From assembly GCA_029641185.1 (NCBI GenBank), contig JAPWGK010000004.1, positions 1,860,001 to 1,924,000 of the forward strand: 64,000 nucleotides of DNA, given 5' to 3'. Positions 1 through 64,000 of this stretch are shown here, piece by piece (within the stretch, counting starts at the first letter, position 1; the number at the start of each line of letters is the position of its first letter). Below the pieces are notes generated by a model. That model searched no databases, was not told the origin of the DNA, and saw only the letters and a list, made by a program, of their open reading frames with translations. The DNA is from Pseudofabraea citricarpa. Taxonomy: Eukaryota > Ascomycota > Leotiomycetes > Helotiales > Dermateaceae. Position numbers and translations under genes: made by a program.

Positions 1-611
1 AGATTGCACTCCCCGACTCGAAATGACAGACGACTAGCACTTCGCCTGTTCGAACCTGTCATATCTTCATACCTGCATCTTGACACTTCAGATTCGCTCT
101 CTCCTATGATACCGAAGGCCGATGCGAGTGATTCGGCATCCGGACGAAATTGTTTCTCGTTGAACAGGCGGGATGAAACACAGAGAGCTGATGGTGTTGC
201 ATAGATCCGTTCCCCACAAACTTCACAGTGGGCCTTCTTTGGGAACTGCACCGCAGGCGATCCGACGTTTCTGTCTGTGCAGATTTTGACGGACTTCATT
301 CGATGTTTTAGAGCCTCACCCGCACTGTTGTGGGCTGTGACTTTGCGAGCATGTGTATGCGCCACGCGGTGTTGCGAAACAACTTAGCCAGGGGCCGAAG
401 CGATCAGCATCGCATCGCATCACTTAGTTTGAACACTTCTTTATCTAGTCTACCTGGCAACCTCGAGAGCGGACGATTGTCTTTGACATTCACGGACAAC
501 CACCAGTCAAGATGAGAATATTGGCTGCATGCGCAATGGCGTGGGTTGCAGCCTGCCGAAACTACTCTTATACAAGTTGTGCTCAAGTGGAGCTCTGGAC
601 TGTGTGGAATG

Positions 612-620
612 AATATATAA
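612..620 (+). promoter_or_regulatory. TATA-like element upstream of hydroxynaphthalene reductase
   Basis: An AATATATAA stretch lies about 115 bp before the ATG at 733, and a pyrimidine-rich leader follows it. The position fits a fungal core promoter. No transcription start is known, so this is inference from sequence and spacing only. The rest of 1-732 shows no convincing gene. Confidence 0.4.
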
Positions 621-732
621 GTCAGGCCTCGCATGATTAAGAAGTTCCTCATTCCACTCTCATCTCATCTACTCTTCTCAACAAGATCAAGACCCTTCTT
701 AAATAATCACATCTTCGAAAGAAACATACAAA

Positions 733-1718
733 ATGGACGCCGCAGCCAACGGAAGTGGAAACGCCAACGGAACATCCAACGGCAATGGAGCAACTCCAGA
801 TATTGCGACTGTCCGTGGTCCTCTAGGGATTGAGTCTGCCAGTCTGAAGGGCAAGGTTGCGCTGGTCACTGGTTCAGGTAGGCGCTTTTGACACCAATGG
901 TGAAACAATTTCTGACAAGAATATAGGACGAGGAATCGGAAAGGAGATGGCACTTGAGCTTGGACGTCGTGGTGCAAAGGTCGTCGTCAACTATGCCAAC
1001 TCTTCAGAAGCTGCCGATGCGGTAGTTGCTGAGATCAAAGCTTCGGGCAGTGATGCCGTCGCCATCCAGGCCAATGTCTCCGTTGTCAAGGATATCATCT
1101 CTCTCTTTTCACAAGCTGTCGCTCACTTCGGCGAGCTCAACATCGTCTGCTCAAACTCTGGTGTCGTTACTTTCGGCCATGTTAAGGATGTCACCGAGGA
1201 AGAGTATGACCGCGTCATGAACATCAACACCAGAGGACAGTTCTTCGTTGCACGAGAGGCACACAAGCACTTGTCAGTTGGTGGAAGACTCATCCTCATG
1301 GGAAGTATCACTGGCCAAGCCAAGGGCGTCCCAATGCACACTGGTAAGTTTCCATTCTCCCTGTTATTTCATTAAATGACACTGACATCTTTCCCTAGTC
1401 TACTCCGGAAGCAAAGGTGCCATTGAGACATTCGTCCGCTGCATGGCCATCGACTTCGGTGACAAGAAAATTACCGTCAACTGCATCGCTCCCGGTGGAA
1501 TCAAGACCGACATGTACCACAAGGTGTGCAGAGAGTACATCCCAGGTGGATCCAAGCTCAGCGACGATGAAGTTGACGAGTATGCCTGCACCTGGTCGCC
1601 GCTTCACCGTGTCGGTCTCCCGATTGATATCGCTCGTGTCGTCTGCTTCCTCGCCTCGCAGGATGGCGAGTGGATTAATGGAAAGGTTATCGGTATTGAT
1701 GGCGGTGCATGTATGTAG
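733..1718 (+). CDS. Hydroxynaphthalene reductase (DHN-melanin SDR)
   Basis: Short-chain dehydrogenase of the fungal tri/tetrahydroxynaphthalene reductase group, which uses NADPH to reduce hydroxynaphthalenes to scytalone or vermelone in DHN-melanin synthesis. Three exons: 733-877, 927-1343, 1399-1718, giving 293 aa. The cofactor loop TGSGRGIGK begins near residue 46 and is split by intron 1. The catalytic YSGSK has Tyr189 and Lys193. The C-terminus ends in the family-typical IGIDGGACM. The regions around [13 protein letters not shown] and [10 protein letters not shown] match 1,3,8-THN reductases as I know them. The Gly/Asn/Ala-rich N-terminus is somewhat longer than usual. It faces a Zn2Cys6 regulator gene (convergent), but no melanin polyketide synthase or scytalone dehydratase is in the window. 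Whether it prefers tri- or tetrahydroxynaphthalene cannot be told. Confidence 0.93.
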
Positions 1719-2876
1719 ATGGATAAATACCCAATGAGGGACTTGACTAGAAAGGCCTAGCTTAGCTTGAGGTGTTTGGTAATAGAATATTATATCCTTG
1801 GGAATCCTCATTTTTGATTTGTGTTTGACGTATGTGTTGGAATGTGGTTCTTTGTTTCTTGATCGGGAGAAGTTCAAATTGTAGTGCTGAATTTCTCTCT
1901 TGCTACAAAGAGACCACCAATCAACACTTTGGGGGTTCCTTCTCCTCGAGAATAAGTATTGCAACCGTCGTATCTTGTCAACTTGCTTCCAACCTCTGGT
2001 TTGTCATTGCACGATACTTGATCATTGCATCTTCTGGGTTTTCCAATCACTGTCCATCTTGATACTCAAGGTCTAGCGAAGTTGCTTTTGTATTTTTCAT
2101 TTTAGGATGGAGATTACAGAGTAGTCTATTTCTTCGGGGATCTTTTCTTTTCTTTTCAAGTATTTTCATTTCATTCACATATTATTCATTGTTCTGTGTC
2201 AATAGTGGTACCTTGACCTCTAGTGAGCACTCTAGAAAATGATGTATATCAAAGATGAGAGATCAATCAGAGTTGGAGTATCATGGTTGATATTGCTGTG
2301 CTAATTAATAATGTCGGATGTTAGATGGGCCTCTGAAGTTCCTCTCTTGAATGGATGAGCACGGGCTTGAATGTCTCCATATTTCTCTCGCTTTGACTCT
2401 GATTGGAACGTGTTTTTTATTATCAGAATGGCTCAGGGGAGTTTTTATATATACATCCGTGGAACTGATCCGTGTGAACCTCCTTCCTCGCCTCTTGTTA
2501 CATTGCTGTACCGACCGGGTGAGACTAGCTGACCCTTTCCCTTTGAACTCCAACTATCTACCTGCCCTTCTTTTTCTGGGATAGACTGCCTCACCCTTCT
2601 TGAATTCTATCTCTACTTGTACACTTTTCTTCAAAGTGACCAGATCCCAGCTGGGCTTGTTATGCTAATAATGCCTTCAGCATATGGATGCTGGTGATAA
2701 CAACTGGGGATATCTGCTGCTGAGAGCATGGTATATCATGGTAATAAATCATGATTTTCGGCTAATTAGTAACTTGAGTGCTCTCAAACGTCTCGATCGA
2801 AATCGCTTGTGATGCTTGACGGAATGATGTTCGTGCTCTTCACCACCGACAGATGGCGGTGAATAAAAGGGATCGT
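1719..2876. other. Intergenic, convergent gene ends
   Basis: This stretch lies between the stop codons of the reductase and the Zn2Cys6 gene. It is AT-rich, with T-rich runs around 2140-2170. I see no gene, repeat or RNA. Confidence 0.5.
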
Positions 2877-4070
2877 TCAGAGCCCGACCTGAAGCTTAGC
2901 CCAATTCGTAGCCTCGTCCCATTCCTTCCCATTCCCAAGGAGGCTCCCAGACAACTCCTCCACAAGTTTCTTTCCAGAGTAATTCGCCCACCAGATATCA
3001 CCCACCTGGTCGAGAAGAACACCCCAGTGCATGAAGATCAGAAGTGCCATAGAATTCCGCTTCCGTAATTGATTCATAAATTCCTCTCCAATCATGACTA
3101 GCCATGGTATACCCATCGTCTTATCCTCCATAAAACACTGGCCAAGGTGCCTGATGGCATGATCGTACACCTGATGCAAAGACTGGTTCTCAGTCGTGAC
3201 AGAGTCATTCAGAGCCAGCAGACGCTTCATCGGAGCTTCCATCCTGGAATCATAAGGGCTGGATTCTTTCTTGTCTTGTATGAGATGTTCAAAAGGGCCA
3301 CGCTCGAGCCATGGCCGGCTGATTTCGACAATCGTCGTGATACCTTTAATAAAGTCGAACAGGAGCGAGATACTTTCCGTCGGCGAAGTTTTGTGAGGGT
3401 CTGTATTAGGAATGAGAGGCGAGACAATGGTGCAAACCATTGTTAATATCGAAGCAGCGAAGATGGCATCACAATTTGAGGGCGTGATCTGGAGCAAAGC
3501 TGTCCGTAAAGCCGGTACCGCATTAGTCTGGTATTGTAGTGCTGTATTGATGTACGGTTCTGCGGACTTGGCATCACTCATCTCACTCGCTATGTGGAGA
3601 GCAGCGAGAGCAAGAATGGACTCCATGAGATATTCGTGCTTGAGTCCTTCCCGAACCACATAGCCTTGGAACACGTCCGAGATATTCGGCTTGAAGCCAC
3701 GATGGGTCGCCGTGCACCAACGATGCATCAGTTCTACATCTCTAACTCTCGACGCTGGTGAAAGAGGCACGTTACTGCAGGCACTCGCACTCGGTTTCGA
3801 CCGCATGCTGGCCTCGACAGAAGATTGCCCTGCACCGGAGACAGTTTTGGCTGATTCGGTTTGGGAAGAAACCGACGAAGGACTCTGGGAATCCGTATTG
3901 GGCACCAGTCGGCTCACCATCTGTGTGGCAGGGGTTGGGTATTCACATTTTGTCCCACGTGTGCCGCAATTGGTGCATGGCGGACCGATCTCATCACACT
4001 TCACACGTCTTTTCTTGCATTGCAGACAGCCATTCCGTGATTTCGTATGAGTCCGCCTTGGTGGTGCCAT
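2877..4070 (-). CDS. Zn2Cys6 transcription factor (Upc2-like architecture)
   Basis: Single-exon gene, 397 aa. The N-terminal binuclear zinc cluster is complete: Cys15, 18, 25, 32, 35 and 42 in CX2CX6CX6CX2CX6C spacing, after a basic start (MAPPRRTHTKSRNG). A Ser/Thr-rich linker runs to about residue 110. The rest is a helical ligand/activation domain containing VELMHRWCTATH, of the type found in fungal sterol-uptake-control (Upc2/Sut-like) factors. The ATG has basic residues directly ahead of the zinc cluster, which is usual. It is convergent with the melanin reductase and divergent from the NAD(P)-binding pseudogene. A role in controlling the adjacent reductase is possible but unproven. Confidence 0.88.
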   Translation of the reverse strand: MAPPRRTHTKSRNGCLQCKKRRVKCDEIGPPCTNCGTRGTKCEYPTPATQMVSRLVPNTDSQSPSSVSSQTESAKTVSGAGQSSVEASMRSKPSASACSNVPLSPASRVRDVELMHRWCTATHRGFKPNISDVFQGYVVREGLKHEYLMESILALAALHIASEMSDAKSAEPYINTALQYQTNAVPALRTALLQITPSNCDAIFAASILTMVCTIVSPLIPNTDPHKTSPTESISLLFDFIKGITTIVEISRPWLERGPFEHLIQDKKESSPYDSRMEAPMKRLLALNDSVTTENQSLHQVYDHAIRHLGQCFMEDKTMGIPWLVMIGEEFMNQLRKRNSMALLIFMHWGVLLDQVGDIWWANYSGKKLVEELSGSLLGNGKEWDEATNWAKLQVGL

Positions 4071-4633
4071 CTCGTCCTGAGAAGGTGTTTACTGTAGAAG
4101 ATGTTGCTGGAACGTCAAGGTAGGAAGCTAAGCTTCAGCTTCGAATGCACAGGCAACTATGGCGGACGGATCGGATTAACGTTTCGCCTGGATCAGCTCG
4201 GACGATCTATCGCCCGCAGAGAAGCTCGCTGCGACTTATATCCTCTCTTCTGGAAAAGTGCGAAATGTGAGGAATGTGGTAAAATAACTTTGGATGTGTA
4301 GACGTGTGGGTGGTGGCTCAGTAAAGCTCGTTCTCGCTGCAGAGCTGTCGTTTTCCGTATCTCGTACTCGCTCCCTGTGATAGATCTGCCCAGTGGCTGG
4401 CACCTTCGTACCGTACGGTAGAACGAGAAACGAGGTACTTTAGCGACAAGGCTGAAATGAATATCAACCCTTTTTGCGTTTTCCACAGCCTACTCTGTCT
4501 TGGCAGATGGGAAGTATAAAAGTTCTCGGCTGCTCCACTTGCCAGAACGACTTTGAACGCTGAAAGCTCGGGGTATGCACATAATTATGCACGGCTTCTA
4601 ATATTGTATAACTTTGTGACCGAGATATGGGCG
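4071..4633. other. Divergent promoter region
   Basis: Intergenic region between the Zn2Cys6 gene (minus) and the NAD(P)-binding pseudogene (plus). No coding pattern or repeat was recognised. Confidence 0.4.
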
Positions 4634-5404
4634 ATGCATTTCTTGGTGCTTGGAGCTACAGGTTTCATATCATATCTTGACCTTGCTCCGCTTATAAATC
4701 TGACTTTCTGTAGGAGGCTGCGGTGGTATTTTCCGTGAAACTGCAGTTCAGCACGGTCATAGCGTAACAATCTTCAGCGCCAACGCTTATAAAATCTCTC
4801 CAAATCTTCAAAAAAAACGAAAAGGTCCAATTAGTCCTCGGGACTTTGGATGATAATGAAGCGGTTAAAAGTGCTTCAGAATGCGGCGCTGGCGCTTTCG
4901 TGTGTTTTGCTGGACCAAACATTTACGAAACTGGATGGGTTTGTCACGTACATATTTTGATTGGTTTCATCAGAGGAGAGGGCTGACTAATGTTTTTAAA
5001 AGCCCATTGCAGAGCATTTCAAATCTTTCATACCTAAGCTGATCCATAATGGAATCAAGAGATTTTTCATTCTCTCTACACCGTCATATTGCGACCCTTC
5101 CGACTCTTTCTCGCTAAAATGGGCCTCCAGAACTACACTTAAAAGGCTATTCAACTCGTCTCGGCATCGGGGAATGAATGGAATGAGTATTTGTATTGCA
5201 TGCTGGGAAATTGAAGAACTAGAATGGACGATTTTTCGGGTCGGGAAACCCACGCATGGCCCGGAAGGAAAAGTGGAAGCAACATATCTGGGAAGTGGGA
5301 AAGATAAAAAATCCATCAGTCGGAAAAGCATCGCTAGATGGATATTGCAAGAAGCGATGGACAATTTCTGTGTAGGGAAAGTTCCTTATATTTGCAACGT
5401 CTGA
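4634..5404 (+). pseudogene. Frameshifted NAD(P)-binding (NmrA/SDR-like) gene
   Basis: Three exons can be recognised: 4634-4661, 4714-4938 and 5003-5404. The first two encode a Rossmann start, MHFLVLGATG joined to GCGGIFRETAVQHGHSVTIF. The last contains FFILSTPSY, EELEWTIFRVG and YLGSGKDK and ends in VPYICNV, typical of small fungal NAD(P)-binding proteins. The frame breaks in exon 2 at a run of eight A (4810-4817): reading on gives TGA at 4842-4844, whereas the frame one base back stays open to the next donor. A part of exon 3 (about 5150-5205) also fits the family poorly. Either the gene is decaying or the A-run is a sequencing error; the weak exon 3 patch makes decay more likely. Confidence 0.7.
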
Positions 5405-5448
5405 TGTTGTTTTACATTTATGATTAAATGGATGAGATAATGTTTAAG

Positions 5449-5570
5449 CAGTCAGGGGAGGTGGTTATCAAGAAAGAAGGCTACTGCTAAGTTGTTCATC
5501 ATGTAAACCACCAGGGGATGTAGTTATCAAGATATCAAGATAGAAGGCTACTGGTGAGTACTCATCACAT
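5449..5570. repeat. Imperfect tandem duplication, unit about 60 bp
   Basis: Two adjacent copies share CAGGGGA, a GTGGTTATCAAGA-like segment, GAAGGCTACTG and TTCATCA. The second has an extra ATCAAGAT. It lies between the pseudogene and the next gene's 3' end and is apparently non-coding. Confidence 0.55.
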
Positions 5571-5866
5571 TTTCAAAAATTTAAAAGAATTTGACGGTCT
5601 TAATTCATTAATACTAGCAGGTTCTCAATAACCATGAATCATGAAAAGGGATGACTAAAACAACCAAACAGCACGCAAGAAAACGCCCAATACTCAACAC
5701 CAGGTATCCGAATCAAGCATCGGAAGAAAAAAAAACTGAAAGTTCCTATTGTCGGCTTTAACCCTGCAAGTTGCTAGAGCTAGCAGTCGGTGGTAAAGTT
5801 GTCAAAATGCAAGTGTTGGCAGGTTTCCGTGAAATTGACTAAAGCCATGGCCAAAATCGAAACCAA

Positions 5867-6510
5867 CTACCACCACGAATCCCCATCGTACTTCCAGTCT
5901 GAAACTGCATCAGATGTCATTGCATCCATGATGTCATTGACATTCTCGCTGTCAGTATCGAACTGAGTCGGATCCAAGGACCGTAAAGATACGTGCTCTC
6001 TCGGACTCACGAAGTACAGAGTGCGTTTTGAGTGATCCGAGTCAAACCTCAAGACTTGCTTTGTCTTGTACATGTCAAGAGCGCTAATCTTGCAGCGCGC
6101 AACCGTTGGGCAGTCACCGTCTCCCAGATCCTCTTCGTCCCGAATAGACTTTGCGATATCGTCAAGTTCGTACCACCCAGCCTCTCTGATACGAAGCATC
6201 CATTGGTATTCGGTCTCCCCCTTGACAGGTTTGCTCTGGATGTATGCAAGTTCTACCTCCTTTTTCTTCAATTCCTCCTCATCCAACAGCATGCCCTGCA
6301 GCTTCTCATTTGCGTTGTTCGTTGATCTGACGAGGCCATCGTTGGACTCTTTGAGCTTTCGAATAACCTTGTTTTGTTTCCTGATCACCTTGGCTTGATG
6401 TAAATTGACCCGATCAAGGCTTTTGATAATTTCTAGTAGCCTGCAGTGACAGTATTAGCATTCTGAACATCAATAAACATAAGAGACCTGATAAAGACTT
6501 ACTGCTCCAT
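5867..6510 (-). CDS. Hypothetical protein with N-terminal coiled coil
   Basis: Predicted as two exons, 6510-6503 and 6440-5867, with a 62-nt intron having GTAAGT and CTGCAG ends; this gives 193 aa. The first exon would hold only ATGGAGCA. I chose this start because the large open frame has no early ATG (it opens at GTG), and the splice yields an in-frame MEQLLEIIKSLDRV. Residues 1-70 are rich in Lys, Glu, Asn and Leu and look like a coiled coil. The middle holds YQWMLRIREAGWYELDD, and the protein ends in an acidic region and WKYDGDSWW. I do not recognise the family. Confidence 0.55.
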
Positions 6511-7880
6511 GGCTGAAAGGGGTTGCGAATGTGGATTGAATGTAATTGAGGATGTGATTGAGGGTCTGTAGTTGCGTAGGAAGAGGTGTGTGGAACTTGT
6601 GTTATTTCGTATGGAAGTGCTTGAAGGATGGAAGCGGTTGAAGGACAGAAGAAAGATGTTGGAAGTTGGAGGAATCTGGGGTTTAAATAATTGGGCAAGA
6701 AGCTAAACAAGCTAGGCGAGCTAGTTGATCAGTCCTTTCCATTGTGCCCATTTAAGACCATCAAGCTAAACAATAGGCTAAGCGAGCCGGTCAATCAGTC
6801 CTTTTCATAATGCCCATTGAAGCTAAACAATAGAAGTGTCACGAACAGTGTCAAAGAAAGGGCGAAGGTGAAAGCATGTCGATTGTTCTCAAGCCTTCGC
6901 TACTATCCCTTTGCTCGCCGGAGCGATATTTAGCTTAAACACGGTCTGCATAGATCAGAAAACCCCTTGATCCTAATATATTATTGGCTCTAATCCTTGG
7001 GACGCTAGATGTCGCACCCGTCGGCGAGCGAAAGGATAAGTACGTGACTATCTAGGGTCACGTGTTTTATGACATTAAGCGAGCTAGTTTGGTAGCCATT
7101 TTCATAATGCCCACTTATCGCTAAATTATACTACCAATGTTCCTGTACCACAGAAACAATTAGGTGGATTTGATTTTTCAATCATGTTATGCTCCTTAAT
7201 CTGCTAGAGCGAGAAAGCAACCACATAAATAAAGTCAATATTTATGTTAAGCGACACGATGATGCCTTCCTGCTCAAGAATAGTCAAGACTTCAAATCAT
7301 ACCATTGAATAAAGTTAACTGAATCTGTAAAACACAGAAAGTTGACCAGGGTATAGCCTAGGGAAAGACCAAATCCAGGAAAGCCTATGATGTGGTTTTG
7401 GAGGCACCGCGTCGATTTCTGCAATGATGGCCAAGATTCCTTGGTACTCTAAAACTTACTAGTGCCTTGAAATTTTGGTTCCATGGATCAATTATGAGCC
7501 TAGTGAATCTTGAATGAGTCACACGCCAATGAAGCACCAAATAAAAACGAGTTTTGTACGGAGTATGCGTTATAGAGTTACCAAACTTTCATGTGATTCT
7601 AAGGCATGAAATTAATTCATCTGAGTATTTCATCTGCCATCGTTTACAGTAGCTCTCTCAATTATAATGGTTCACTAGCGATCCCATAAACTATAAAGAA
7701 TTTAATGTTTTTTGTACTTTCAGAATGAAAAACGCAAAGTATTGTGATACACGGAAATCATGGTCAAGATTATCAACGACGGTTGATAATCCAGTCACCT
7801 CTAATTCAATCACAAAAGCTTTACCCCCTCCGCCCCCTTTCCCCCCTCAGAAAATTCTCATCTTCTCAGTATCGGCTCAT
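6511..7880. other. AT-rich intergenic region with dispersed repeats
   Basis: No convincing gene. It contains three diverged copies of a short repeat (listed separately) and long AT-rich runs between 7140 and 7740. Confidence 0.5.
6703..7126. repeat. Diverged direct repeat, three copies
   Basis: Copies at about 6703-6775, 6763-6835 and 7075-7126 share the order AAGC-GAGCTAGT, then CAGTCC or AGCC, TTTTCATAATGCCCA, then AGCTAAACAAT-like DNA. The first two are nearly tandem and the third lies about 240 bp away. Non-coding; origin unknown, possibly a remnant of a mobile element. Confidence 0.5.
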
Positions 7881-8863
7881 CTACGATGAAGTTTTCCAGC
7901 CCTGTGGAGGCTTGTGCTTGGCCTGGCGTCCCTTTGCCCAATTATGAATAGCGTCAAAATTTCGACATTGTTTTGTGACACCAAAGTTCGCATTGAACGC
8001 TTGCTTCTCCGTATTGTATTTCAGAGACATGACACTCACGTCTGCATGACAGAGAGCTGTTTGCCAGAGATACCCAAAACAATGATCGTCATGTGCCTGA
8101 TGTAGTCGTGCAGGTTCGTTATCATCGTTGAAAGTGCTATTATAGAAGCGGGTCCGCAGACGATTCTGATTTCCATGTCATTAGTAGTTATTCAGAGATG
8201 GTCTTATTGAAATTCTTACTAGGCAATGAAGTTGATGAAAGACTTCTAATATGCCAGCATAACCTTCCTCGCCGCCGTACAGGTGAGCGGTCGCGGCAGG
8301 CATACGTTTCATTTCTTCTTCCGTAATGGCAATAACACCGACATCCAGCAAAGATGACCATGCAGCATCTGTAGTGGGGCTAGATGGTCCAAAAACATCG
8401 GTGGCAGTGCCATCATTGATGTCCACTGAACTTTCGAAAGTACCTATAGTTCTTGTCAAAATCCCCAGTATTTTGAAAACAGGCATCTGGAAAAGACCCG
8501 AATCAGGAAGTTTGACTTACGATCTTCCCACACGATTGGAGGATGAAGAAGCTTATCTGCATTGTAACAATTAGCTCCGAATATCAATATATTCATCTGA
8601 AACTGTATCTTACCATCGAAACATTGCGGTTCTGATCTAGGATGATAATGGAATGTGGTAATCAAAATCATGATGAGGACTTGAAAGGTCACCAAGAGAC
8701 CCCATACCAGCATGTAAGATATCTTTCTTGACGGTGTTGTCCTAACTATGAGCTTTGGCACAAATGTACTTGTCTCGGAAATGCTACCGTCATCATCGAA
8801 GCTCTCCTCGGACTTCAATTTCGACCAGTGAACGGTCTCGCCGCCTACATTGGCCGAAGACAT
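7881..8863 (-). CDS. UstYa/DUF3328-family oxidase (RiPP maturation type)
   Basis: Four exons: 8863-8614, 8556-8521 (only 36 nt), 8443-8220 and 8165-7881; 264 aa. UstYa-family proteins are membrane-anchored oxidases that make the oxidative cross-links of fungal ribosomal cyclic peptides. A cytosolic N-terminus is followed by one membrane segment at about residues 51-71. Both family motifs are present: HQLHC at 165-169, split from the following NRLR by an intron, and HDDHC at 195-199. FDAIHNWAKGRQ lies near the end, as in the family. It is transcribed divergently from the repetitive precursor gene at 9803, with 0.94 kb between the two ATGs. A clear partner of that precursor by position and family; its product is unknown. 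Confidence 0.9.
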
Positions 8864-9802
8864 TTGAACCTGTCACTACAAAAAGAGAACAGTTTGTAGA
8901 AACCGCTTTTTCGGGGGTGATGATTGGAGGGAGGTTGAGATGCAATAAGAATTAGAGAAGACGGGGAGATGGAAGTAAGCCTTTTATTTCAGAAACAGGT
9001 TCGTGAATTTATATCAAGAGGTATAACTGATCCAGGAGCGCGAGCTGGAAATTTCTGGTTGCCTGGATGTAGGTGTCGTGCGCCCTTAGCAAGGATGTTG
9101 CTTATATGCATAGGCTACTCGTAAGAACTACTATCTGCATCCACTTTTGTGAGAAACTTTATATTCACGATATCTCGGTTAATGGAGGTTTCCAGGACAG
9201 GCTATCGGAACTTTGATATTTACTTACATAAGTGGACCTGGAACGATTACTTCCAAGACTTCTTTGAAGCGCTTCCACGTTAATGTCCCGCAAGTGCCCT
9301 GATACCTTTGTCTACATAGGCTATATGTAAATGCCACTTAATTATACGAGGGTTGTGGCTTGAATAGCCTACTTCGATGTTCTCTGTCCTTTGTCGTCTG
9401 CCTGAAATCTTTTTTTGCATAGCGAATTCACAGGTAGCATAGATTTATCTGCATAGGCTATTTGAAGTATGGAGACAACGCAGCAGAGGAAGTGTTATCA
9501 ACAGCAATTCATATTCTTGATTCGATGCTTGTTTAATCTGGCGCTTTCTGCCTCATCGCAAAGAGAGCATCTAGAACGTCTGACAGCGTGATAAGCAGGA
9601 TGTAAAGTGGAATAAATGGCGGGAACAGAATACACGCGAGAGTCTAGACTTAATGAATAAAGAGTATTTGAGCTATCGTATCTCAAGTATAAATCCTGCC
9701 TGTCCTCCTCCAACGAGATTTACAGAAACCACCAATCCACAGTATCATTCAATCCCACTACCATTACTACCTGCGCCATCAACCAAGTTCACTCAGCTCA
9801 TC
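8864..9802. promoter_or_regulatory. Shared divergent promoter of UstYa and RiPP precursor genes
   Basis: This region separates the two divergent genes. It contains CATAGGCTAC at 9109-9118, CATAGGCTAT at 9315-9324, CATAGGCTAT at 9452-9461 and an inverted GTAGGCTATT at 9363-9372. Such clustering suggests a binding site for a common regulator. A GATATAAATT on the minus strand (9006-9015) could serve the UstYa gene. Functional assignment is inference. Confidence 0.5.
9688..9694 (+). promoter_or_regulatory. TATA box of precursor gene
   Basis: TATAAAT stands about 115 bp upstream of the ATG at 9803, at a reasonable distance for a core promoter. No transcript data. Confidence 0.45.
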
Positions 9803-10315
9803 ATGCATTTCTCACGCATTGCACTGGCAGCAGCCACTTTGAATCTCGCTATCGGAGCCCCCGTCAAGGAGAAACGGTCTCGCGAGATCGTAGCAGCCGA
9901 GGCTGTGAGACGTTCAGTGGCCAACAACCCATATTTGTTTGAACGCACCGAGGCTAGCGCTGCCTACCAGTACACCGACACGCCATTCAAAGTCCGAAGC
10001 GTGGCCAACATGATCAAGCGCAGCGAGGCCAGCGCTGCCTATCAATATACGGACACTCCGTTCAAGCGCAGCGTTGAAAATCTGGGCAAACGAACCGAAG
10101 CCAGTGCTGCATATCAGTACACCGATACTCCTTTCAAGCGCAGTGTCGAGGATCTTGGGAAAAGAACTGAAGCTAGCGCTGCTTACCAGTACACGGATAC
10201 TCCCTTCAAACGTAGCGTTGAGGATCTTGGAAAGCGAACCGAGGCCAGTGCTGCCTACCAATACACAGATACTCCCTTCAAGCGCAGTGTCGAAGACCTC
10301 TCGAAGCTGGCTTAA
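9803..10315 (+). CDS. Putative dikaritin-type RiPP precursor with five repeats
   Basis: Intronless gene, 170 aa. MHFSRIALAAATLNLAIGA is a signal peptide. After residue 50 come five units, each with an identical 14-residue segment EASAAYQYTDTPFK; the unit starts at 9950, 10025, 10097, 10169 and 10241 (24-25 residues apart). Units are separated by spacers of the type RSVEDLGKR, giving dibasic KR (Kex2-type) sites on both sides. The first unit has KVR instead of KR after the core, and the last ends SKLA. Kexin cuts would release a peptide beginning T/S-E-A-S-A-A and containing two Tyr, the residue usually cross-linked by UstYa enzymes. The divergent UstYa gene supports a RiPP role. Alternatives are a repellent or pheromone-like peptide; no Cys occurs in the repeats. 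Confidence 0.85.
   Translation: MHFSRIALAAATLNLAIGAPVKEKRSREIVAAEAVRRSVANNPYLFERTEASAAYQYTDTPFKVRSVANMIKRSEASAAYQYTDTPFKRSVENLGKRTEASAAYQYTDTPFKRSVEDLGKRTEASAAYQYTDTPFKRSVEDLGKRTEASAAYQYTDTPFKRSVEDLSKLA
9950..10315 (+). repeat. In-gene tandem repeat of core plus spacer (72-75 bp)
   Basis: Five copies code for the same 14-residue core, but third codon positions differ freely between copies (for example TAC CAG TAC against TAT CAA TAT). The peptide is therefore held constant while the DNA has diverged, as expected for selected product peptides. Confidence 0.9.
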
Positions 10316-10624
10316 GCTCGAGCCGCCTTACTAGGATTGGATATGTTCTGGGTGAATGGGAGATTGTCAGGATGGATATTGGAAAGCTGGGAAGTTGTTA
10401 GACACTCATTTTTAGTCGTGATTATGGTTTACTACAATTCCTCATACTATTAAACTTCTATGTTACAGATCATTGAAATCGTGACTGGCCCGGCCTGTTA
10501 AAGTGATTTGTTGGTATGATGTATTGGGGAACAAAGCCATCACCAGACGTTAAGGAGCAGCTCCTGAAGGGTGGCCACTGGCCATGACCTATGGACCAAA
10601 CCTAAATGGAGTTGACAATTCATA

Positions 10625-11371
10625 TTAAATGTGAAATTCTGGCCGTTGAATGCCCAAAATATCCAACAAATCCACCATTTGGCGAATGATAGGAACATGT
10701 TTTTCCAAAAGTACAAGTTCTGCCTCAGTAGCCTGCGAATCGTACAAAATGGATCGCAACCCAAGACTTGATGCGCCTTGAATATCCGTTTCAGGACTAT
10801 CACCAACCATATAAGCCTCGGAAGCCTTTACACCCAAGAAGCCGAGGGCAAGTTCAAATAGCTCGGGATTAGGTTTGGCAGTACCTGCTTCTTCCGAAGT
10901 ACATAAATAGTCAACGAGCGGTAGTACTCCAATCGCTTCCGCTTTGATATACTGATCTCGCTTCTGTCCATTAGAGATTATGGCGAGTTTGTAACCTGCT
11001 TCCTTCAGCCGGACGAGAGTCTCAATACTACCAGGAGTGGCTCTACGATTTGCTCTATATGCTTCCTTGTATGTCTCTTTGAAATGGGAAATTTCCTTCC
11101 GGTTAGGTTGAGGTAAACCAAGTTCTGCGAAGAAGAGGAGAACTTTTTGCACATCCTTCTCCTCATAGCTAATATTCCCTTTCAAGTACTTGTCGTATGC
11201 TTTTTGCAAGCAGTCATTATATACCCGGATGAGTTCTGTATTCAATCTTCCCGAAAAAGCCGGGTATTCTCTTTCTACTGCCTGGATACCACAACGCATT
11301 GAATGATAATGGTCGAATAACGTGTTATCAAGGTCAAAGAGCACAGTGCCTTTAACTTGGTGTGGATTCAT
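10625..11371 (-). CDS. HAD-superfamily hydrolase (YjjG-like)
   Basis: Intronless, 248 aa. Motif I is VLFDLDNTLFDHYH, with nucleophile Asp13 and general acid Asp15. Motif II is AIISNGQ near the middle, motif III the Lys in GTAKPNPELF, and motif IV the acidic GDSPETDIQGA. The helical cap between motifs I and II and the overall length fit the pyrimidine 5'-nucleotidase (YjjG)/haloacid dehalogenase branch of phosphatases. It is convergent with the RiPP precursor, 310 bp away. A housekeeping or detoxifying phosphatase role is likeliest; membership in the peptide cluster is possible but has no specific support. Confidence 0.88.
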   Translation of the reverse strand: MNPHQVKGTVLFDLDNTLFDHYHSMRCGIQAVEREYPAFSGRLNTELIRVYNDCLQKAYDKYLKGNISYEEKDVQKVLLFFAELGLPQPNRKEISHFKETYKEAYRANRRATPGSIETLVRLKEAGYKLAIISNGQKRDQYIKAEAIGVLPLVDYLCTSEEAGTAKPNPELFELALGFLGVKASEAYMVGDSPETDIQGASSLGLRSILYDSQATEAELVLLEKHVPIIRQMVDLLDILGIQRPEFHI

Positions 11372-12061
11372 TTTGGTAATTTAGAGCGAAAATATCGATG
11401 TAAGATAAATATGAGAGATGAAAGTAAGGTAGCTAGGAGAATCGATGATTTTTATGAAAGCGAGATGAAAAATCGGTCGAGAACTTGAACTAGGAATAAG
11501 ACTTTTTCAAAAGATTTGAGGAACAGTTAGGATACACAAATATCTTTGGAACATAGAAGCTTAAGAAGTTAGCATGCTACTATAACGATTTAGATCAATT
11601 AGCACCTTAGCTAACTTTACCTCACGTCCACTAACATCGCTTAACTTTAGGCTACATCCGGACTTCAATAGGTTCCAAGTTTTCACCAACAGCAATCCGA
11701 CCACAGCTTTAACAAGAAGGCTAACATTGGTAATGGGGACATACGTTGTGTTTGAATTTAATGTATAAGCCTGGATAGAGTCAAATATCTGAGTTCCTCC
11801 AGGTTTGGCCCTGACAATAGCTAAAAGATAGCTGCGAAATGTTATGAAAGATGGATAAATACAACTAACACAACCATCTAAGAGTCATCTAAGCAAGATT
11901 GGAAAGATTTTCGTAGATTCTCATAGATGTTTATGAAAGCTTCTATGAAATTATTTAAACAAAATCTGAAAAGAAGAAGTTACAAGTTCGTACATTAGCG
12001 GCAGTAAAGAATCCACACTGTCTGCTTGCACCAAGATTCAAAAATCCTTCCAAAACAGCCA
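11372..12061. other. AT-rich intergenic region
   Basis: Lies between the HAD gene's 5' end and the GH16 gene's 3' end. No gene or repeat recognised. Confidence 0.4.
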
Positions 12062-13006
12062 CTACAAAGAATTGAAAACCGCTACATAATCAACCTCCAT
12101 CGCTACTTTTGGTCCGTCGATAGTGGCGTTATTAGGAGGACCGGGCCAGTTACCGCCAACAGCAAGGTTCAAGAGCAAGAAATGTCCCTCATGAGCCAAC
12201 TTCTCCCAAGCCGGCTTATCACCCACGGTAGCGCCCGTCACGTTGAACACCAGTTCTCCATCAAGGAACCAATCGAGTCTCTCATCTTCCCACGTGGCGT
12301 TCTTCCCGTATCCAGTCATACTTCGGTCAACCTCAAAAGCAATGGTATGAAAGACGCCCAACTCGAAATCGACACCGCCGTTACCGATTCCATTGTACTC
12401 GTTACAAGGTCCACCAGGTGCAACACCACAGTGGATCGTCGAGTACATAGTCGGAATGCCGTTTAGAACCTCCATAAAATCCCACTCACTAGCCGCGGGC
12501 CAGTTCGTATAGTTACCTCTGAAGCTCTCACCGAGGGCCCAAAACGCAGGCCAGATTCCCTGCTGGACTTCTCTCGGCTCATCGCCCAACTTGATGCGCG
12601 TCTCAATGTATAATTTCCCGCCTTCGACAGCGGCGAAATCAGTGCGTTGCGTCTCGATACGTGCCGACGTCCAGGTCCCGTTCTTGGATAAGCGAGGCGT
12701 GATGCGTAGGGTGTTTGCTTTGGTGATTTCGACATTCTCAGTCGATGCTGTATAGCTTTGGAATTCGTTGTTTCCCCATCGTGGTGCGCCGCCGGGATAC
12801 GAAGTGCCGGTACTGAAGATCCAGTTGTCGCTCGAAGGCAGGGTTCCGGCTTCCCCAGTAAAGGACTCGAATAATGTTGATGTATATCCGGCTTTGATAC
12901 CAGGGCTGATGCGACGTTGGAGATGATGGTGGGCATGTGAAGGATTGTGTGCTTGGATTGTAGTCGCCAAGGCGAGGACAAGAGAAGATGAGTATGTGTA
13001 CTTCAT
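12062..13006 (-). CDS. Secreted GH16 endo-beta-1,3(4)-glucanase-type hydrolase
   Basis: Intronless, 314 aa. Signal peptide at about 1-19, then a His-rich stretch and an RR pair (31-32) that could be a propeptide cut site. The catalytic signature EWDFME gives Glu174 (nucleophile), Asp176 and Glu179 (acid/base), the ExDxxE form of family 16. GIWPAFWALGE lies ahead of it, as in laminarinase-type enzymes, and a Trp-rich C-terminal beta region ends in VDYVAVFNSL. Likely acts outside the cell on beta-1,3 or mixed-linkage glucan of fungal or plant walls; exact substrate not resolved. Confidence 0.93.
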   Translation of the reverse strand: MKYTYSSSLVLALATTIQAHNPSHAHHHLQRRISPGIKAGYTSTLFESFTGEAGTLPSSDNWIFSTGTSYPGGAPRWGNNEFQSYTASTENVEITKANTLRITPRLSKNGTWTSARIETQRTDFAAVEGGKLYIETRIKLGDEPREVQQGIWPAFWALGESFRGNYTNWPAASEWDFMEVLNGIPTMYSTIHCGVAPGGPCNEYNGIGNGGVDFELGVFHTIAFEVDRSMTGYGKNATWEDERLDWFLDGELVFNVTGATVGDKPAWEKLAHEGHFLLLNLAVGGNWPGPPNNATIDGPKVAMEVDYVAVFNSL

Positions 13007-14182
13007 TTTCTGAATACTCCTTTTCTTAAAATGGAAAGTGAAATTTATTTATGAATCACGAACTGATTACCAAAAGAATGACAAGAACCGAACGTGACAA
13101 AAGAGTGACAGTAAAGTTTGATTAAAGGAGAGGAAATGACAGTGGGTTGAACGAGAATACAAGTTGGGAGAGATCTAGCTTAAATAGAAGCAGACATTTA
13201 GCAGACATACAATCCAAGGAGTGCCGGCCCTGTAGAAGCCCGCAATTCCTGATTACTTTCTATGGCAAACTTAACTTAACCTTCCAATAAATTGAAAAGA
13301 TTACGATTACGAAGTTTTGACCATCCTTCCTTTTGAGCTCTATCTCGCCTGCGGGACAAGAATCAAGCCGTCAAGGAAGCATCATTCGGATCGCAATCTC
13401 CGGAGCAAAAGTATATTTTCAATTTGCGCTTGCCTCTGGGAGATCCGCACAATGCAGAAGTAAAAAAAGAAAACTATGTCCTTACCGCCAATAAGGGAGA
13501 AAGAAAACCTGGTTAAGGTCTAGTATACACTATTCAGAAGGACCCTTTACCCTTCTACAGTAGAGCGTTTGCTGCAATTTTGTTCGCTTCTTGTTTTGGG
13601 CACCATGACTCTCGGCCGGCGGCACCGCGTTTGACCGCCCCTATTCTTCGGGTAGTTGCTCCAAACTTTGAATTGATAGAACTGGCTGTCGAAATCAAAG
13701 GTCGATAAGACGCCTTTTAGATAAAAGGGATCGTCGCTAGATGGATGTCATGCTAATCCTAATGCTGATGAAATTGATTGGAACTTTTCACACCCACGTC
13801 AGTCAGAGTTCTGGGTAAAATCACTAGATACGGCAAGAAGTTTACAATACAAGATAAGTTTATCACTTCGCCTTGCGGTCTGGAGAAAGTATAAGTTCCA
13901 ATACTTCACACACCCTCACTGTTACATCTAAGATGAAAATATACCAGATGATATGTTGAGTCTGAGAGATTTGCTCCTTGTTCCTGAGTTTTACGCCCTT
14001 CCAAAGTAGAAACCTCGAGCTCCTAAAAAAGTAAAATCCCTCCGCCATTCTCAAATGGACTCCCAAATTGCTCGCGACGAGCCAGTTTCCAGTTCTTGTT
14101 TGAAATCTTTGTATTCCTTACTGGATCAACATCATACTTCCTAACGCCGACAATCAAGCCAATGAGCCGCCCGTTAGTTGTT
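13007..14182. other. Intergenic region
   Basis: Promoter side of GH16 and 3' side of the P450. No open frame with coding character and no repeats noted. Confidence 0.4.
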
Positions 14183-15956
14183 CTACCACCCTTCGATCTC
14201 CTGCAATCGGAGCGGCATCCCCTTATTGGGTTTTGATGTTATAGCTCCAGCTGGAATGGGGACATAGTTAGGATCCGCCATCTCCATCTGAAACTTCCCA
14301 CACCAGACCGCCAGAAGAGCTTTCAATTCCAACTTAGCAAACCTCTCGCCGATGCAACTTCTTGGTCCGTGCAAGAATGTCATAATGCTGTAGTTGCTTG
14401 CTACGCCACCAGTATTGTTTGCCCGACCAGTTTCGGCATCGATCCAGCGTTCTGGAAAGAATTCTTCCGCGTCTGGACCCCAGAGAGCCGGAGAGCGGTT
14501 TGTCGCCCATGGTGAGATGTAGACACGGGTCCCCTTTGGTACATGAGTTGATTGGATCACGGTATCACGGGTCGCTACTCGAAGTGTTACTGGAACTGGA
14601 GGGAATAGACGAGTGACCTCGCTGCACACTGCATTAAGATAAGGAAGTGACTCAAGAACAGCACCGAGGTCAAAATCTGCCGGTTGAGGGACCGAAGGTG
14701 ATGGTAGGTTAGACCGAATCTCTTGTCGTAGACGAGATTGCACCTCTGGATGTTTTGCAAGAAGATAACTACCCCACGTGAAAGCAGAAGAGGTTGTTTC
14801 GTGCCTAGTTGTGTCAGTAGGGCTAGAAGATATGGATTTGGCTGGCTTACCCTGCGGCAAGAAATGTTAAGAGCTGGTCCACAATCATATCGTCAGCAAA
14901 ATCGTTCGACTTTATTAACAGCGACAGAATGTCAACATTCTGCTCGTTTCGTGTTTTGATTAACTCTCTTTTGTCCCGAATTAACTGGCGACAGATGGTC
15001 CTCAAGTTACCAGTCGTTGTCATTAATCGTTGATTCAATTTCCAGGGCAATAATGAGACAATCCGTCGAGGCAGGAAGAGGTTAGTAGTGAAGAAAAGGG
15101 CCTTTTCGGTGCTTGGTTCCAAAATTTCCTCATAGTTCTTGATCAGTTCGTCGTCCGAGTTTGTCAAGGTCTTGAAATCACGCCCAAGCCCAGCAACACC
15201 AATTATGTCCATTGTAACTTTATTTGCCCAGTGGTTGACTTCCACCACACTCTGCGGTTGGAGTAAGGACTTTTCGGTGGAGGTTTCGGAGTTCTGGTTG
15301 ATTTCTGCTGCTACACCATTGCTGAGCTCAATGGCTTTCGAGTAGAAGATGGGCAAAAGTTCCTTAACATGGCGAAAGCTGAATGCCGGCGAGACATGTT
15401 TTCTTTGGAATTTATGCTCTTCACCCTCAACCAAAATCAATCCGTCGCCGAGGACGATGCGAAGGAACTTGCGAAGCTGCGTTGGCTTTTCATAATCGTA
15501 GCTCTTGTGCACAAGCACGTCGGCGAAGGATTTTGGGTCCGTCAGGAGGAGCCAGTCGGCATTAAAGAAACCCGAAAAGCAAATAATGCCATCATTGGGC
15601 ACATCTACCATCATCTTCAGAAATGCATTGCCAGCTGGTCTTTTAAAAACCACATCGGCATTTCCAAGGAGAGGCCATGCTTTCTGCAAAAATTAGCCCT
15701 TCATTATTTTGCCATTTCAGTGCTTTGCAAATAAACTTACCTTTGGTCGTGGAAGATGGCGACAAGGACTGAACCATACAGGGTATATAGAGATTATCCA
15801 GAACAACCACAACCCAAGTATAATGCTGTAAAATATAACGAAGAGCTTCGTAAGAGGCATGCCTGGGAAGACCTGTGGAAAAAATACAACATTGAGTAGA
15901 CATGAAGAAACTGACACCAGCGCCAGTAAAAATGGGGTTGGGATATCTGCTGGCAT
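14183..15956 (-). CDS. Cytochrome P450 monooxygenase
   Basis: Three exons: 15956-15741, 15683-14851 and 14804-14183; 556 aa. The ATG at 15956 has a good context (CACCATG); the open frame upstream has only a non-ATG start. Two hydrophobic N-terminal segments anchor it in the ER, followed by the Pro-rich hinge CRHLPRP. The I-helix AAGHETTSS spans intron 2 (residues 348-355). The K-helix ExxR is Glu412-Arg415, the PERW motif is near 467-470, and the haem loop FLHGPRSCIG has Cys500 as the iron ligand. All hallmarks are intact. The substrate is unknown. It lies about 4 kb from the RiPP precursor with HAD and GH16 genes between, so cluster membership is uncertain. Confidence 0.94.
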
Positions 15957-18726
15957 GGTGAAAGCTTTGAGGGCGTGAAATACGTGCAATATTCAGATCA
16001 GAGAATATCTGCTGGAGCAGGAGACGATAATAAAGCTTGCGGAGCTGCGGAGTACAAGAGATCCGGCAGCTATATAGAGGTGGAAACAACTCCAAGAGAG
16101 CATGTGAAGTGAAGTGCATCATGTTTGAACAGATGCCTCGGTTTTGAGCTCTTGTTGTCGTTGTAGCCAGTCGTCTTGCTGTATCTCTGTCGTTTCAAAA
16201 GTACTAGCCTTGCGACTGGAGCTTCAAGACAGGAGGACCCTGCGTTAAGTTACCCCTCCGCAGGCCTTTTCTGGTCAAGCAAAGGCGGGGACACCCTCCA
16301 TTATGCCTTTATCCGCTATCATTGGAAGACGCAGCTGTGGCGCAGGGGTCGCCATGAGTTGTCTCTACGTCACAAAATAAATCATCAGATGATCTGTGGA
16401 AGGGATATTGCTGAAATATGCTGGCTATTTTTGAGCTGTGCTGTTGAACGGATGACATCTCTTGCGAGGTGCATAAGATAAAAGCTAAAACCAGTGGGAG
16501 TGAGTCCATAGCAGGTGAAGTTTGGCCAACGAGGCGAGGAGGACCACGACCAACCACGTGATTTACCTCGGCAGCTGGGTTTACCTTTTGCTCCAACGCA
16601 ACGTCAAGTGGGATAGCATCGCAAGCATTTCAGTATTCGTCCTGATAGAGCAGTCAATGTCAACGCTACGGCTACGAAAACACTCCTCAACTCTTGTCGA
16701 ATGGAAACAACAGACAAGGACTGCCTGCCTGTGCGAATCTCCTCAGCTTCCCCTCATGCGAGTGCATTAGGCTAGTTGGCCAAAGGCATACTGATGCCAT
16801 GACTTGCGATTTATTGGATTTGCCACTTTACACGTCAGCCTCAACTTCAGAGTGGGAGTTTTCCTGGGTCGAAGTCATGCCATCAACACACAAAACAACT
16901 TGGTCACTGGATCAAGTGATGAAGAAGTTGGCTCATACAGGAGTGGAATAGCAATTCGACGAAAGCTGTCAGGAAATTTGTTATAACTGTTGTTATTTTT
17001 GAGAAGCTAATCCCGCGTAGAACAACTAGAATCTAACAAAGTAGACGACGACGACCCTATCTTGTGGAATCATTATTAAGGAATTTATTAAGGAATTTAT
17101 GGCCCACTGTAGTACCTTGAAGAATAGTCGCTCGGCCCAAGTTCTCCGGGTCAGAAAGTATGTTGATGGAAGTATTGATAAACTACAGTTTTCCCCTCCT
17201 TTCCGCAAGCCCAATTGTGGACTAAGACCGGGTGCAAAAATACCGAACAAACCGTTTCAACATCCTAATAGCGTGTTTTTACTAAGAAATACCAAGGTCC
17301 TTCGTATCGGCCTTCAAAGTGGTGCACACATAGATCCTCATTCACTTTACTAAAAGGAATAGCTAGTTCACGTGGGTGCCAGAGAAAGCACTAGCCACCT
17401 GCTTGTTAGGGATTTTTGGCTTAGGCGATCTCTCCGCTGGCTTGCAGATTTTGCGGTATTCCCTACCGTAAGCATATTTGGGCTTCTGGGGTATCATCCA
17501 ACCCATCTTCCCAGAATCTGGGCTAGATCTGGTAACCTTGTCTTGACATCCCTCATGTACCTGACCCCTCTCCCAAGAGATCTCCAAACTTGGATATTGT
17601 TGTGTTTTTGGATGGTCGCTTGAACTCCGGGCTGACAGACAATACAGCCTTCTGTTATTTCGAGACACCCTCTTCTTGATTTTCCTGCTGCCTAGATTCT
17701 TCCATGCGGCTGCTGGAAGTGCAATGTGCTTACAACCTACATTACAAGTTGGTGGAGAAATACTGAACGTTTTTATCCCATGTCCTTGACCAGAAGCTAC
17801 TATTATTATACAGGCGAGCCCCAAGTGAGGCTTTTTGAAGGTGCTCGTCTCGTATAGGCTCTAGCGGTAGACAGACACTGTACTGTAGGGGTTTACTTTC
17901 AGCTCTAGGCGGCCCGGGATTTTGGCCAAGCTAACAGTCCGATGTCACACCACCTCATGCATATTTGGCGAGAACATGTTCGTTCACTGTGCAACACCGT
18001 TGCATGGCTCTGAACGAGAAAGATATCAACTGATCGATGCTATTTTCGCCACTTGAGTATTGCCATGGGGTCCCCGCTTGGATTTTCGATTCCCATCGTT
18101 ACTGGTGAAATTCAATACTCTTGTTTTGCAAACTATACTGCATGAGTCCGTCGAATTATTGATCAGCTAGCTAGTCTTCTTTTTCGATTTACCACACCCC
18201 CCATAGCAATTTTTTGGACTGAATAACAATAAGCCTTGGAATACTTATCGATCAACGCCTCTCAAATCGTTGCTTATGCTTACCCTTCAGACCAGGCAAG
18301 CACCTCGACTCGACCTAGTCCGTACCGACTCAGCGAGGCACTAAGTAACCGAAGGCTTGAGCTAACCTCGACCACTTCACCACATCACGCTCTCTAGGCT
18401 AAGCGATCAGATTATCCCGAGAGATGGAGCCGACCAGAGCTTTAACTAAATTCCTTTGGTAGGATTTCTAGCCATCTTGGATGCTATGCAGTTTCCTTGG
18501 TCCGTTCTTGGACAATGACAACCACAAGTTCGAGGCTTTTGCTCGGCCTTGGCAAGCCCGTCCCGCCCACAATGGAAGATGGCTCTCCATTGTACTGGAC
18601 CCTGCAACATGTTTGTGGCGACTATTGTAGGATCCTAAGGCTGATGCACATTTTTTCGGCTTCAACGCAGCAGCTGACAAGAGTCCTCAGCTTTTGATGG
18701 AGGCTGGGCAAGCCGTATCGTGATTT
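15957..18726. other. Long gene-poor region (2.8 kb)
   Basis: Several open frames of up to 150 codons occur on both strands, but none shows splice-linked extension or family motifs. I see no gene that can be supported. Confidence 0.4.
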
Positions 18727-18734
18727 TATATAAA
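18727..18734 (+). promoter_or_regulatory. TATA box of secreted PKD protein gene
   Basis: TATATAAA lies about 70-80 bp upstream of the ATG at 18805. Confidence 0.5.
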
Positions 18735-18804
18735 CCCAGGCTCACTGTCATTACAACGAGCACTCAGAGTGTGATAACTCAGTTGACTTTAACAACTCAC
18801 CATC

Positions 18805-20978
18805 ATGGCGCGGCTGTACAAAATCATCATCCTGCTTCTGCAGCTAAGTCTGGCAGCTGCAGAAACTCTCCCTTTCACAGTGACTGGGTTCTTAGATAGG
18901 TAATACCTACGACTACATAAGTTCATACTAGCAGCTGATTCGTATCATTAGTGCCTCAGCGAACTCAGGTAGCGCTCTGAACCGCGGCGGGAAGGTCTCC
19001 ATCAGCGGATTTACCATCACAATACCAGACAACCTTCTGGTTGAATTTCCAGCTCTGATTATACCATTTGCAGAATTTGTCAACGGACTACACCCTGGCC
19101 CCAATGAAGTCTCGGTAAGTCATCACAGTCATCGCTCAATACAGGACTAACTGTTTTGCTCGCAGATTAATGGGAATATTGTCAATGGAGAAATTATTGC
19201 CGGGCAGATGACATGCTCTCAACTGGATCTCGCCTTCGCGACTGGCGTAATATCAAAACTTGGGGACGATGGCAAGATCACGCTTGCAAGTGGTCCAGTC
19301 CTTCGCATCAATGATCCAAGGGCGGTATACAGCGCAGGTTATACTGCGGTTCCATTCTTCACAGCAGACGATGAAAATCCCTCGATTACTACTTTTAGCG
19401 GCTTTCCCGTCTGCATCCCTCGAGGTTCAAGTGATTCTAAATGCCCACAATCTAACCGACCTACGGGTGTTACCTCTTTGTAAGAAAAGATCTTTAGCAC
19501 GTGTTCTTGAAGCATATTTGCTGACTTCTCTAGCAATGTTCCCAATGCACTTCAAATGGTACCAATGCGAGTGGGCGACTTTATAGAGTACTCAGGCATT
19601 CAATATAACGGGGAGACAATTTGCTACAATATAGTTGTCAATATAGATGTTACCACAAGCGGGTCACAGCCTGGATTTGTAAGGGTCGAGGATGCAATTA
19701 TTGGAGTATCTGACGCAGGAGCTAATGTTGAGGCTGCACGACATCGGGTGAGTATCACTTCAATGCCCGAGAACCAACACGTAACTAACACACCTCTAGT
19801 TTGTTGGGCTCGCTTCTCGAGGAGACTTAGCAGTTAGCATCTATGCCATTGACGAAAACCCATGCAGCGGCGAAGAGACAGAGCGGTTCCTGGGCACTGC
19901 AACGCTCAAGCCAAGTCAGCGAAACAAATGGGAGCTCGATCTCGCCAAAAACACGAACATCGGAAAGTACACAAGGAACTATCGCATCAAGATTGGCGAT
20001 AACATCGTCGAGACTGCTGACGGGATCCGGGCTGGGCAATATATCCAGCCCGTCACCGAATGGATCTTCCCTGAACTCGTTACCCCAGGAGGAACCCCTC
20101 CGCCTCTTGACTTTAGCAGAATTGGCCCGCTGGCTGATGGCTTTGGTCCAATTGATGGAACATTATTTCAGCAGCTCAAACCATGGCCAGGAGCCTCCGC
20201 CCCAGCGCCTTCTGTCTCCATCTGTGCTGAGCCACCGCCACCAGTAACATCGTCTTCAGTCGCAGCTGGATCAGACGATACATCCACTGCAGTCACCAGT
20301 CCTGCTGTTTCTGGCACGCCTGCCACTCCCATCGCCAGCCCTCCAGCTTCAACAACAACCACACCACCGGCCAAAGTCTCAATCGTAGCCAACGCTGGTG
20401 TGGACCAAAGAGTGCTCGGAGGAGTATCGGTGGCCCTATCAGCCCGCCAAACTCTGCCAAATATCGATCCTGCATCTCTCAAATACAGCTGGACGCAAAT
20501 CGCAGGGTCAACAGCCGGAATCACGCTTGCGGGTGCATCAACGTCTGCACTTACATTCGCCGTGCCTGTTGTAGCCGTGGGCGGAGCGCCAGTGGCGCGC
20601 GAGTTCCGAGTCCTGATCACACACACGGCGTCCGGTTCAACGTCGAATGATACGGTAGTAGTAACATCAGACCGAAGCAGCTCAGACAACAAAGCTATCA
20701 ATGGCCTCACGTGGGCGAATCGCCAGAGCGGCACGGCCACCGCGCAGGCCAGTACGGATCTCGTCGACACGTCGGGCTCGATGAGGATCCTGTTCGGCTC
20801 GGGAACTACTGCCATCGAGAGAGCCATGACGAGAGTCTCGACCGGTAATGGGCGAGCCACTTATACGTTTAGTGCGCGCAGCATCCCGACCTATGCAGTC
20901 GCCGAAGTCAGGAGTTATATCAGTACGGTTCGAGCCCCAGGACCGGTCGTCACTTCTACGGTTGTCTCGCCTGGCTAA
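18805..20978 (+). CDS. Secreted protein with C-terminal PKD/REJ-like Ig-fold domain
   Basis: Five exons: 18805-18899, 18952-19114, 19166-19479, 19534-19747, 19800-20978; 654 aa. A signal peptide (about 1-20, ending SLAAAE) leads into a Gly-rich N-terminal beta domain of about 380 residues that I do not recognise. A Ser/Thr/Pro-rich linker spans roughly 405-462, probably O-glycosylated. The C-terminal part contains NAGVDQRVLGG and LKYSWTQIAG, the usual pattern of PKD/REJ Ig-like folds that serve adhesion or spacing in secreted proteins. The protein probably sits on the surface or in the matrix. No catalytic motif was found. Confidence 0.8.
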
Positions 20979-21530
20979 ACGCTTCTTATTGAATGTTTGA
21001 GTTTGTCTTTTGTGGTGTTCGGTTGGGAGATGCCTTAGGTGGTTGGTTATATATCCTAGAATTCAATTGGTTTACGCATTGCGTGTGTTATAGAACAGTC
21101 CTCCATCGTCTATTTGAGGTTGGAACAACAATCCACTGCCAGAATGTACGATTGTAATCTTTACCTTGAGTTCAAGACTTCTTCTTTCGTTCTTTTCTCT
21201 AGTAACCTAGCGAGACCCTCCATTAGAATGGTTTACATATATTTGAGTCATCTACAAAGATTTGGTGTGACTAAACCTAAAACTCAGGTGCAATGGTATC
21301 TCCAAATTCCAGCAAAGAATGTACATGGAGAATGAAAGCGAAAGAAAAATCATCTACCTATCCCCTGCGAGGGATCTCTCGCTGTCTTTGACTTTAGCTC
21401 GCCTCAGGTGCTTTAGTCATCATGCCCGTCTCCTGTCATCATTGAGCGTTCCATGCCATAAAGCCTTCCAACTTGAATTTCCACTTGACGTTACTCTAGC
21501 CGCGATTGTGCATGGCAAAAGCAAGCAGCC
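20979..21530. other. Intergenic, convergent ends
   Basis: Between the PKD-protein and HxxHC-protein stop codons. No gene recognised. Confidence 0.4.
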
Positions 21531-22214
21531 TCACTCTCTGATCCAGCAGCCGGTGAAACCGACCTCAACGAGGGTTGCCTGATTCCTATCAATATCCATC
21601 GAGTCCATCAGGTACTGGGCGCAATGATCCGTATGGCCAGGGCTAGCAATAACGGCATCGAACGTCGGGCGGTCCTGGAACAGCACCAAGAACTGCTTCT
21701 TCCACATGACAGCGCAGTGGTTGACGTGATCGCGGACCGACGTGTAGTAGGAGTCCCTCTCGGACATCTCCTCGACGCTGGTGATCTTCTGCGTCATCTT
21801 CTCGTCGGCGAAGGCCGCCCAGCTGGCGTCGTCCTGGTACTCGTCGATGAAGTCCTGGTCGTAGCACTCGGCCGGCACCCAGTTGTTGAGCAGGATGTCG
21901 TACTTGCAGCCCAGCGCCCGCGCTTCTTGCGTCGTGTTGCCGCAGCTCACTAGTCGCGCGTTCGTCGTGATGTTGTGCCGGCTTTCGGCTTGCGTCGTAT
22001 ATTTACGCTGTGTTGATGGTGATGACATGGCTGAGAATATCATCATCCAGAGCAGCGACGTGACCAGGAAGATCAAGCCGTTCAATAGCAGGTTATTGCG
22101 CCGGCTCTCCGCGTGGTGATACTGGCTAGCTGCCGTGGGCTCATCGACGGCTTCATCATCGGAATAGTCCAAGAAGGGCTGATGCTCTGTTTCTTTTGTT
22201 GGGGAAGAAGACAT
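21531..22214 (-). CDS. Single-pass membrane protein with two HxxHC motifs (UstYa-like)
   Basis: Intronless, 227 aa, from the ATG at 22214 (upstream codons in frame lack an ATG). An acidic cytosolic N-terminus is followed by one membrane segment at about residues 42-62. The lumenal part has LGCKYDILLNNWVPAECYD, then HVNHC at 163-167 and HTDHC at 194-198. The paired HxxHC motifs and N-terminal anchor are the pattern of UstYa/DUF3328 oxidases, although the intervening sequence is quite different from the gene at 7881. It could be a divergent relative. It is followed on the same strand's 5' side by an MFS transporter, which hints at a small biosynthesis-and-export unit. Function not established. 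Confidence 0.7.
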   Translation of the reverse strand: MSSSPTKETEHQPFLDYSDDEAVDEPTAASQYHHAESRRNNLLLNGLIFLVTSLLWMMIFSAMSSPSTQRKYTTQAESRHNITTNARLVSCGNTTQEARALGCKYDILLNNWVPAECYDQDFIDEYQDDASWAAFADEKMTQKITSVEEMSERDSYYTSVRDHVNHCAVMWKKQFLVLFQDRPTFDAVIASPGHTDHCAQYLMDSMDIDRNQATLVEVGFTGCWIRE

Positions 22215-22623
22215 GGTGTAGGTCAGCAACTGGCGAGGCTGATGTTTGAAGATGGATCGAAGCAGTGATTATAGTGGTTTCTGAGGGACGACTTTCCGAG
22301 GGGGAAAGAAACCTTCTACGGTACTAGGGATTTTGCGAGTTTTATTCTATTGTTCTAGCTAAGGTACGAACGATGTACTGTACTGTACTGTATGTGTGCG
22401 GCGAGAGGGCGTCTATGCTTTCTTACAAGGCCGACACATGGTCTGTTCCGAAACAAGAGATGTTGTTTCGTTTCGGCTGCGCAACGACACGCCCCACACA
22501 TCTTCTGTTTCCAAACAAGAGATACCGTTTCAATAATGGGAGAACGCACTGACTATCTCGTCCACCTATCCAGCGGTGTCTTGCTACCCAATCTTCACAT
22601 CATCAGCTGTTATTATTTCATGC
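22215..22623. other. Intergenic with short repeated element
   Basis: A near-repeat of TCCGAAACAAGAGATG-TTTCG (about 22446) and TCCAAACAAGAGATACCGTTTC (about 22509) sits in the promoter of the HxxHC gene, and a TACTG triplication lies at 22376-22391. No gene. Confidence 0.45.
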
Positions 22624-24388
22624 TCAAGCCTCTTCCGGAACGACTGCACCCCCGCTTGGGAACTCGGACGAGACCCCTGGCGCATCTGGCAAGCGAAGCA
22701 CAAATACAGCAACCGTAGTAATCATAAACAGCACAGCAGCGACCATAAAGGGCATGCCTATCCAAGCACCACCTAGCTCAAGGCCCTTCTTGAATGCCGA
22801 GGCTAGGAGTGGCCCAGCGAGGATCAGTCCAATAGTCTCGGCCATGGCTATAGTGTTGTACAACGTTCCCACAAAGTGCGGCTCGACGATTGAGGTGAGC
22901 AGACTTCGGATCACTTGTGGATATCCTCCACCCAACGAGAAGGAAACAAGACCTGGTTATTGTTAGCTTTAAATCTCCCATAAGTGCAACGTGTTGCATA
23001 CCCATTGTCAGTAGAGCTGGAGTGGCTGCAAAAGCAATCAAGATCGCTCCTATTGAGAGAAGAATGATACTCGTGCGAGCAAGCCATAGATCTTTGCGGA
23101 TGGCTGGAAAAGAGAGAGTCGTCACCAGAAAATAGCTGCATGCGGGTAAGACGACGAGGAGAAGGACGAGAGTGCTAAATGCACGAAGTGAGAGAAGATA
23201 TGCTGCCTACAAGCGAATTAGTTAGATTGATCATCGGGGTAAGCGAGACATACCTTGGACCACGTCCAGCCGTATCTCTTAGTTGCATACTGCAGCAGCA
23301 TCTCCTGGATAAATCTGCCAAATGTCGTGAGGAGAAACGTGAACAACAGGATCATGACGATATTGTTGCCCCAGATGAAATGAGCCGCATTCTTGAGGTT
23401 AGACAGCGGAGATCCGGTCAGGTGTTCTCGCGAAGACACGGGATCCCGTTCTTCCACGTCGTCGTTTACAACGACGGCTTCTGGGACGACTTCTAAAATG
23501 CGCAGACCCAGCGTTTCGGGCATGAGAGCAACCACTATGCCACAAGATGCCATAGTGACGAGTCCCATCGAAATAGATAGCCAGGGGTCGATTTCCATCA
23601 GGATTGCGCTCAATGGACTGGCGAGCATCTCGCCGACGAGGATTGAAGCGCCGAGGCGGAAGAAAACAGTCGCTCTATTTGACAATTAATTTTCTCTTCA
23701 ATGAAGGACATCTTTCAGTATTTACCGTTCCGCATCAGGTACCACATCGGCTACCATCACATATATCATCGAGGTGAAGACAACGCCGCCACCGCCAATG
23801 AAGCAAAAGAGAGACGCGAACAAGACCATCCAGATTGGAAATATGTTTGGGAACAAGCCTGAAATGCTTAGCTCTAGACTGGGAGCAACTGGCAGACCAG
23901 CTCTACTTACAAACAATGCTGTTAAAACAACAGCTGACGACAATTCCAACAAGCGACAGGGCCAGGACGAATTTGCGTCCATACTTATCAGCCACAATGC
24001 CGTACGGAATCGAGGTTAGCAAACCTTAATTTCTGGTCAGCTACCGAGTTGATAAGCGATCCGTTTACCACCTACTGGGTAGACAATCGAAGGTATAGGA
24101 CCAGCCCCGAATAAAAGCCAATTTGCCTTGCACCTCAGTGCTCTTGCATCGCGCGTCATCCGGCACAAGCGCCTCATCCTGGTACATCTCGTGACATATT
24201 ATATCTTCCATCACCTTGTTCAGCGGCGCTATCTGCAGATAGGCCCCGATCTCGAGCAGGACAATCAGGATCAAGCAGAGCGTGACAATGTGGCGGCGCA
24301 TCAGTTTCTGCCAAGATGATATGACGGTCTTGGAGGGGCCGCTCTGGGCCAGCAGAGGCGACTGCTCATCTTGGATATCGTGCGCCAT
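22624..24388 (-). CDS. Major facilitator superfamily transporter
   Basis: Six exons: 24388-24076, 24024-23911, 23858-23726, 23674-23254, 23206-23002, 22952-22624; 504 aa, with introns of 47-52 nt. The hydrophobic pattern fits 12 transmembrane helices. The loop after helix 2, IPYGIVADKYGRK, matches the MFS signature GxxxDxxGRR. The acidic stretch between helices 6 and 7 (VVNDDVEERDPVSSREH) is the usual central loop. It belongs to the fungal efflux/solute MFS group also found beside metabolic clusters. The substrate is unknown. Its neighbour on the same strand is the second HxxHC membrane protein. Confidence 0.92.
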
Positions 24389-26174
24389 GGCTTTCTCAGT
24401 ATATAGAAGGGTGAGAGAGGGATCCTTCTCCTTTTCCGAGGGTTGAAAAACCAGACCTTTTTGATGTCGAAAGTGGATATGGAGATGTGGCGCGAAGTCC
24501 TTGATAAGCTGGAGATCTGCTGCAGGGATTCTTCTGATGCAGGCCGCTCGGATGCTCGGGTACCTATCGGCGTTTCTGCAATAGGCAGCTCATAAGCTTT
24601 TGACAGCTGCTGGATATTTGGTTCTGGGAAGACCAGGTAGTGGGTACCGATGGCCTACCTAGCTTCTTATATAACTATACTTGTTGGCTTAAGAGGCACC
24701 GTTGCCAAAGAGCGCTATTCTTAAGTTAAACGATCCGAGACCATGACAACGCATCGGTGCGACCACCTTGCATCAAAAGTATTCACCATGTAGAGTCATT
24801 GTCTAAAAGACGTGCAGAGTCATCTGTTCAGATTTGAGTTTCCGTGTCTTCAAACAAGCTTCTGGGTGGTCAGCCGGATGTGCAGTACGCTCGGTCTCAA
24901 AAATGAGATTTGATATGTTCGAAAGCTGCATCTTGCTCTTGAGCGGGGGCTAATTCTCGAGATCCAGAACGGCCCCCCGAGGGGATTCATATTTTTGGAG
25001 AATTGCCATCCAGGAAATGGGCAAACCCTTCGGCCAATCTGCTACAGACCGTTGCAAGGCTTCGTGACCAGTATGACATGTACACACGCGTCCGCTCGCA
25101 CAATCGGTACCATGGACCAATAGAGTTTATGTGCATTCCCGAAACGCGGGTTCCCACGTGTGGCTGCATGGCATCCTTCAAGCGAGCCAGTTAACCAGAA
25201 TCGAATTTTCTCGAATGAGCCCTGCATGCTTCAAGAGTGGGATGACATTGTACGGCTGTACGTGTCAGGTTGTATAAATGGCGAGTTGTCAGAAAGCTAC
25301 TGTATGAAACATAGCCGATGGACCTTAGTCGAGACACTAGTTGAAAAAAAAGGCGCAATTGCAGAGTCGCAGCATGGCTCGAGTAAATCCGGGTCTCTCT
25401 TCAGTTTCTCCAAAGGTTCTGACTCGGTTTCTTTTTTGGAAAGTAGCTCGTCTTGTGACAGCATCTGATAGCGTGCATTGAGTTGTTGAAGGCTCTAGAC
25501 TTAACAAAAGTGTGAGGTACAAATTCATAAGCCTCTCTGGCAGGTGGTTTCTGCCTGTTAATCAGCTTACTCGAATTGACATTCAGTCTGTATCTCTTTT
25601 CATCTTTGGATAGCGAAGAAGTAAAAATTAAACAACTAGAAGCTCGTAGTTCCTTAAAGCTGCTATAAAAGTATTATCCAACAGCCGAGCGATTATACAC
25701 AACCAAAATGGCCATGAGAACTGTTGGAAGTCAGTGAAACTATCGTTAAACCAAACGCGAGTAGCCTTCTCCTTCTCGGCTTCGTAGTCATTAGCTTCTT
25801 GCTTTTTACTACTGCTAGGCATGAGTGCTGGCCGCGTATGCATCAGGTTGGCGAGGATGATAAAGAGAACATCAGGCTGTAGGATTTCTCGAGGGGCTTC
25901 TGGCTGTTAAGACAAGCCTTTCCAACAACGTGCCACGATACGATATAATTGAAAGATACTCCGTGACTCGGCTTTGAACTCACCTATGCCAAGAGACGTC
26001 ATCTTAATTTAACGCCGCACCCGTAAGGCCGTAGCGACTTCCGTAAATGTCCTAAAGCCCTTCCCTCCTTTTCGCTTGCCTACTCTTTTGTTTCTACCTA
26101 CCTATACATCCTACATCTACTGCCCGAAAAAAAAGAAGAAGAAACAATAGTTCCTTTAATTCTACGAGGCGAGA
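24389..26174. other. Gene-poor intergenic region
   Basis: No supported gene over 1.8 kb. Short open frames, one with a membrane-like segment near 25640-25800 on the minus strand, are not backed by motifs. Confidence 0.4.
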
Positions 26175-28671
26175 ATGGATTCCGTGCCTCTGGCTACTAA
26201 TCTTACCCGTTGGCGCCTAACCAGCGACCTTGGTGTTCATCATTGGCGTTATTTGGACGAGCGAGAAGCGCGCGAATCCGAGCAGAGCGACCTAGAGCGA
26301 TACCTTCTAGGCCTTCCGTTGAGCTTAAATGTATGCTTCAGCAGCTTAATCAAATCTAGGTCTCGGAAACTATTGAACTAATACACAGATAGGACGATGA
26401 GAGACTTCAACTCGAACCAGATCTGCATTCCAAAGTACCCGCACGCGCTTTTGCTGATGCTGCCCGAGATGGCTTCAAATTCTACACTCGGCTTCAGCTA
26501 TCTGAGGGGCACTGGGCTTGCGACTACGGTGGGCCTAGCTTCTTGCTCCCGGGTCTTGTATTTGCAATGTATATCACCGATACCCCAATTCCAGACGAAT
26601 GGAAACTTGAGATGTCGCGGTATCTTGCCAATCACGTCAATGTGGATGGTGGCTGGGGTCTGCATCTAGAGGGGAAGTCGACAGTTTTTGCGACCGGCCT
26701 ATACTATGTGATGCTTCGACTCCTAGGCATAAGTCGAAAGCATCCACTAGCAAGCAAGGCACAAGAGTGCCTCCTCTCTCTCGGTGGGTTCTTCTCTCCT
26801 GTCTAAAACTCACTTTTGACAAGACATCTAGGTGGAGCAACAGGGATCCCTCAATGGGGTAAGATATGGCTCTCCTGCCTCAATCTTTACAGCTGGGAGG
26901 GTGTGAATTGCATCCCAGTCGACCTCTGGTTCGTTGCAGACAAGTCGCGAAAGTTGGCTGTCAACCTGCTAATTACCATATAGGCTTCTCCCAGCTTGGT
27001 TGCCATTCCACCCATCTCGTTGGTGGGTACAGTGTCGTGTTGTATATCTTCCAACATCATACCTATGGTCAAATCGCTGCACTAAACCTCTGACTCCATT
27101 ACTTGCTGAGATACGAGAAGAGATATATACTCAGCCATTCGAGAAGATCAACTTTGCAGGATGTCGCAACAGCACTGCTAAGTCCGATAGTAGACGCTCC
27201 GTATCATCGCTACTCCTATATTTCTTCTCCATTTTTACCATTTGGTGTAACCTCCTACGGCCTCGATGGTTACTCCGCCGTGCCAACCTCAGAGTATCCC
27301 AGCTAATGCGGATGGAAGAACGCAACACCAACTATGAATGCCTTGCCCCGGTTAATAAAGCTTTTCATATGGCAACCGCTTGGTTCGAGGATGGTCCAGA
27401 TTCCGAAAGAGTACGGCTACATCGCGAGAAGGTCGACGTATATCTCTGGATGGGCCCCAAAGGCATGACGAGCAACGGCACAAGCGGAGCTCAAGTCTGG
27501 GATACCGCATTCAGTATTCAAGCTGCCATAGAGGCAGGCTTCTCGGAGGATCCTACATTCAGAAGGATCTTGAATAAAGCTCATGGTTTCCTTGAGAAGT
27601 CCCAGTTCAAAGATGACTTGCATGACCCCTTTCGCCAGCCTCGCAAGGGAGGTTGGCCTTTTAGCACAAAAAGTAACGGCTACATCGTGTCCGATTGCGC
27701 AGCAGAGAGCTTGAAAGCGGTTCTTATGCTCCAGAAGGAATGGTAAATTTCAGGGTTCTGCATCTTCCAAAAAGTCATACTAATCCGACACAGCTCGTAT
27801 CCTCAACTAGTTAATGAATCCCTGCTCAAGGACTGTGTGGATACATTGCTAATAATGCAGAACTCCGACGGAGGCTTTGCAAGCTATGAGAAGATCCGAG
27901 GTAGCGAGTATCTCGAGTTGCTGAATCCAGCCGAAGTCTTCGACCGTATCATGGTAGAATACTCGTACCCTGAGTGCACAACGGCAGTACTAACAGCGCT
28001 ATCCTTGTTCCGCCGCCACTTTCCTGACTACCGTGCCCATGAAATCCACCAAACAGTCCTAAGAGCTTCCAGATTTATTGGCAAAAGTCAGAGGGAAGAC
28101 GGTAGTTGGTATGGAGCTTGGGCCATCTGCTTCACATACGCTACTTTCTTTGCCTTGCAAAGCCTCGAGGCCATTGGCGAGCAATTCAAAGACAGTAGAA
28201 GGGTTAGAAAAGCATGCGATTTCCTCCTAAGCAAACAGAAGGAAGATGGCGGATGGGGAGAGCATCACTCGTCGTGTGATGAAAAGAGGTATATCCAGCA
28301 TGAGAAGAGCCAGGTCGTCAATACTTCTTGGGCTGTTCTGGCACTGATGCATGCTGGCTATCCGGACCCTACTCCTATCCAGAGGGGACTTGAGGTACGA
28401 ATCCACTCAATATATTTGGGAGCTATCCTGACTCGGTAATAGTTGATTCAAAGCCGACAACAATTGAATGGCGAATGGCTGCAAGAAGCAGTCGAAGGTG
28501 TTTTCAATCAAACTTGGTCAGTTGCCGACCCTCTATAACAATTCTAAGAACACACTGGTTAACTTGACCTGGCATAGTATGATCGGCTACCCAAACTACA
28601 AGTTTTATTTTCCTGTCATGGCTCTAGGTGCATATAACAGGATGTATCTCCCCAAACTCAACATGACATAG
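26175..28671 (+). CDS. Oxidosqualene cyclase (triterpene/lanosterol synthase family)
   Basis: Seven exons: 26175-26330, 26393-26783, 26832-26928, 26984-27742, 27794-28394, 28443-28516, 28578-28671; 723 aa, close to fungal Erg7 length. The family cyclises 2,3-oxidosqualene at the ER membrane. Recognisable parts are TRWRL at the start, [10 protein letters not shown], the QW-type [69 protein letters not shown] and the terminal YPNYKFYFP. The catalytic Asp452 lies in DCAAE, where nearly all family members have DCTAE. The apparent stops and frame jumps between open frames are all explained by introns. The altered motif and gene-poor, metabolite-rich surroundings suggest a secondary triterpene synthase rather than the sterol enzyme. 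Confidence 0.9.
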
Positions 28672-29882
28672 CGACATTATACCACTACTTCAAGACAGAT
28701 GCCTCTAGTCATCTGTCCGTGAGGAAAAACCAACGTCAAGATATCACTCAAGTGCTTTTTGTCGCAACTTGGACTTTATGATTGTCGGATTAAGTTCGCT
28801 GTCTTTATTTCTCCTTAAACCGGGCGATCCTAATCATTGAGCAGTATAGTGAGTCATTCGAAGAGAACCAAGATGACTTAGCCTTGAAGCTATAAGTTCT
28901 CGAAGAATTATCATTATGACGACAAAGAGAAAGGCCGTAAAAAGAACAAAGTGGATTTTAAGTCTTCAGAAAGATACATGTAAATGCTCTCAATTTCTTT
29001 TCTTAACGATCGCGGTTCGAAGATATAGTCACCCACCCAGTATTTGCAAATTTGCAGATGAGAACCAGACAATACAGGATTTATTCAAATTGTAAGTAGA
29101 AATAGTGAGGCCGGAATGCTAAGAGCACGAGGTATGAGGTTCAATTAGAGTTGCGCTGGGGGTTTTGTCGTCCATGCGACACAGCATCAAAGCGTGGAAT
29201 CGAACAAATCACGACTTTCATCCACTCTAGCATCAAAGAAAATCTCCAACTTTCTACCATCTGTAGGAATGGAGGACTGACTCGCGCCACACAAGCTCAA
29301 GGCAGTGTCGTAGTAAATTCAAGAGATCAAATCCATCGCAGCCAGCCCACCGAAGAAAGAGCGTTCGTTCATTAGAGTTTCTGCTCCCACGCGATTCTGC
29401 TTCAGCTTCAAAATCAAGAAGCTCATGCCGCTTCGTGCCGTGTCGTCGTCTTAAAGTGTCGCCGACTAAGACCGAAGCGGAGCGGGAATGCCAACAAGCG
29501 AGGGCCTGGCCGATTGATTACGCGACGCGAGCGGGAGGGGGTGGGGGACGAGAGGACTTCGGACTCCAAACTTCAGCTAATGCGGACGTGTCTCCGGCGC
29601 TATGTGGATTTCGTGGCGTCGTCTCGAACGAAGCTGTGCGCCTTCGTTTGGGACCCTGAGCGGCTTGTCGGTGTATGAATGTCAATGGCCTGGATCGAGC
29701 ACCGAATCGAGCACTTTATGCCGAGGGCCCAAGGGAGGGGGGGTTTTGTGATCTTCGACACTTTCGTTATCATCGTTATCTTTCCCGCCATGATTCTTTT
29801 GTTTTTTTCTTTCTGCTCCTTGAGTTGAGAGATCACGTATTATCGTTTCTACTTTCAAAAGTCATCCTCCCCGACAAGCACG
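28672..29882. other. Intergenic region
   Basis: AT-rich until about 29130, then GC-richer (29440-29660). No gene with support. Confidence 0.4.
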
Positions 29883-31200
29883 ATGGATGATGGTAGACAG
29901 CCGGCGGCGCTGTATGTCGTTCCCATACTGATGCTTTCTCTCGCTGTGGTGACAACAGGTCTTCGTTGCTGGGTGCGGAAGGTGATTATGAAGAGTTTTG
30001 GGCTGGATGATTGGCTGATGGTTTCGTCGGTGGTAGGTTATTTACACTGGAGGAGAGAAAGGGCAGTTCTGGATAATAAAAAGCCACGACTAACAAGATA
30101 CGCAGGCCTGTTTTATTGCTCTGGTATGCATCGGCTTTCGATTGAACAAGCTGGGGTTGGGCCACCACATCACGACCTTCACAGCTGACCAGCTGAAAGA
30201 ATTCCTTTTCGTGCGTGTTTTCTCTCGTCCCCTTGGCTTCGCGGTCGAGCTTCATCTCCTTTCTGGAATCGCTAACTGAGGATTCATAGACCTGGATGCT
30301 CGGCCAGCTGCTGTATATCACGATGACCATCGTGCTCAAGATGTGTATTTCCGTCTTCCTGCTGCGCATCGCTGTTGGTCGAGTCTCTCGCAACATCATC
30401 TACGGCACAGCTGCGACGTACTTCGTCCTCGGCCTCTTCTTCGGTATTAACATCATTGTGCAATGCAAGCCCGTGTCTTATCAATGGGACAAATCCCTCA
30501 TCGGAGGAGGTAGCTGTAGGTCGGCGTCGACATTTGCAATGGCCGCCTACGTCAACGGAGCCATCAGCGCCGCGACGGATCTGATCTACGCGCTGCTGCC
30601 CATCTACCTGATCTGGAACCTGCAGATGGACCGGAGCACGAAGATCTCCGTGTCGATGATTCTCGGTCTTGGTGTTTTGTACGTTATATGATCCTTTTGC
30701 CGCTGTTCTCCCTGAGGATGTAGAATCTTTGCTATACGCAAAACTGATAAATGCCAAATAGCTCCAGCTCCGTGGCCCTCGTGCGACTCAAGTACGTAGG
30801 AAGCCTCACGCGCACCGACGACTACACGCACGAGGTATCCGGGATAGCCATCTGGACGACCATCGAGCCGGGCGTCGGCATCGTAGCTGCGAACCTAGCC
30901 TGCCTGCGGCCGCTGCTGCGCGCCGTGCTGAGCAGGCTCGGCGTCTCCTTCTCGTCGTCTAACTCTGTCAAGTCGAACGGGTTCTACAAGGCTCCCGTCA
31001 GCAGACGCAGGCCCTCTGTCGTCTCCCGCGACAGTACTGAGATACTGCACATGGTAGATTCCAAGCCGCCGACTCACAGCGTCAGAGATGTTGAACTGCT
31101 GGAGCAGGAGGCTTACTCGGCTAAGACTCGGACGAGGCATGCGCCTCGCACTCGGAGTCGGAGTGCTAGCCAGGAGGGGATCTTACCCGGCAGGATTTAG
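29883..31200 (+). CDS. Rhodopsin-domain (PTH11-like) integral membrane protein
   Basis: Four exons: 29883-30032, 30106-30210, 30290-30678, 30762-31200; 360 aa. Seven hydrophobic segments are arranged as in the fungal rhodopsin-domain family that includes PTH11-related receptors. Family marks are LRCWVRK, FGLDDWLM after helix 1, the HHITTFTADQ loop, QCKPVSYQWDK and DLIYALLPIYLIWNLQM. No N-terminal CFEM domain is present. The cytosolic tail (from about residue 250) is rich in Ser, Arg and Thr, suggesting phosphorylation. Probably a plasma-membrane sensor; ligand unknown. Confidence 0.87.
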
Positions 31201-31785
31201 TATTTAATTAGCTAGTTCGGGATGTAGATCCAATGTTAATATGTAATTGTAGTATCTATCTAGTATTTTGTGTCAGTATTCTGATTTCGGGATTCATGTA
31301 ATGGAGAATAGACTTCTGCCCCACCTTGACAGTAAACCGAAAGAGTAAATATATCTTATCTATACTCTGTTTGCTTCGAACGAACAATGAAACCCTTGCC
31401 CCTGAACCAACTCGAGCCAAAGAGTACGATTATGAGTAGGTAAGCTCAAGCAACGCAATCGCGACTTTACCTACCAACCGAATTCCAAAAGAAGAGAAAA
31501 GCGGGTAGGTAGGTGGGATTTCACTCTCAGCTTTATTGTCAGTCTTCTATCCATCCTCGATTCCTCCCTCTTACCCCTAAGGCCTCGATCCCCTAATACA
31601 TGAAATCTCCGCCCTACCTATTCTATACGCAATCCCAAAACGGTACACTCGCTATGTACTCTACTTACAAGAATCCTCAAACCTCTAAGTCGTCGTCACC
31701 TTTTACTGACGAAGATAGAGACAAAAGCAAATTACTCCGTTCCATCCATCCAAGTATACCACAAAACCCCAATACATAGCCAGTC

Positions 31786-31888
31786 AGCAAAGCAAAGCAA
31801 AGCAAAGCAAAGCAAAGCAAAGGCATACTCCAATATTATCCAACCCAGACTTAGTTAGTTAGTTAGTTAGTCAGTCAGTCAGTCAGTC
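31786..31888. repeat. AGCAA pentanucleotide and TTAG/TCAG tetranucleotide repeats
   Basis: About seven units of AGCAA at 31786-31822, then TTAG units changing to TCAG units at 31851-31888, where a point change has spread through the array. Confidence 0.85.
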
Positions 31889-32233
31889 ATCTGACATACT
31901 CGACATACTCGACCGACATTGACGCTAGCCAATCAAGGTGAGAATTCGACCAGATGAAAGATGGCTAAGGTACGCAGGCAGGAGATGGATGGATGGATGG
32001 ATGGAAGGATGTATCATGTTAAAGAAAAGAAGATATCTTTTGTTGCATATGGCTATTTTCTACATCTATATCTACATCTTCTGCACTTGTATGAATCAAA
32101 TATCTTCTGTTATCTATATATCGCATTTTCTGCTTTCTCGTCCACCTATCATTAGGTAGGTAGCTAGCTATTCATCCATCTACAAAACTTGCATACTTGC
32201 CATTGAAAACTTGAGATACCTTATATCTTGTAT

Positions 32234-32277
<44 letters not shown>

Positions 32278-32278
32278 T
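32234..32278. repeat. CT dinucleotide microsatellite
   Basis: About 22 CT units with a single G interruption; CA tracts follow at 32336-32355 and 32369-32397. Confidence 0.9.
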
Positions 32279-32956
32279 GCCACTTCCCTTTCGTACTTAT
32301 CGATCTCCCACCTTCCTCCAACCATACCCTGCATCCACACACACACACACACACACTCTCTCTCTCTCACACACACTCACACACTCACTCACACACACCT
32401 CTCCATCTCTTTTAATCCATCTAATGTTCATTTTCATTTCTACCTACCTAGGTATGTATGTACAGTACATCCCAATCTGATCGAGGAAGAAGATGTAGAA
32501 GGTTCTATGTTTGTTTGTTTGCTTTCTTGCTTGCTTTTCCATACAGTTGCATCTGTACCCCATCCATCCATCCACCCATCCATCCGTAGAGGAATATGGT
32601 TTCTTTCTTATTCACCTTATCTCATCTCATCTCATCTCGCCATGGTATTTTATTTGTATCGCATCGTGTCGTATAACCGACCATACGTAACATACGTACC
32701 TATGCATGTATTGTGTGACATTTACTCATTTACGTCCCCTCATAAACACACACAGACGCACGCATGCATGTACACACACACACACACAGACACACACACT
32801 CGAGCTTCAATCCAAGCCCACCTATTTTTTGTTTCGTTGCCTGTCCTTTCAATTCACCCGACTCCAGACTCCACCCCACTGTACCCTAACCCGATCCAAA
32901 TCTACTAAACGCGAACTCGACGTGCACGTATGTCTAGTCTACGCTGACGCCTGCGC

Positions 32957-35900
32957 TTACTTCAGACCCTCGCCATCCTCGACATGGATTTCCGTTGCCG
33001 GTTCCTCGAGATCGTCCTCGAGCCGAGAATCGTCAACAGTAACATTGAAAGCAGGTTGTGACATGGCTCTCTGGTTTGTCGATATGAGCCCGTGTAGTTC
33101 CTGCAGATCAAGTTGACCATCGTCGGCCAGATCTGGGACGGGGCTGGGATCCTCCCAAGGAACCCCGCTATCAGACATTGCACTTGTGTCTTGAAACTCC
33201 GTCATTCGAATGTCCCGCTCTACGGATCCCGCAGAGGAGTTGTCTTGGACTATGTCACTTCGATTATCCTCGTTGGAAAAGTTGCTGTTGACGTCCATGT
33301 CGGATGTTGTTCCGGATGGCATTGCTCCACGGTTGTTCCGCGAAGGGCTGTTCAGGTTGGCAAAAGTCCAAGTGCTGTTAGGGTTGAAGTGCGGCTTATT
33401 GCCGTACTCAGGATCACTCATATCTACACCTTCATCCTCAATACTATTCTGCAACCCAAGCCCGGTGTTCATGTCTGCATCAGGTAGAAGTAGAGGTGCA
33501 CCGTTGTCGTTCTCAAGATGTGATTCGTAATCAGGGAGAGCCTCAAGATCCTGTGGACTTATTGTCCTCATCTCGTTGCCACTTGAACCATTTTGTTGAG
33601 GGAGAACTGCTCCTACTCCTATCAAAGCTCTCGACGACCCATGTTGGGAGGAGTTTCCGGCGAGAACTTGACCTTCCCCCGATTCGGCTGTTTCCTCTTC
33701 GTCAGATGATTCGGGTGAGGCGTTTCCATGTTCAACAATCGATTTAAATCGAGGCCCACCAAGGGGTATCTCAGATCGTCTTCTGTAGAAGAGCAGATAA
33801 GCACTAGGTGACACAATTTTCGAAAGGTCAGTGGTCTTGGAGACAGAGGAGTCTAAATGTTATCAGTATTGTGTTAAAATTCGGGGCATCCTCATACTAA
33901 CCATTGTACTCGTACCACTGCTTGTCGTTAAAGTTCTTGGCAAAAGCAGTGTAGTGGCCGCCGCCTAGCCCACCCCAATGATCATCCACGGCGATGAGAT
34001 CGTAAACCTCCTTTTTGCCATCGGCCTTTTCGATCACTCTCGAGGAAAGGTCTAGGCCCTCGATGGGAAAGTCGACAAGTACGTCAAGTTTGTCTCGCCG
34101 TGATGCGCTAGAGCTGAAGCGCTTCAGATGCATGACAAGAATGTCAGGTGTTTTCCATAACTCAAACTTCTTGCTTGCTCTTCGATGCTCCTTGCAACGG
34201 GGACAGTACCAGGTATCTTGCTCCGAAAGAATCTCTTCTTTGCCAAACTCGTTAAGACAGTCCTCTAATGTAATGCCATTTCTCTTTCGGGCAGCGCGAA
34301 TACTTCGTTTTCTAAGCAACTCCTCGTCTGGTAGATATGGGATCTTGTCGCTATCGACAGTTGACTGCCCTCGCATATGGTCTTCTTCACTGTCGGCATT
34401 GAAAAAGAAATTCCAAGCATCCCATTTCCAGTCAACAATGATGCCTTCCCCAAGTCGTACAAGTGGACCCTCCTCAGGCACTTCCGGCTCCACGTCTTCC
34501 TGAGCAGAGAGCCTTCGAATGGGCTTGTTCTTCTTTGAGTAAGTTTTTATATTACGGGGGCCGCGACGTTTAAATGGACCTACTTGAGCTCCGATCTTTT
34601 TCGGGGTCTTGGGGCGAGCAGGTAAAGCCTTGCGCGATGTTAATACAAATCTCTTGGGCTTTAAAATATCAAATGGATAGCCACGGAAAGCTCTTCTACT
34701 CACAATGCTGCTCGATCTAGAGAGCTCATCTTCCTCGTCGCTGGACTCTTCAGTCATTCGTGTATTTGAAGTGACTGTGCTGCTAACCAAAGTGCCTTCG
34801 TCGCTTGATACTGAGTCTCGATCATTCGCCATGGAATAGTCGGCGGGTGACTGAGGGCTGCGCAAAGAGAGTGAAGGGTAGTCCTTATCCTCGTCGATAG
34901 AATTCCAGCCAAGAGGAATAAGCTCCTTTGTGCCACTGTAGTAGCACATGTCAAATACATTCTGTAGCTCAGGGCTTAAAAATGATCCAGCCTCCATGAA
35001 TCTTGGCCGGATGGTATTAAATTTGTGACGAGATCTATTGGAGAAATTAGCAGGCGTTTGGAAACATGATAGCTTGCATATGAACTCACGGAGTATTGGA
35101 ACTGCTTGGCTGACTTGTTTGGTCACCAGATTTGTCTTTCACGGTAATATCTACCATCTCATCTTCACCATCAACAGAATGAGCTGCAACTTTGCTGCTA
35201 CCAGAGTCCGCGTCAGAGCCGGTAGTGATAACAATGTCTGGATCCACGCTATCTGCAACACTTTCTGCGCTATCAGAGTCGAGGGAGTCGAGGTTTTTTG
35301 TTGTGAATGTCTGGACCTTTTCAAGGATTTTTCGGCGTATTGACTCCTCATCCCTCGCCTGTGTACTGTTAGGGCCAATACCGTGGAGGGTAGCGGGGTA
35401 CTTACCTCCTGTGGAGTAAGCATAATTGTGTGGGTGACCAAGGCAAAGACGTTTGACTTTCTAGTATTACGAGGCTTTTCATTTTGATGCAAGGGTCGTC
35501 GATGAATGATTGGGACAACCATTTGATCCGCCATTGGACTATCCCAATTGGGAACATCCACTTCATCTGAATCAAAGCTGCTATAGCTAGACTTTTTACC
35601 GCGTCCCTTGTTTGCCTTCTTAGGAGGTGGCCAATTAGTGGGTTCTGCTTCTAGTTCGTAAACAACACACGTGTCGTTGGTCTGGATTTCTTCAGACACT
35701 GATTTCATGTCATCGTGGATCTTGTAAAACTTCCCCTTGTACTCTTCAACACAAAACAGCCTCTCGAACGGAACGCCAACCCTTTGGCCAACAAACTGTT
35801 TCATGGCCTTGATACTGCCGTGCTTATCCATGTCTACACGCACTTTGACAGGTGTATCATTCAAAGGAAAATAATAAATGTCGTGACTCCAAGCATTTTC

Positions 35901-38298
35901 AATGGGTAGTTGTAGTGTGAGGTTATTAAAAGGATCAAATGTGATGCTGACTTTGGTGCACTCGGGACAGACCAATGTTGACTTGTACATGCCTGTAAAC
36001 AGATCGGCAATAACAGAGTCGTCTCGTTTCTTTGTTATATCCCAAACTTTGGCAGCCATCTCGCGAATAAGCTCGTCATTGTTGACCATCTCATCGGTCG
36101 AATCTGGCTTCTCAATATAAGGTTTCTTTTTAACGCGGCTCAAATCCTCCTGGAGACCATCAAGGAGGAAACCTAAGAATTCTTGCGAATCTTGCTGTCC
36201 ATAGCCTGAGAACTGAGGTGCATATCGCCCGATGGTCTGCTTGAAATTTCGTGGAGTAATGGATGCCGGTGCTGGATCTCTGTGCATTTCTTTAAGCAGC
36301 ATTCCATATGCAATGGCAACATTTCCATTGTTGCCCAGTGGATTGTCCCTATTCAACTCCTCGTCGGAGGTTTCAGTGAGAAAGTATTTTGTTAACTCTT
36401 CGACGCTGCGAAGACATTGTAGGGCAGAGTTCATGTAGCATGTATTTCCAAGATTGCTTAATCCAACGCATCCTAGAGTACGACCTGTTCTCTGCGTCCT
36501 GCCTCTAGTGACAGGTCCGGAGGGCGCAGGGCTGTTGCGACCGCTGTTCGCCTGGCTGTGAGCTTGGTTTGTGAGGCCAGTTGCAGTTGTCTTAGTTATT
36601 GCTGTCGAAGAGGTTTTGCTTGCTTTTGCTGTATTGTTCGAAACATAGTTATCGCCGGAAACGTGCTCATCTAGTACAATCGTTTGATCTTCGCCAAGTC
36701 CAGCCAAAGAGAGATCTAGGCTACCGTTGTACTTTTTGTTGTTCGTCTCGTCCGGAAGATCCATAACTTCCCTCTCTACGCCTTTCTCCAGCTTGGTGAA
36801 AGAGGCCACGTCAAGTAGCAGGTTTTGCCATGAGTCTTGTGGCGCCTGTTGGATTGCACCCACTGCAGCCCCAGCAGGAGAGCCAGGCCGGGAAGAGGGT
36901 GGCGTAACAGTGCTTCCTGTAGGAGCAGTCACTTCTGCTGCGGGTTGTCTTCTTGGTACCCTCCAAACGCGCACCTTTCTTGAGACATCAATTTCTGCCA
37001 TCTTCTTGGTGCTCTTGAGAAAATCATTGTATCGCAAGGACCTGCTGGCAACAAAGACCGGCGCTGGTGGATTCTTGGCTTTAAGTAGTTGAGGGAGGGG
37101 AAATGGTGTTAATTCCGACCATAATCGATGAATGGTAAAGACAGGAGGGTGGAACTCGAATACTATATTCGGGGTACCATGCTTATCCGGATTTGTATTA
37201 TGGGCATACCGAATAATAGGCAGAGTACCTGGCATCAAGCCATACCATGACATGACTAATTCCCAAGCAGTTTCGGGAAACATTTGGAACGATTCAAAGC
37301 CCAGACCACGCTTGAGCTGTACAAAGTCTTCACCTTCACCGTCTTTGAGAATCTGCTGAATGATGTCGGAGTTATCGACCGGGCCAAGTTCTCCCTCAGG
37401 TTCTTTACTTGTCGACTCTGTGGCTCGACTTGTTACGGTATGAAGCCAGCGTTCTGATATCAAGTACACTTTATCACCATCTTTCGCAACTGTCTCATTA
37501 AGTTCGCTAATTAGGGTCGTTATGGTCTTGACCTGGTAATCAATCGATGGGATCTCTGCAGAATGTTTGTTAACGGAGGAATAGACGTGTGAAAGGGATA
37601 TGTGTACCTTCAGACTTCCGTGGCGAAGCGGTCTGCTGGTCAGTTTCATGGGCAGGCTGGTTATCTGGCAAGGAGTCCAGCATATCTACAGATTGTGCCC
37701 TACCGGCCAAAGGGGAAGATTTTAAAGTGCTTTGAGATTCAGGGTCTGACGCAGGCACGCTAATCATGTCAACATCCTCCGGCTGGCTTGTGGCTATATC
37801 ATCTTCCAGCTCTGACGCAGGCCTCTTGAGCGGTGACGATGACCGTTGTGAGGCATCTGCAGCACCTCCCATGATAGCTCGATGCGAGAATGATCTCAAG
37901 GGCGACTGACTCCGCGGATCTGGCTCGTTCGGGCCAAAAGATGCTGTGCGTGCCTCGGAGGCTGATTGCTCTCTACCCTCAATCGACAGGCCGGCGTAGA
38001 GGGCGCTGGGGGAGCTGGCGGCGGACGAGGGGTATTCGATGGTAGAGAGGGTCGTCGAGCTCTGCAAATGCGAAGGGATGTGTGGAGGGAGAGCGGGTTC
38101 AGCACCAGGTGCGGTGGGCAGATCGAACTGTGGTACTTCGGCACTAGGAGATTGAGAGCCACGACCCTCCACCGACTTTAATGGAATGTCAGGGCTGTTA
38201 TTGTTATTTGATTGTGGGGGAGAAAGCTTTCTTTTCTTTGCGGAAGACGTCGTGACGGTGAGCTGCCTATGCAGCTCTGGGGCAGTCGTGGGGAGCAA
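32957..38298 (-). CDS. Ubiquitin C-terminal hydrolase, Ubp12-like (USP family)
   Basis: Five exons: 38298-37608, 37555-35406, 35358-35090, 35034-33902, 33852-32957; about 1712 aa. USP-type cysteine protease that removes ubiquitin from proteins. The N-terminal 230 residues are Ser/Pro-rich and disordered. A DUSP domain follows (from YLISERWLHTV to the KRGLGFESF/FPETAWELVMSWYG region). The Cys box GLSNLGNTCYMNSALQCL has Cys near 603; the QQDSQEFL box follows; the zinc-binding CPEC and CPRC pairs are present; the His box is GGLGGGHYTAFA with VSPSAYLLFYRR after it. The catalytic domain is split by an acidic insert and a ubiquitin-like region, as in Ubp12/USP4/USP15. The long acidic C-terminus is fungal-specific. 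Confidence 0.94.
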
Positions 38299-39259
38299 AT
38301 TATGGAGCTAGAATAATCCAGAAGCACACACACTGCTGCTTATCATGTGGAGGTGGAAGTGGAGGTGGGCGGGTGTTGCGAGGCTGCGGAACGCGACAGA
38401 CACGCAGGACGGACGGACTATGTAGGAAGATGCGACTGCGAGAGCATTGGGGTCGATGTGAATGCAAGCGTTTGGTGTGTGTTGTAGTTGTAGAGAGAGA
38501 GCGTGCGCACGACGAGTGTAGATGTAGTGGTAGGGCTGCGCAGTATGGTGTGCAGCGTGCGGCGAAGGTCGTAGGTACAGTAGTAGTTAGTTGTAGGGTT
38601 TTTCGTGGATTTGCAGAGAGACTGGTCCGGATTGGGGGGCTGTTTGGTAGCGTCGTAAAATTCGGCAGCCTGATGATGATGGGTGGACGAAACAAGCAGC
38701 GGCAACGAGGATCCATCCTCCAACACTAACTCCCTATATACTCACTTCTCAACTTCCAATTCTCTTCGCCGCCTATGGACTTGCATATTAAGGCTGTCTC
38801 ATTCATTACCGTGGTTGGTTTTTATGCTGCGCCATTGTCATCATTCTCACCATCATCATCCTGACCCATAGAATTACAACCATCATCACTCAGGCAGCCT
38901 CATACTACATCTGCAGCTGACAGATTCCGAATTAAGCTGCTTGGGCATCACTTGTCTTGTCAGCAGAATAATCAAAAAATACATGCAACAGGATCAAGCC
39001 CAGCCCGTCGGGTGTGGGATGCACATGACCAGTAGAGAACGGTACTCGAATGCTCCAAGGGTTCGGTAAGTCATAATGGTCAAGTTATCCTATCGAGTAT
39101 CTATTATATCCCAAGAGCACGGACGCCTCACACGGACGCCGTTCATTCCAAGCAACACAACAAGTGAGAAGAGTTTCGTTACAGCCATCATCATTACAGT
39201 ACCACCACCCTTTCTCGGCTACGCGTGCACCATATCCATAGCCAACATACCTTTCGTTC
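38299..39259. other. Intergenic region with TCATCA-rich stretch
   Basis: Promoter of the Ubp12-like gene and 3' side of the calpain gene. A CATCAT-rich run lies near 38840-38890. No gene. Confidence 0.45.
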
Positions 39260-42235
39260 TCACCCACATGAATCCTTAGTGTGCACTGGCAATACAGTAT
39301 CGTCAGTTTTGGCCTGAGCTTGGTCGAGTAAATCGATATCCACCTTTTTGGTTGCGCTCTCGGTTGTAGCCTGCACCTCTTCTTCGGGCGTGATTTGAAT
39401 TGGTTCTGCGGTCTGGCTCTCTGTGGGGCCATTCTTGCTGTCAAAATCCTCGGTATCTGCATCAGTGCCCTTGTCATCCTCCTGTTGACATTCACTTTCA
39501 GCCTCATCTACTCCGTCCATGATGACCTTAAGCTCCAAGCCATCATCTTTGCTGTACACCCGAAACCCAACAATACAGATGGCGTTCCAAGGCTCGGGCT
39601 CATCCTCATCATCACTATCGTATTTTTTGGGCTTGGCTGCATTTGGCCCATTCGTGTTTGTCTTGTGCATGGGTCTCGGCTTAAGAGTGGGATCATCGTC
39701 GCTGTACATGTTGTCGAAGTCGGATATGGGTGATGCACTTGACTCGCCCTCTGACGTTACATATTGTTGCCGAGGAGGAGGAGGTGGTGGTGGCCCTCGA
39801 GAAATCTCTCGGCGTGAAACTGCAGAACCCTTACGAGTCGGTGGTGGATAGTTTCTAGGCGGAGATGGCACAGGATGATGATTTGAAATCGGAAAAGTAT
39901 GCCTTGGTGGGGATCCAGGACCAGGAATGCTCTTAGGCGTTTCCGGTGTACCTTGAGTTTCTGGTGAAGCAGACATTGCGTCCTTCTGGTCCCCCCTGTT
40001 GCCCTCGCCAGTAGTTACCGGTGTAGTTGTAGTATCCTCTCCGGTTTGGATGGATTTATCCTCCTTGCCAAGCTGAACTTCCCTGAATTCCTCAGTCTGA
40101 ACAGCTTTGTCTTTTGGAAGCTTGCTTTCCCTCTCATGGGCTTCTGCAGCCTCCTTTTCTTCTTTCTTCTTCTGTTCTGCCTCGTCCTTCGCTTCTTTGC
40201 GTTCACGCTTCTCGCGGTTCTTCTTCTCCTGCTTCCTTACAATATCTCGGCTCATGTGCCTAGTTTCCCAATTCTTCTTCCTCAGTGCGATTCTAGCTTT
40301 CCTTGCCTTGGCGATGTCTTTCTTCTTTCGAATAGCCGTGACGGCCTCCATATAATCAGCTCCTTTCCTGTGGGCAATATCATATGACATCCCAACTTGG
40401 GCTAACTTGTCATTATCTGCCTTACGTCGACAATGTAACTTCACCACATCCTCCACAGAGGAAGAGCTGAGATCTCGGTCAGCCATTACCATGATGAAAA
40501 CCGAGTAAGTACCAGCTCTGAGGCTCTTGAGTTCAGTAACGACACTGCGATTCATGAGGTAGTTGCCGTGGCTTCGAACAATGTAGTCATGATCACCCGG
40601 CGAATCGATTTCGTGCAATCGGAACTGTAGCCTGAAACTGTATTGGCCTTTGAGTCCGTCAAAGTATCTATCATCCAGTTGACTTAACATCAGAACAACA
40701 GGGGATTCCTTTTTGAGGACAATTCGGAACTTTTGCTCGAATTCAGCCTTCCAGGGAACATCGACTGAAACCCACTTTTGAGTCAGTCGCCAATCAGGAG
40801 AGTCCATGAATAGTCGAGTCCGATCAAAGTGTTGGTACTTCCGTAGCAGATCATTGTAAGAAATCCAGAACACACTATCGTTTCCAAACTTGTGGTTGAG
40901 TTCTTGCTGGGCTTCGGGTGTGAACTCTTTACTGCCATCAGACCACGCGCCTTCCCAATTACCCTTCTTCCCTTTGCCCCAAGGGTTTCGAAGCTTTAGT
41001 AGCCGTGTGCCATTCGATAACTCACGAGCCTCCATAATAACGTATGCGTGGCCTTCGGATATGCCCTCGCGATTACCATAGCCACCATCCAAAAGACCTG
41101 TTGAACAGCCAAAAAGAAACTCCTTATTGACTTTAAGAATTTCATTGTTCCAAAAGTCGTCCACATCAAGAATGTCTGAAGTCAACAGCTCCGTGGTTAC
41201 ACCTCCAGTCAGATCTTCAACACCTTCACTGCATCATAGTTAGCAAGAATTTTAATTATAATGAGTAAGCGTTGGTTACCCGATCCATCCTCCTTGTAGT
41301 GCTGCGTAATCACCATGCGCTTTTGCGTATGCCTTTTCGAGCAGAGGCAACCAGGTCTCATTCTGATCACGGCAGTGTGCGAAAAACAGGGACTGCGAAC
41401 CAGTCTGGTAGGTCTTGCGATATTCCTTCTCGACGTCTTCACGATCAATCTGTTCTAGCAGATGCCGTTGAACTGAAGGCGAGTCCCAGTCTGGAGACTT
41501 GAGGTATAATTTATCATCAACGATAGAAATAACCCATTCACCATCTCGATGGAAAACAAAGCCATATATGCCGATTTTGGTATCATATTCAACACAAATC
41601 CGTTGGATACCCACCTCCATATTCGCCAGGGCCGTGAGGCTCGCCATCAGCCAACAGTCGCCCAGAGAGCCCTGCTTTACATCTGCCGGTGAAATCTTTT
41701 CCTTCAAGAAGGCCGGCCTGTCAAATATCTCGTGCACTCTTTTCACGGCCTTGGGCACAATTGAACTGGGGTTGTGGAACGCACGGCCGCCCATCTCGAA
41801 CCTTGGTTCCCCCAGGCCGTTGAGACAGTGCCCCTTCTCCCATTTTAAGTCCCAATCAATATCAAAATCTGGATCGCGATATCGCATATTCACTCTCTTG
41901 CACTCTGATATGAGCTTTTTGACTTTTGCTCGGCATTCTTGCACCGCGCGCTCGAAATCCTCGGACACGAGTAGGTTCTGTGTCGCTGAACACGGCGGGA
42001 TCGAGTCGGTTGGGACAGCTCCATTTCGAGCTGAGGGCGCAGCAAAAGGCAGGATGACTGTCGCTTTGCTGAACTTGGCCGCTGAGAATTTGGACCAGGT
42101 CTTGTTGATGCTCTCCTGCGGCGGTATGGGCTTTTTCTTCTTCTTGGGTTTCCGCCCATCTGGGAAGACTCCAGGTGGCTTGGGGGGACTCGGCCGACGG
42201 CTGTTGTCGCTATCGCTAGAGTACTGTGTAGACAT
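39260..42235 (-). CDS. Calpain-family cysteine protease
   Basis: Two exons, 42235-41280 and 41228-39260, with a 51-nt intron; 974 aa. Calcium-dependent-type cysteine protease (peptidase C2), cytosolic. The triad is intact: Cys194 in QGSLGDCWLMASL, His379 in GISEGHAYVIMEARE and Asn400 in LRNPWGKG. A C2-like/CBSW domain follows. Then comes a long Lys/Glu-rich helical region (about 600-690, likely coiled coil), a Pro-rich stretch and an acidic tail. The N-terminus has a basic KPKKKKKPIPP. It lacks the MIT domain expected of the pH-signalling PalB/Rim13 calpains, so it is more likely the second calpain type common in moulds. The exact C-terminus could be altered by an unseen intron. Confidence 0.92.
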
Positions 42236-43815
42236 ATTGACTCAGCCCTAGAAAGCACTGTCGATCAAGGGGAAATGGCAGCGCGATGAGAAGTTTATCG
42301 TTCGAGCAGTGGAGCGGATCGAAGAAGTGAGAAACGGATCCTGTCTCTGAGGCTCCGAGGGCCACTTATATTGGTCTCGGGATCCTACATCCCACAGCCT
42401 TGCTGAGGCTGGACACCTGCCTATCCATAGGCCATTGCACTAACGAGGGCGCTGCAGGCAGACGGGGAGATACAACAAGAAATTTGTCGCGCTGACCGGC
42501 GGCTGCCTTCAGTGGGTGGGCATGATGTGAGAAACGATTCGCCGATAGGAAGCCGGGCAGTGCTGCATAGAGCTAAAGGGCCACGAAGAAAGCTTCAAGG
42601 CACGAGATGGCCTATGAGGGGCGCGTCAGCTGGGGCGGAGGCCAAGAGTGGATGCTGGTTGCTGGTTCAGCCGCATGGTGAGTTGGGTTAGGAGCTGGAG
42701 ACTCGACACGGAGGTGCATATATATATGTATGTACAGTACTGTACAGTAGATATGTGCGGTGGGGGTGGTATGCTGCTGTGGCGAGCTGCAATTATGGCA
42801 GCCGTTATTGGATATGGCAGTTGGGCATGTACAGCATGTATGTATGTTGTTGAGTGTGAGGTGTGCTGTGTGAGCTGTGTGAGCTGTGAGCTGTGGTGGG
42901 GTCTGGGCCTCGAATCGCTAGAACCAAAGAGGAATGCGGGGGGGGAGCAACCTTAAAGACACCCCCCAGCACAACCAGCACAAGCAGCAGAATCCACTCA
43001 CAACCTCACTCACTCACTCACTCACTCACTCTCACCAACAGCAGCAGCATGTGGGAATACCGCTACATGACCCCAAGGGGCTCTGGCTGGTCTGAACATC
43101 TGCCATGACATCACCAGGGCCATGTTTGTTTCTACTCTACTGTACTGCACTGTCCAAAGGCCACCGAGTAGCCCTATCGAGTCACGTCGCCTCTCATCCA
43201 AAGAAAAGCCTGTCAAGTGCCGAAGAGCTGTTCTGTCCTTGCTGCACCATGCATCACTATAGGAGCTATGACTCCATCCCCAGTGCCGGCCCATCCCGCA
43301 CCGCAACCTGGTCCTGATCGGGATGTATCTGACTGTACAACTTGTTGTTGTTACTCTGCTCTGTCTGCTCTCTCGCGTCTCCAGCTGCTTTCGGGAAGTG
43401 GCAGGGGTCGGACTTCGTCTCGCAGTGTCCTTCGTTAGAGATCTCGAGTGTTTCTTGTTTCGAAGATCATATCCGCACCCTTCCCACCAATCGCAACTCT
43501 TCTCACCAGTGCCCCTCCATCTCAGACTTTCACAGCCTCAGAGAAATGCTCCACCATGAGCTGAAATTGAATTACCTTCAAACCTCAAGGGCTTTGTCCA
43601 CAGACTCGACTGACTATGCCACGGCAATCATCGTCAACTCTTCATGCCGCCCAAGTCTTTAAAAGCCGCTGTGATTCCGCCTGTGGGTTGATGCCTCGTC
43701 TTTCTCTCTTTGGCCATTGTTAATCTCACAGTCCGAGACTGCACACATTCCTTTCTCCTTCTCTTCTCTCCCCACCCTTTTTAGAATTACAAGATTTTAA
43801 TTTACCACCACTACA
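42236..43815. other. Divergent intergenic region
   Basis: Between calpain and cutinase start codons. Holds ACTGTACAGTACTG-type short palindromic repeats (about 42732-42750), TGAGCTGTG repeats (about 42860-42892) and a TCAC array (about 43006-43030). No gene supported. Confidence 0.5.
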
Positions 43816-44648
43816 ATGCATTTCGCTGCATTACTCGCCTTAATCACCCTTCCTCTCATCTCCGCACGATCTGTTGCGCCCCGTCAACTAGCGACATCCA
43901 GCACCGAGAATGACCTCACCAACAACTCGAGCTGCAAAGCCATGACCGTCATCTTTGCTCGCGGGACATCCGAGCAAGGTAACGTCGGTACTCTCTCGGG
44001 TCCCCCCTTCTTCGCCAACCTCTCCATGATGGTTGGGAACGAGAGTCTGGCCGTGCAAGGGGTGGAATATGCTGCGAACGTGCAAGGCTTCTTAGCCGGA
44101 GGAGATGCTGCTGGGAGCATGTTGATGGCAAAATTGGTCGCGGATACACAAACGAAGTGCCCAAGTACCAAAATCGTAATGTCTGGTTATAGGTATGCTG
44201 CTCTGCCCTTTCTTTTGGAGGGTTTCGCTAACGTCGAACCCAGTCAAGGAGGACAACTCGTCCATAATGCAGCAAAGATGCTTACGCCTGCACAAGCAGA
44301 CAGTGTCAGTTCAGGTATGCCGAGAATGGAGAGAGATCTGGTGATACGTGCGTATCTAACATTGATTCACTTAGTCCTTATTTTTGGAGACCCGCTCAAC
44401 GGCACGGCCGTTGCTCAGATCGCTCCAGCCAAGGTCAAGGTCATCTGTCACACAGGCGATAACATCTGCGAAGGTGGAAACAACGTAAAGCAGGCCCATC
44501 TGACTGTGAGTTCTATGTCGAGTCTCGGTTCGTGTGGGTCATAAGCTAATGGAGAACAAAATAGTATTCACAGAATGGAGCTGAAGCTGCGTCTTTTGTT
44601 GCGCAGGCTGGGGGAATGCAAATGTCTAATACGACCGCGACCGCTTAA
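43816..44648 (+). CDS. Secreted cutinase / CE5 esterase
   Basis: Four exons: 43816-44192, 44244-44314, 44375-44505, 44565-44648; 220 aa. A signal peptide (about 1-18) is followed by a short propeptide ending near APRQL. The alpha/beta-hydrolase nucleophile is Ser126 in GYSQGG; its codon is split by intron 1. The acid is Asp in CHTGDNIC and the base is His in QAHLTYS. FARGTSEQGNVG forms the oxyanion-hole region, and paired Cys fit the cutinase disulphides. Cleaves esters of cutin or related polyesters on plant surfaces. Acetylxylan esterase activity in the same family cannot be excluded. Confidence 0.93.
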
Positions 44649-44660
44649 ACTTTTTAATGC

Positions 44661-44996
44661 CTCTTCTTCTTCTTCTTCTTCTTCTTCTTCTTCTTCACCT
44701 TTAAGATTTTTTTACCATTTGTAATTCGGTGGATTTTCTCTTCTTGGCGGGTTCTCTTCTCTTCTCTTCTTTTAACTTTTTATTCTTCTCTTCATTTTTT
44801 TTTAATCTTCTTCTTCTTCTTTTTCACCTTTTGAGATTTTTTTACCATTTGTAATTCGGTGGATTTTCTCTTCTTGGCGGGTTTTCTTCTCTTCTCTTCT
44901 CTTCTTTTAACTTTTTATTCTCTTCTTTTTTTCTTCTTCTTTTTAACTTCTTCTTTTTAACTTCTTCTTTTTAACTTCTCTTCTTTTACATATTTC
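44661..44996. repeat. CTT microsatellite and 129-bp tandem duplication
   Basis: A CTT array (44661-44697) leads into a unit starting at 44696 that recurs at 44825 with an offset of 129 bp. Both copies contain ACCATTTGTAATTCGG and GGATTTTCTCTTCTTGGC and a TCTTC-rich tail. TTCTTTTTAAC repeats follow to about 44985. Lies just 3' of the cutinase gene. Confidence 0.85.
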
Positions 44997-45300
44997 ATCG
45001 TATATACCTTAGCGGGCTAGCATTTAGCATATACCATATATAGAAAAAATATTAGACGTATCCTAGACATATCACGAAGACTTACAAAATACTAACGTGA
45101 ACGATCTTGAAATTATAATCTAAATTTGCGTAATATTAGGCGAGCGGAGGTTAGGAGAGAATACAAAAGAGAGTTGAAAGATCAAGTCTCAACATGTAAG
45201 TATCACCTAGGATCTCTCTAAGAGAAAATAGAATAAAAGAGATTTATATAGCGGGCCAGAGCCTGTATACCCCAACAAAAGAAACCTCCCCATCTCTGCA

Positions 45301-45834
45301 TCAAGTCTCCGGCCGATCCAGATACCAACAAACGACATCCCTCTTCTTGCCCGTCTCCCTATCCCTCCCCAGCAGGATATACTCCTGCAAGAGCTCTCCC
45401 CTCCTAGCACCAATCCGCCGCATAATCCTCTCACTAGCGACGTTCTCAGGATCGACCTTAGCCACGAGCCAAGCGACGTCCTTCCTCTGCTCCAGCTGCC
45501 AATACCAAGCCAGGAACTTCCTCACGGCCTCTCCAGCGATGCCACGTCCCCAGTACGCGCGGTTCAGACAGTAGCCCATCTCGATGCCCTGCGGGCTCGG
45601 GCGGTTCGTGCCGACGAAGCCAACCATGTCTGCGCCTGGTAGCATGATGGCCATCTTCTCGATGTTCGGGTTCGACGCGCTCGGTAGCGTCGTCGCCATC
45701 CATTCTTCGCTCTCGCCCTCGTCTGCCCTGACGCTCTGCGCTGACCAGTGCATGGTCTGCGGGTCGGACGCCATGGCGTGGAAGCTCGACAGGTGCTTGG
45801 CTATGGTCATGGGTTCTAGGGATATTCCCGACAT
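45301..45834 (-). CDS. GNAT-family N-acetyltransferase (RimJ/RimL type)
   Basis: Intronless, 177 aa. The acetyl-CoA-binding region is MGYCLNRAYWGRGIAGEAV, with the pyrophosphate loop in the Q/RxxGxG/A form (GRGIAG). It is followed by VDPENVASERIMRRIGA, typical of Acetyltransf_3 proteins that acetylate amino groups of proteins or small molecules. No signal or membrane segment. The GC-rich coding stretch contrasts with the AT-rich flank. Substrate unknown. Confidence 0.9.
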   Translation of the reverse strand: MSGISLEPMTIAKHLSSFHAMASDPQTMHWSAQSVRADEGESEEWMATTLPSASNPNIEKMAIMLPGADMVGFVGTNRPSPQGIEMGYCLNRAYWGRGIAGEAVRKFLAWYWQLEQRKDVAWLVAKVDPENVASERIMRRIGARRGELLQEYILLGRDRETGKKRDVVCWYLDRPET

Positions 45835-46165
45835 GTTTTTTTGTTTATATTTTTTTTAATTGTCTCTTGGAGCTTCACTGTATGATCTTTCTGAGGAAGG
45901 AGGTTTTCTTTCTTTCTTCCCTTCTTTCTTGGCTCAAGTTTATTGAGATTTGAGCTGAGAGGTTTTGGGAGTCATACCATGCAGCTGCATCTATTATGCA
46001 GGCAGCTGCACGTGCCTGCAATCTGGGGTTGATAGTGGTCTGATAAGGGATGACCTCGGCTCGGGCCCCGCCAAATGGGAGGGAGCTCCATCACAACAAC
46101 GACAAGTTCCTTCTTCCTTCTTCTTTATTCTTTCTTCTCTCACAACCCCCTCTCTACCTTACACA
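45835..46165. promoter_or_regulatory. Divergent promoter between GNAT and dephospho-CoA kinase
   Basis: 331 bp separate the two ATGs, with T-rich/TTCTTTC tracts on both sides and a repeated GCAGCTGCA (about 45981 and 46002). Likely a bidirectional promoter. Confidence 0.5.
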
Positions 46166-46990
46166 ATGCTACTTCTAGGGCTCACGGGCTCAATCGCGAC
46201 AGGCAAATCGACCGTGTCATCGATCCTCTCCAGCCCGCCATATTCGCTGCCGATAATCGACGCCGACGTGCTGGCGCGCAAAGTGGTCGAGCCAGGAACC
46301 GCAGGCTACAACAAGATCGTCGCGCACTTCCTACCCACGACGCCCGATCTGCTGGTCCCCGCATCCCCGGAGATCCCAGAGCATGGCGTATCTGGCAAAG
46401 GGCGACCGCTGAACCGGCCCGCGCTGGGACGGAGGGTATTCGGGGACAGCGAGGAGAGGAAGAAGGACCGCGCGGTGCTGAACGGCATTGTGCATCCGGC
46501 TGTGCGCTGGGAGATGTACCGGGCGCTCCTGACGTGCTACTTGAAGGGGCATTGGGCTGTCATACTGGATGTGCCGCTGCTCTTCGAGAGCGGCATCGAT
46601 GCCATCTGTGGAACGGTCCTCGTTGTCGCGGTGCGGGATCCCGAGATCCAGATGAAGAGGCTGAGGGAGCGAGATCCGCATCTGAGTGCCGAGGATGCTG
46701 AGAATAGGGTCAAGAGTCAGGGAGATGTGAGGGAGAAGGCGAGGCGTGCTGAGGCTAGAGGTGAGGGTGCGGGCGTGGTCGTGTGGAACGATGGCGACAA
46801 GGAACAATTGAAAGGCGAGCTTGACAGAGTCATGAGAGAGGTCACGAGAACGAGTCCGAGGTGGTGGGCTTGGATGCTCCTCTTGTGTCCCCCGCTGGCT
46901 GGTCTCGCGGGTATCTGGAGTTATTACCGCGGGCAGGTCATCAATAAGCAGTGGAGGGAGCAGGAGCTGCAGACTAAGGCTAAGCTTTGA
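46166..46990 (+). CDS. CAB5: Dephospho-CoA kinase
   Basis: Intronless, 274 aa from the ATG at 46166; the open frame extends 67 codons upstream but without family sequence. It phosphorylates dephospho-CoA with ATP in the last step of CoA synthesis. The P-loop is GSIATGKST (residues 8-16). DADVLARKV carries the conserved substrate-binding Asp, the lid region has the RxxR-type MKRLRERD, and DVPLLFESG is the conserved strand-loop. A hydrophobic C-terminal segment (MLLLCPPLAGLAGIWSYY) followed by basic residues suggests a membrane tail anchor, as expected for eukaryotic CoAD forms. Symbol given by family. Confidence 0.93.
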   Translation: MLLLGLTGSIATGKSTVSSILSSPPYSLPIIDADVLARKVVEPGTAGYNKIVAHFLPTTPDLLVPASPEIPEHGVSGKGRPLNRPALGRRVFGDSEERKKDRAVLNGIVHPAVRWEMYRALLTCYLKGHWAVILDVPLLFESGIDAICGTVLVVAVRDPEIQMKRLRERDPHLSAEDAENRVKSQGDVREKARRAEARGEGAGVVVWNDGDKEQLKGELDRVMREVTRTSPRWWAWMLLLCPPLAGLAGIWSYYRGQVINKQWREQELQTKAKL

Positions 46991-48165
46991 TTGATCTGGA
47001 CTTAATTCCACACATCTAAAGTAGATGGTTGAGATAATGTTGAACTTTACAGTTAGCTCATCGGTGTGAGGTTGAAGCTGCCTACCTAGGTCCCGTACAG
47101 CAAGTTGCTTGTACACTTCGACGGCATTTAGTAGTGCTAGATGGTCGATGATATATCTTCATCTTCGTGTTAGTGTCCACGTCACCAACCAAGGATCTGT
47201 AGCTCTGGTGAGCATTTGATATGAGAGTTTTTAGGCATACGTGCTATCTATAACTACACTGTTCAGGCATTCATTGTTACCTACCTGCCTAGCATATTGA
47301 GTAGCATTCAGAGCCGTGCACCCTTCCTTGCTACTTCTCTCCCATCTCTCACTCACCTCTCTGGTCTTGGGAGAAGTATTCCGGGTTTTCATTTTTGAGA
47401 ACTGGAATCTTATCTCTGGGAGGGCAATAAAACGTGATATCTTTGATCCGCGGAGCTGTGATCTGGCAGCTGATAGCCTGTGCAATATACTCTGTCTCTC
47501 ACTACACGACCTGTTAATGTCTTCAGAGTCGGATGAAATATTCTGCGTCTTAGTATTTGAAGACTGAAATCTTGTGTCTGGGATATCAAAAAGTGCCATT
47601 TCTGATCCGCGGAGCTGTGATCTGATGGTTAACAGCCCGTGCAATATACTCTGTCTTTCACTACTCGCCTCTCATCTCTCCAGCTCGGAAGAAGTATTCC
47701 ACGTTCTGATAATCGAGAACTGAGATAGTACCTATATATGGGACACAAAACGCAATGTCTTTGACCCGCAAAGCTCTCCTGGTGTGGTAGTAGACTAATA
47801 GATTACCTATGTGAATTGGTTGAATGGGTGGTTGAAGAGAGAAAACTCCCGTGGCAGAAAAAGCTGCTCAGATGCAGGTAGTGGCTGTAGCGCTTCCCTA
47901 CTCAGTCCACACCAGACATCTGCACCGCCAAATGTGGTTTTGATTTCCCGCGAGATTTATGACCTGTGCGCGCGAAGGCTACGACAAGGCAAGACAAGAC
48001 GCGATTTCGATTTTCCGATCCGCATACTGACTGGCAGGCTTTCAGACCCCTGAAGGACAAACCGCTGCATCGATTGTCCGCACGCGAAAAAGTATACATC
48101 GTTCAGTCCCTTGGGTGCTTGTGAAGTGTGTCCTGACTCGTCATAGTTTCTCCGTGTCCGAAATC
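46991..48165. other. Intergenic region holding the 159-bp repeats
   Basis: Apart from the tandem repeat no gene is supported. The last 300 bp are the promoter of the Asn-rich protein gene. Confidence 0.45.
47340..47790. repeat. Three tandem copies of a diverged 159-bp unit
   Basis: The anchor GATCCGCGGAGCTGTGATCTG occurs at about 47445 and 47604, and a worn copy (GACCCGCAAAGCT) at 47763, exactly 159 bp apart each time. GTGCAATATACTCTGTCT follows in copies 1 and 2. The period is 53 codons. The minus strand stays open through copies 1 and 2 (47231-47644) but not copy 3. It may be a decayed repeat-protein gene or a non-coding satellite. Confidence 0.8.
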
Positions 48166-50471
48166 ATGCCTCAGAAGTATCCTGGGTCGTACATGGAATG
48201 GGTTGTTGGTTCTCAGCGTCGAAATCTCTATCAAGGACGCTCTGCTAGGTCATCCGCTCCGGCTCCTGCTCCAGCACCAGAGCCAGCTCGAGAACCAGCT
48301 CCAGCTCCAGAACCAGCTCCAGCTCCAGAACCAGCGCCGCCTGCCCCTGAACCTGCACAGGCGGACCCTCCAGCTCCAGAGCCAGCTGTATGTCTTATCT
48401 TAATCCCGTGCTTGCCAGGCACAAAGAATGACGGGACAATCTTTAGGCGGCCGAAGCTGCCAAACCTGAAGCTGCTGCAAAGCCTGAACCTGCACCTGCT
48501 CCAGAACCAGCCTCAGAACCAGCTCCTCCTGCTAAGGAAGCCCGGAGACGTCGCAGATCCCGTTCTCCATATCGGAGGGTGGCGGTCTATGTAGAGACAA
48601 GCGATTCAGATGTCGCTACTTCCGACACTTTGAGTGAAACTTCGTCCGAAGATGAATCCGCAGTTGATTCGACGAGTGAATCTGATGTGTCTGAGAAACC
48701 TAACAAGAAGGTGCGCTTTGTAGAGCCTAAGAAGCAAGTGAAGAAAGCAGAGAAGAAGCCGCATAAGTCTGCACTGAAGAAGGACGCTAGCAAGACGAAA
48801 GGCGAGAAGAAGGTTGAGAAGAAAGTCAATCAAGAGTCTAAGGTTGAAAAGGTTGAGCAGGAAGAGGAGAAAGACCCAAAAAAGTGCACGTGTTGTGGTG
48901 GAGACAAAGAGGAAAATAAGAGAACCGAGCAAACTCAAGAGAGTAAACAAGCGAGCTCAACTAGCACGACCCAGTCGAAAGATCAATCTTCCAAACCCAA
49001 CACCGTGCAACGGCAAAAGACATACTCTCTTCCATCCCAATTCAACTACAACAACAAAGGAGAGGAGATCAGAGCATTGCACCATCAACGCTACACAATG
49101 TCTCGCTTTATTCAACCTTCCAGAGCCGACGTGGTTTTACGCGAGGATGTGATCGAGTGCCCAACCGATCCGCGCCCGAATGCCTTCTACGACGCTCGTT
49201 CTGGCATCATGCGAGTCTATCATGGGCCTGTCTATGGCAATCCTTACGGTACCCTCGTTCCTATCCAACAAGCACATGTGCCTCTTGGCACCTTCGCCCC
49301 TACGGGAGGTCAATTCCAGTCTGGTCCGCCGCCTCCACAATCACCTGCTCATCAACCAAATCCCAACCCTCCCACTCCTATCATGGTCAGCAGTATGCCT
49401 CCTAGCAATACCATGCCCGGTGCTGGGAATGACGATACCAATAATCAGCCTACAAAGCAACCTTCGCCAATTCCCCCTGCACCAATGCAGGCTCCAGCCA
49501 ACCAGCCCAATAACTCAGGCAGAAGTAACTCTGGTAGACACAATGGAGGCGGCAGCGTCTCGGGAGGTAATAATCAACGCAACAACAATTCTGGCGGAGG
49601 CAGAAACCAGTCAAATAAGAACTCGGGGGGAAGCAATTCAGGTGAATACAACAACAACCAGAACAACAACCAGAACAATAGCCACTCTAATACTCCTCCT
49701 GGTGGAGGATCTGGAAACTGGAACTCCAATGATCAGTCAAACAATAATGATAATTGGGGCACCAACAATGACACTAGTAATGACTGGGGCACTAGTGGCA
49801 ATTCGAACACCAACAATGGTTGGAGTAATGATCAGTCAAACAACAATAACAACTCGAGCGGCGATGGTGGTTGGAACAATAATCAGTCTAACGACAATTC
49901 TGGAGACTGGGGCGGAAACAATGATACCGGAGCCAATGCGTGGGATACCAACAACAACAACAACCAGTCTGGAGGCGATGGAAATAACTGGAATGCCAAC
50001 GGTGGTGATAACTCATGGAGCAACAACAACGATAACCAGCAAGGAGGGAACTCAGGTTCACATTATGGCAGCAACAGCACTCACGGAGGAAGCAACAGGG
50101 GCAAAAACCAAAACCAAAGCCAGGGAAACCAAAACTCCAACAGCCGCAACAAACAGAATAACCAGAACAACAGCAGCCAGAACAAGCCCAGCAATAATAA
50201 CTCTGGATCTGGAAACAACAACTCCTCCGGAAATGATTGGGGTGCACCTGCAAATAAAGCATCCTGGTAAGTGGTGGCCATGATGACACTCGGGGGGATC
50301 GAAAGCTAACGTAATTTCAGGGCCGTTGATGTTGCACAGAGCACCCAGAACAACAATAACAACAATGATACTGGAGACTTGAGCTGGGCTACAAATACCA
50401 ACTTGACGACTGGAAGTTGGGGTGAGGGCAGTGGACCAATTGGAGCAGAACAGCCAACCTCAGGCTGGTAA
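48166..50471 (+). CDS. Asn/Gly-rich WG/GW-repeat protein with EPAP-rich N-terminus
   Basis: Three exons: 48166-48387, 48447-50266, 50321-50471; 730 aa. The N-terminus has an Ala/Pro/Glu array (EPAPAPEPAP type). Next come an Arg-rich RRRRRSRSPYRR likely to act as nuclear signal, an acidic Ser-rich stretch, a Lys-rich stretch, and a CTCC pair (EKDPKKCTCCGGDKE). A folded-looking segment (about residues 250-330) contains YTMSRFIQPSRADVVLREDVIECP. From about residue 400 it is Asn/Gly/Ser/Gln-rich with NWG, DWG, SWG, NGW and GGW motifs, and it ends in SGW. Such WG/GW arrays in disordered sequence can bind Argonaute or the RNA machinery; the Asn-rich tract is prion-like. Function is unknown. Confidence 0.82.
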
Positions 50472-51457
50472 AGTGTCTCCTGGGTAGATGGCGTGATGGT
50501 TGATAGGTATCAAGGAGTTCTACTGTAAAGTCGAGTTAATTTGCTTTTGGCTGGGAAAATGAGAGCAGTGGCCGGACTGCCTTCCGGCATGGTTTGGCTT
50601 TACAGTACGTCGAGAACGGTCGAGTCCAGCAGGAGAAACCTGCATTATTAATAGAGGCGAATTGTGGAGATCGGGTTGCTTAGTCTTCATGCGCCATCAA
50701 AGCGATGATTTTAATTAGCTACATATTCTTCTTCCTCCATCTCTGCAGTGATCATGAGATTTTCTCTGAAGGATGCATCTTGAACGCGTAGCAGTACCGA
50801 CACTAGATGATGTGCGGAAGGAAGCTGTAAGCTTACCCGGTGCCAGAATTAGAATAGCTACAGCACAGTATAACACCGAGGTACCTAGCTACTGAGACTC
50901 CCGATGTCAGGAAAGCGAGAGGATGGTACGGAAGTACAAAGTACAAACACGAGCTGATCAAGGTTGTCTGTAATGCAGCCTGTCCGATTGGGTTCCATCC
51001 GAGAGGACGAGGAAGCGGATGGATGGATGGATAAACAAGCATCAGAAACAATCAGACAATAATGAGGCTAACTGACGAACCAGCAAGCCAAGGGCTAGGT
51101 TGTTGGTTTCGCGGCAGTCGTCGTCGGTGGGATGGATGATACATGTAGACGATAAGCTTTCTTCGATCTCAATTCAGTCTGAACAGCGGAGCCGCAGGGG
51201 ATCTAAGAAAAGAAACGGGAGTCCAATGAGAGAAGCTTGTTTTCGTCGTAGTTCTACAGGACTGCATTGTAGAGGTACAATTTGCGCCTCTAAAACGGAT
51301 GACGTTTTGTCCGAGTCAAGCTCCCCCTCCCACTCGACCTCGACCTCGACCTCGACCCCCTGCACTCTATGACAGCTTCCCCACCAAAAAAAAAGAAGAC
51401 CACCCCTCTTCTACCTACCTACCTCACCTGCGGTATCTTTACTTGATAAGAAAATCA
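50472..51457. other. Intergenic region
   Basis: GGATGGAT repeats near 51016-51032 and CTCGACC repeats near 51336-51358. No gene supported. Confidence 0.45.
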
Positions 51458-52281
51458 ATGCCCGCGCCAACGTCAACATCAACGTCAACTGAACAACCCC
51501 AGCAAAACCCACCCACGACATCGACGAGTATTTCTCTAACGACGACTCTAATCCTCACAGTGCTGCTCCTGATATCCTTCTTCCCCGCAGTATTCCACCA
51601 CCTGTGGACGGTTCCACTGTCACTCCTACTCGGGTCAGCATCAGCATCAGCATCTACATCTTCATCTAAGCAGGGCAACAGGCACCAATACACATCTACA
51701 AGCAGCATGTCGTGGACGCAGAAGACGCTCTCGCTGCCCGCCCGGAGCCGCGGCTCGTACCTGATCACGGACGACATCGTCGCGCAGCTGCCCGAGCTGA
51801 AGAACTACAAGGTCGGCCTGCTGCACCTGTTCATCCAGCACACCAGCTGCGCCCTCAGCCTGAACGAGAACTGGGACGCCGACGTGCGCGAGGACATGAG
51901 CGACGCGCTGGATCGCATCGCGCCAGAGGACCGCAAGGGCGTCCTGTACCGCCACAGCGCTGAGGGCCTGGATGACATGCCCGTGAGTCCTTCATGACTT
52001 TCTTTCTTTGGGTTTCCATTCTGGGAGTTCTGGGTTTCTTTTAAGTGGATTCCTTTGTTACCCACGTATTCATTGGCCTACTGTGGTCGGGTGAATGCTG
52101 ATGCTGATCATGTTGCTTGTAGGCTCATATCAAGAGCGCTCTGGTCGGTGCGAGTGTTTCTGTACCCATCACTAATGGACGACTCGCGACAGGTACGTGG
52201 CAGGGTGTGTGGTTTTTGGAGTTCAGAGCTAGTAAGCATACGAGGAAGGTAGTGGCAACGATACAGGGAGAGAAGGCTTAG
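51458..52281 (+). CDS. YjbQ/UPF0047-family protein with N-terminal membrane segment
   Basis: Two exons, 51458-51982 and 52123-52281; 227 aa from the first ATG. The conserved YjbQ domain covers about residues 84-227: [73 protein letters not shown]. The paired His and Asp/Glu are those proposed to bind metal; some family members have thiamine-phosphate synthase activity. The first 80 residues are Ser/Thr-rich with a hydrophobic segment (LILTVLLLISFFPAVFHHLW). The ATG at 51707 (MSWTQK) would give the usual free 144-residue form. Which start is used, or whether both are, is open. Confidence 0.9.
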
Positions 52282-52621
52282 GAGAGATGGAGATGACGGA
52301 GACAGAGATTCTGATATTGGATCTCGCCTGGGCTGTTAGCAAGACGACATGAGACGAGATATTTCGGGAACTGCCATTATACCATTCGATTGATCATTTA
52401 TGCATTTGATCTTCTGCCTCATAACCTGCCGCGGGACATAAAATACCAACATACAAGAAACTGGTTTGATATCGAGCCTCCCCCTGGTTCATAGTTGGTC
52501 CATTTCCCCTGACATAGCTCGAATTGTCCCAAAGTTTTCGTTTTTGATTTGAAAGAAACCCCCATCTCGAACGCCTGTCCATGCATGTTTGCTGTTGAAC
52601 TCCGAATCGAATAATGCGCCT
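52282..52621. other. Convergent intergenic spacer
   Basis: Between the YjbQ and CFIm25 stop codons; nothing recognised. Confidence 0.4.
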
Positions 52622-53503
<882 letters not shown>

Positions 53504-53975
53504 GCTTGCGGGTTTGTGGGCTTGTGGGCTGCTTGTTGGCAGGTCGTGTTGAGTGAAGGTCGGCTGGCTGTCGCGGGTTGGGGATGGCCGTTGGAAAGTC
53601 GCGAGACGCTTGTGTGGCTTTGACACGATATCACGAGTTGCGGTTATAATGTTTTAGGATTTGGCCTTGTGGCTAAGGGAACACCGTTGCTCGCGCGCTT
53701 ACGAGTCAGATTAGTCAGTGCAACTTGCTTGTTAATGGCATCCAATTGATAGGAATGATTTCAGCTGTTCAGAGTTCTTCAGCCTCGTCTCGGTTCTTGG
53801 CATGGATATATTGTTTAATGTCTCAATTAATAGCAAACATTATTTAGACATCAATCATCCAATTTGACGGGTCATACGGGTAGAGAAGCGATGGGATTCT
53901 CTTGCAATTGAGGTTCTGTCTTTCTTCATATGTACAATAACTACATTCTCTTATGCCTACATATCCTGACCTAGC
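53504..53975. other. Intergenic region
   Basis: Promoter side of the CFIm25 gene and 3' side of NDUFS6. Nothing recognised. Confidence 0.4.
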
Positions 53976-54746
53976 TTATCGTTGACCAAGAGCCTCATCA
54001 GTAATGCGTTGCGATTCTGGGATTTCGGCCTCGTGGCCTTGTGCTTCTAATGGATAGGAAGTCGAGGGAAGGGACTCGAGATGAGCTCTGTGGTGCTCAT
54101 TGGCCTGCTTCTTATTAGCTATGGGAACCGATCAAACGAACATATAGCCTTACAAAAGGAAGTCCACAGTATTCACACATGCAGATTTGTGGTTTGTCGA
54201 GATTGATGAAGACTCTCGGATGTCCCAATGGACCTCCACCTCCATCACACTGTACACTTCGCTCGTGCGTCCATCGAACTGGTTGCCTGTGAATCAAGTC
54301 GATTGCGGCGTGGGGAGCTGGCTAGAAGAGGAATTGAATTAGCGTTGGAAACGATGGAATATGATAGACGGGTACAGAAGATAGCTCTATAATTCAATTG
54401 CCCTTTACACACGTACCTGAAGCTCCATAATAGTCTGCTCAAATCTTGGCCCCGTCATAGCCTTAGCTCTTGGGTTCTGACTCCGCGACCAAATTCCAGT
54501 CCTGTTTGGCGCTTGCTGGACTCTAAACTGCTCTCCTGCCTCTACAGATTCCTGAATAGGCGCATCCTGGTGCGGTGTCTCCATTGGAAGCTCGTTCGTC
54601 TTCGAGACATTGGGGACTTGCTTCGGAGCATTGGGATTATTGATCTCCTTCTGGTCGTTTGCGGAAGAAGCGTAAGATCGTCTAGCAGAGATCTGAGCTC
54701 TACGTGAGAGCTGCCATACGGCCCTCGATCGTACAGTGGAAAACAT
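53976..54746 (-). CDS. NADH:ubiquinone oxidoreductase zinc subunit (NDUFS6-like)
   Basis: Three exons: 54746-54417, 54321-54154, 54104-53976; 208 aa. This accessory subunit of mitochondrial complex I carries a zinc ion near the Fe-S module. The zf-CHCC ligands are Cys135, His144, Cys159 and Cys162 in [10 protein letters not shown] and CMCEYC. The N-terminus is Arg/Ser-rich without acids ([20 protein letters not shown]), a clear mitochondrial presequence. [10 protein letters not shown] and [14 protein letters not shown] segments before the zinc site are usual in fungi. The last exon ([14 protein letters not shown] onward) is outside the zinc site. Confidence 0.93.
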
Positions 54747-55006
54747 TGCGTGGCCGTCAATTGCGTTCGGGGCAGTTTAGAGGTCGTCGGCATCCCTAGC
54801 ACGCTCTCAAAAGGTTGATACCTTGCTTATCTAATCAGCAACCTTATTTCTGCGCGCCTCGCCCCGACCTTGAAATAATTTCGCCCAGACCTCGATCTAA
54901 ATCGTCATAGCAACATTTATTTAAACAGGTCAACACCCACGCAGAACTCACGCTCTTGTCCTTCACCCACAACCGCCTGTGTGGCATTGTTCACACTGCA
55001 TCCAAC
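54747..55006. promoter_or_regulatory. Bidirectional promoter
   Basis: 260 bp between the NDUFS6-like (minus) and zinc-knuckle (plus) ATGs; likely shared. No specific element identified. Confidence 0.45.
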
Positions 55007-55947
55007 ATGGCACCCAGCAGTACCAGCACGCCATCCTCTGGTGGGAAAGCCATGAGTTCCAGGCTTCTCACAATGAAGTTCATGCAGAGAGCTGCTGCTT
55101 CTTCACCGACCTCGATTTCACCGGCGACTCCCGATGAACCTTCCGCGAAACGTCGGAAAGTTACAGATGACTCGCCATCGAAATTCAGCGTCGACGCTCT
55201 TGCAGATCAACGCGCAATACAAGCTGCGGTGGCAGAGGAGGAAGCAAAACGACAGGCTGCTCTGGAGAGGCAAGGCGCAGAATTGGGAGACACTCGATGG
55301 GTCTTGAATTTTGAGGACGGCAGGAATACACAACCACCTCCCGCAACGGCTCTACGTGTTGTACAAGCAGGGTTTGCACATTTGGACAACACTCTACCAT
55401 TGCACGTTAAGTCCGAAGACGCCGATGACCTTTCTGAAGATAAACCGGTTATTGTTGGCAGAAAAAGCTTCGGGAAGTTCAACCGAGTTCTAGAGGTGTG
55501 CTATCAAACCCATCCATCGCATTAACACGATATACTGACATTTTCTAGAAGCAGCAAAACCCAGAACTAGAGGATTCTTCGGATTCCGACTCGGAGGATA
55601 GCGAAAATTCAGGGTCAGACCAAGATTCGGATGATAGCGAGGGAGATGCAACCAGTGCACTCATCAGACAGTCGCGTCACGATGCCTCACAGCGCGCTAA
55701 GGCTGAGCGCAAGGCTAAGAAGCAGGCCGAGACGGCGGAGTCTCTGGAGCTGGCCAAGAAGCGAAAGAAAAAGGATGTTAAACTGAACAATCTGACTTCA
55801 CTTACAGGTCGCCAAGACAAGGTTGATAACAGATCCTGCCACAAGTGCGGTGGGACTGGTCATATCCAGAAAGACTGCCCCAAGAACAAGAGATCGTTCC
55901 AAGGTGGAGATGATGGTCCTGTACGCAAGAACAGGAAGACAAGGTGA
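55007..55947 (+). CDS. CCHC zinc-knuckle protein (ZCCHC9-like)
   Basis: Two exons, 55007-55495 and 55549-55947; 295 aa. A Ser-rich N-terminus carries a basic AKRRKV nuclear signal, followed by a helical Ala/Glu/Arg stretch and the conserved LGDTRWVLNFED segment. An acidic Ser/Asp/Glu region follows, then a Lys/Arg-rich helix. Close to the end is a single CX2CX4HX4C knuckle, CHKCGGTGHIQKDC. Such proteins bind RNA, often in nucleolar rRNA processing. The start at 55007 was chosen over an in-frame ATG 17 codons upstream because of the MAPSSTS context. The last codons overlap a possible GTGAGG donor, so a further 3' exon cannot be excluded. Confidence 0.85.
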
Positions 55948-57276
55948 GGATGGACCAATTGTCTCGTCTTGGGGCTGGGATAGTAGTAAAGGGTGCTCGA
56001 GCTGTTCCCGGTTGGTGCAAGTTCCACTCTGGTGAGTTTATGCTTAAAGAAAAGCATACTTGCCAATGGCTGTAACAGATCACCCAACCCGATGTCACGT
56101 AAGAAGCTACGGTAGAAAGAGGTTACATCAACTGGGCAGGGCAGAAGGGCCGTGGCGCAGCCAGCCGACCCCGAGCACCAGAACGTTAAGGGGACTTCGG
56201 GGCTTCAACGTGCCAATTACCAATGAAGCATTGAGGGCAGCTGCAGAGCCACGACGCAGCGTGTTGTAGGCCGTCGCGCAGACACCGTTCGTAGCATCCA
56301 CGATATGAAATAATCATAAACATAAACATAAACGGGCAGGGGGTACGTGAGCGTGTGTGTGTGTTCCAGAACTGTTTCTTGTGAAGGCGTGTGTTGTGTT
56401 GAAGTTGTTGACGGTACTGGGCTGGGCTGGCTGACTGTTGCTATCTCGCTTACTACACGATTACTACGGCTACGGCTGTACTGCAGACTGCAGACCCCCT
56501 TCTTTTTCTCCAGTGCGACAGGCACTCAGCACCTCGTGCATCCAACGCATAAGACTGTACGATCGATCCAGGCTCGCCATGTACCGAGTCAGGGGTTGTG
56601 ATCTGGTGGTGCTTGTTAGCTGCAGCATTTGGGTGCAGCCAATGACTCGTGCGGGGACTCAGGCTCAGGGAAGGCTATCTTGACTAAGTGCAGGGCAAAG
56701 TATGTTTGATCGGAATGGACATCCGACTTCTCTCTTGTCTTCCTCTCTACTTTCTCGCACTCTCTCTCTCCGTCTCTCTCCTCTCCGTCTCTTGATCTCG
56801 TCTTTCGCATGCCCATCGCTTAAGGAAGGGTAAGCTTTTGAGATATATTGCATCCTCCGTCCCGCACCTACCTCTGTGTCCTAATCGAGGTGACCGACTC
56901 CGACTCCCACCCATTGGCAATCCGGCACCCACGCAGACCCCAATAAACCTTCGCCGCTCTGGAGGCTCGGACGAAGGAGTCGAGCAAGCAGAAGAGCATC
57001 CACAATATGCAGCTCTCAGAGTCTCAACTCTCAACGGTTGTGTTGCCAAGGGCGATTGCAATTTACCAGTTCAACCTCTCTTCCTCGGTCCATCTAGCCC
57101 CAAAGCAGCCGGTGATTGCGAGCCTGTCCGACCGGTTCGCAGATCGCAATAACTCAATGGCAAGTTGCAGCCGGTATTATTGACATTGCCATATTATGGT
57201 ATCTGTGGTACACACATCCGGTGCCTCCCCCCTCGCCGGCTGAGTCGTCGTTGTTGCAGCTGCAGCGCCGTTGGCT

Positions 57277-57312
<36 letters not shown>

Positions 57313-58728
57313 TGTCTGTCTGCAAGTCAGGTCAAGTCAGGTCGGTGGTGATAATGCATGAGTTGTGTGTCACAGTCGGTGTGAATTCCATCATCCATCA
57401 ACCCGGTTCGAGCCCCCGGCTGGTGGCCAATGTCGCGTGTCGGGAGATCAGATCAGCAAAGAGAAGAAAAAAGCTCCGAGGCAGGATGGATTGATAACGA
57501 TGGCCCAGTATCGACCGGGGTTGGCATTATCTCCCTTTTTCTGCTTCTGCTTCTGCTTCTGCTTCTCATACTCCAGTGCTCCGAGCTGCTTGACCTTCCA
57601 TGTGCAGAGGTGTGTATCTGCAGGTGTGGTGTAGTGTATCTGTTTCTGTATCTGCATCCCTCCCTGCCTATTATCATTATCATTATTACTTGCAAGCTTC
57701 CAGCTTCCAGCTTGTAGCTTCTAGCTTCTAGCTTCCAGAAGCCAGAAGTCCCACAGTCCACTACCACACTTCACCACAATCGTCCACTACCACTACGACG
57801 ACACCACCTCTCCCACCTCTCCCACCTCTCCCACCACTACCTTGCCTACGGTACCGTACCGTACTGTACTCTCCTGTGCCTATCTGCAACTAGGGTCTGG
57901 CAGTTCACTCCAGGAGGCTACCTCTAACATACTCTCTCCTCTACCGGTACTTACCAGTCAGCCCAGCAGCAACATCTCTCTCAGCCCAGCCAACCATCCA
58001 ACCATCCAACCATCCAACCAACAACCAACCAACTAATCAACCCAACCCAGTGAGCCAACCCCAGCCCAGCCCAGCTCAGCCCAGCCCAGCCCAGCCTAAC
58101 CCAGCCGTCCCATAACCTCTCTCCTCATTTTTACGAAACGAGTCTCTCTTCTCACCTCTCTATTCTGACACCAGCTTCCTCTTGTACGTAGCACGTCGAA
58201 TTACCCCCCCCCCTGCGAACTAAGAGTCAGCACCACCTCAATTGCCGGCGCCGGCTTTGTCATTGCGAGGCATATACGAAATAGCCCTCGACTTGGCTCA
58301 TGACAGCTACCACCATATGCTTACCTTCTCATCTCTTCTCTTGCCTTCGTTCTGACTGTTCGGCTATCCCGTTCGTGGTGACTGCGCTGAGGAAGGTATC
58401 GACATATCCTTCCCGAAGCGCGACCTGGCAAACGCGACTTCTTTCTCGAACCCACTCGCACTCCCTCTGGACCTCTTCCCACGCTGCCAGCAAGACTCTG
58501 CCTCCTGGGACAAGCTCGTTGAGTTCCACTTCTGCACAGACTGGGCCTCGGCTTCAACCTTTTCTTCTGCAACCATCCACGAGTTGCGGGGTTAGTCAAA
58601 TTCGCGCACATTCCTCGCTCAGAAGCGCCCTCAACCTGCGCTCCTGCTCATCTTTCTCTGCAGAGCCTCTTCCTGCAAGCCCCTTTCCAACTCCTAGAAC
58701 TCTGCCGCGACGTGTGCAGTCGGTGGCC
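55948..58728. other. Long 5' region of the insulysin gene with simple repeats
   Basis: 2.8 kb without a supported gene. It contains TCTCTC/CTCCGTCTC runs (56740-56800), a GT array, TCTGCT runs (57542-57565), TCTCCCACC repeats (57805-57835), CCAACCAT arrays (58000-58030) and CCCAG arrays (58065-58110). An in-frame extension of the insulysin runs back to an ATG at 58300. Confidence 0.6.
57279..57322. repeat. GT dinucleotide microsatellite
   Basis: About 16 GT units followed by TGTC units. Confidence 0.9.
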
Positions 58729-61700
58729 ATGTCTTCCGTATCGCAACCCCAGACGCCTGCGACCTTCGGCAGCCCTCTACGAGAACATAGACATCGACCT
58801 GTGGAGAGACTCACAGACCGTCTTGAGACGCCGTCATTGGATGACAGGTCGTACAGAGTCATAAGGCTGCCCAATCAGCTGGAGGTTCTTCTGGTTCACG
58901 ATGCAGACACGGACAAGGCTAGTGCGGCCATGGACGTCAACGTAGGCAACTTCAGCGACGAGGAAGAGATGCCGGGAATGGCACATGCGGTGGTATGTAC
59001 ATGACAAGAACACCTCCCCTCGAAGCTAAGATTCCAGGTTGCGTCGAGCGAGATAAATTGGCCTTCGCCCACCTAGCGTTTCACCTTGATTCCATCTTGC
59101 ATCCACTAACGCAATGGTCTTATTAGGAACATCTTCTTTTCATGGGAACGAAAAAGGCAAGTTTTTCAGTACGTTGTGATATTCGGGAAGCTAACGATTG
59201 GCCAGTATCCTATCGAAAATGCTTACTCGCAGTATCTGTCATCGCACTCCGGTAGCTCAAACGCTTACACAGGCGCAACATCAACAAACTACTACTTCGA
59301 AGTTGCGGCAAAGCCTGCCGAAAATGCAGACCCTGCCGAGACAGATTCTTCGCCCTTGTACGGTGCCTTGGATCGCTTTGCTCAATTCTTCATAGATCCA
59401 CTTTTCCTAGACTCAACATTAGAGAGAGAGTTGAAGGCCGTTGATTCAGAGAACAAGAAGAATCTCCAGAGCGACCAATGGAGGCTGCATCAGTTGGATA
59501 AATCACTTTCAAACCCCAAACATCCTTATTGCCATTTCTCTACCGGCAATTTCGAAGTCCTCAAGACCCAACCAGAATCTCGAGGGATCAATGTTAGGGA
59601 AAAGTTTATGGAATTCCATGCAAAACACTATTCTGCAAATCGGATGAAGCTTGTAGTTTTAGGGAGGGAGTCATTAGATACTTTGGAAGAATGGGCAGCT
59701 GACTTGTTTGCTGGAGTGCGGAATAAGGATTTGCCTAAGAACCGCTGGGAGACGGAACAGCCGTTGGGCGAGAAGGAACTATTAACTCAGTGCTTTGCTA
59801 AACCTGTCATGGATTCCAGACAGTTAGATCTTTCGTTCCCTTTTATAGATGAGGAAGGTTTATTTGAATCTCAACCCAGTCGATACATCAGCCATCTCGT
59901 TGGTCACGAAGGCCCGGGAAGCATCATGTCGTACATAAAATCGAAAGGTTGGGCCAATGGATTGAGTGCCGGAGCATACCCAGTTTGTCCTGGCACCAAG
60001 GGCATATTCACATGCCAAATACGCTTAACAGAAGATGGTCTTCTGAACTACAAGGAGATCGTCAAGGTCTTCTTCCAATACGTTTCTTTACTCCGCGAGA
60101 GCCCTCCCCAGGAATGGTATGGATTCTGCGCATGTTCGAGTTTAGTAGGCTAATTTTGAACAGGATTTTCCAAGAACAGAAGGGCATGGCAGATGTGGAC
60201 TTCAAATTCAAACAGAAGATACCCGCAAGCCGATTCACTAGCAAGATCAGTTCTGTGATGCAGACACCACTACCAAGAGAATGGCTTCTCAGCGGCCACA
60301 GCAGACTGAGAGTCTTTGACCCAGCCAGAATTGAGGAGGGTATCGCTTGTCTACGACCTGACAACTTCAGAATGCAGATTGTGAGCCAGAAATTCCCAGG
60401 CAAGTGGGAATCAAAGGAGAAGTGGTACGGCACGGAATATACGTACGAGAAGATTCCGGCCGATTTTGTCGCTGAGATCAAGCGTGCTGGATCCAGTACA
60501 GCCAAGGATCGGTTGTCCGAATTGCATCTTCCACACCAGAACGAGTTTATTCCTACAAGACTAGAGGTGGAGAGAAAGGAGGTCGAAACCCCAGCGATAG
60601 AGCCCAAGCTTATTCGAAACGATGAGCTCGTGAGAACATGGTACAAGAAAGATGATACCTTCTGGGTACCGAAAGCAAACCTGTATATCAACTGCAGAAA
60701 TAATCTGCCAAGTGTAACACCAGAAAACTCCTTGAAAGCCCGCCTCTACACGGATATTGTGCGGGACGCCCTAGAAGAATACTCATACGATGCTGAACTT
60801 GCTGGGTTGGATTACTCAGTTGGTAGTCATTCGAACGGCATCGAGATCATCGTTGCCGGCTACAACGACAAGCAGTCGGTCCTCTTGGAAAAGGTCCTAG
60901 TCACAATGAGAGACTTAGAAATCAAGCCCGAGCGGTTCGAAATTATTAAGGAGAGACTCTTAAGAGGATTGAAGAACTGGGATTATCAGCAACCTTACAA
61001 CCAAGTTGGAGACTTCACCCGATGGTTGAACAGCGACAGGGGTTTCATCAACGAGCAGATTCTGGCTGAGTTGCCTCATCTTCAAGCAAGCGACATCCAA
61101 GATTTCTATCCTCATCTCTTGCACCAGATGTATGTTGAGACATTTGTCCATGGAAATCTATACAAAGAAGATGCCTTGAAGCTAGGTGACCTCATTGAAA
61201 AGACACTCAAGCCACGAACACTTCCCAAGGCCCAGTGGCAAGTCAGCCGAAACCTGATTTTCCCACCTGGATCGAACTACATCTATCACAAGACATTGAA
61301 AGATCCAGCCAATGTGAACCACTGCATAGAGTATCTGCTTTTTGTCGGTTGCAAATCGGATCGTGTATTGCGAGCTCAGGTTGGTCTTCTAGATCAGATG
61401 ACACATGAGCCAGCATTCGATCAATTACGCACCAAGGAGCAACTTGGATATGTCGTCTTCAGTGGACAACGCCCAGCTGCGACCACCATAGGATATCGAT
61501 TCATCATCCAGAGTGAGAAGACTCCCGAATATCTTGAATCACGCATTGACGCCTTCTTAACCCTTTTCGCCGATACCCTAGAGAATATGCCTGAGAGTGA
61601 ATTTGAAGGTCATAAGAGAAGTTTGATCACAAAGAGATTAGAGAAGTTGAAGAATTTGGATCAAGAATCCGGCCGTCTTTGGAATCACATCGATAGCGAG

Positions 61701-62123
61701 GTTTATGATTTTGACTTGGGTAAGCTGATTCGAGGTTTTATGTCATGCAATTACTAATTTTTACCAGCTCAACATGATGCCAATCATATCAAGGCACTCA
61801 CCAAGGCTGACATGATCAAATTCTACCAACATTTCATCTCTCCAACTTCGCCGTCGAGAGCCAAATTGGCTATTCACCTCAACGCTCAAGGAACTACAGA
61901 AGAAAGCACAAATGGCGTCACTAGTGCAGTCGAGAAGGGTATGAAGGTCTTGGGATTGGACAACGCGAAGGATGATACCCCGGAGGTTCAGGTGGCAGGT
62001 AACGGCACGACACCATTCGTCATTACCGATGTGCGAGAGTTCAGGGCGAAGCTCCAAGTCAGCGCCGGACCTCAAGCCGTCAAGGACATCAGCGAGTTTG
62101 AGGAGTTAGACTCAAAGCTGTAA
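58729..62123 (+). CDS. STE23: Insulysin (M16 metalloprotease, IDE/Ste23 family) with SKL terminus
   Basis: Five exons: 58729-58992, 59127-59156 (30 nt), 59206-60116, 60164-61719, 61768-62123; 1038 aa, close to IDE/Ste23 length. Zinc protease degrading small peptides. The inverted zinc motif HxxEH is His86-Ala-Val-Glu89-His90, split by intron 1, with the distal Glu in ELKAVDSENKKN. VHLL-type EHLLFMGTKKYP, NAYTGATSTNYYFEV, RTKEQLGYVV and WNHIDSEVYDFD all match the family. Intron 2 has a GC-AG border (AAG/GCAAGT). The protein ends in SKL, a type 1 peroxisomal signal. An alternative ATG at 58300 adds 143 Ser/Arg/Leu-rich residues resembling a presequence. Symbol given by family. Confidence 0.95.
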
Positions 62124-62810
62124 GTACAGTACAGTACAACACATAGTTCAGTGCCTACCGAGAGAGAAAAGAGTCATCTCGAGTAGGTTTTACCTCATGC
62201 ATGCATAGTTTTTTTTTTTGCCACTACCTTTTTTTCTTCTTCTTTGCGATGCATTGGGGGTTCTTCATGCGGGCTTTGGCTTGGTAAATAGGGAATGGTT
62301 TTTCATGGTCGTGTTTGTGTGTGTGCAAATAGATTTTATCCTTTACGTTCTTACTCACCTTATGTTCTCGAAGAAAAAAAGACAGAACTCTTTAATGCTA
62401 TCCATCCCGGTCTATTGCCGTTTCGTTTCTATCTTTCTGCCTATCGCTGAGAATGATGAGTGAAGTGAAGTGAAGTTTGTTGTTGATGTGAATGTACCTG
62501 CTACGCCCGCCCTCCCTTCGCTTCGGGATTCTTCAGACCCACAATAAGGGGGTCGTCGTCTCTTAGTGAGCGGACTTCGGAGCTCTGGTTTCTTTGCCTC
62601 ATTTAGTCGCCGTCCGTCTATCTTATCGCGCTTTCTCTTCTTCTGATCCCTTCTCTCGTTGCTTGCTTGTCTGTTTCTTCTTCTCGGCTGTCTTCTCCTC
62701 TCTTCTGCATATATATCTTACCCGCCTTTTGGGGGTTCTGTTCGCTTCAACTCTCCTCGATTTGATACTTATCAAGAGAAGAGAGGAAAGAAAAGGAAAG
62801 GAAAGGAAAC
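62124..62810. other. Intergenic region, AGTACAGTACAGT repeat and T-rich tracts
   Basis: Just 3' of the insulysin stop is AGTACAGTACAGTACA. GGAAAGGAAA repeats precede the next ATG. No gene. Confidence 0.45.
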
Positions 62811-63985
62811 ATGGCAGAGGCACAAGAAGAGAAGTCGATTCCAGCATGCTGTCCCAGCTCTGCCCCGCCCATCTCAGTATCGTCTAGTTCCGGTTCCGGC
62901 TCCGGTTCGGGATCTGAATACGTCCCTCGAGGTAGTTTTGTAGATATCGATGGTTTGAGAACTTGTATGTCTTTCTTTCTTTTTTTCTTTTCTTCTTCTT
63001 TTTTGGTTCTTTGTCTTTTTTTGCTTTTTTGCTTCTCCGTGTCGTTGATCGCATCCCGTAATAGATGTCACTGGTTCATCATCACCTGCGGCCAAGTTGA
63101 CAACGCCGAAGAAGGCCCTCGTCGTCATCTATGATATCTTTGGCTTCTCGCCTCAGATGCTGCGCGGTCTGGACGGGCTCGCTATGAACGGGAGAGGAGA
63201 AGGGGAATATGTCATCCTCGTGCCGGATCTGTTTGAGGGCTCCCCGGCTGATGGTTCTTGGTTCGTTCTCTTTTTCTTTTCTTTTCTTTTCTTCTTCTCT
63301 CCTTTTTTTTTTTTTTTTTTGGAAATGCCGAGAGGAAGAGATTGTTGATCGATAGAAGTTAAAAACGAATAGGTACCCACCGGAAACTCCCGAGCAGCTG
63401 CAGAAGCTAGGGGACTGGTACGCGACGAGAACCCCCCAGCTGGCGGTTGAGCGCGTCCCGCGCTTTGTCGAGCATGTCGAGGCTGTTTATGGGGTGAAGG
63501 AGTGGGGGATCTTGGGGGTTTGTCTTTTTCTTTCCTTTCTTTTCTTTCTTTCTCGCTTTTTTCTGCTCTTGTGTTTGTTTTATCTTGCTGCTGGTGCCAG
63601 TGCAGCTGCTGATATGAACGGCAAACAGTATTGCTGGGGCGGCAAAGCGACATCCCTCCTCACCTCTTCCGCTTCTCCTTCTTTTGATGCCGCGTTCGCA
63701 GCTCGCCTCAACGTCGCGATCCAATGCCACCCAGCACTCATCGACCCCGCCGAGGCGGAGCACATCACCATCCCGACCTTGCTGCTTGCGTCGAAAGACG
63801 AGGATCGGCATCTCGTGAGGGCGTATGAGACGAATCTGAGATCTGACGCCAAGGAGGTTCGCGTTTTTGCCGATATGGTTCATGGCTGGTTGAGTGCCAG
63901 GGGCGATCTGGGGGATGAGAGGGTCAGGGGGGAGTTTTCGAGGGGGTATGAATTGATTGGGACGTTTTTGGAGAGGTGGTTTTAG
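62811..63985 (+). CDS. Dienelactone hydrolase family protein
   Basis: Four exons: 62811-62964, 63065-63260, 63373-63517, 63629-63985; 283 aa. Alpha/beta hydrolase of the carboxymethylenebutenolidase group, opening lactones or esters. The nucleophile is Cys167 in YCWGG (exon 4 start), the acid Asp lies in LLLASKDEDRH and the His in DMVHGW. ALVVIYDIFGFSPQ and LVPDLFEG are conserved family strands. The N-terminus has a Cys pair (PACCPS) and a Ser/Gly run. The three introns are T-rich (100-112 nt), longer than elsewhere in the window. The stop lies 16 bp before the window end. Confidence 0.92.
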
Positions 63986-64000
63986 ATGGGAGAGAAAGCA

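Follow-up and report, generated by a model that had tools for sequence, protein, structure and literature searches.

A candidate minimal dikaritin-type locus in Pseudofabraea citricarpa: a Kex2-repeat precursor divergent from a UstYa-family gene

In a window of 64,000 nt (the whole stretch of DNA analysed) from Pseudofabraea citricarpa contig JAPWGK010000004.1, we read two divergent genes as a minimal locus of the dikaritin kind, asperipin-like and without a tyrosinase. The pair probably yields a peptide oxidised by a UstYa-family enzyme, with a rough probability of 0.68. A ring between Tyr1 and Tyr3 of the backbone YQYTDTPF is a more tentative proposal, to which we give slightly less than even odds. 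An earlier note on this DNA took the pairing of a Kex2-repeat precursor with a UstYa gene as defining dikaritin biosynthesis; it is an accepted hallmark of that class, and the pairing is real here. Judged from sequence, the locus has both a signal-like, multi-core Kex2 precursor and an adjoining UstYa gene with both HxxHC motifs.

The gene pair and its promoter

The features are as follows, in window positions (used throughout).

7881..8863, minus strand: UstYa-family (DUF3328) oxidase gene, four exons, 264 aa; a gene model made without transcript evidence
8864..9802, no strand: divergent promoter region of 939 bp holding three TTATCTGCATAGGCTAT-like elements and TATAAA at 9688
9803..10315, plus strand: precursor gene encoding 170 aa, read as a single exon, with signal-like start, leader and five core repeats
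9803..9856, plus strand: signal-peptide-like N-terminus MHFSRIALAAATLNLAIG, judged by visual inspection and from alignment to relatives
9857..9946, plus strand: leader, conserved in relatives by alignment, roughly APxxExxSRxIVAxxAVRRxxxNNPY
9947..9988, plus strand: core copy 1, TEASAAYQYTDTPF, between non-dibasic ER and KVR
10022..10063, plus strand: core copy 2, SEASAAYQYTDTPF
10064..10093, plus strand: linker KRSVENLGKR
10094..10135, plus strand: core copy 3, TEASAAYQYTDTPF
10136-10165 and 10208-10237, plus strand: linkers KRSVEDLGKR
10166..10207, plus strand: core copy 4, TEASAAYQYTDTPF
10238..10279, plus strand: core copy 5, TEASAAYQYTDTPF
10280-10312, plus strand: C-terminal tail KRSVEDLSKLA

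The earlier note described a divergent UstYa/DUF3328 gene with both HxxHC motifs, and the gene agrees with this in coordinates and content. In our model the minus-strand exons are 8863-8614, 8556-8521, 8443-8220 and 8165-7881, the introns measure 57, 77 and 54 nt, and the spliced reading frame runs uninterrupted for 264 aa. The protein has the motifs HQLHC (residue 165) and HDDHC (residue 195) and one predicted membrane helix (residues 46-73); its match to Pfam UstYa (PF11807) scores 148.2 bits, where the cut-off is 25. Across an alignment of 30 UstYa sequences, H165, H168, C169, H195 and C199 are invariant and H198 is conserved in at least 90%. This gene accounts for the single UstYa match inside the window. 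A structure model of the protein (pLDDT 72) gave no Foldseek match at E <=0.001, and a solved-structure search with the last exon gave no credible match; the best solved-structure match of the alignment, a haemagglutinin chain (E 0.0079), was taken as chance. Named taxa with UstYa relatives, from 317 scored candidates, include Boeremia, Bimuria, Ramalina and Venturia, among others.

The precursor ORF as listed opens at an in-frame ATG at 9653; we favour the ATG at 9803 because of the TATAAA at 9688 and the signal-like sequence. Five identical cores between dibasic sites had been claimed for it. All five repeats do share EASAAYQYTDTPF, but the full 14-mer is identical in only four, copy 2 being the exception, and dibasic sites bound both sides of four of the five, copy 1 being preceded by ...FER and followed by KVR. 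In ten relatives, all that remains at the position of copy 1 is a decayed TPxxxRS(V/L). A simple Kex2-repeat pattern is found in one of the 455 window ORFs of at least 60 aa, compared with none of 6028 in 20 mononucleotide-shuffled windows. Taking the 6 pairwise comparisons among copies 2-5 together, we count 24 synonymous and 0 non-synonymous nucleotide differences in YQYTDTPF, 18 and 4 in the six residues ahead of it, and 32 and 12 in the linker (nine residues). The protein sequence of YQYTDTPF is held while silent sites drift, which counts for the explanation that we prefer.

The two start codons lie 940 nt apart. The promoter elements run in the same direction at 9102-9124, 9308-9330 and 9445-9467, the first sharing 74% identity with the second and 78% with the third. 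Genome-wide, GCATAGGCTA is no commoner than its reversed control (37 and 39 places); two of these 37 places are in this region, separated by 343 bp, against about 0.01 such pairs expected by our arithmetic. Three similar elements in a promoter common to both genes hint at co-regulation. A larger cluster reaching the P450 exons at 14186-15692 was considered and dropped, since a HAD hydrolase gene intervenes, as does one whose SKN1/KRE6 match falls below threshold. Pfam scans of 30 selected ORFs/proteins identified no transporter or isoflavone-reductase-like gene adjoining the pair. The short-chain dehydrogenase match at 848-1372 and the MFS match at 23221-23685, which is below threshold, both lie far from it. 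A Zn2Cys6 gene lies at 2877-4070. None of the 28 exon-level tyrosinase matches in the genome is on this contig. As a positive control, another contig with a phomopsin-type precursor has a tyrosinase match about 10 kb from it. A precursor with ...YVIPID/YVIPFD repeats, which we take to be the phomopsin-type core, occurs elsewhere in the same genome.

Relatives of the precursor and the mature peptide

Is the core an orphan? The earlier note held that it matched no known core, so that the product may be new, and this stands within the scope of literature text searches with the core and its motif, which returned no paper with the core and only matches unrelated by title. The precursor itself is no orphan: Y-x-Y-x-x-x-P cores, YxYxDTP with few exceptions, occur in 15 related precursors, which come from Lepraria (L. 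finkii ABVK25_007718), Beauveria (B. bassiana ACQRIU_000256), Zarea and unnamed public proteins. Together with the window's precursor they give 16 precursors and 48 cores, counted with a pattern that itself required Tyr1, Tyr3 and Pro7; Asp5 and Thr6 are each present in 46 of the 48, and positions 2 and 4 vary. NNPY in the leader is found in 11 of the 16. Before counting, we set aside one further candidate, P0006 (E 1.2), as a chance match in low-complexity sequence. Viral and bacterial/archaeal collections yielded no contigs of the relatives. Pfam scans, run on the precursor, on P0006 and on five of the relatives, gave only matches below the curated cut-offs; a precomputed Pfam label, PF26925, sits on relatives P0001 and P0002.

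The spacing between the last Arg and Tyr1 is 0, 2, 4 or 6 residues in all 48 cores. The relatives have 11 distinct extensions, each composed of X-A/X-P dipeptides; multiplying the chances from within-string permutation gives about 10^-6.4, without correction for kinship. As far as sequence can tell, this pattern is the Ste13 signature of alpha-pheromones. Because the relatives' extensions are of even length and X-A/X-P in composition, the mature peptide probably starts at Tyr1. The peptide originally suggested for detection was AAYQYTDTPF; the relatives' trimming pattern makes YQYTDTPF probably the likelier backbone, so that the mass to seek first is that of the linear form less 2 H, [M+H]+ 1032.43, and not 1174.51. 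Calculated [M+H]+ values for YQYTDTPF are 1034.447 (linear), 1032.431 (less 2 H) and 1030.415 (less 4 H); for AAYQYTDTPF they are 1176.521 (linear) and 1174.505 (less 2 H). The window's own extensions, TEASAA and SEASAA, break the X-A/X-P rule and fit only in length and in their last dipeptide, AA. As TEASAA fits only partly, trimming here may be partial or by another peptidase. In addition, the residue pair ahead of the extension is non-dibasic, a single basic site, in 14 of the 48 cores, among them all 11 cores of relatives P0003, P0005, P0043, P0044 and P0045, which makes Kex2 processing at those cores uncertain.

Proposed maturation and competing explanations

How might the peptide be made? 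The precursor would enter the secretory pathway, where Kex2 would cut after KR and free cores 2-5 and the SVEDLG linkers. Kex1 would strip the C-terminal KR, and a dipeptidyl aminopeptidase, as the relatives suggest, would trim the even-length extension to leave Tyr as residue 1. Exon-level matches in the genome point to one gene of the Kex2 type and to two loci of the DPPIV type. The UstYa oxidase, presumably a dicopper enzyme like its characterised counterparts, could form an ether from the Tyr phenol oxygen to a C-beta between positions 1 and 3, a ring of i, i+2 geometry. Ring closure, before or after Kex2, would cost 2 H and give the mass stated above.

Published work bears on this mechanism from both sides. 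DUF3328 gene counts are described as peaking at the position adjoining a repeat-precursor gene, and Tyr as occurring in 65.6% of such repeats (Umemura 2020, PMC7329392); UstY enzymes are described as dicopper enzymes that make the Tyr-O to Phe-C-beta bond of asperipin-2a (PMC12186524). Against it, ustiloxins and phomopsins are described as having no predicted Ste13 step (PMC6339444), and a Ste13-like signature is described as typical of linear alpha-pheromones (PMC9769878, PMC6339444).

The ring is not certain, because UstYa proteins also carry out other oxidations: homologues are reported to install dehydroamino acids by desaturation in phomopsins (PMC10512285) and to hydroxylate or chlorinate in cyclochlorotine (PMC12048977). 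Within the preferred reading, the enzyme could therefore desaturate, hydroxylate or otherwise oxidise the core without a Tyr1-Tyr3 ring. We regard this as a minority prospect, about half as probable as the ring or slightly better, since the fixed Y-x-Y spacing in 16/16 precursors (part of the counting pattern) suits a cross-link between both Tyr and the window holds only one UstYa gene.

Alternatively, the precursor could give an unmodified linear signalling peptide of the pheromone or hormone type, with the UstYa gene acting on something else. The family and its leader are conserved across distant Ascomycota, the gene is single-copy in this genome, and the relatives' X-A/X-P trimming resembles that described for alpha-pheromones (PMC9769878). 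The named taxa of the precursor relatives and those of the UstYa relatives do not overlap, which gives co-inheritance of the pair no support. The earlier note had named a conserved peptide in genomes lacking a neighbouring UstYa gene as a refutation, and the conserved half of this is what the 15 relatives show. Several observations nevertheless make a linear product unlikely. Pheromone-type cores have the form WC...GQ..C, and the core here lacks Trp, Cys and Gly-Gln. Every core counted has its two Tyr the same distance apart, as the counting pattern required. The genes are head-to-head, 940 nt apart, and a gene start placed at random would have a chance of about 0.2-0.3% of falling within 2 kb of a UstYa gene, a figure that assumes 25-30 UstYa genes, our estimate from 46 exon-level matches. 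Nearly all alpha-factor/pheromone genes, with three exceptions, are described as having no UstYa neighbours (Umemura 2020, PMC7329392).

It is also conceivable, though we think it improbable, that the two ideas combine in a cyclic signalling peptide, with pheromone-style maturation and a UstYa-made ring at the invariant Tyr-x-Tyr linking linear pheromones and dikaritins. This would be a conserved lineage across lichen-forming and insect-pathogenic Ascomycota, processed by Kex2 and then dipeptide by dipeptide to a Tyr-first peptide.

That the genes are chance neighbours, with the precursor served by a different modifying enzyme elsewhere in the genome, is very unlikely: UstYa genes are common (46 exon-level matches), and seven of the 20 other UstYa stretches taken from the genome also have a repeat precursor (eight flagged, one rejected), giving at least seven besides this one, so such pairs are ordinary in this genome, but divergent adjacency, three repeated promoter elements and the lack of a credible second precursor copy in the genome (only other match E 2.92) speak against it. 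Two further candidates were dropped: a mating pheromone of this fungus, because of the dissimilar core and the UstYa neighbour, and a cell-wall repellent such as Rep1, which has a different repeat type. A DNA pattern search for pheromone-type cores elsewhere found two places (reversed control, one), neither in a convincing precursor.

Significance and relation to known systems

What would follow from the preferred reading, an oxidised peptide made by this pair? First, if the predicted ring forms, it would be a new product in a known class of fungal cyclic peptides, for which five reported dikaritins compare with at least 838 repeat-precursor types (PMC10512285, 2022). Second, linear peptides such as mating factors have been proposed to come first and cyclic toxins later (Umemura 2020, PMC7329392), and a conserved family with a pheromone-type trimming signature, here beside a UstYa gene, offers a concrete test of that idea. 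Third, the YQYTDTPF backbone gives an exact mass to seek, and the Tyr-x-Tyr-x-Asp-Thr-Pro motif makes relatives readily recognised. Should the family prove linear, a conserved fungal signalling peptide with its role still to be found would also be of value.

Among known systems, the precursor belongs with the KEPs (Le Marquer 2019, Umemura 2020), having the at least three tandem repeats of at least eight residues between Kex2 sites that define repeats in PMC7329392; the Beauveria relative may already be numbered in the KEP type lists of those two studies. The nine dikaritin clusters of Venturia inaequalis (PMC9632046) and the UstYa genes and RiPP clusters described for Beauveria bassiana (PMC12142624) have no bearing on the YQYTDTPF core. 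Ascomycete alpha-pheromone precursors have the same signal-like start and basic-site repeats, and the relatives share their X-A/X-P dipeptides, whereas the precursor here has a core without Trp or Cys, an adjoining UstYa gene and dipeptides of its own that fit partly. The ustiloxin and phomopsin pathways likewise combine a Kex2-repeat precursor, a signal-like start, UstYa genes and Tyr in the core. Unlike them, the locus here has a core without YxIx, the ustiloxin/phomopsin core motif (PMC7329392), no tyrosinase on the contig and one UstYa gene rather than several. The closest likeness is to asperipin-2a of Aspergillus flavus (aprA/aprY/aprT/aprR), a four-gene cluster with a Kex2-repeat precursor and one UstYa homologue, and with no tyrosinase in the gene list given in PMC6514808. 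It differs from the pair here in its transporter and isoflavone-reductase-like genes, for which no counterpart next to the pair was identified among the 30 selected ORFs/proteins scanned. The cores FYYTGY and YQYTDTPF also differ, but both are aromatic at positions 1 and 3.

The precursor and its family

The plus strand at 9803-10315 encodes a 170-residue protein, located correctly by the earlier note, with a signal-like N-terminus (MHFSRIALAAATLNLAIGAP) followed by five repeats. These had been described as five identical 14-residue cores between dibasic sites. Identity holds for four copies (TEASAAYQYTDTPF), but copy 2 reads SEASAAYQYTDTPF; similarly, KR lies on either side of four cores, but copy 1 sits between FER and KVR, and would therefore probably not be freed cleanly by Kex2. 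One of the window's 455 ORFs, the precursor, passes a simple repeat criterion; 20 mononucleotide-shuffled windows yielded 6028 ORFs, of which none passes. Silent sites have drifted across copies 2-5, and constraint is tightest on the shared YQYTDTPF: summed over the six pairs of these copies, its codons show 24 synonymous and 0 amino-acid-changing nucleotide differences, as against 18 and 4 for the six preceding residues and 32 and 12 for the nine linker residues.

The core had also been thought to match no dikaritin core. In the paper text searched, this core is not named; it may already be listed under a type number in the figures or supplementary lists of two surveys of Kex2-processed repeat proteins (KEPs). 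The precursor itself has relatives with Y-x-Y-x-x-x-P cores: a protein search gave five (P0006, in the sixth row, was judged a chance match and left out), and a profile search among the 7996 candidates sharing most words raised the total to at least 15. Named organisms are the lichen fungus Lepraria finkii, Beauveria bassiana and Zarea fungicola, the others being unnamed-organism proteins. The 16 precursors, including that of the window, hold 48 such cores, at least one each. Tyr1, Tyr3 and Pro7 are fixed by the search pattern; among the free positions, Asp5 occurs in 46/48 and Thr6 in 46/48 (Ser in the other two), and positions 2 and 4 vary. Degenerate, off-pattern units of the relatives P0039, P0040 and P0041 (YRYGSPDPG, YQYGSPEPE, YGCGENPDP, YKYGSPTPD) were left out of the 48. 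SVEDL is found in 15 of 16 precursors (SVENL in P0044), and NNPY in the leader of 11. In ten non-window precursors, NNPY is followed by a decayed TPxxxRS(V/L) at the site of the window's intact copy 1, which may thus be left over from an older layout.

Where does the mature peptide begin? The distance from the last Arg to Tyr1 is 0 (24 cores), 2 (5), 4 (3) or 6 (16), and is odd in none of the 48. The extensions of the relatives' 19 extended cores, 11 distinct strings such as NPAP, SP, DP, SALP, NAAAKA, NAVANA and SAAAQA, always consist of X-A or X-P dipeptides; permuting residues within strings gives a product of chances of ~10^-6.4, uncorrected for kinship. Such dipeptides are described, in passages of PMC9769878 and PMC6339444, as the Ste13 signature of alpha-pheromones. 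Thus, the simplest reading of the extensions is a mature N-terminus at Tyr1. Two observations stand against this. First, the window's own extensions, TEASAA and SEASAA, are of even length, but only their last dipeptide (AA) follows the rule. Second, in 14 of 48 cores a single basic residue stands in place of KR or RR, so an endoprotease other than Kex2 may cut there; these are copy 1 of the window, two cores of P0001, and every one of the 11 cores of P0003, P0005, P0043, P0044 and P0045. The latter five relatives, Lepraria finkii among them, form a subgroup with a single basic residue, long X-A extensions and absent KR sites. Genome-wide, there are matches to a single gene of the Kex2 type and to two loci of the DPPIV type.

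The UstYa gene and its surroundings

Features of the locus:
2877-4070, Zn2Cys6 regulator gene, ~3.8 kb beyond the UstYa gene
7881-8863, minus strand, UstYa gene
9102-9124, 9308-9330 and 9445-9467, three same-direction copies (74-78% alike) of a 23-nt element resembling TTATCTGCATAGGCTAT, in the divergent promoter common to both genes
10625-11371, HAD hydrolase gene (window scan)
12062-13006, gene with a sub-threshold SKN1/KRE6 match (window scan)
14186-15692, P450 exons (window scan)

Removal of three short GT...AG introns from the predicted minus-strand gene model leaves an uninterrupted 264-residue protein with a Pfam UstYa match (residues 43-250, 148.2 bits) and both HxxHC motifs, bearing out the earlier description. 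Across 30 aligned sequences, H165, H168, C169, H195 and C199 show no variation, and H198 almost none. The AlphaFold model (mean pLDDT 72, moderate) has one membrane-type helix (46-73), then a domain in which two long helices carry the motifs; Foldseek returned no solved structure at E <= 0.001. The three promoter copies are consistent with co-regulation of the pair, but are not proof of it; a fourth ATAGGCTA lies at 6773. Among 30 selected ORFs or proteins scanned in the window, the Zn2Cys6, HAD hydrolase, SKN1/KRE6-like and P450 neighbors are not diagnostic, and it is possible that the Zn2Cys6 gene regulates the pair. Farther away are a squalene-hopene-cyclase-like gene (26973-28436; C-terminal domain match, 121.9 bits) and a sub-threshold MFS match (23221-23685).

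How common such pairs are

Exon-level UstYa matches number 46 across the genome, counting the window's own. Two on contig C18, at 5604-5849 (+) and 54258-54503 (-), have equal score and profile range and lie ~49 kb apart, perhaps marking a duplicated segment. Among 20 further UstYa stretches, some from one cluster, repeat ORFs were flagged in eight; seven of these were accepted (L011, L015, L018, L020, L024, L027, L030), and L029 was rejected. Six of the precursors have unlike Kex2-repeat cores: ALYSYIVAD, GYDQRALYVDDD, QGIQGLHNYVTLKVKG, GLFTSLESIWNSYGYDE, EFPFPTYAGVE and DWIYPPPDRK. The seventh, L030 (G000:C42:1060000-1069900), has ~14 ESVEDYVIP(F/I)D units; UstYa genes are close by, and ~10 kb away is a tyrosinase match (C42:1074557). 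With its phomopsin-type YVIPID/YVIPFD repeats, this looks like a phomopsin-type cluster, so the approach recovers an apparent known case. Umemura 2020 (PMC7329392) gives a UstYa gene within 15 genes of 1758/7878 repeat precursors. Given both counts, the pairing per se is common; what is new is the core family and its trimming pattern.

Proposed chemistry

In characterized dikaritins, UstYa proteins install a Tyr ether. We put the probability that this pair yields a UstYa-oxidized product at roughly two in three. A linear, pheromone-like peptide is an unlikely alternative product, though one to consider because no taxon named among the precursor relatives recurs among those of the UstYa relatives, which include Boeremia (63% over 67% of the query), Bimuria (62% over 51%), Venturia and Ramalina. 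There is some precedent for a Ste13-like signature paired with UstYa: according to Umemura 2020 (PMC7329392), 17 of 76 homologues of putative pheromones from Basidiomycota have UstYa neighbors.

If the product is oxidized, what form might it take? None of the 28 exon-level tyrosinase matches falls on the window's contig. The asperipin-2a (FYYTGY) system likewise has one UstYa homologue among four genes, with tyrosinase not listed in the section of PMC6514808 that describes it; its Tyr-O to Phe-C-beta bond is attributed, in a passage of PMC12186524, to UstY enzymes described as dicopper oxidases. Because the window has a single UstYa gene and its contig no tyrosinase match, we propose a minimal asperipin-like pair, in which the oxidase would cross-link Tyr1 to Tyr3. 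This particular ring, one share of the oxidized outcome, is tentative, at somewhat under even odds. The Tyr1/Tyr3 spacing would suit the i, i+2 geometry of the ustiloxin and phomopsin rings. The phomopsin ring is described, in part of PMC6514808, as a 13-membered Tyr-Ile ring.
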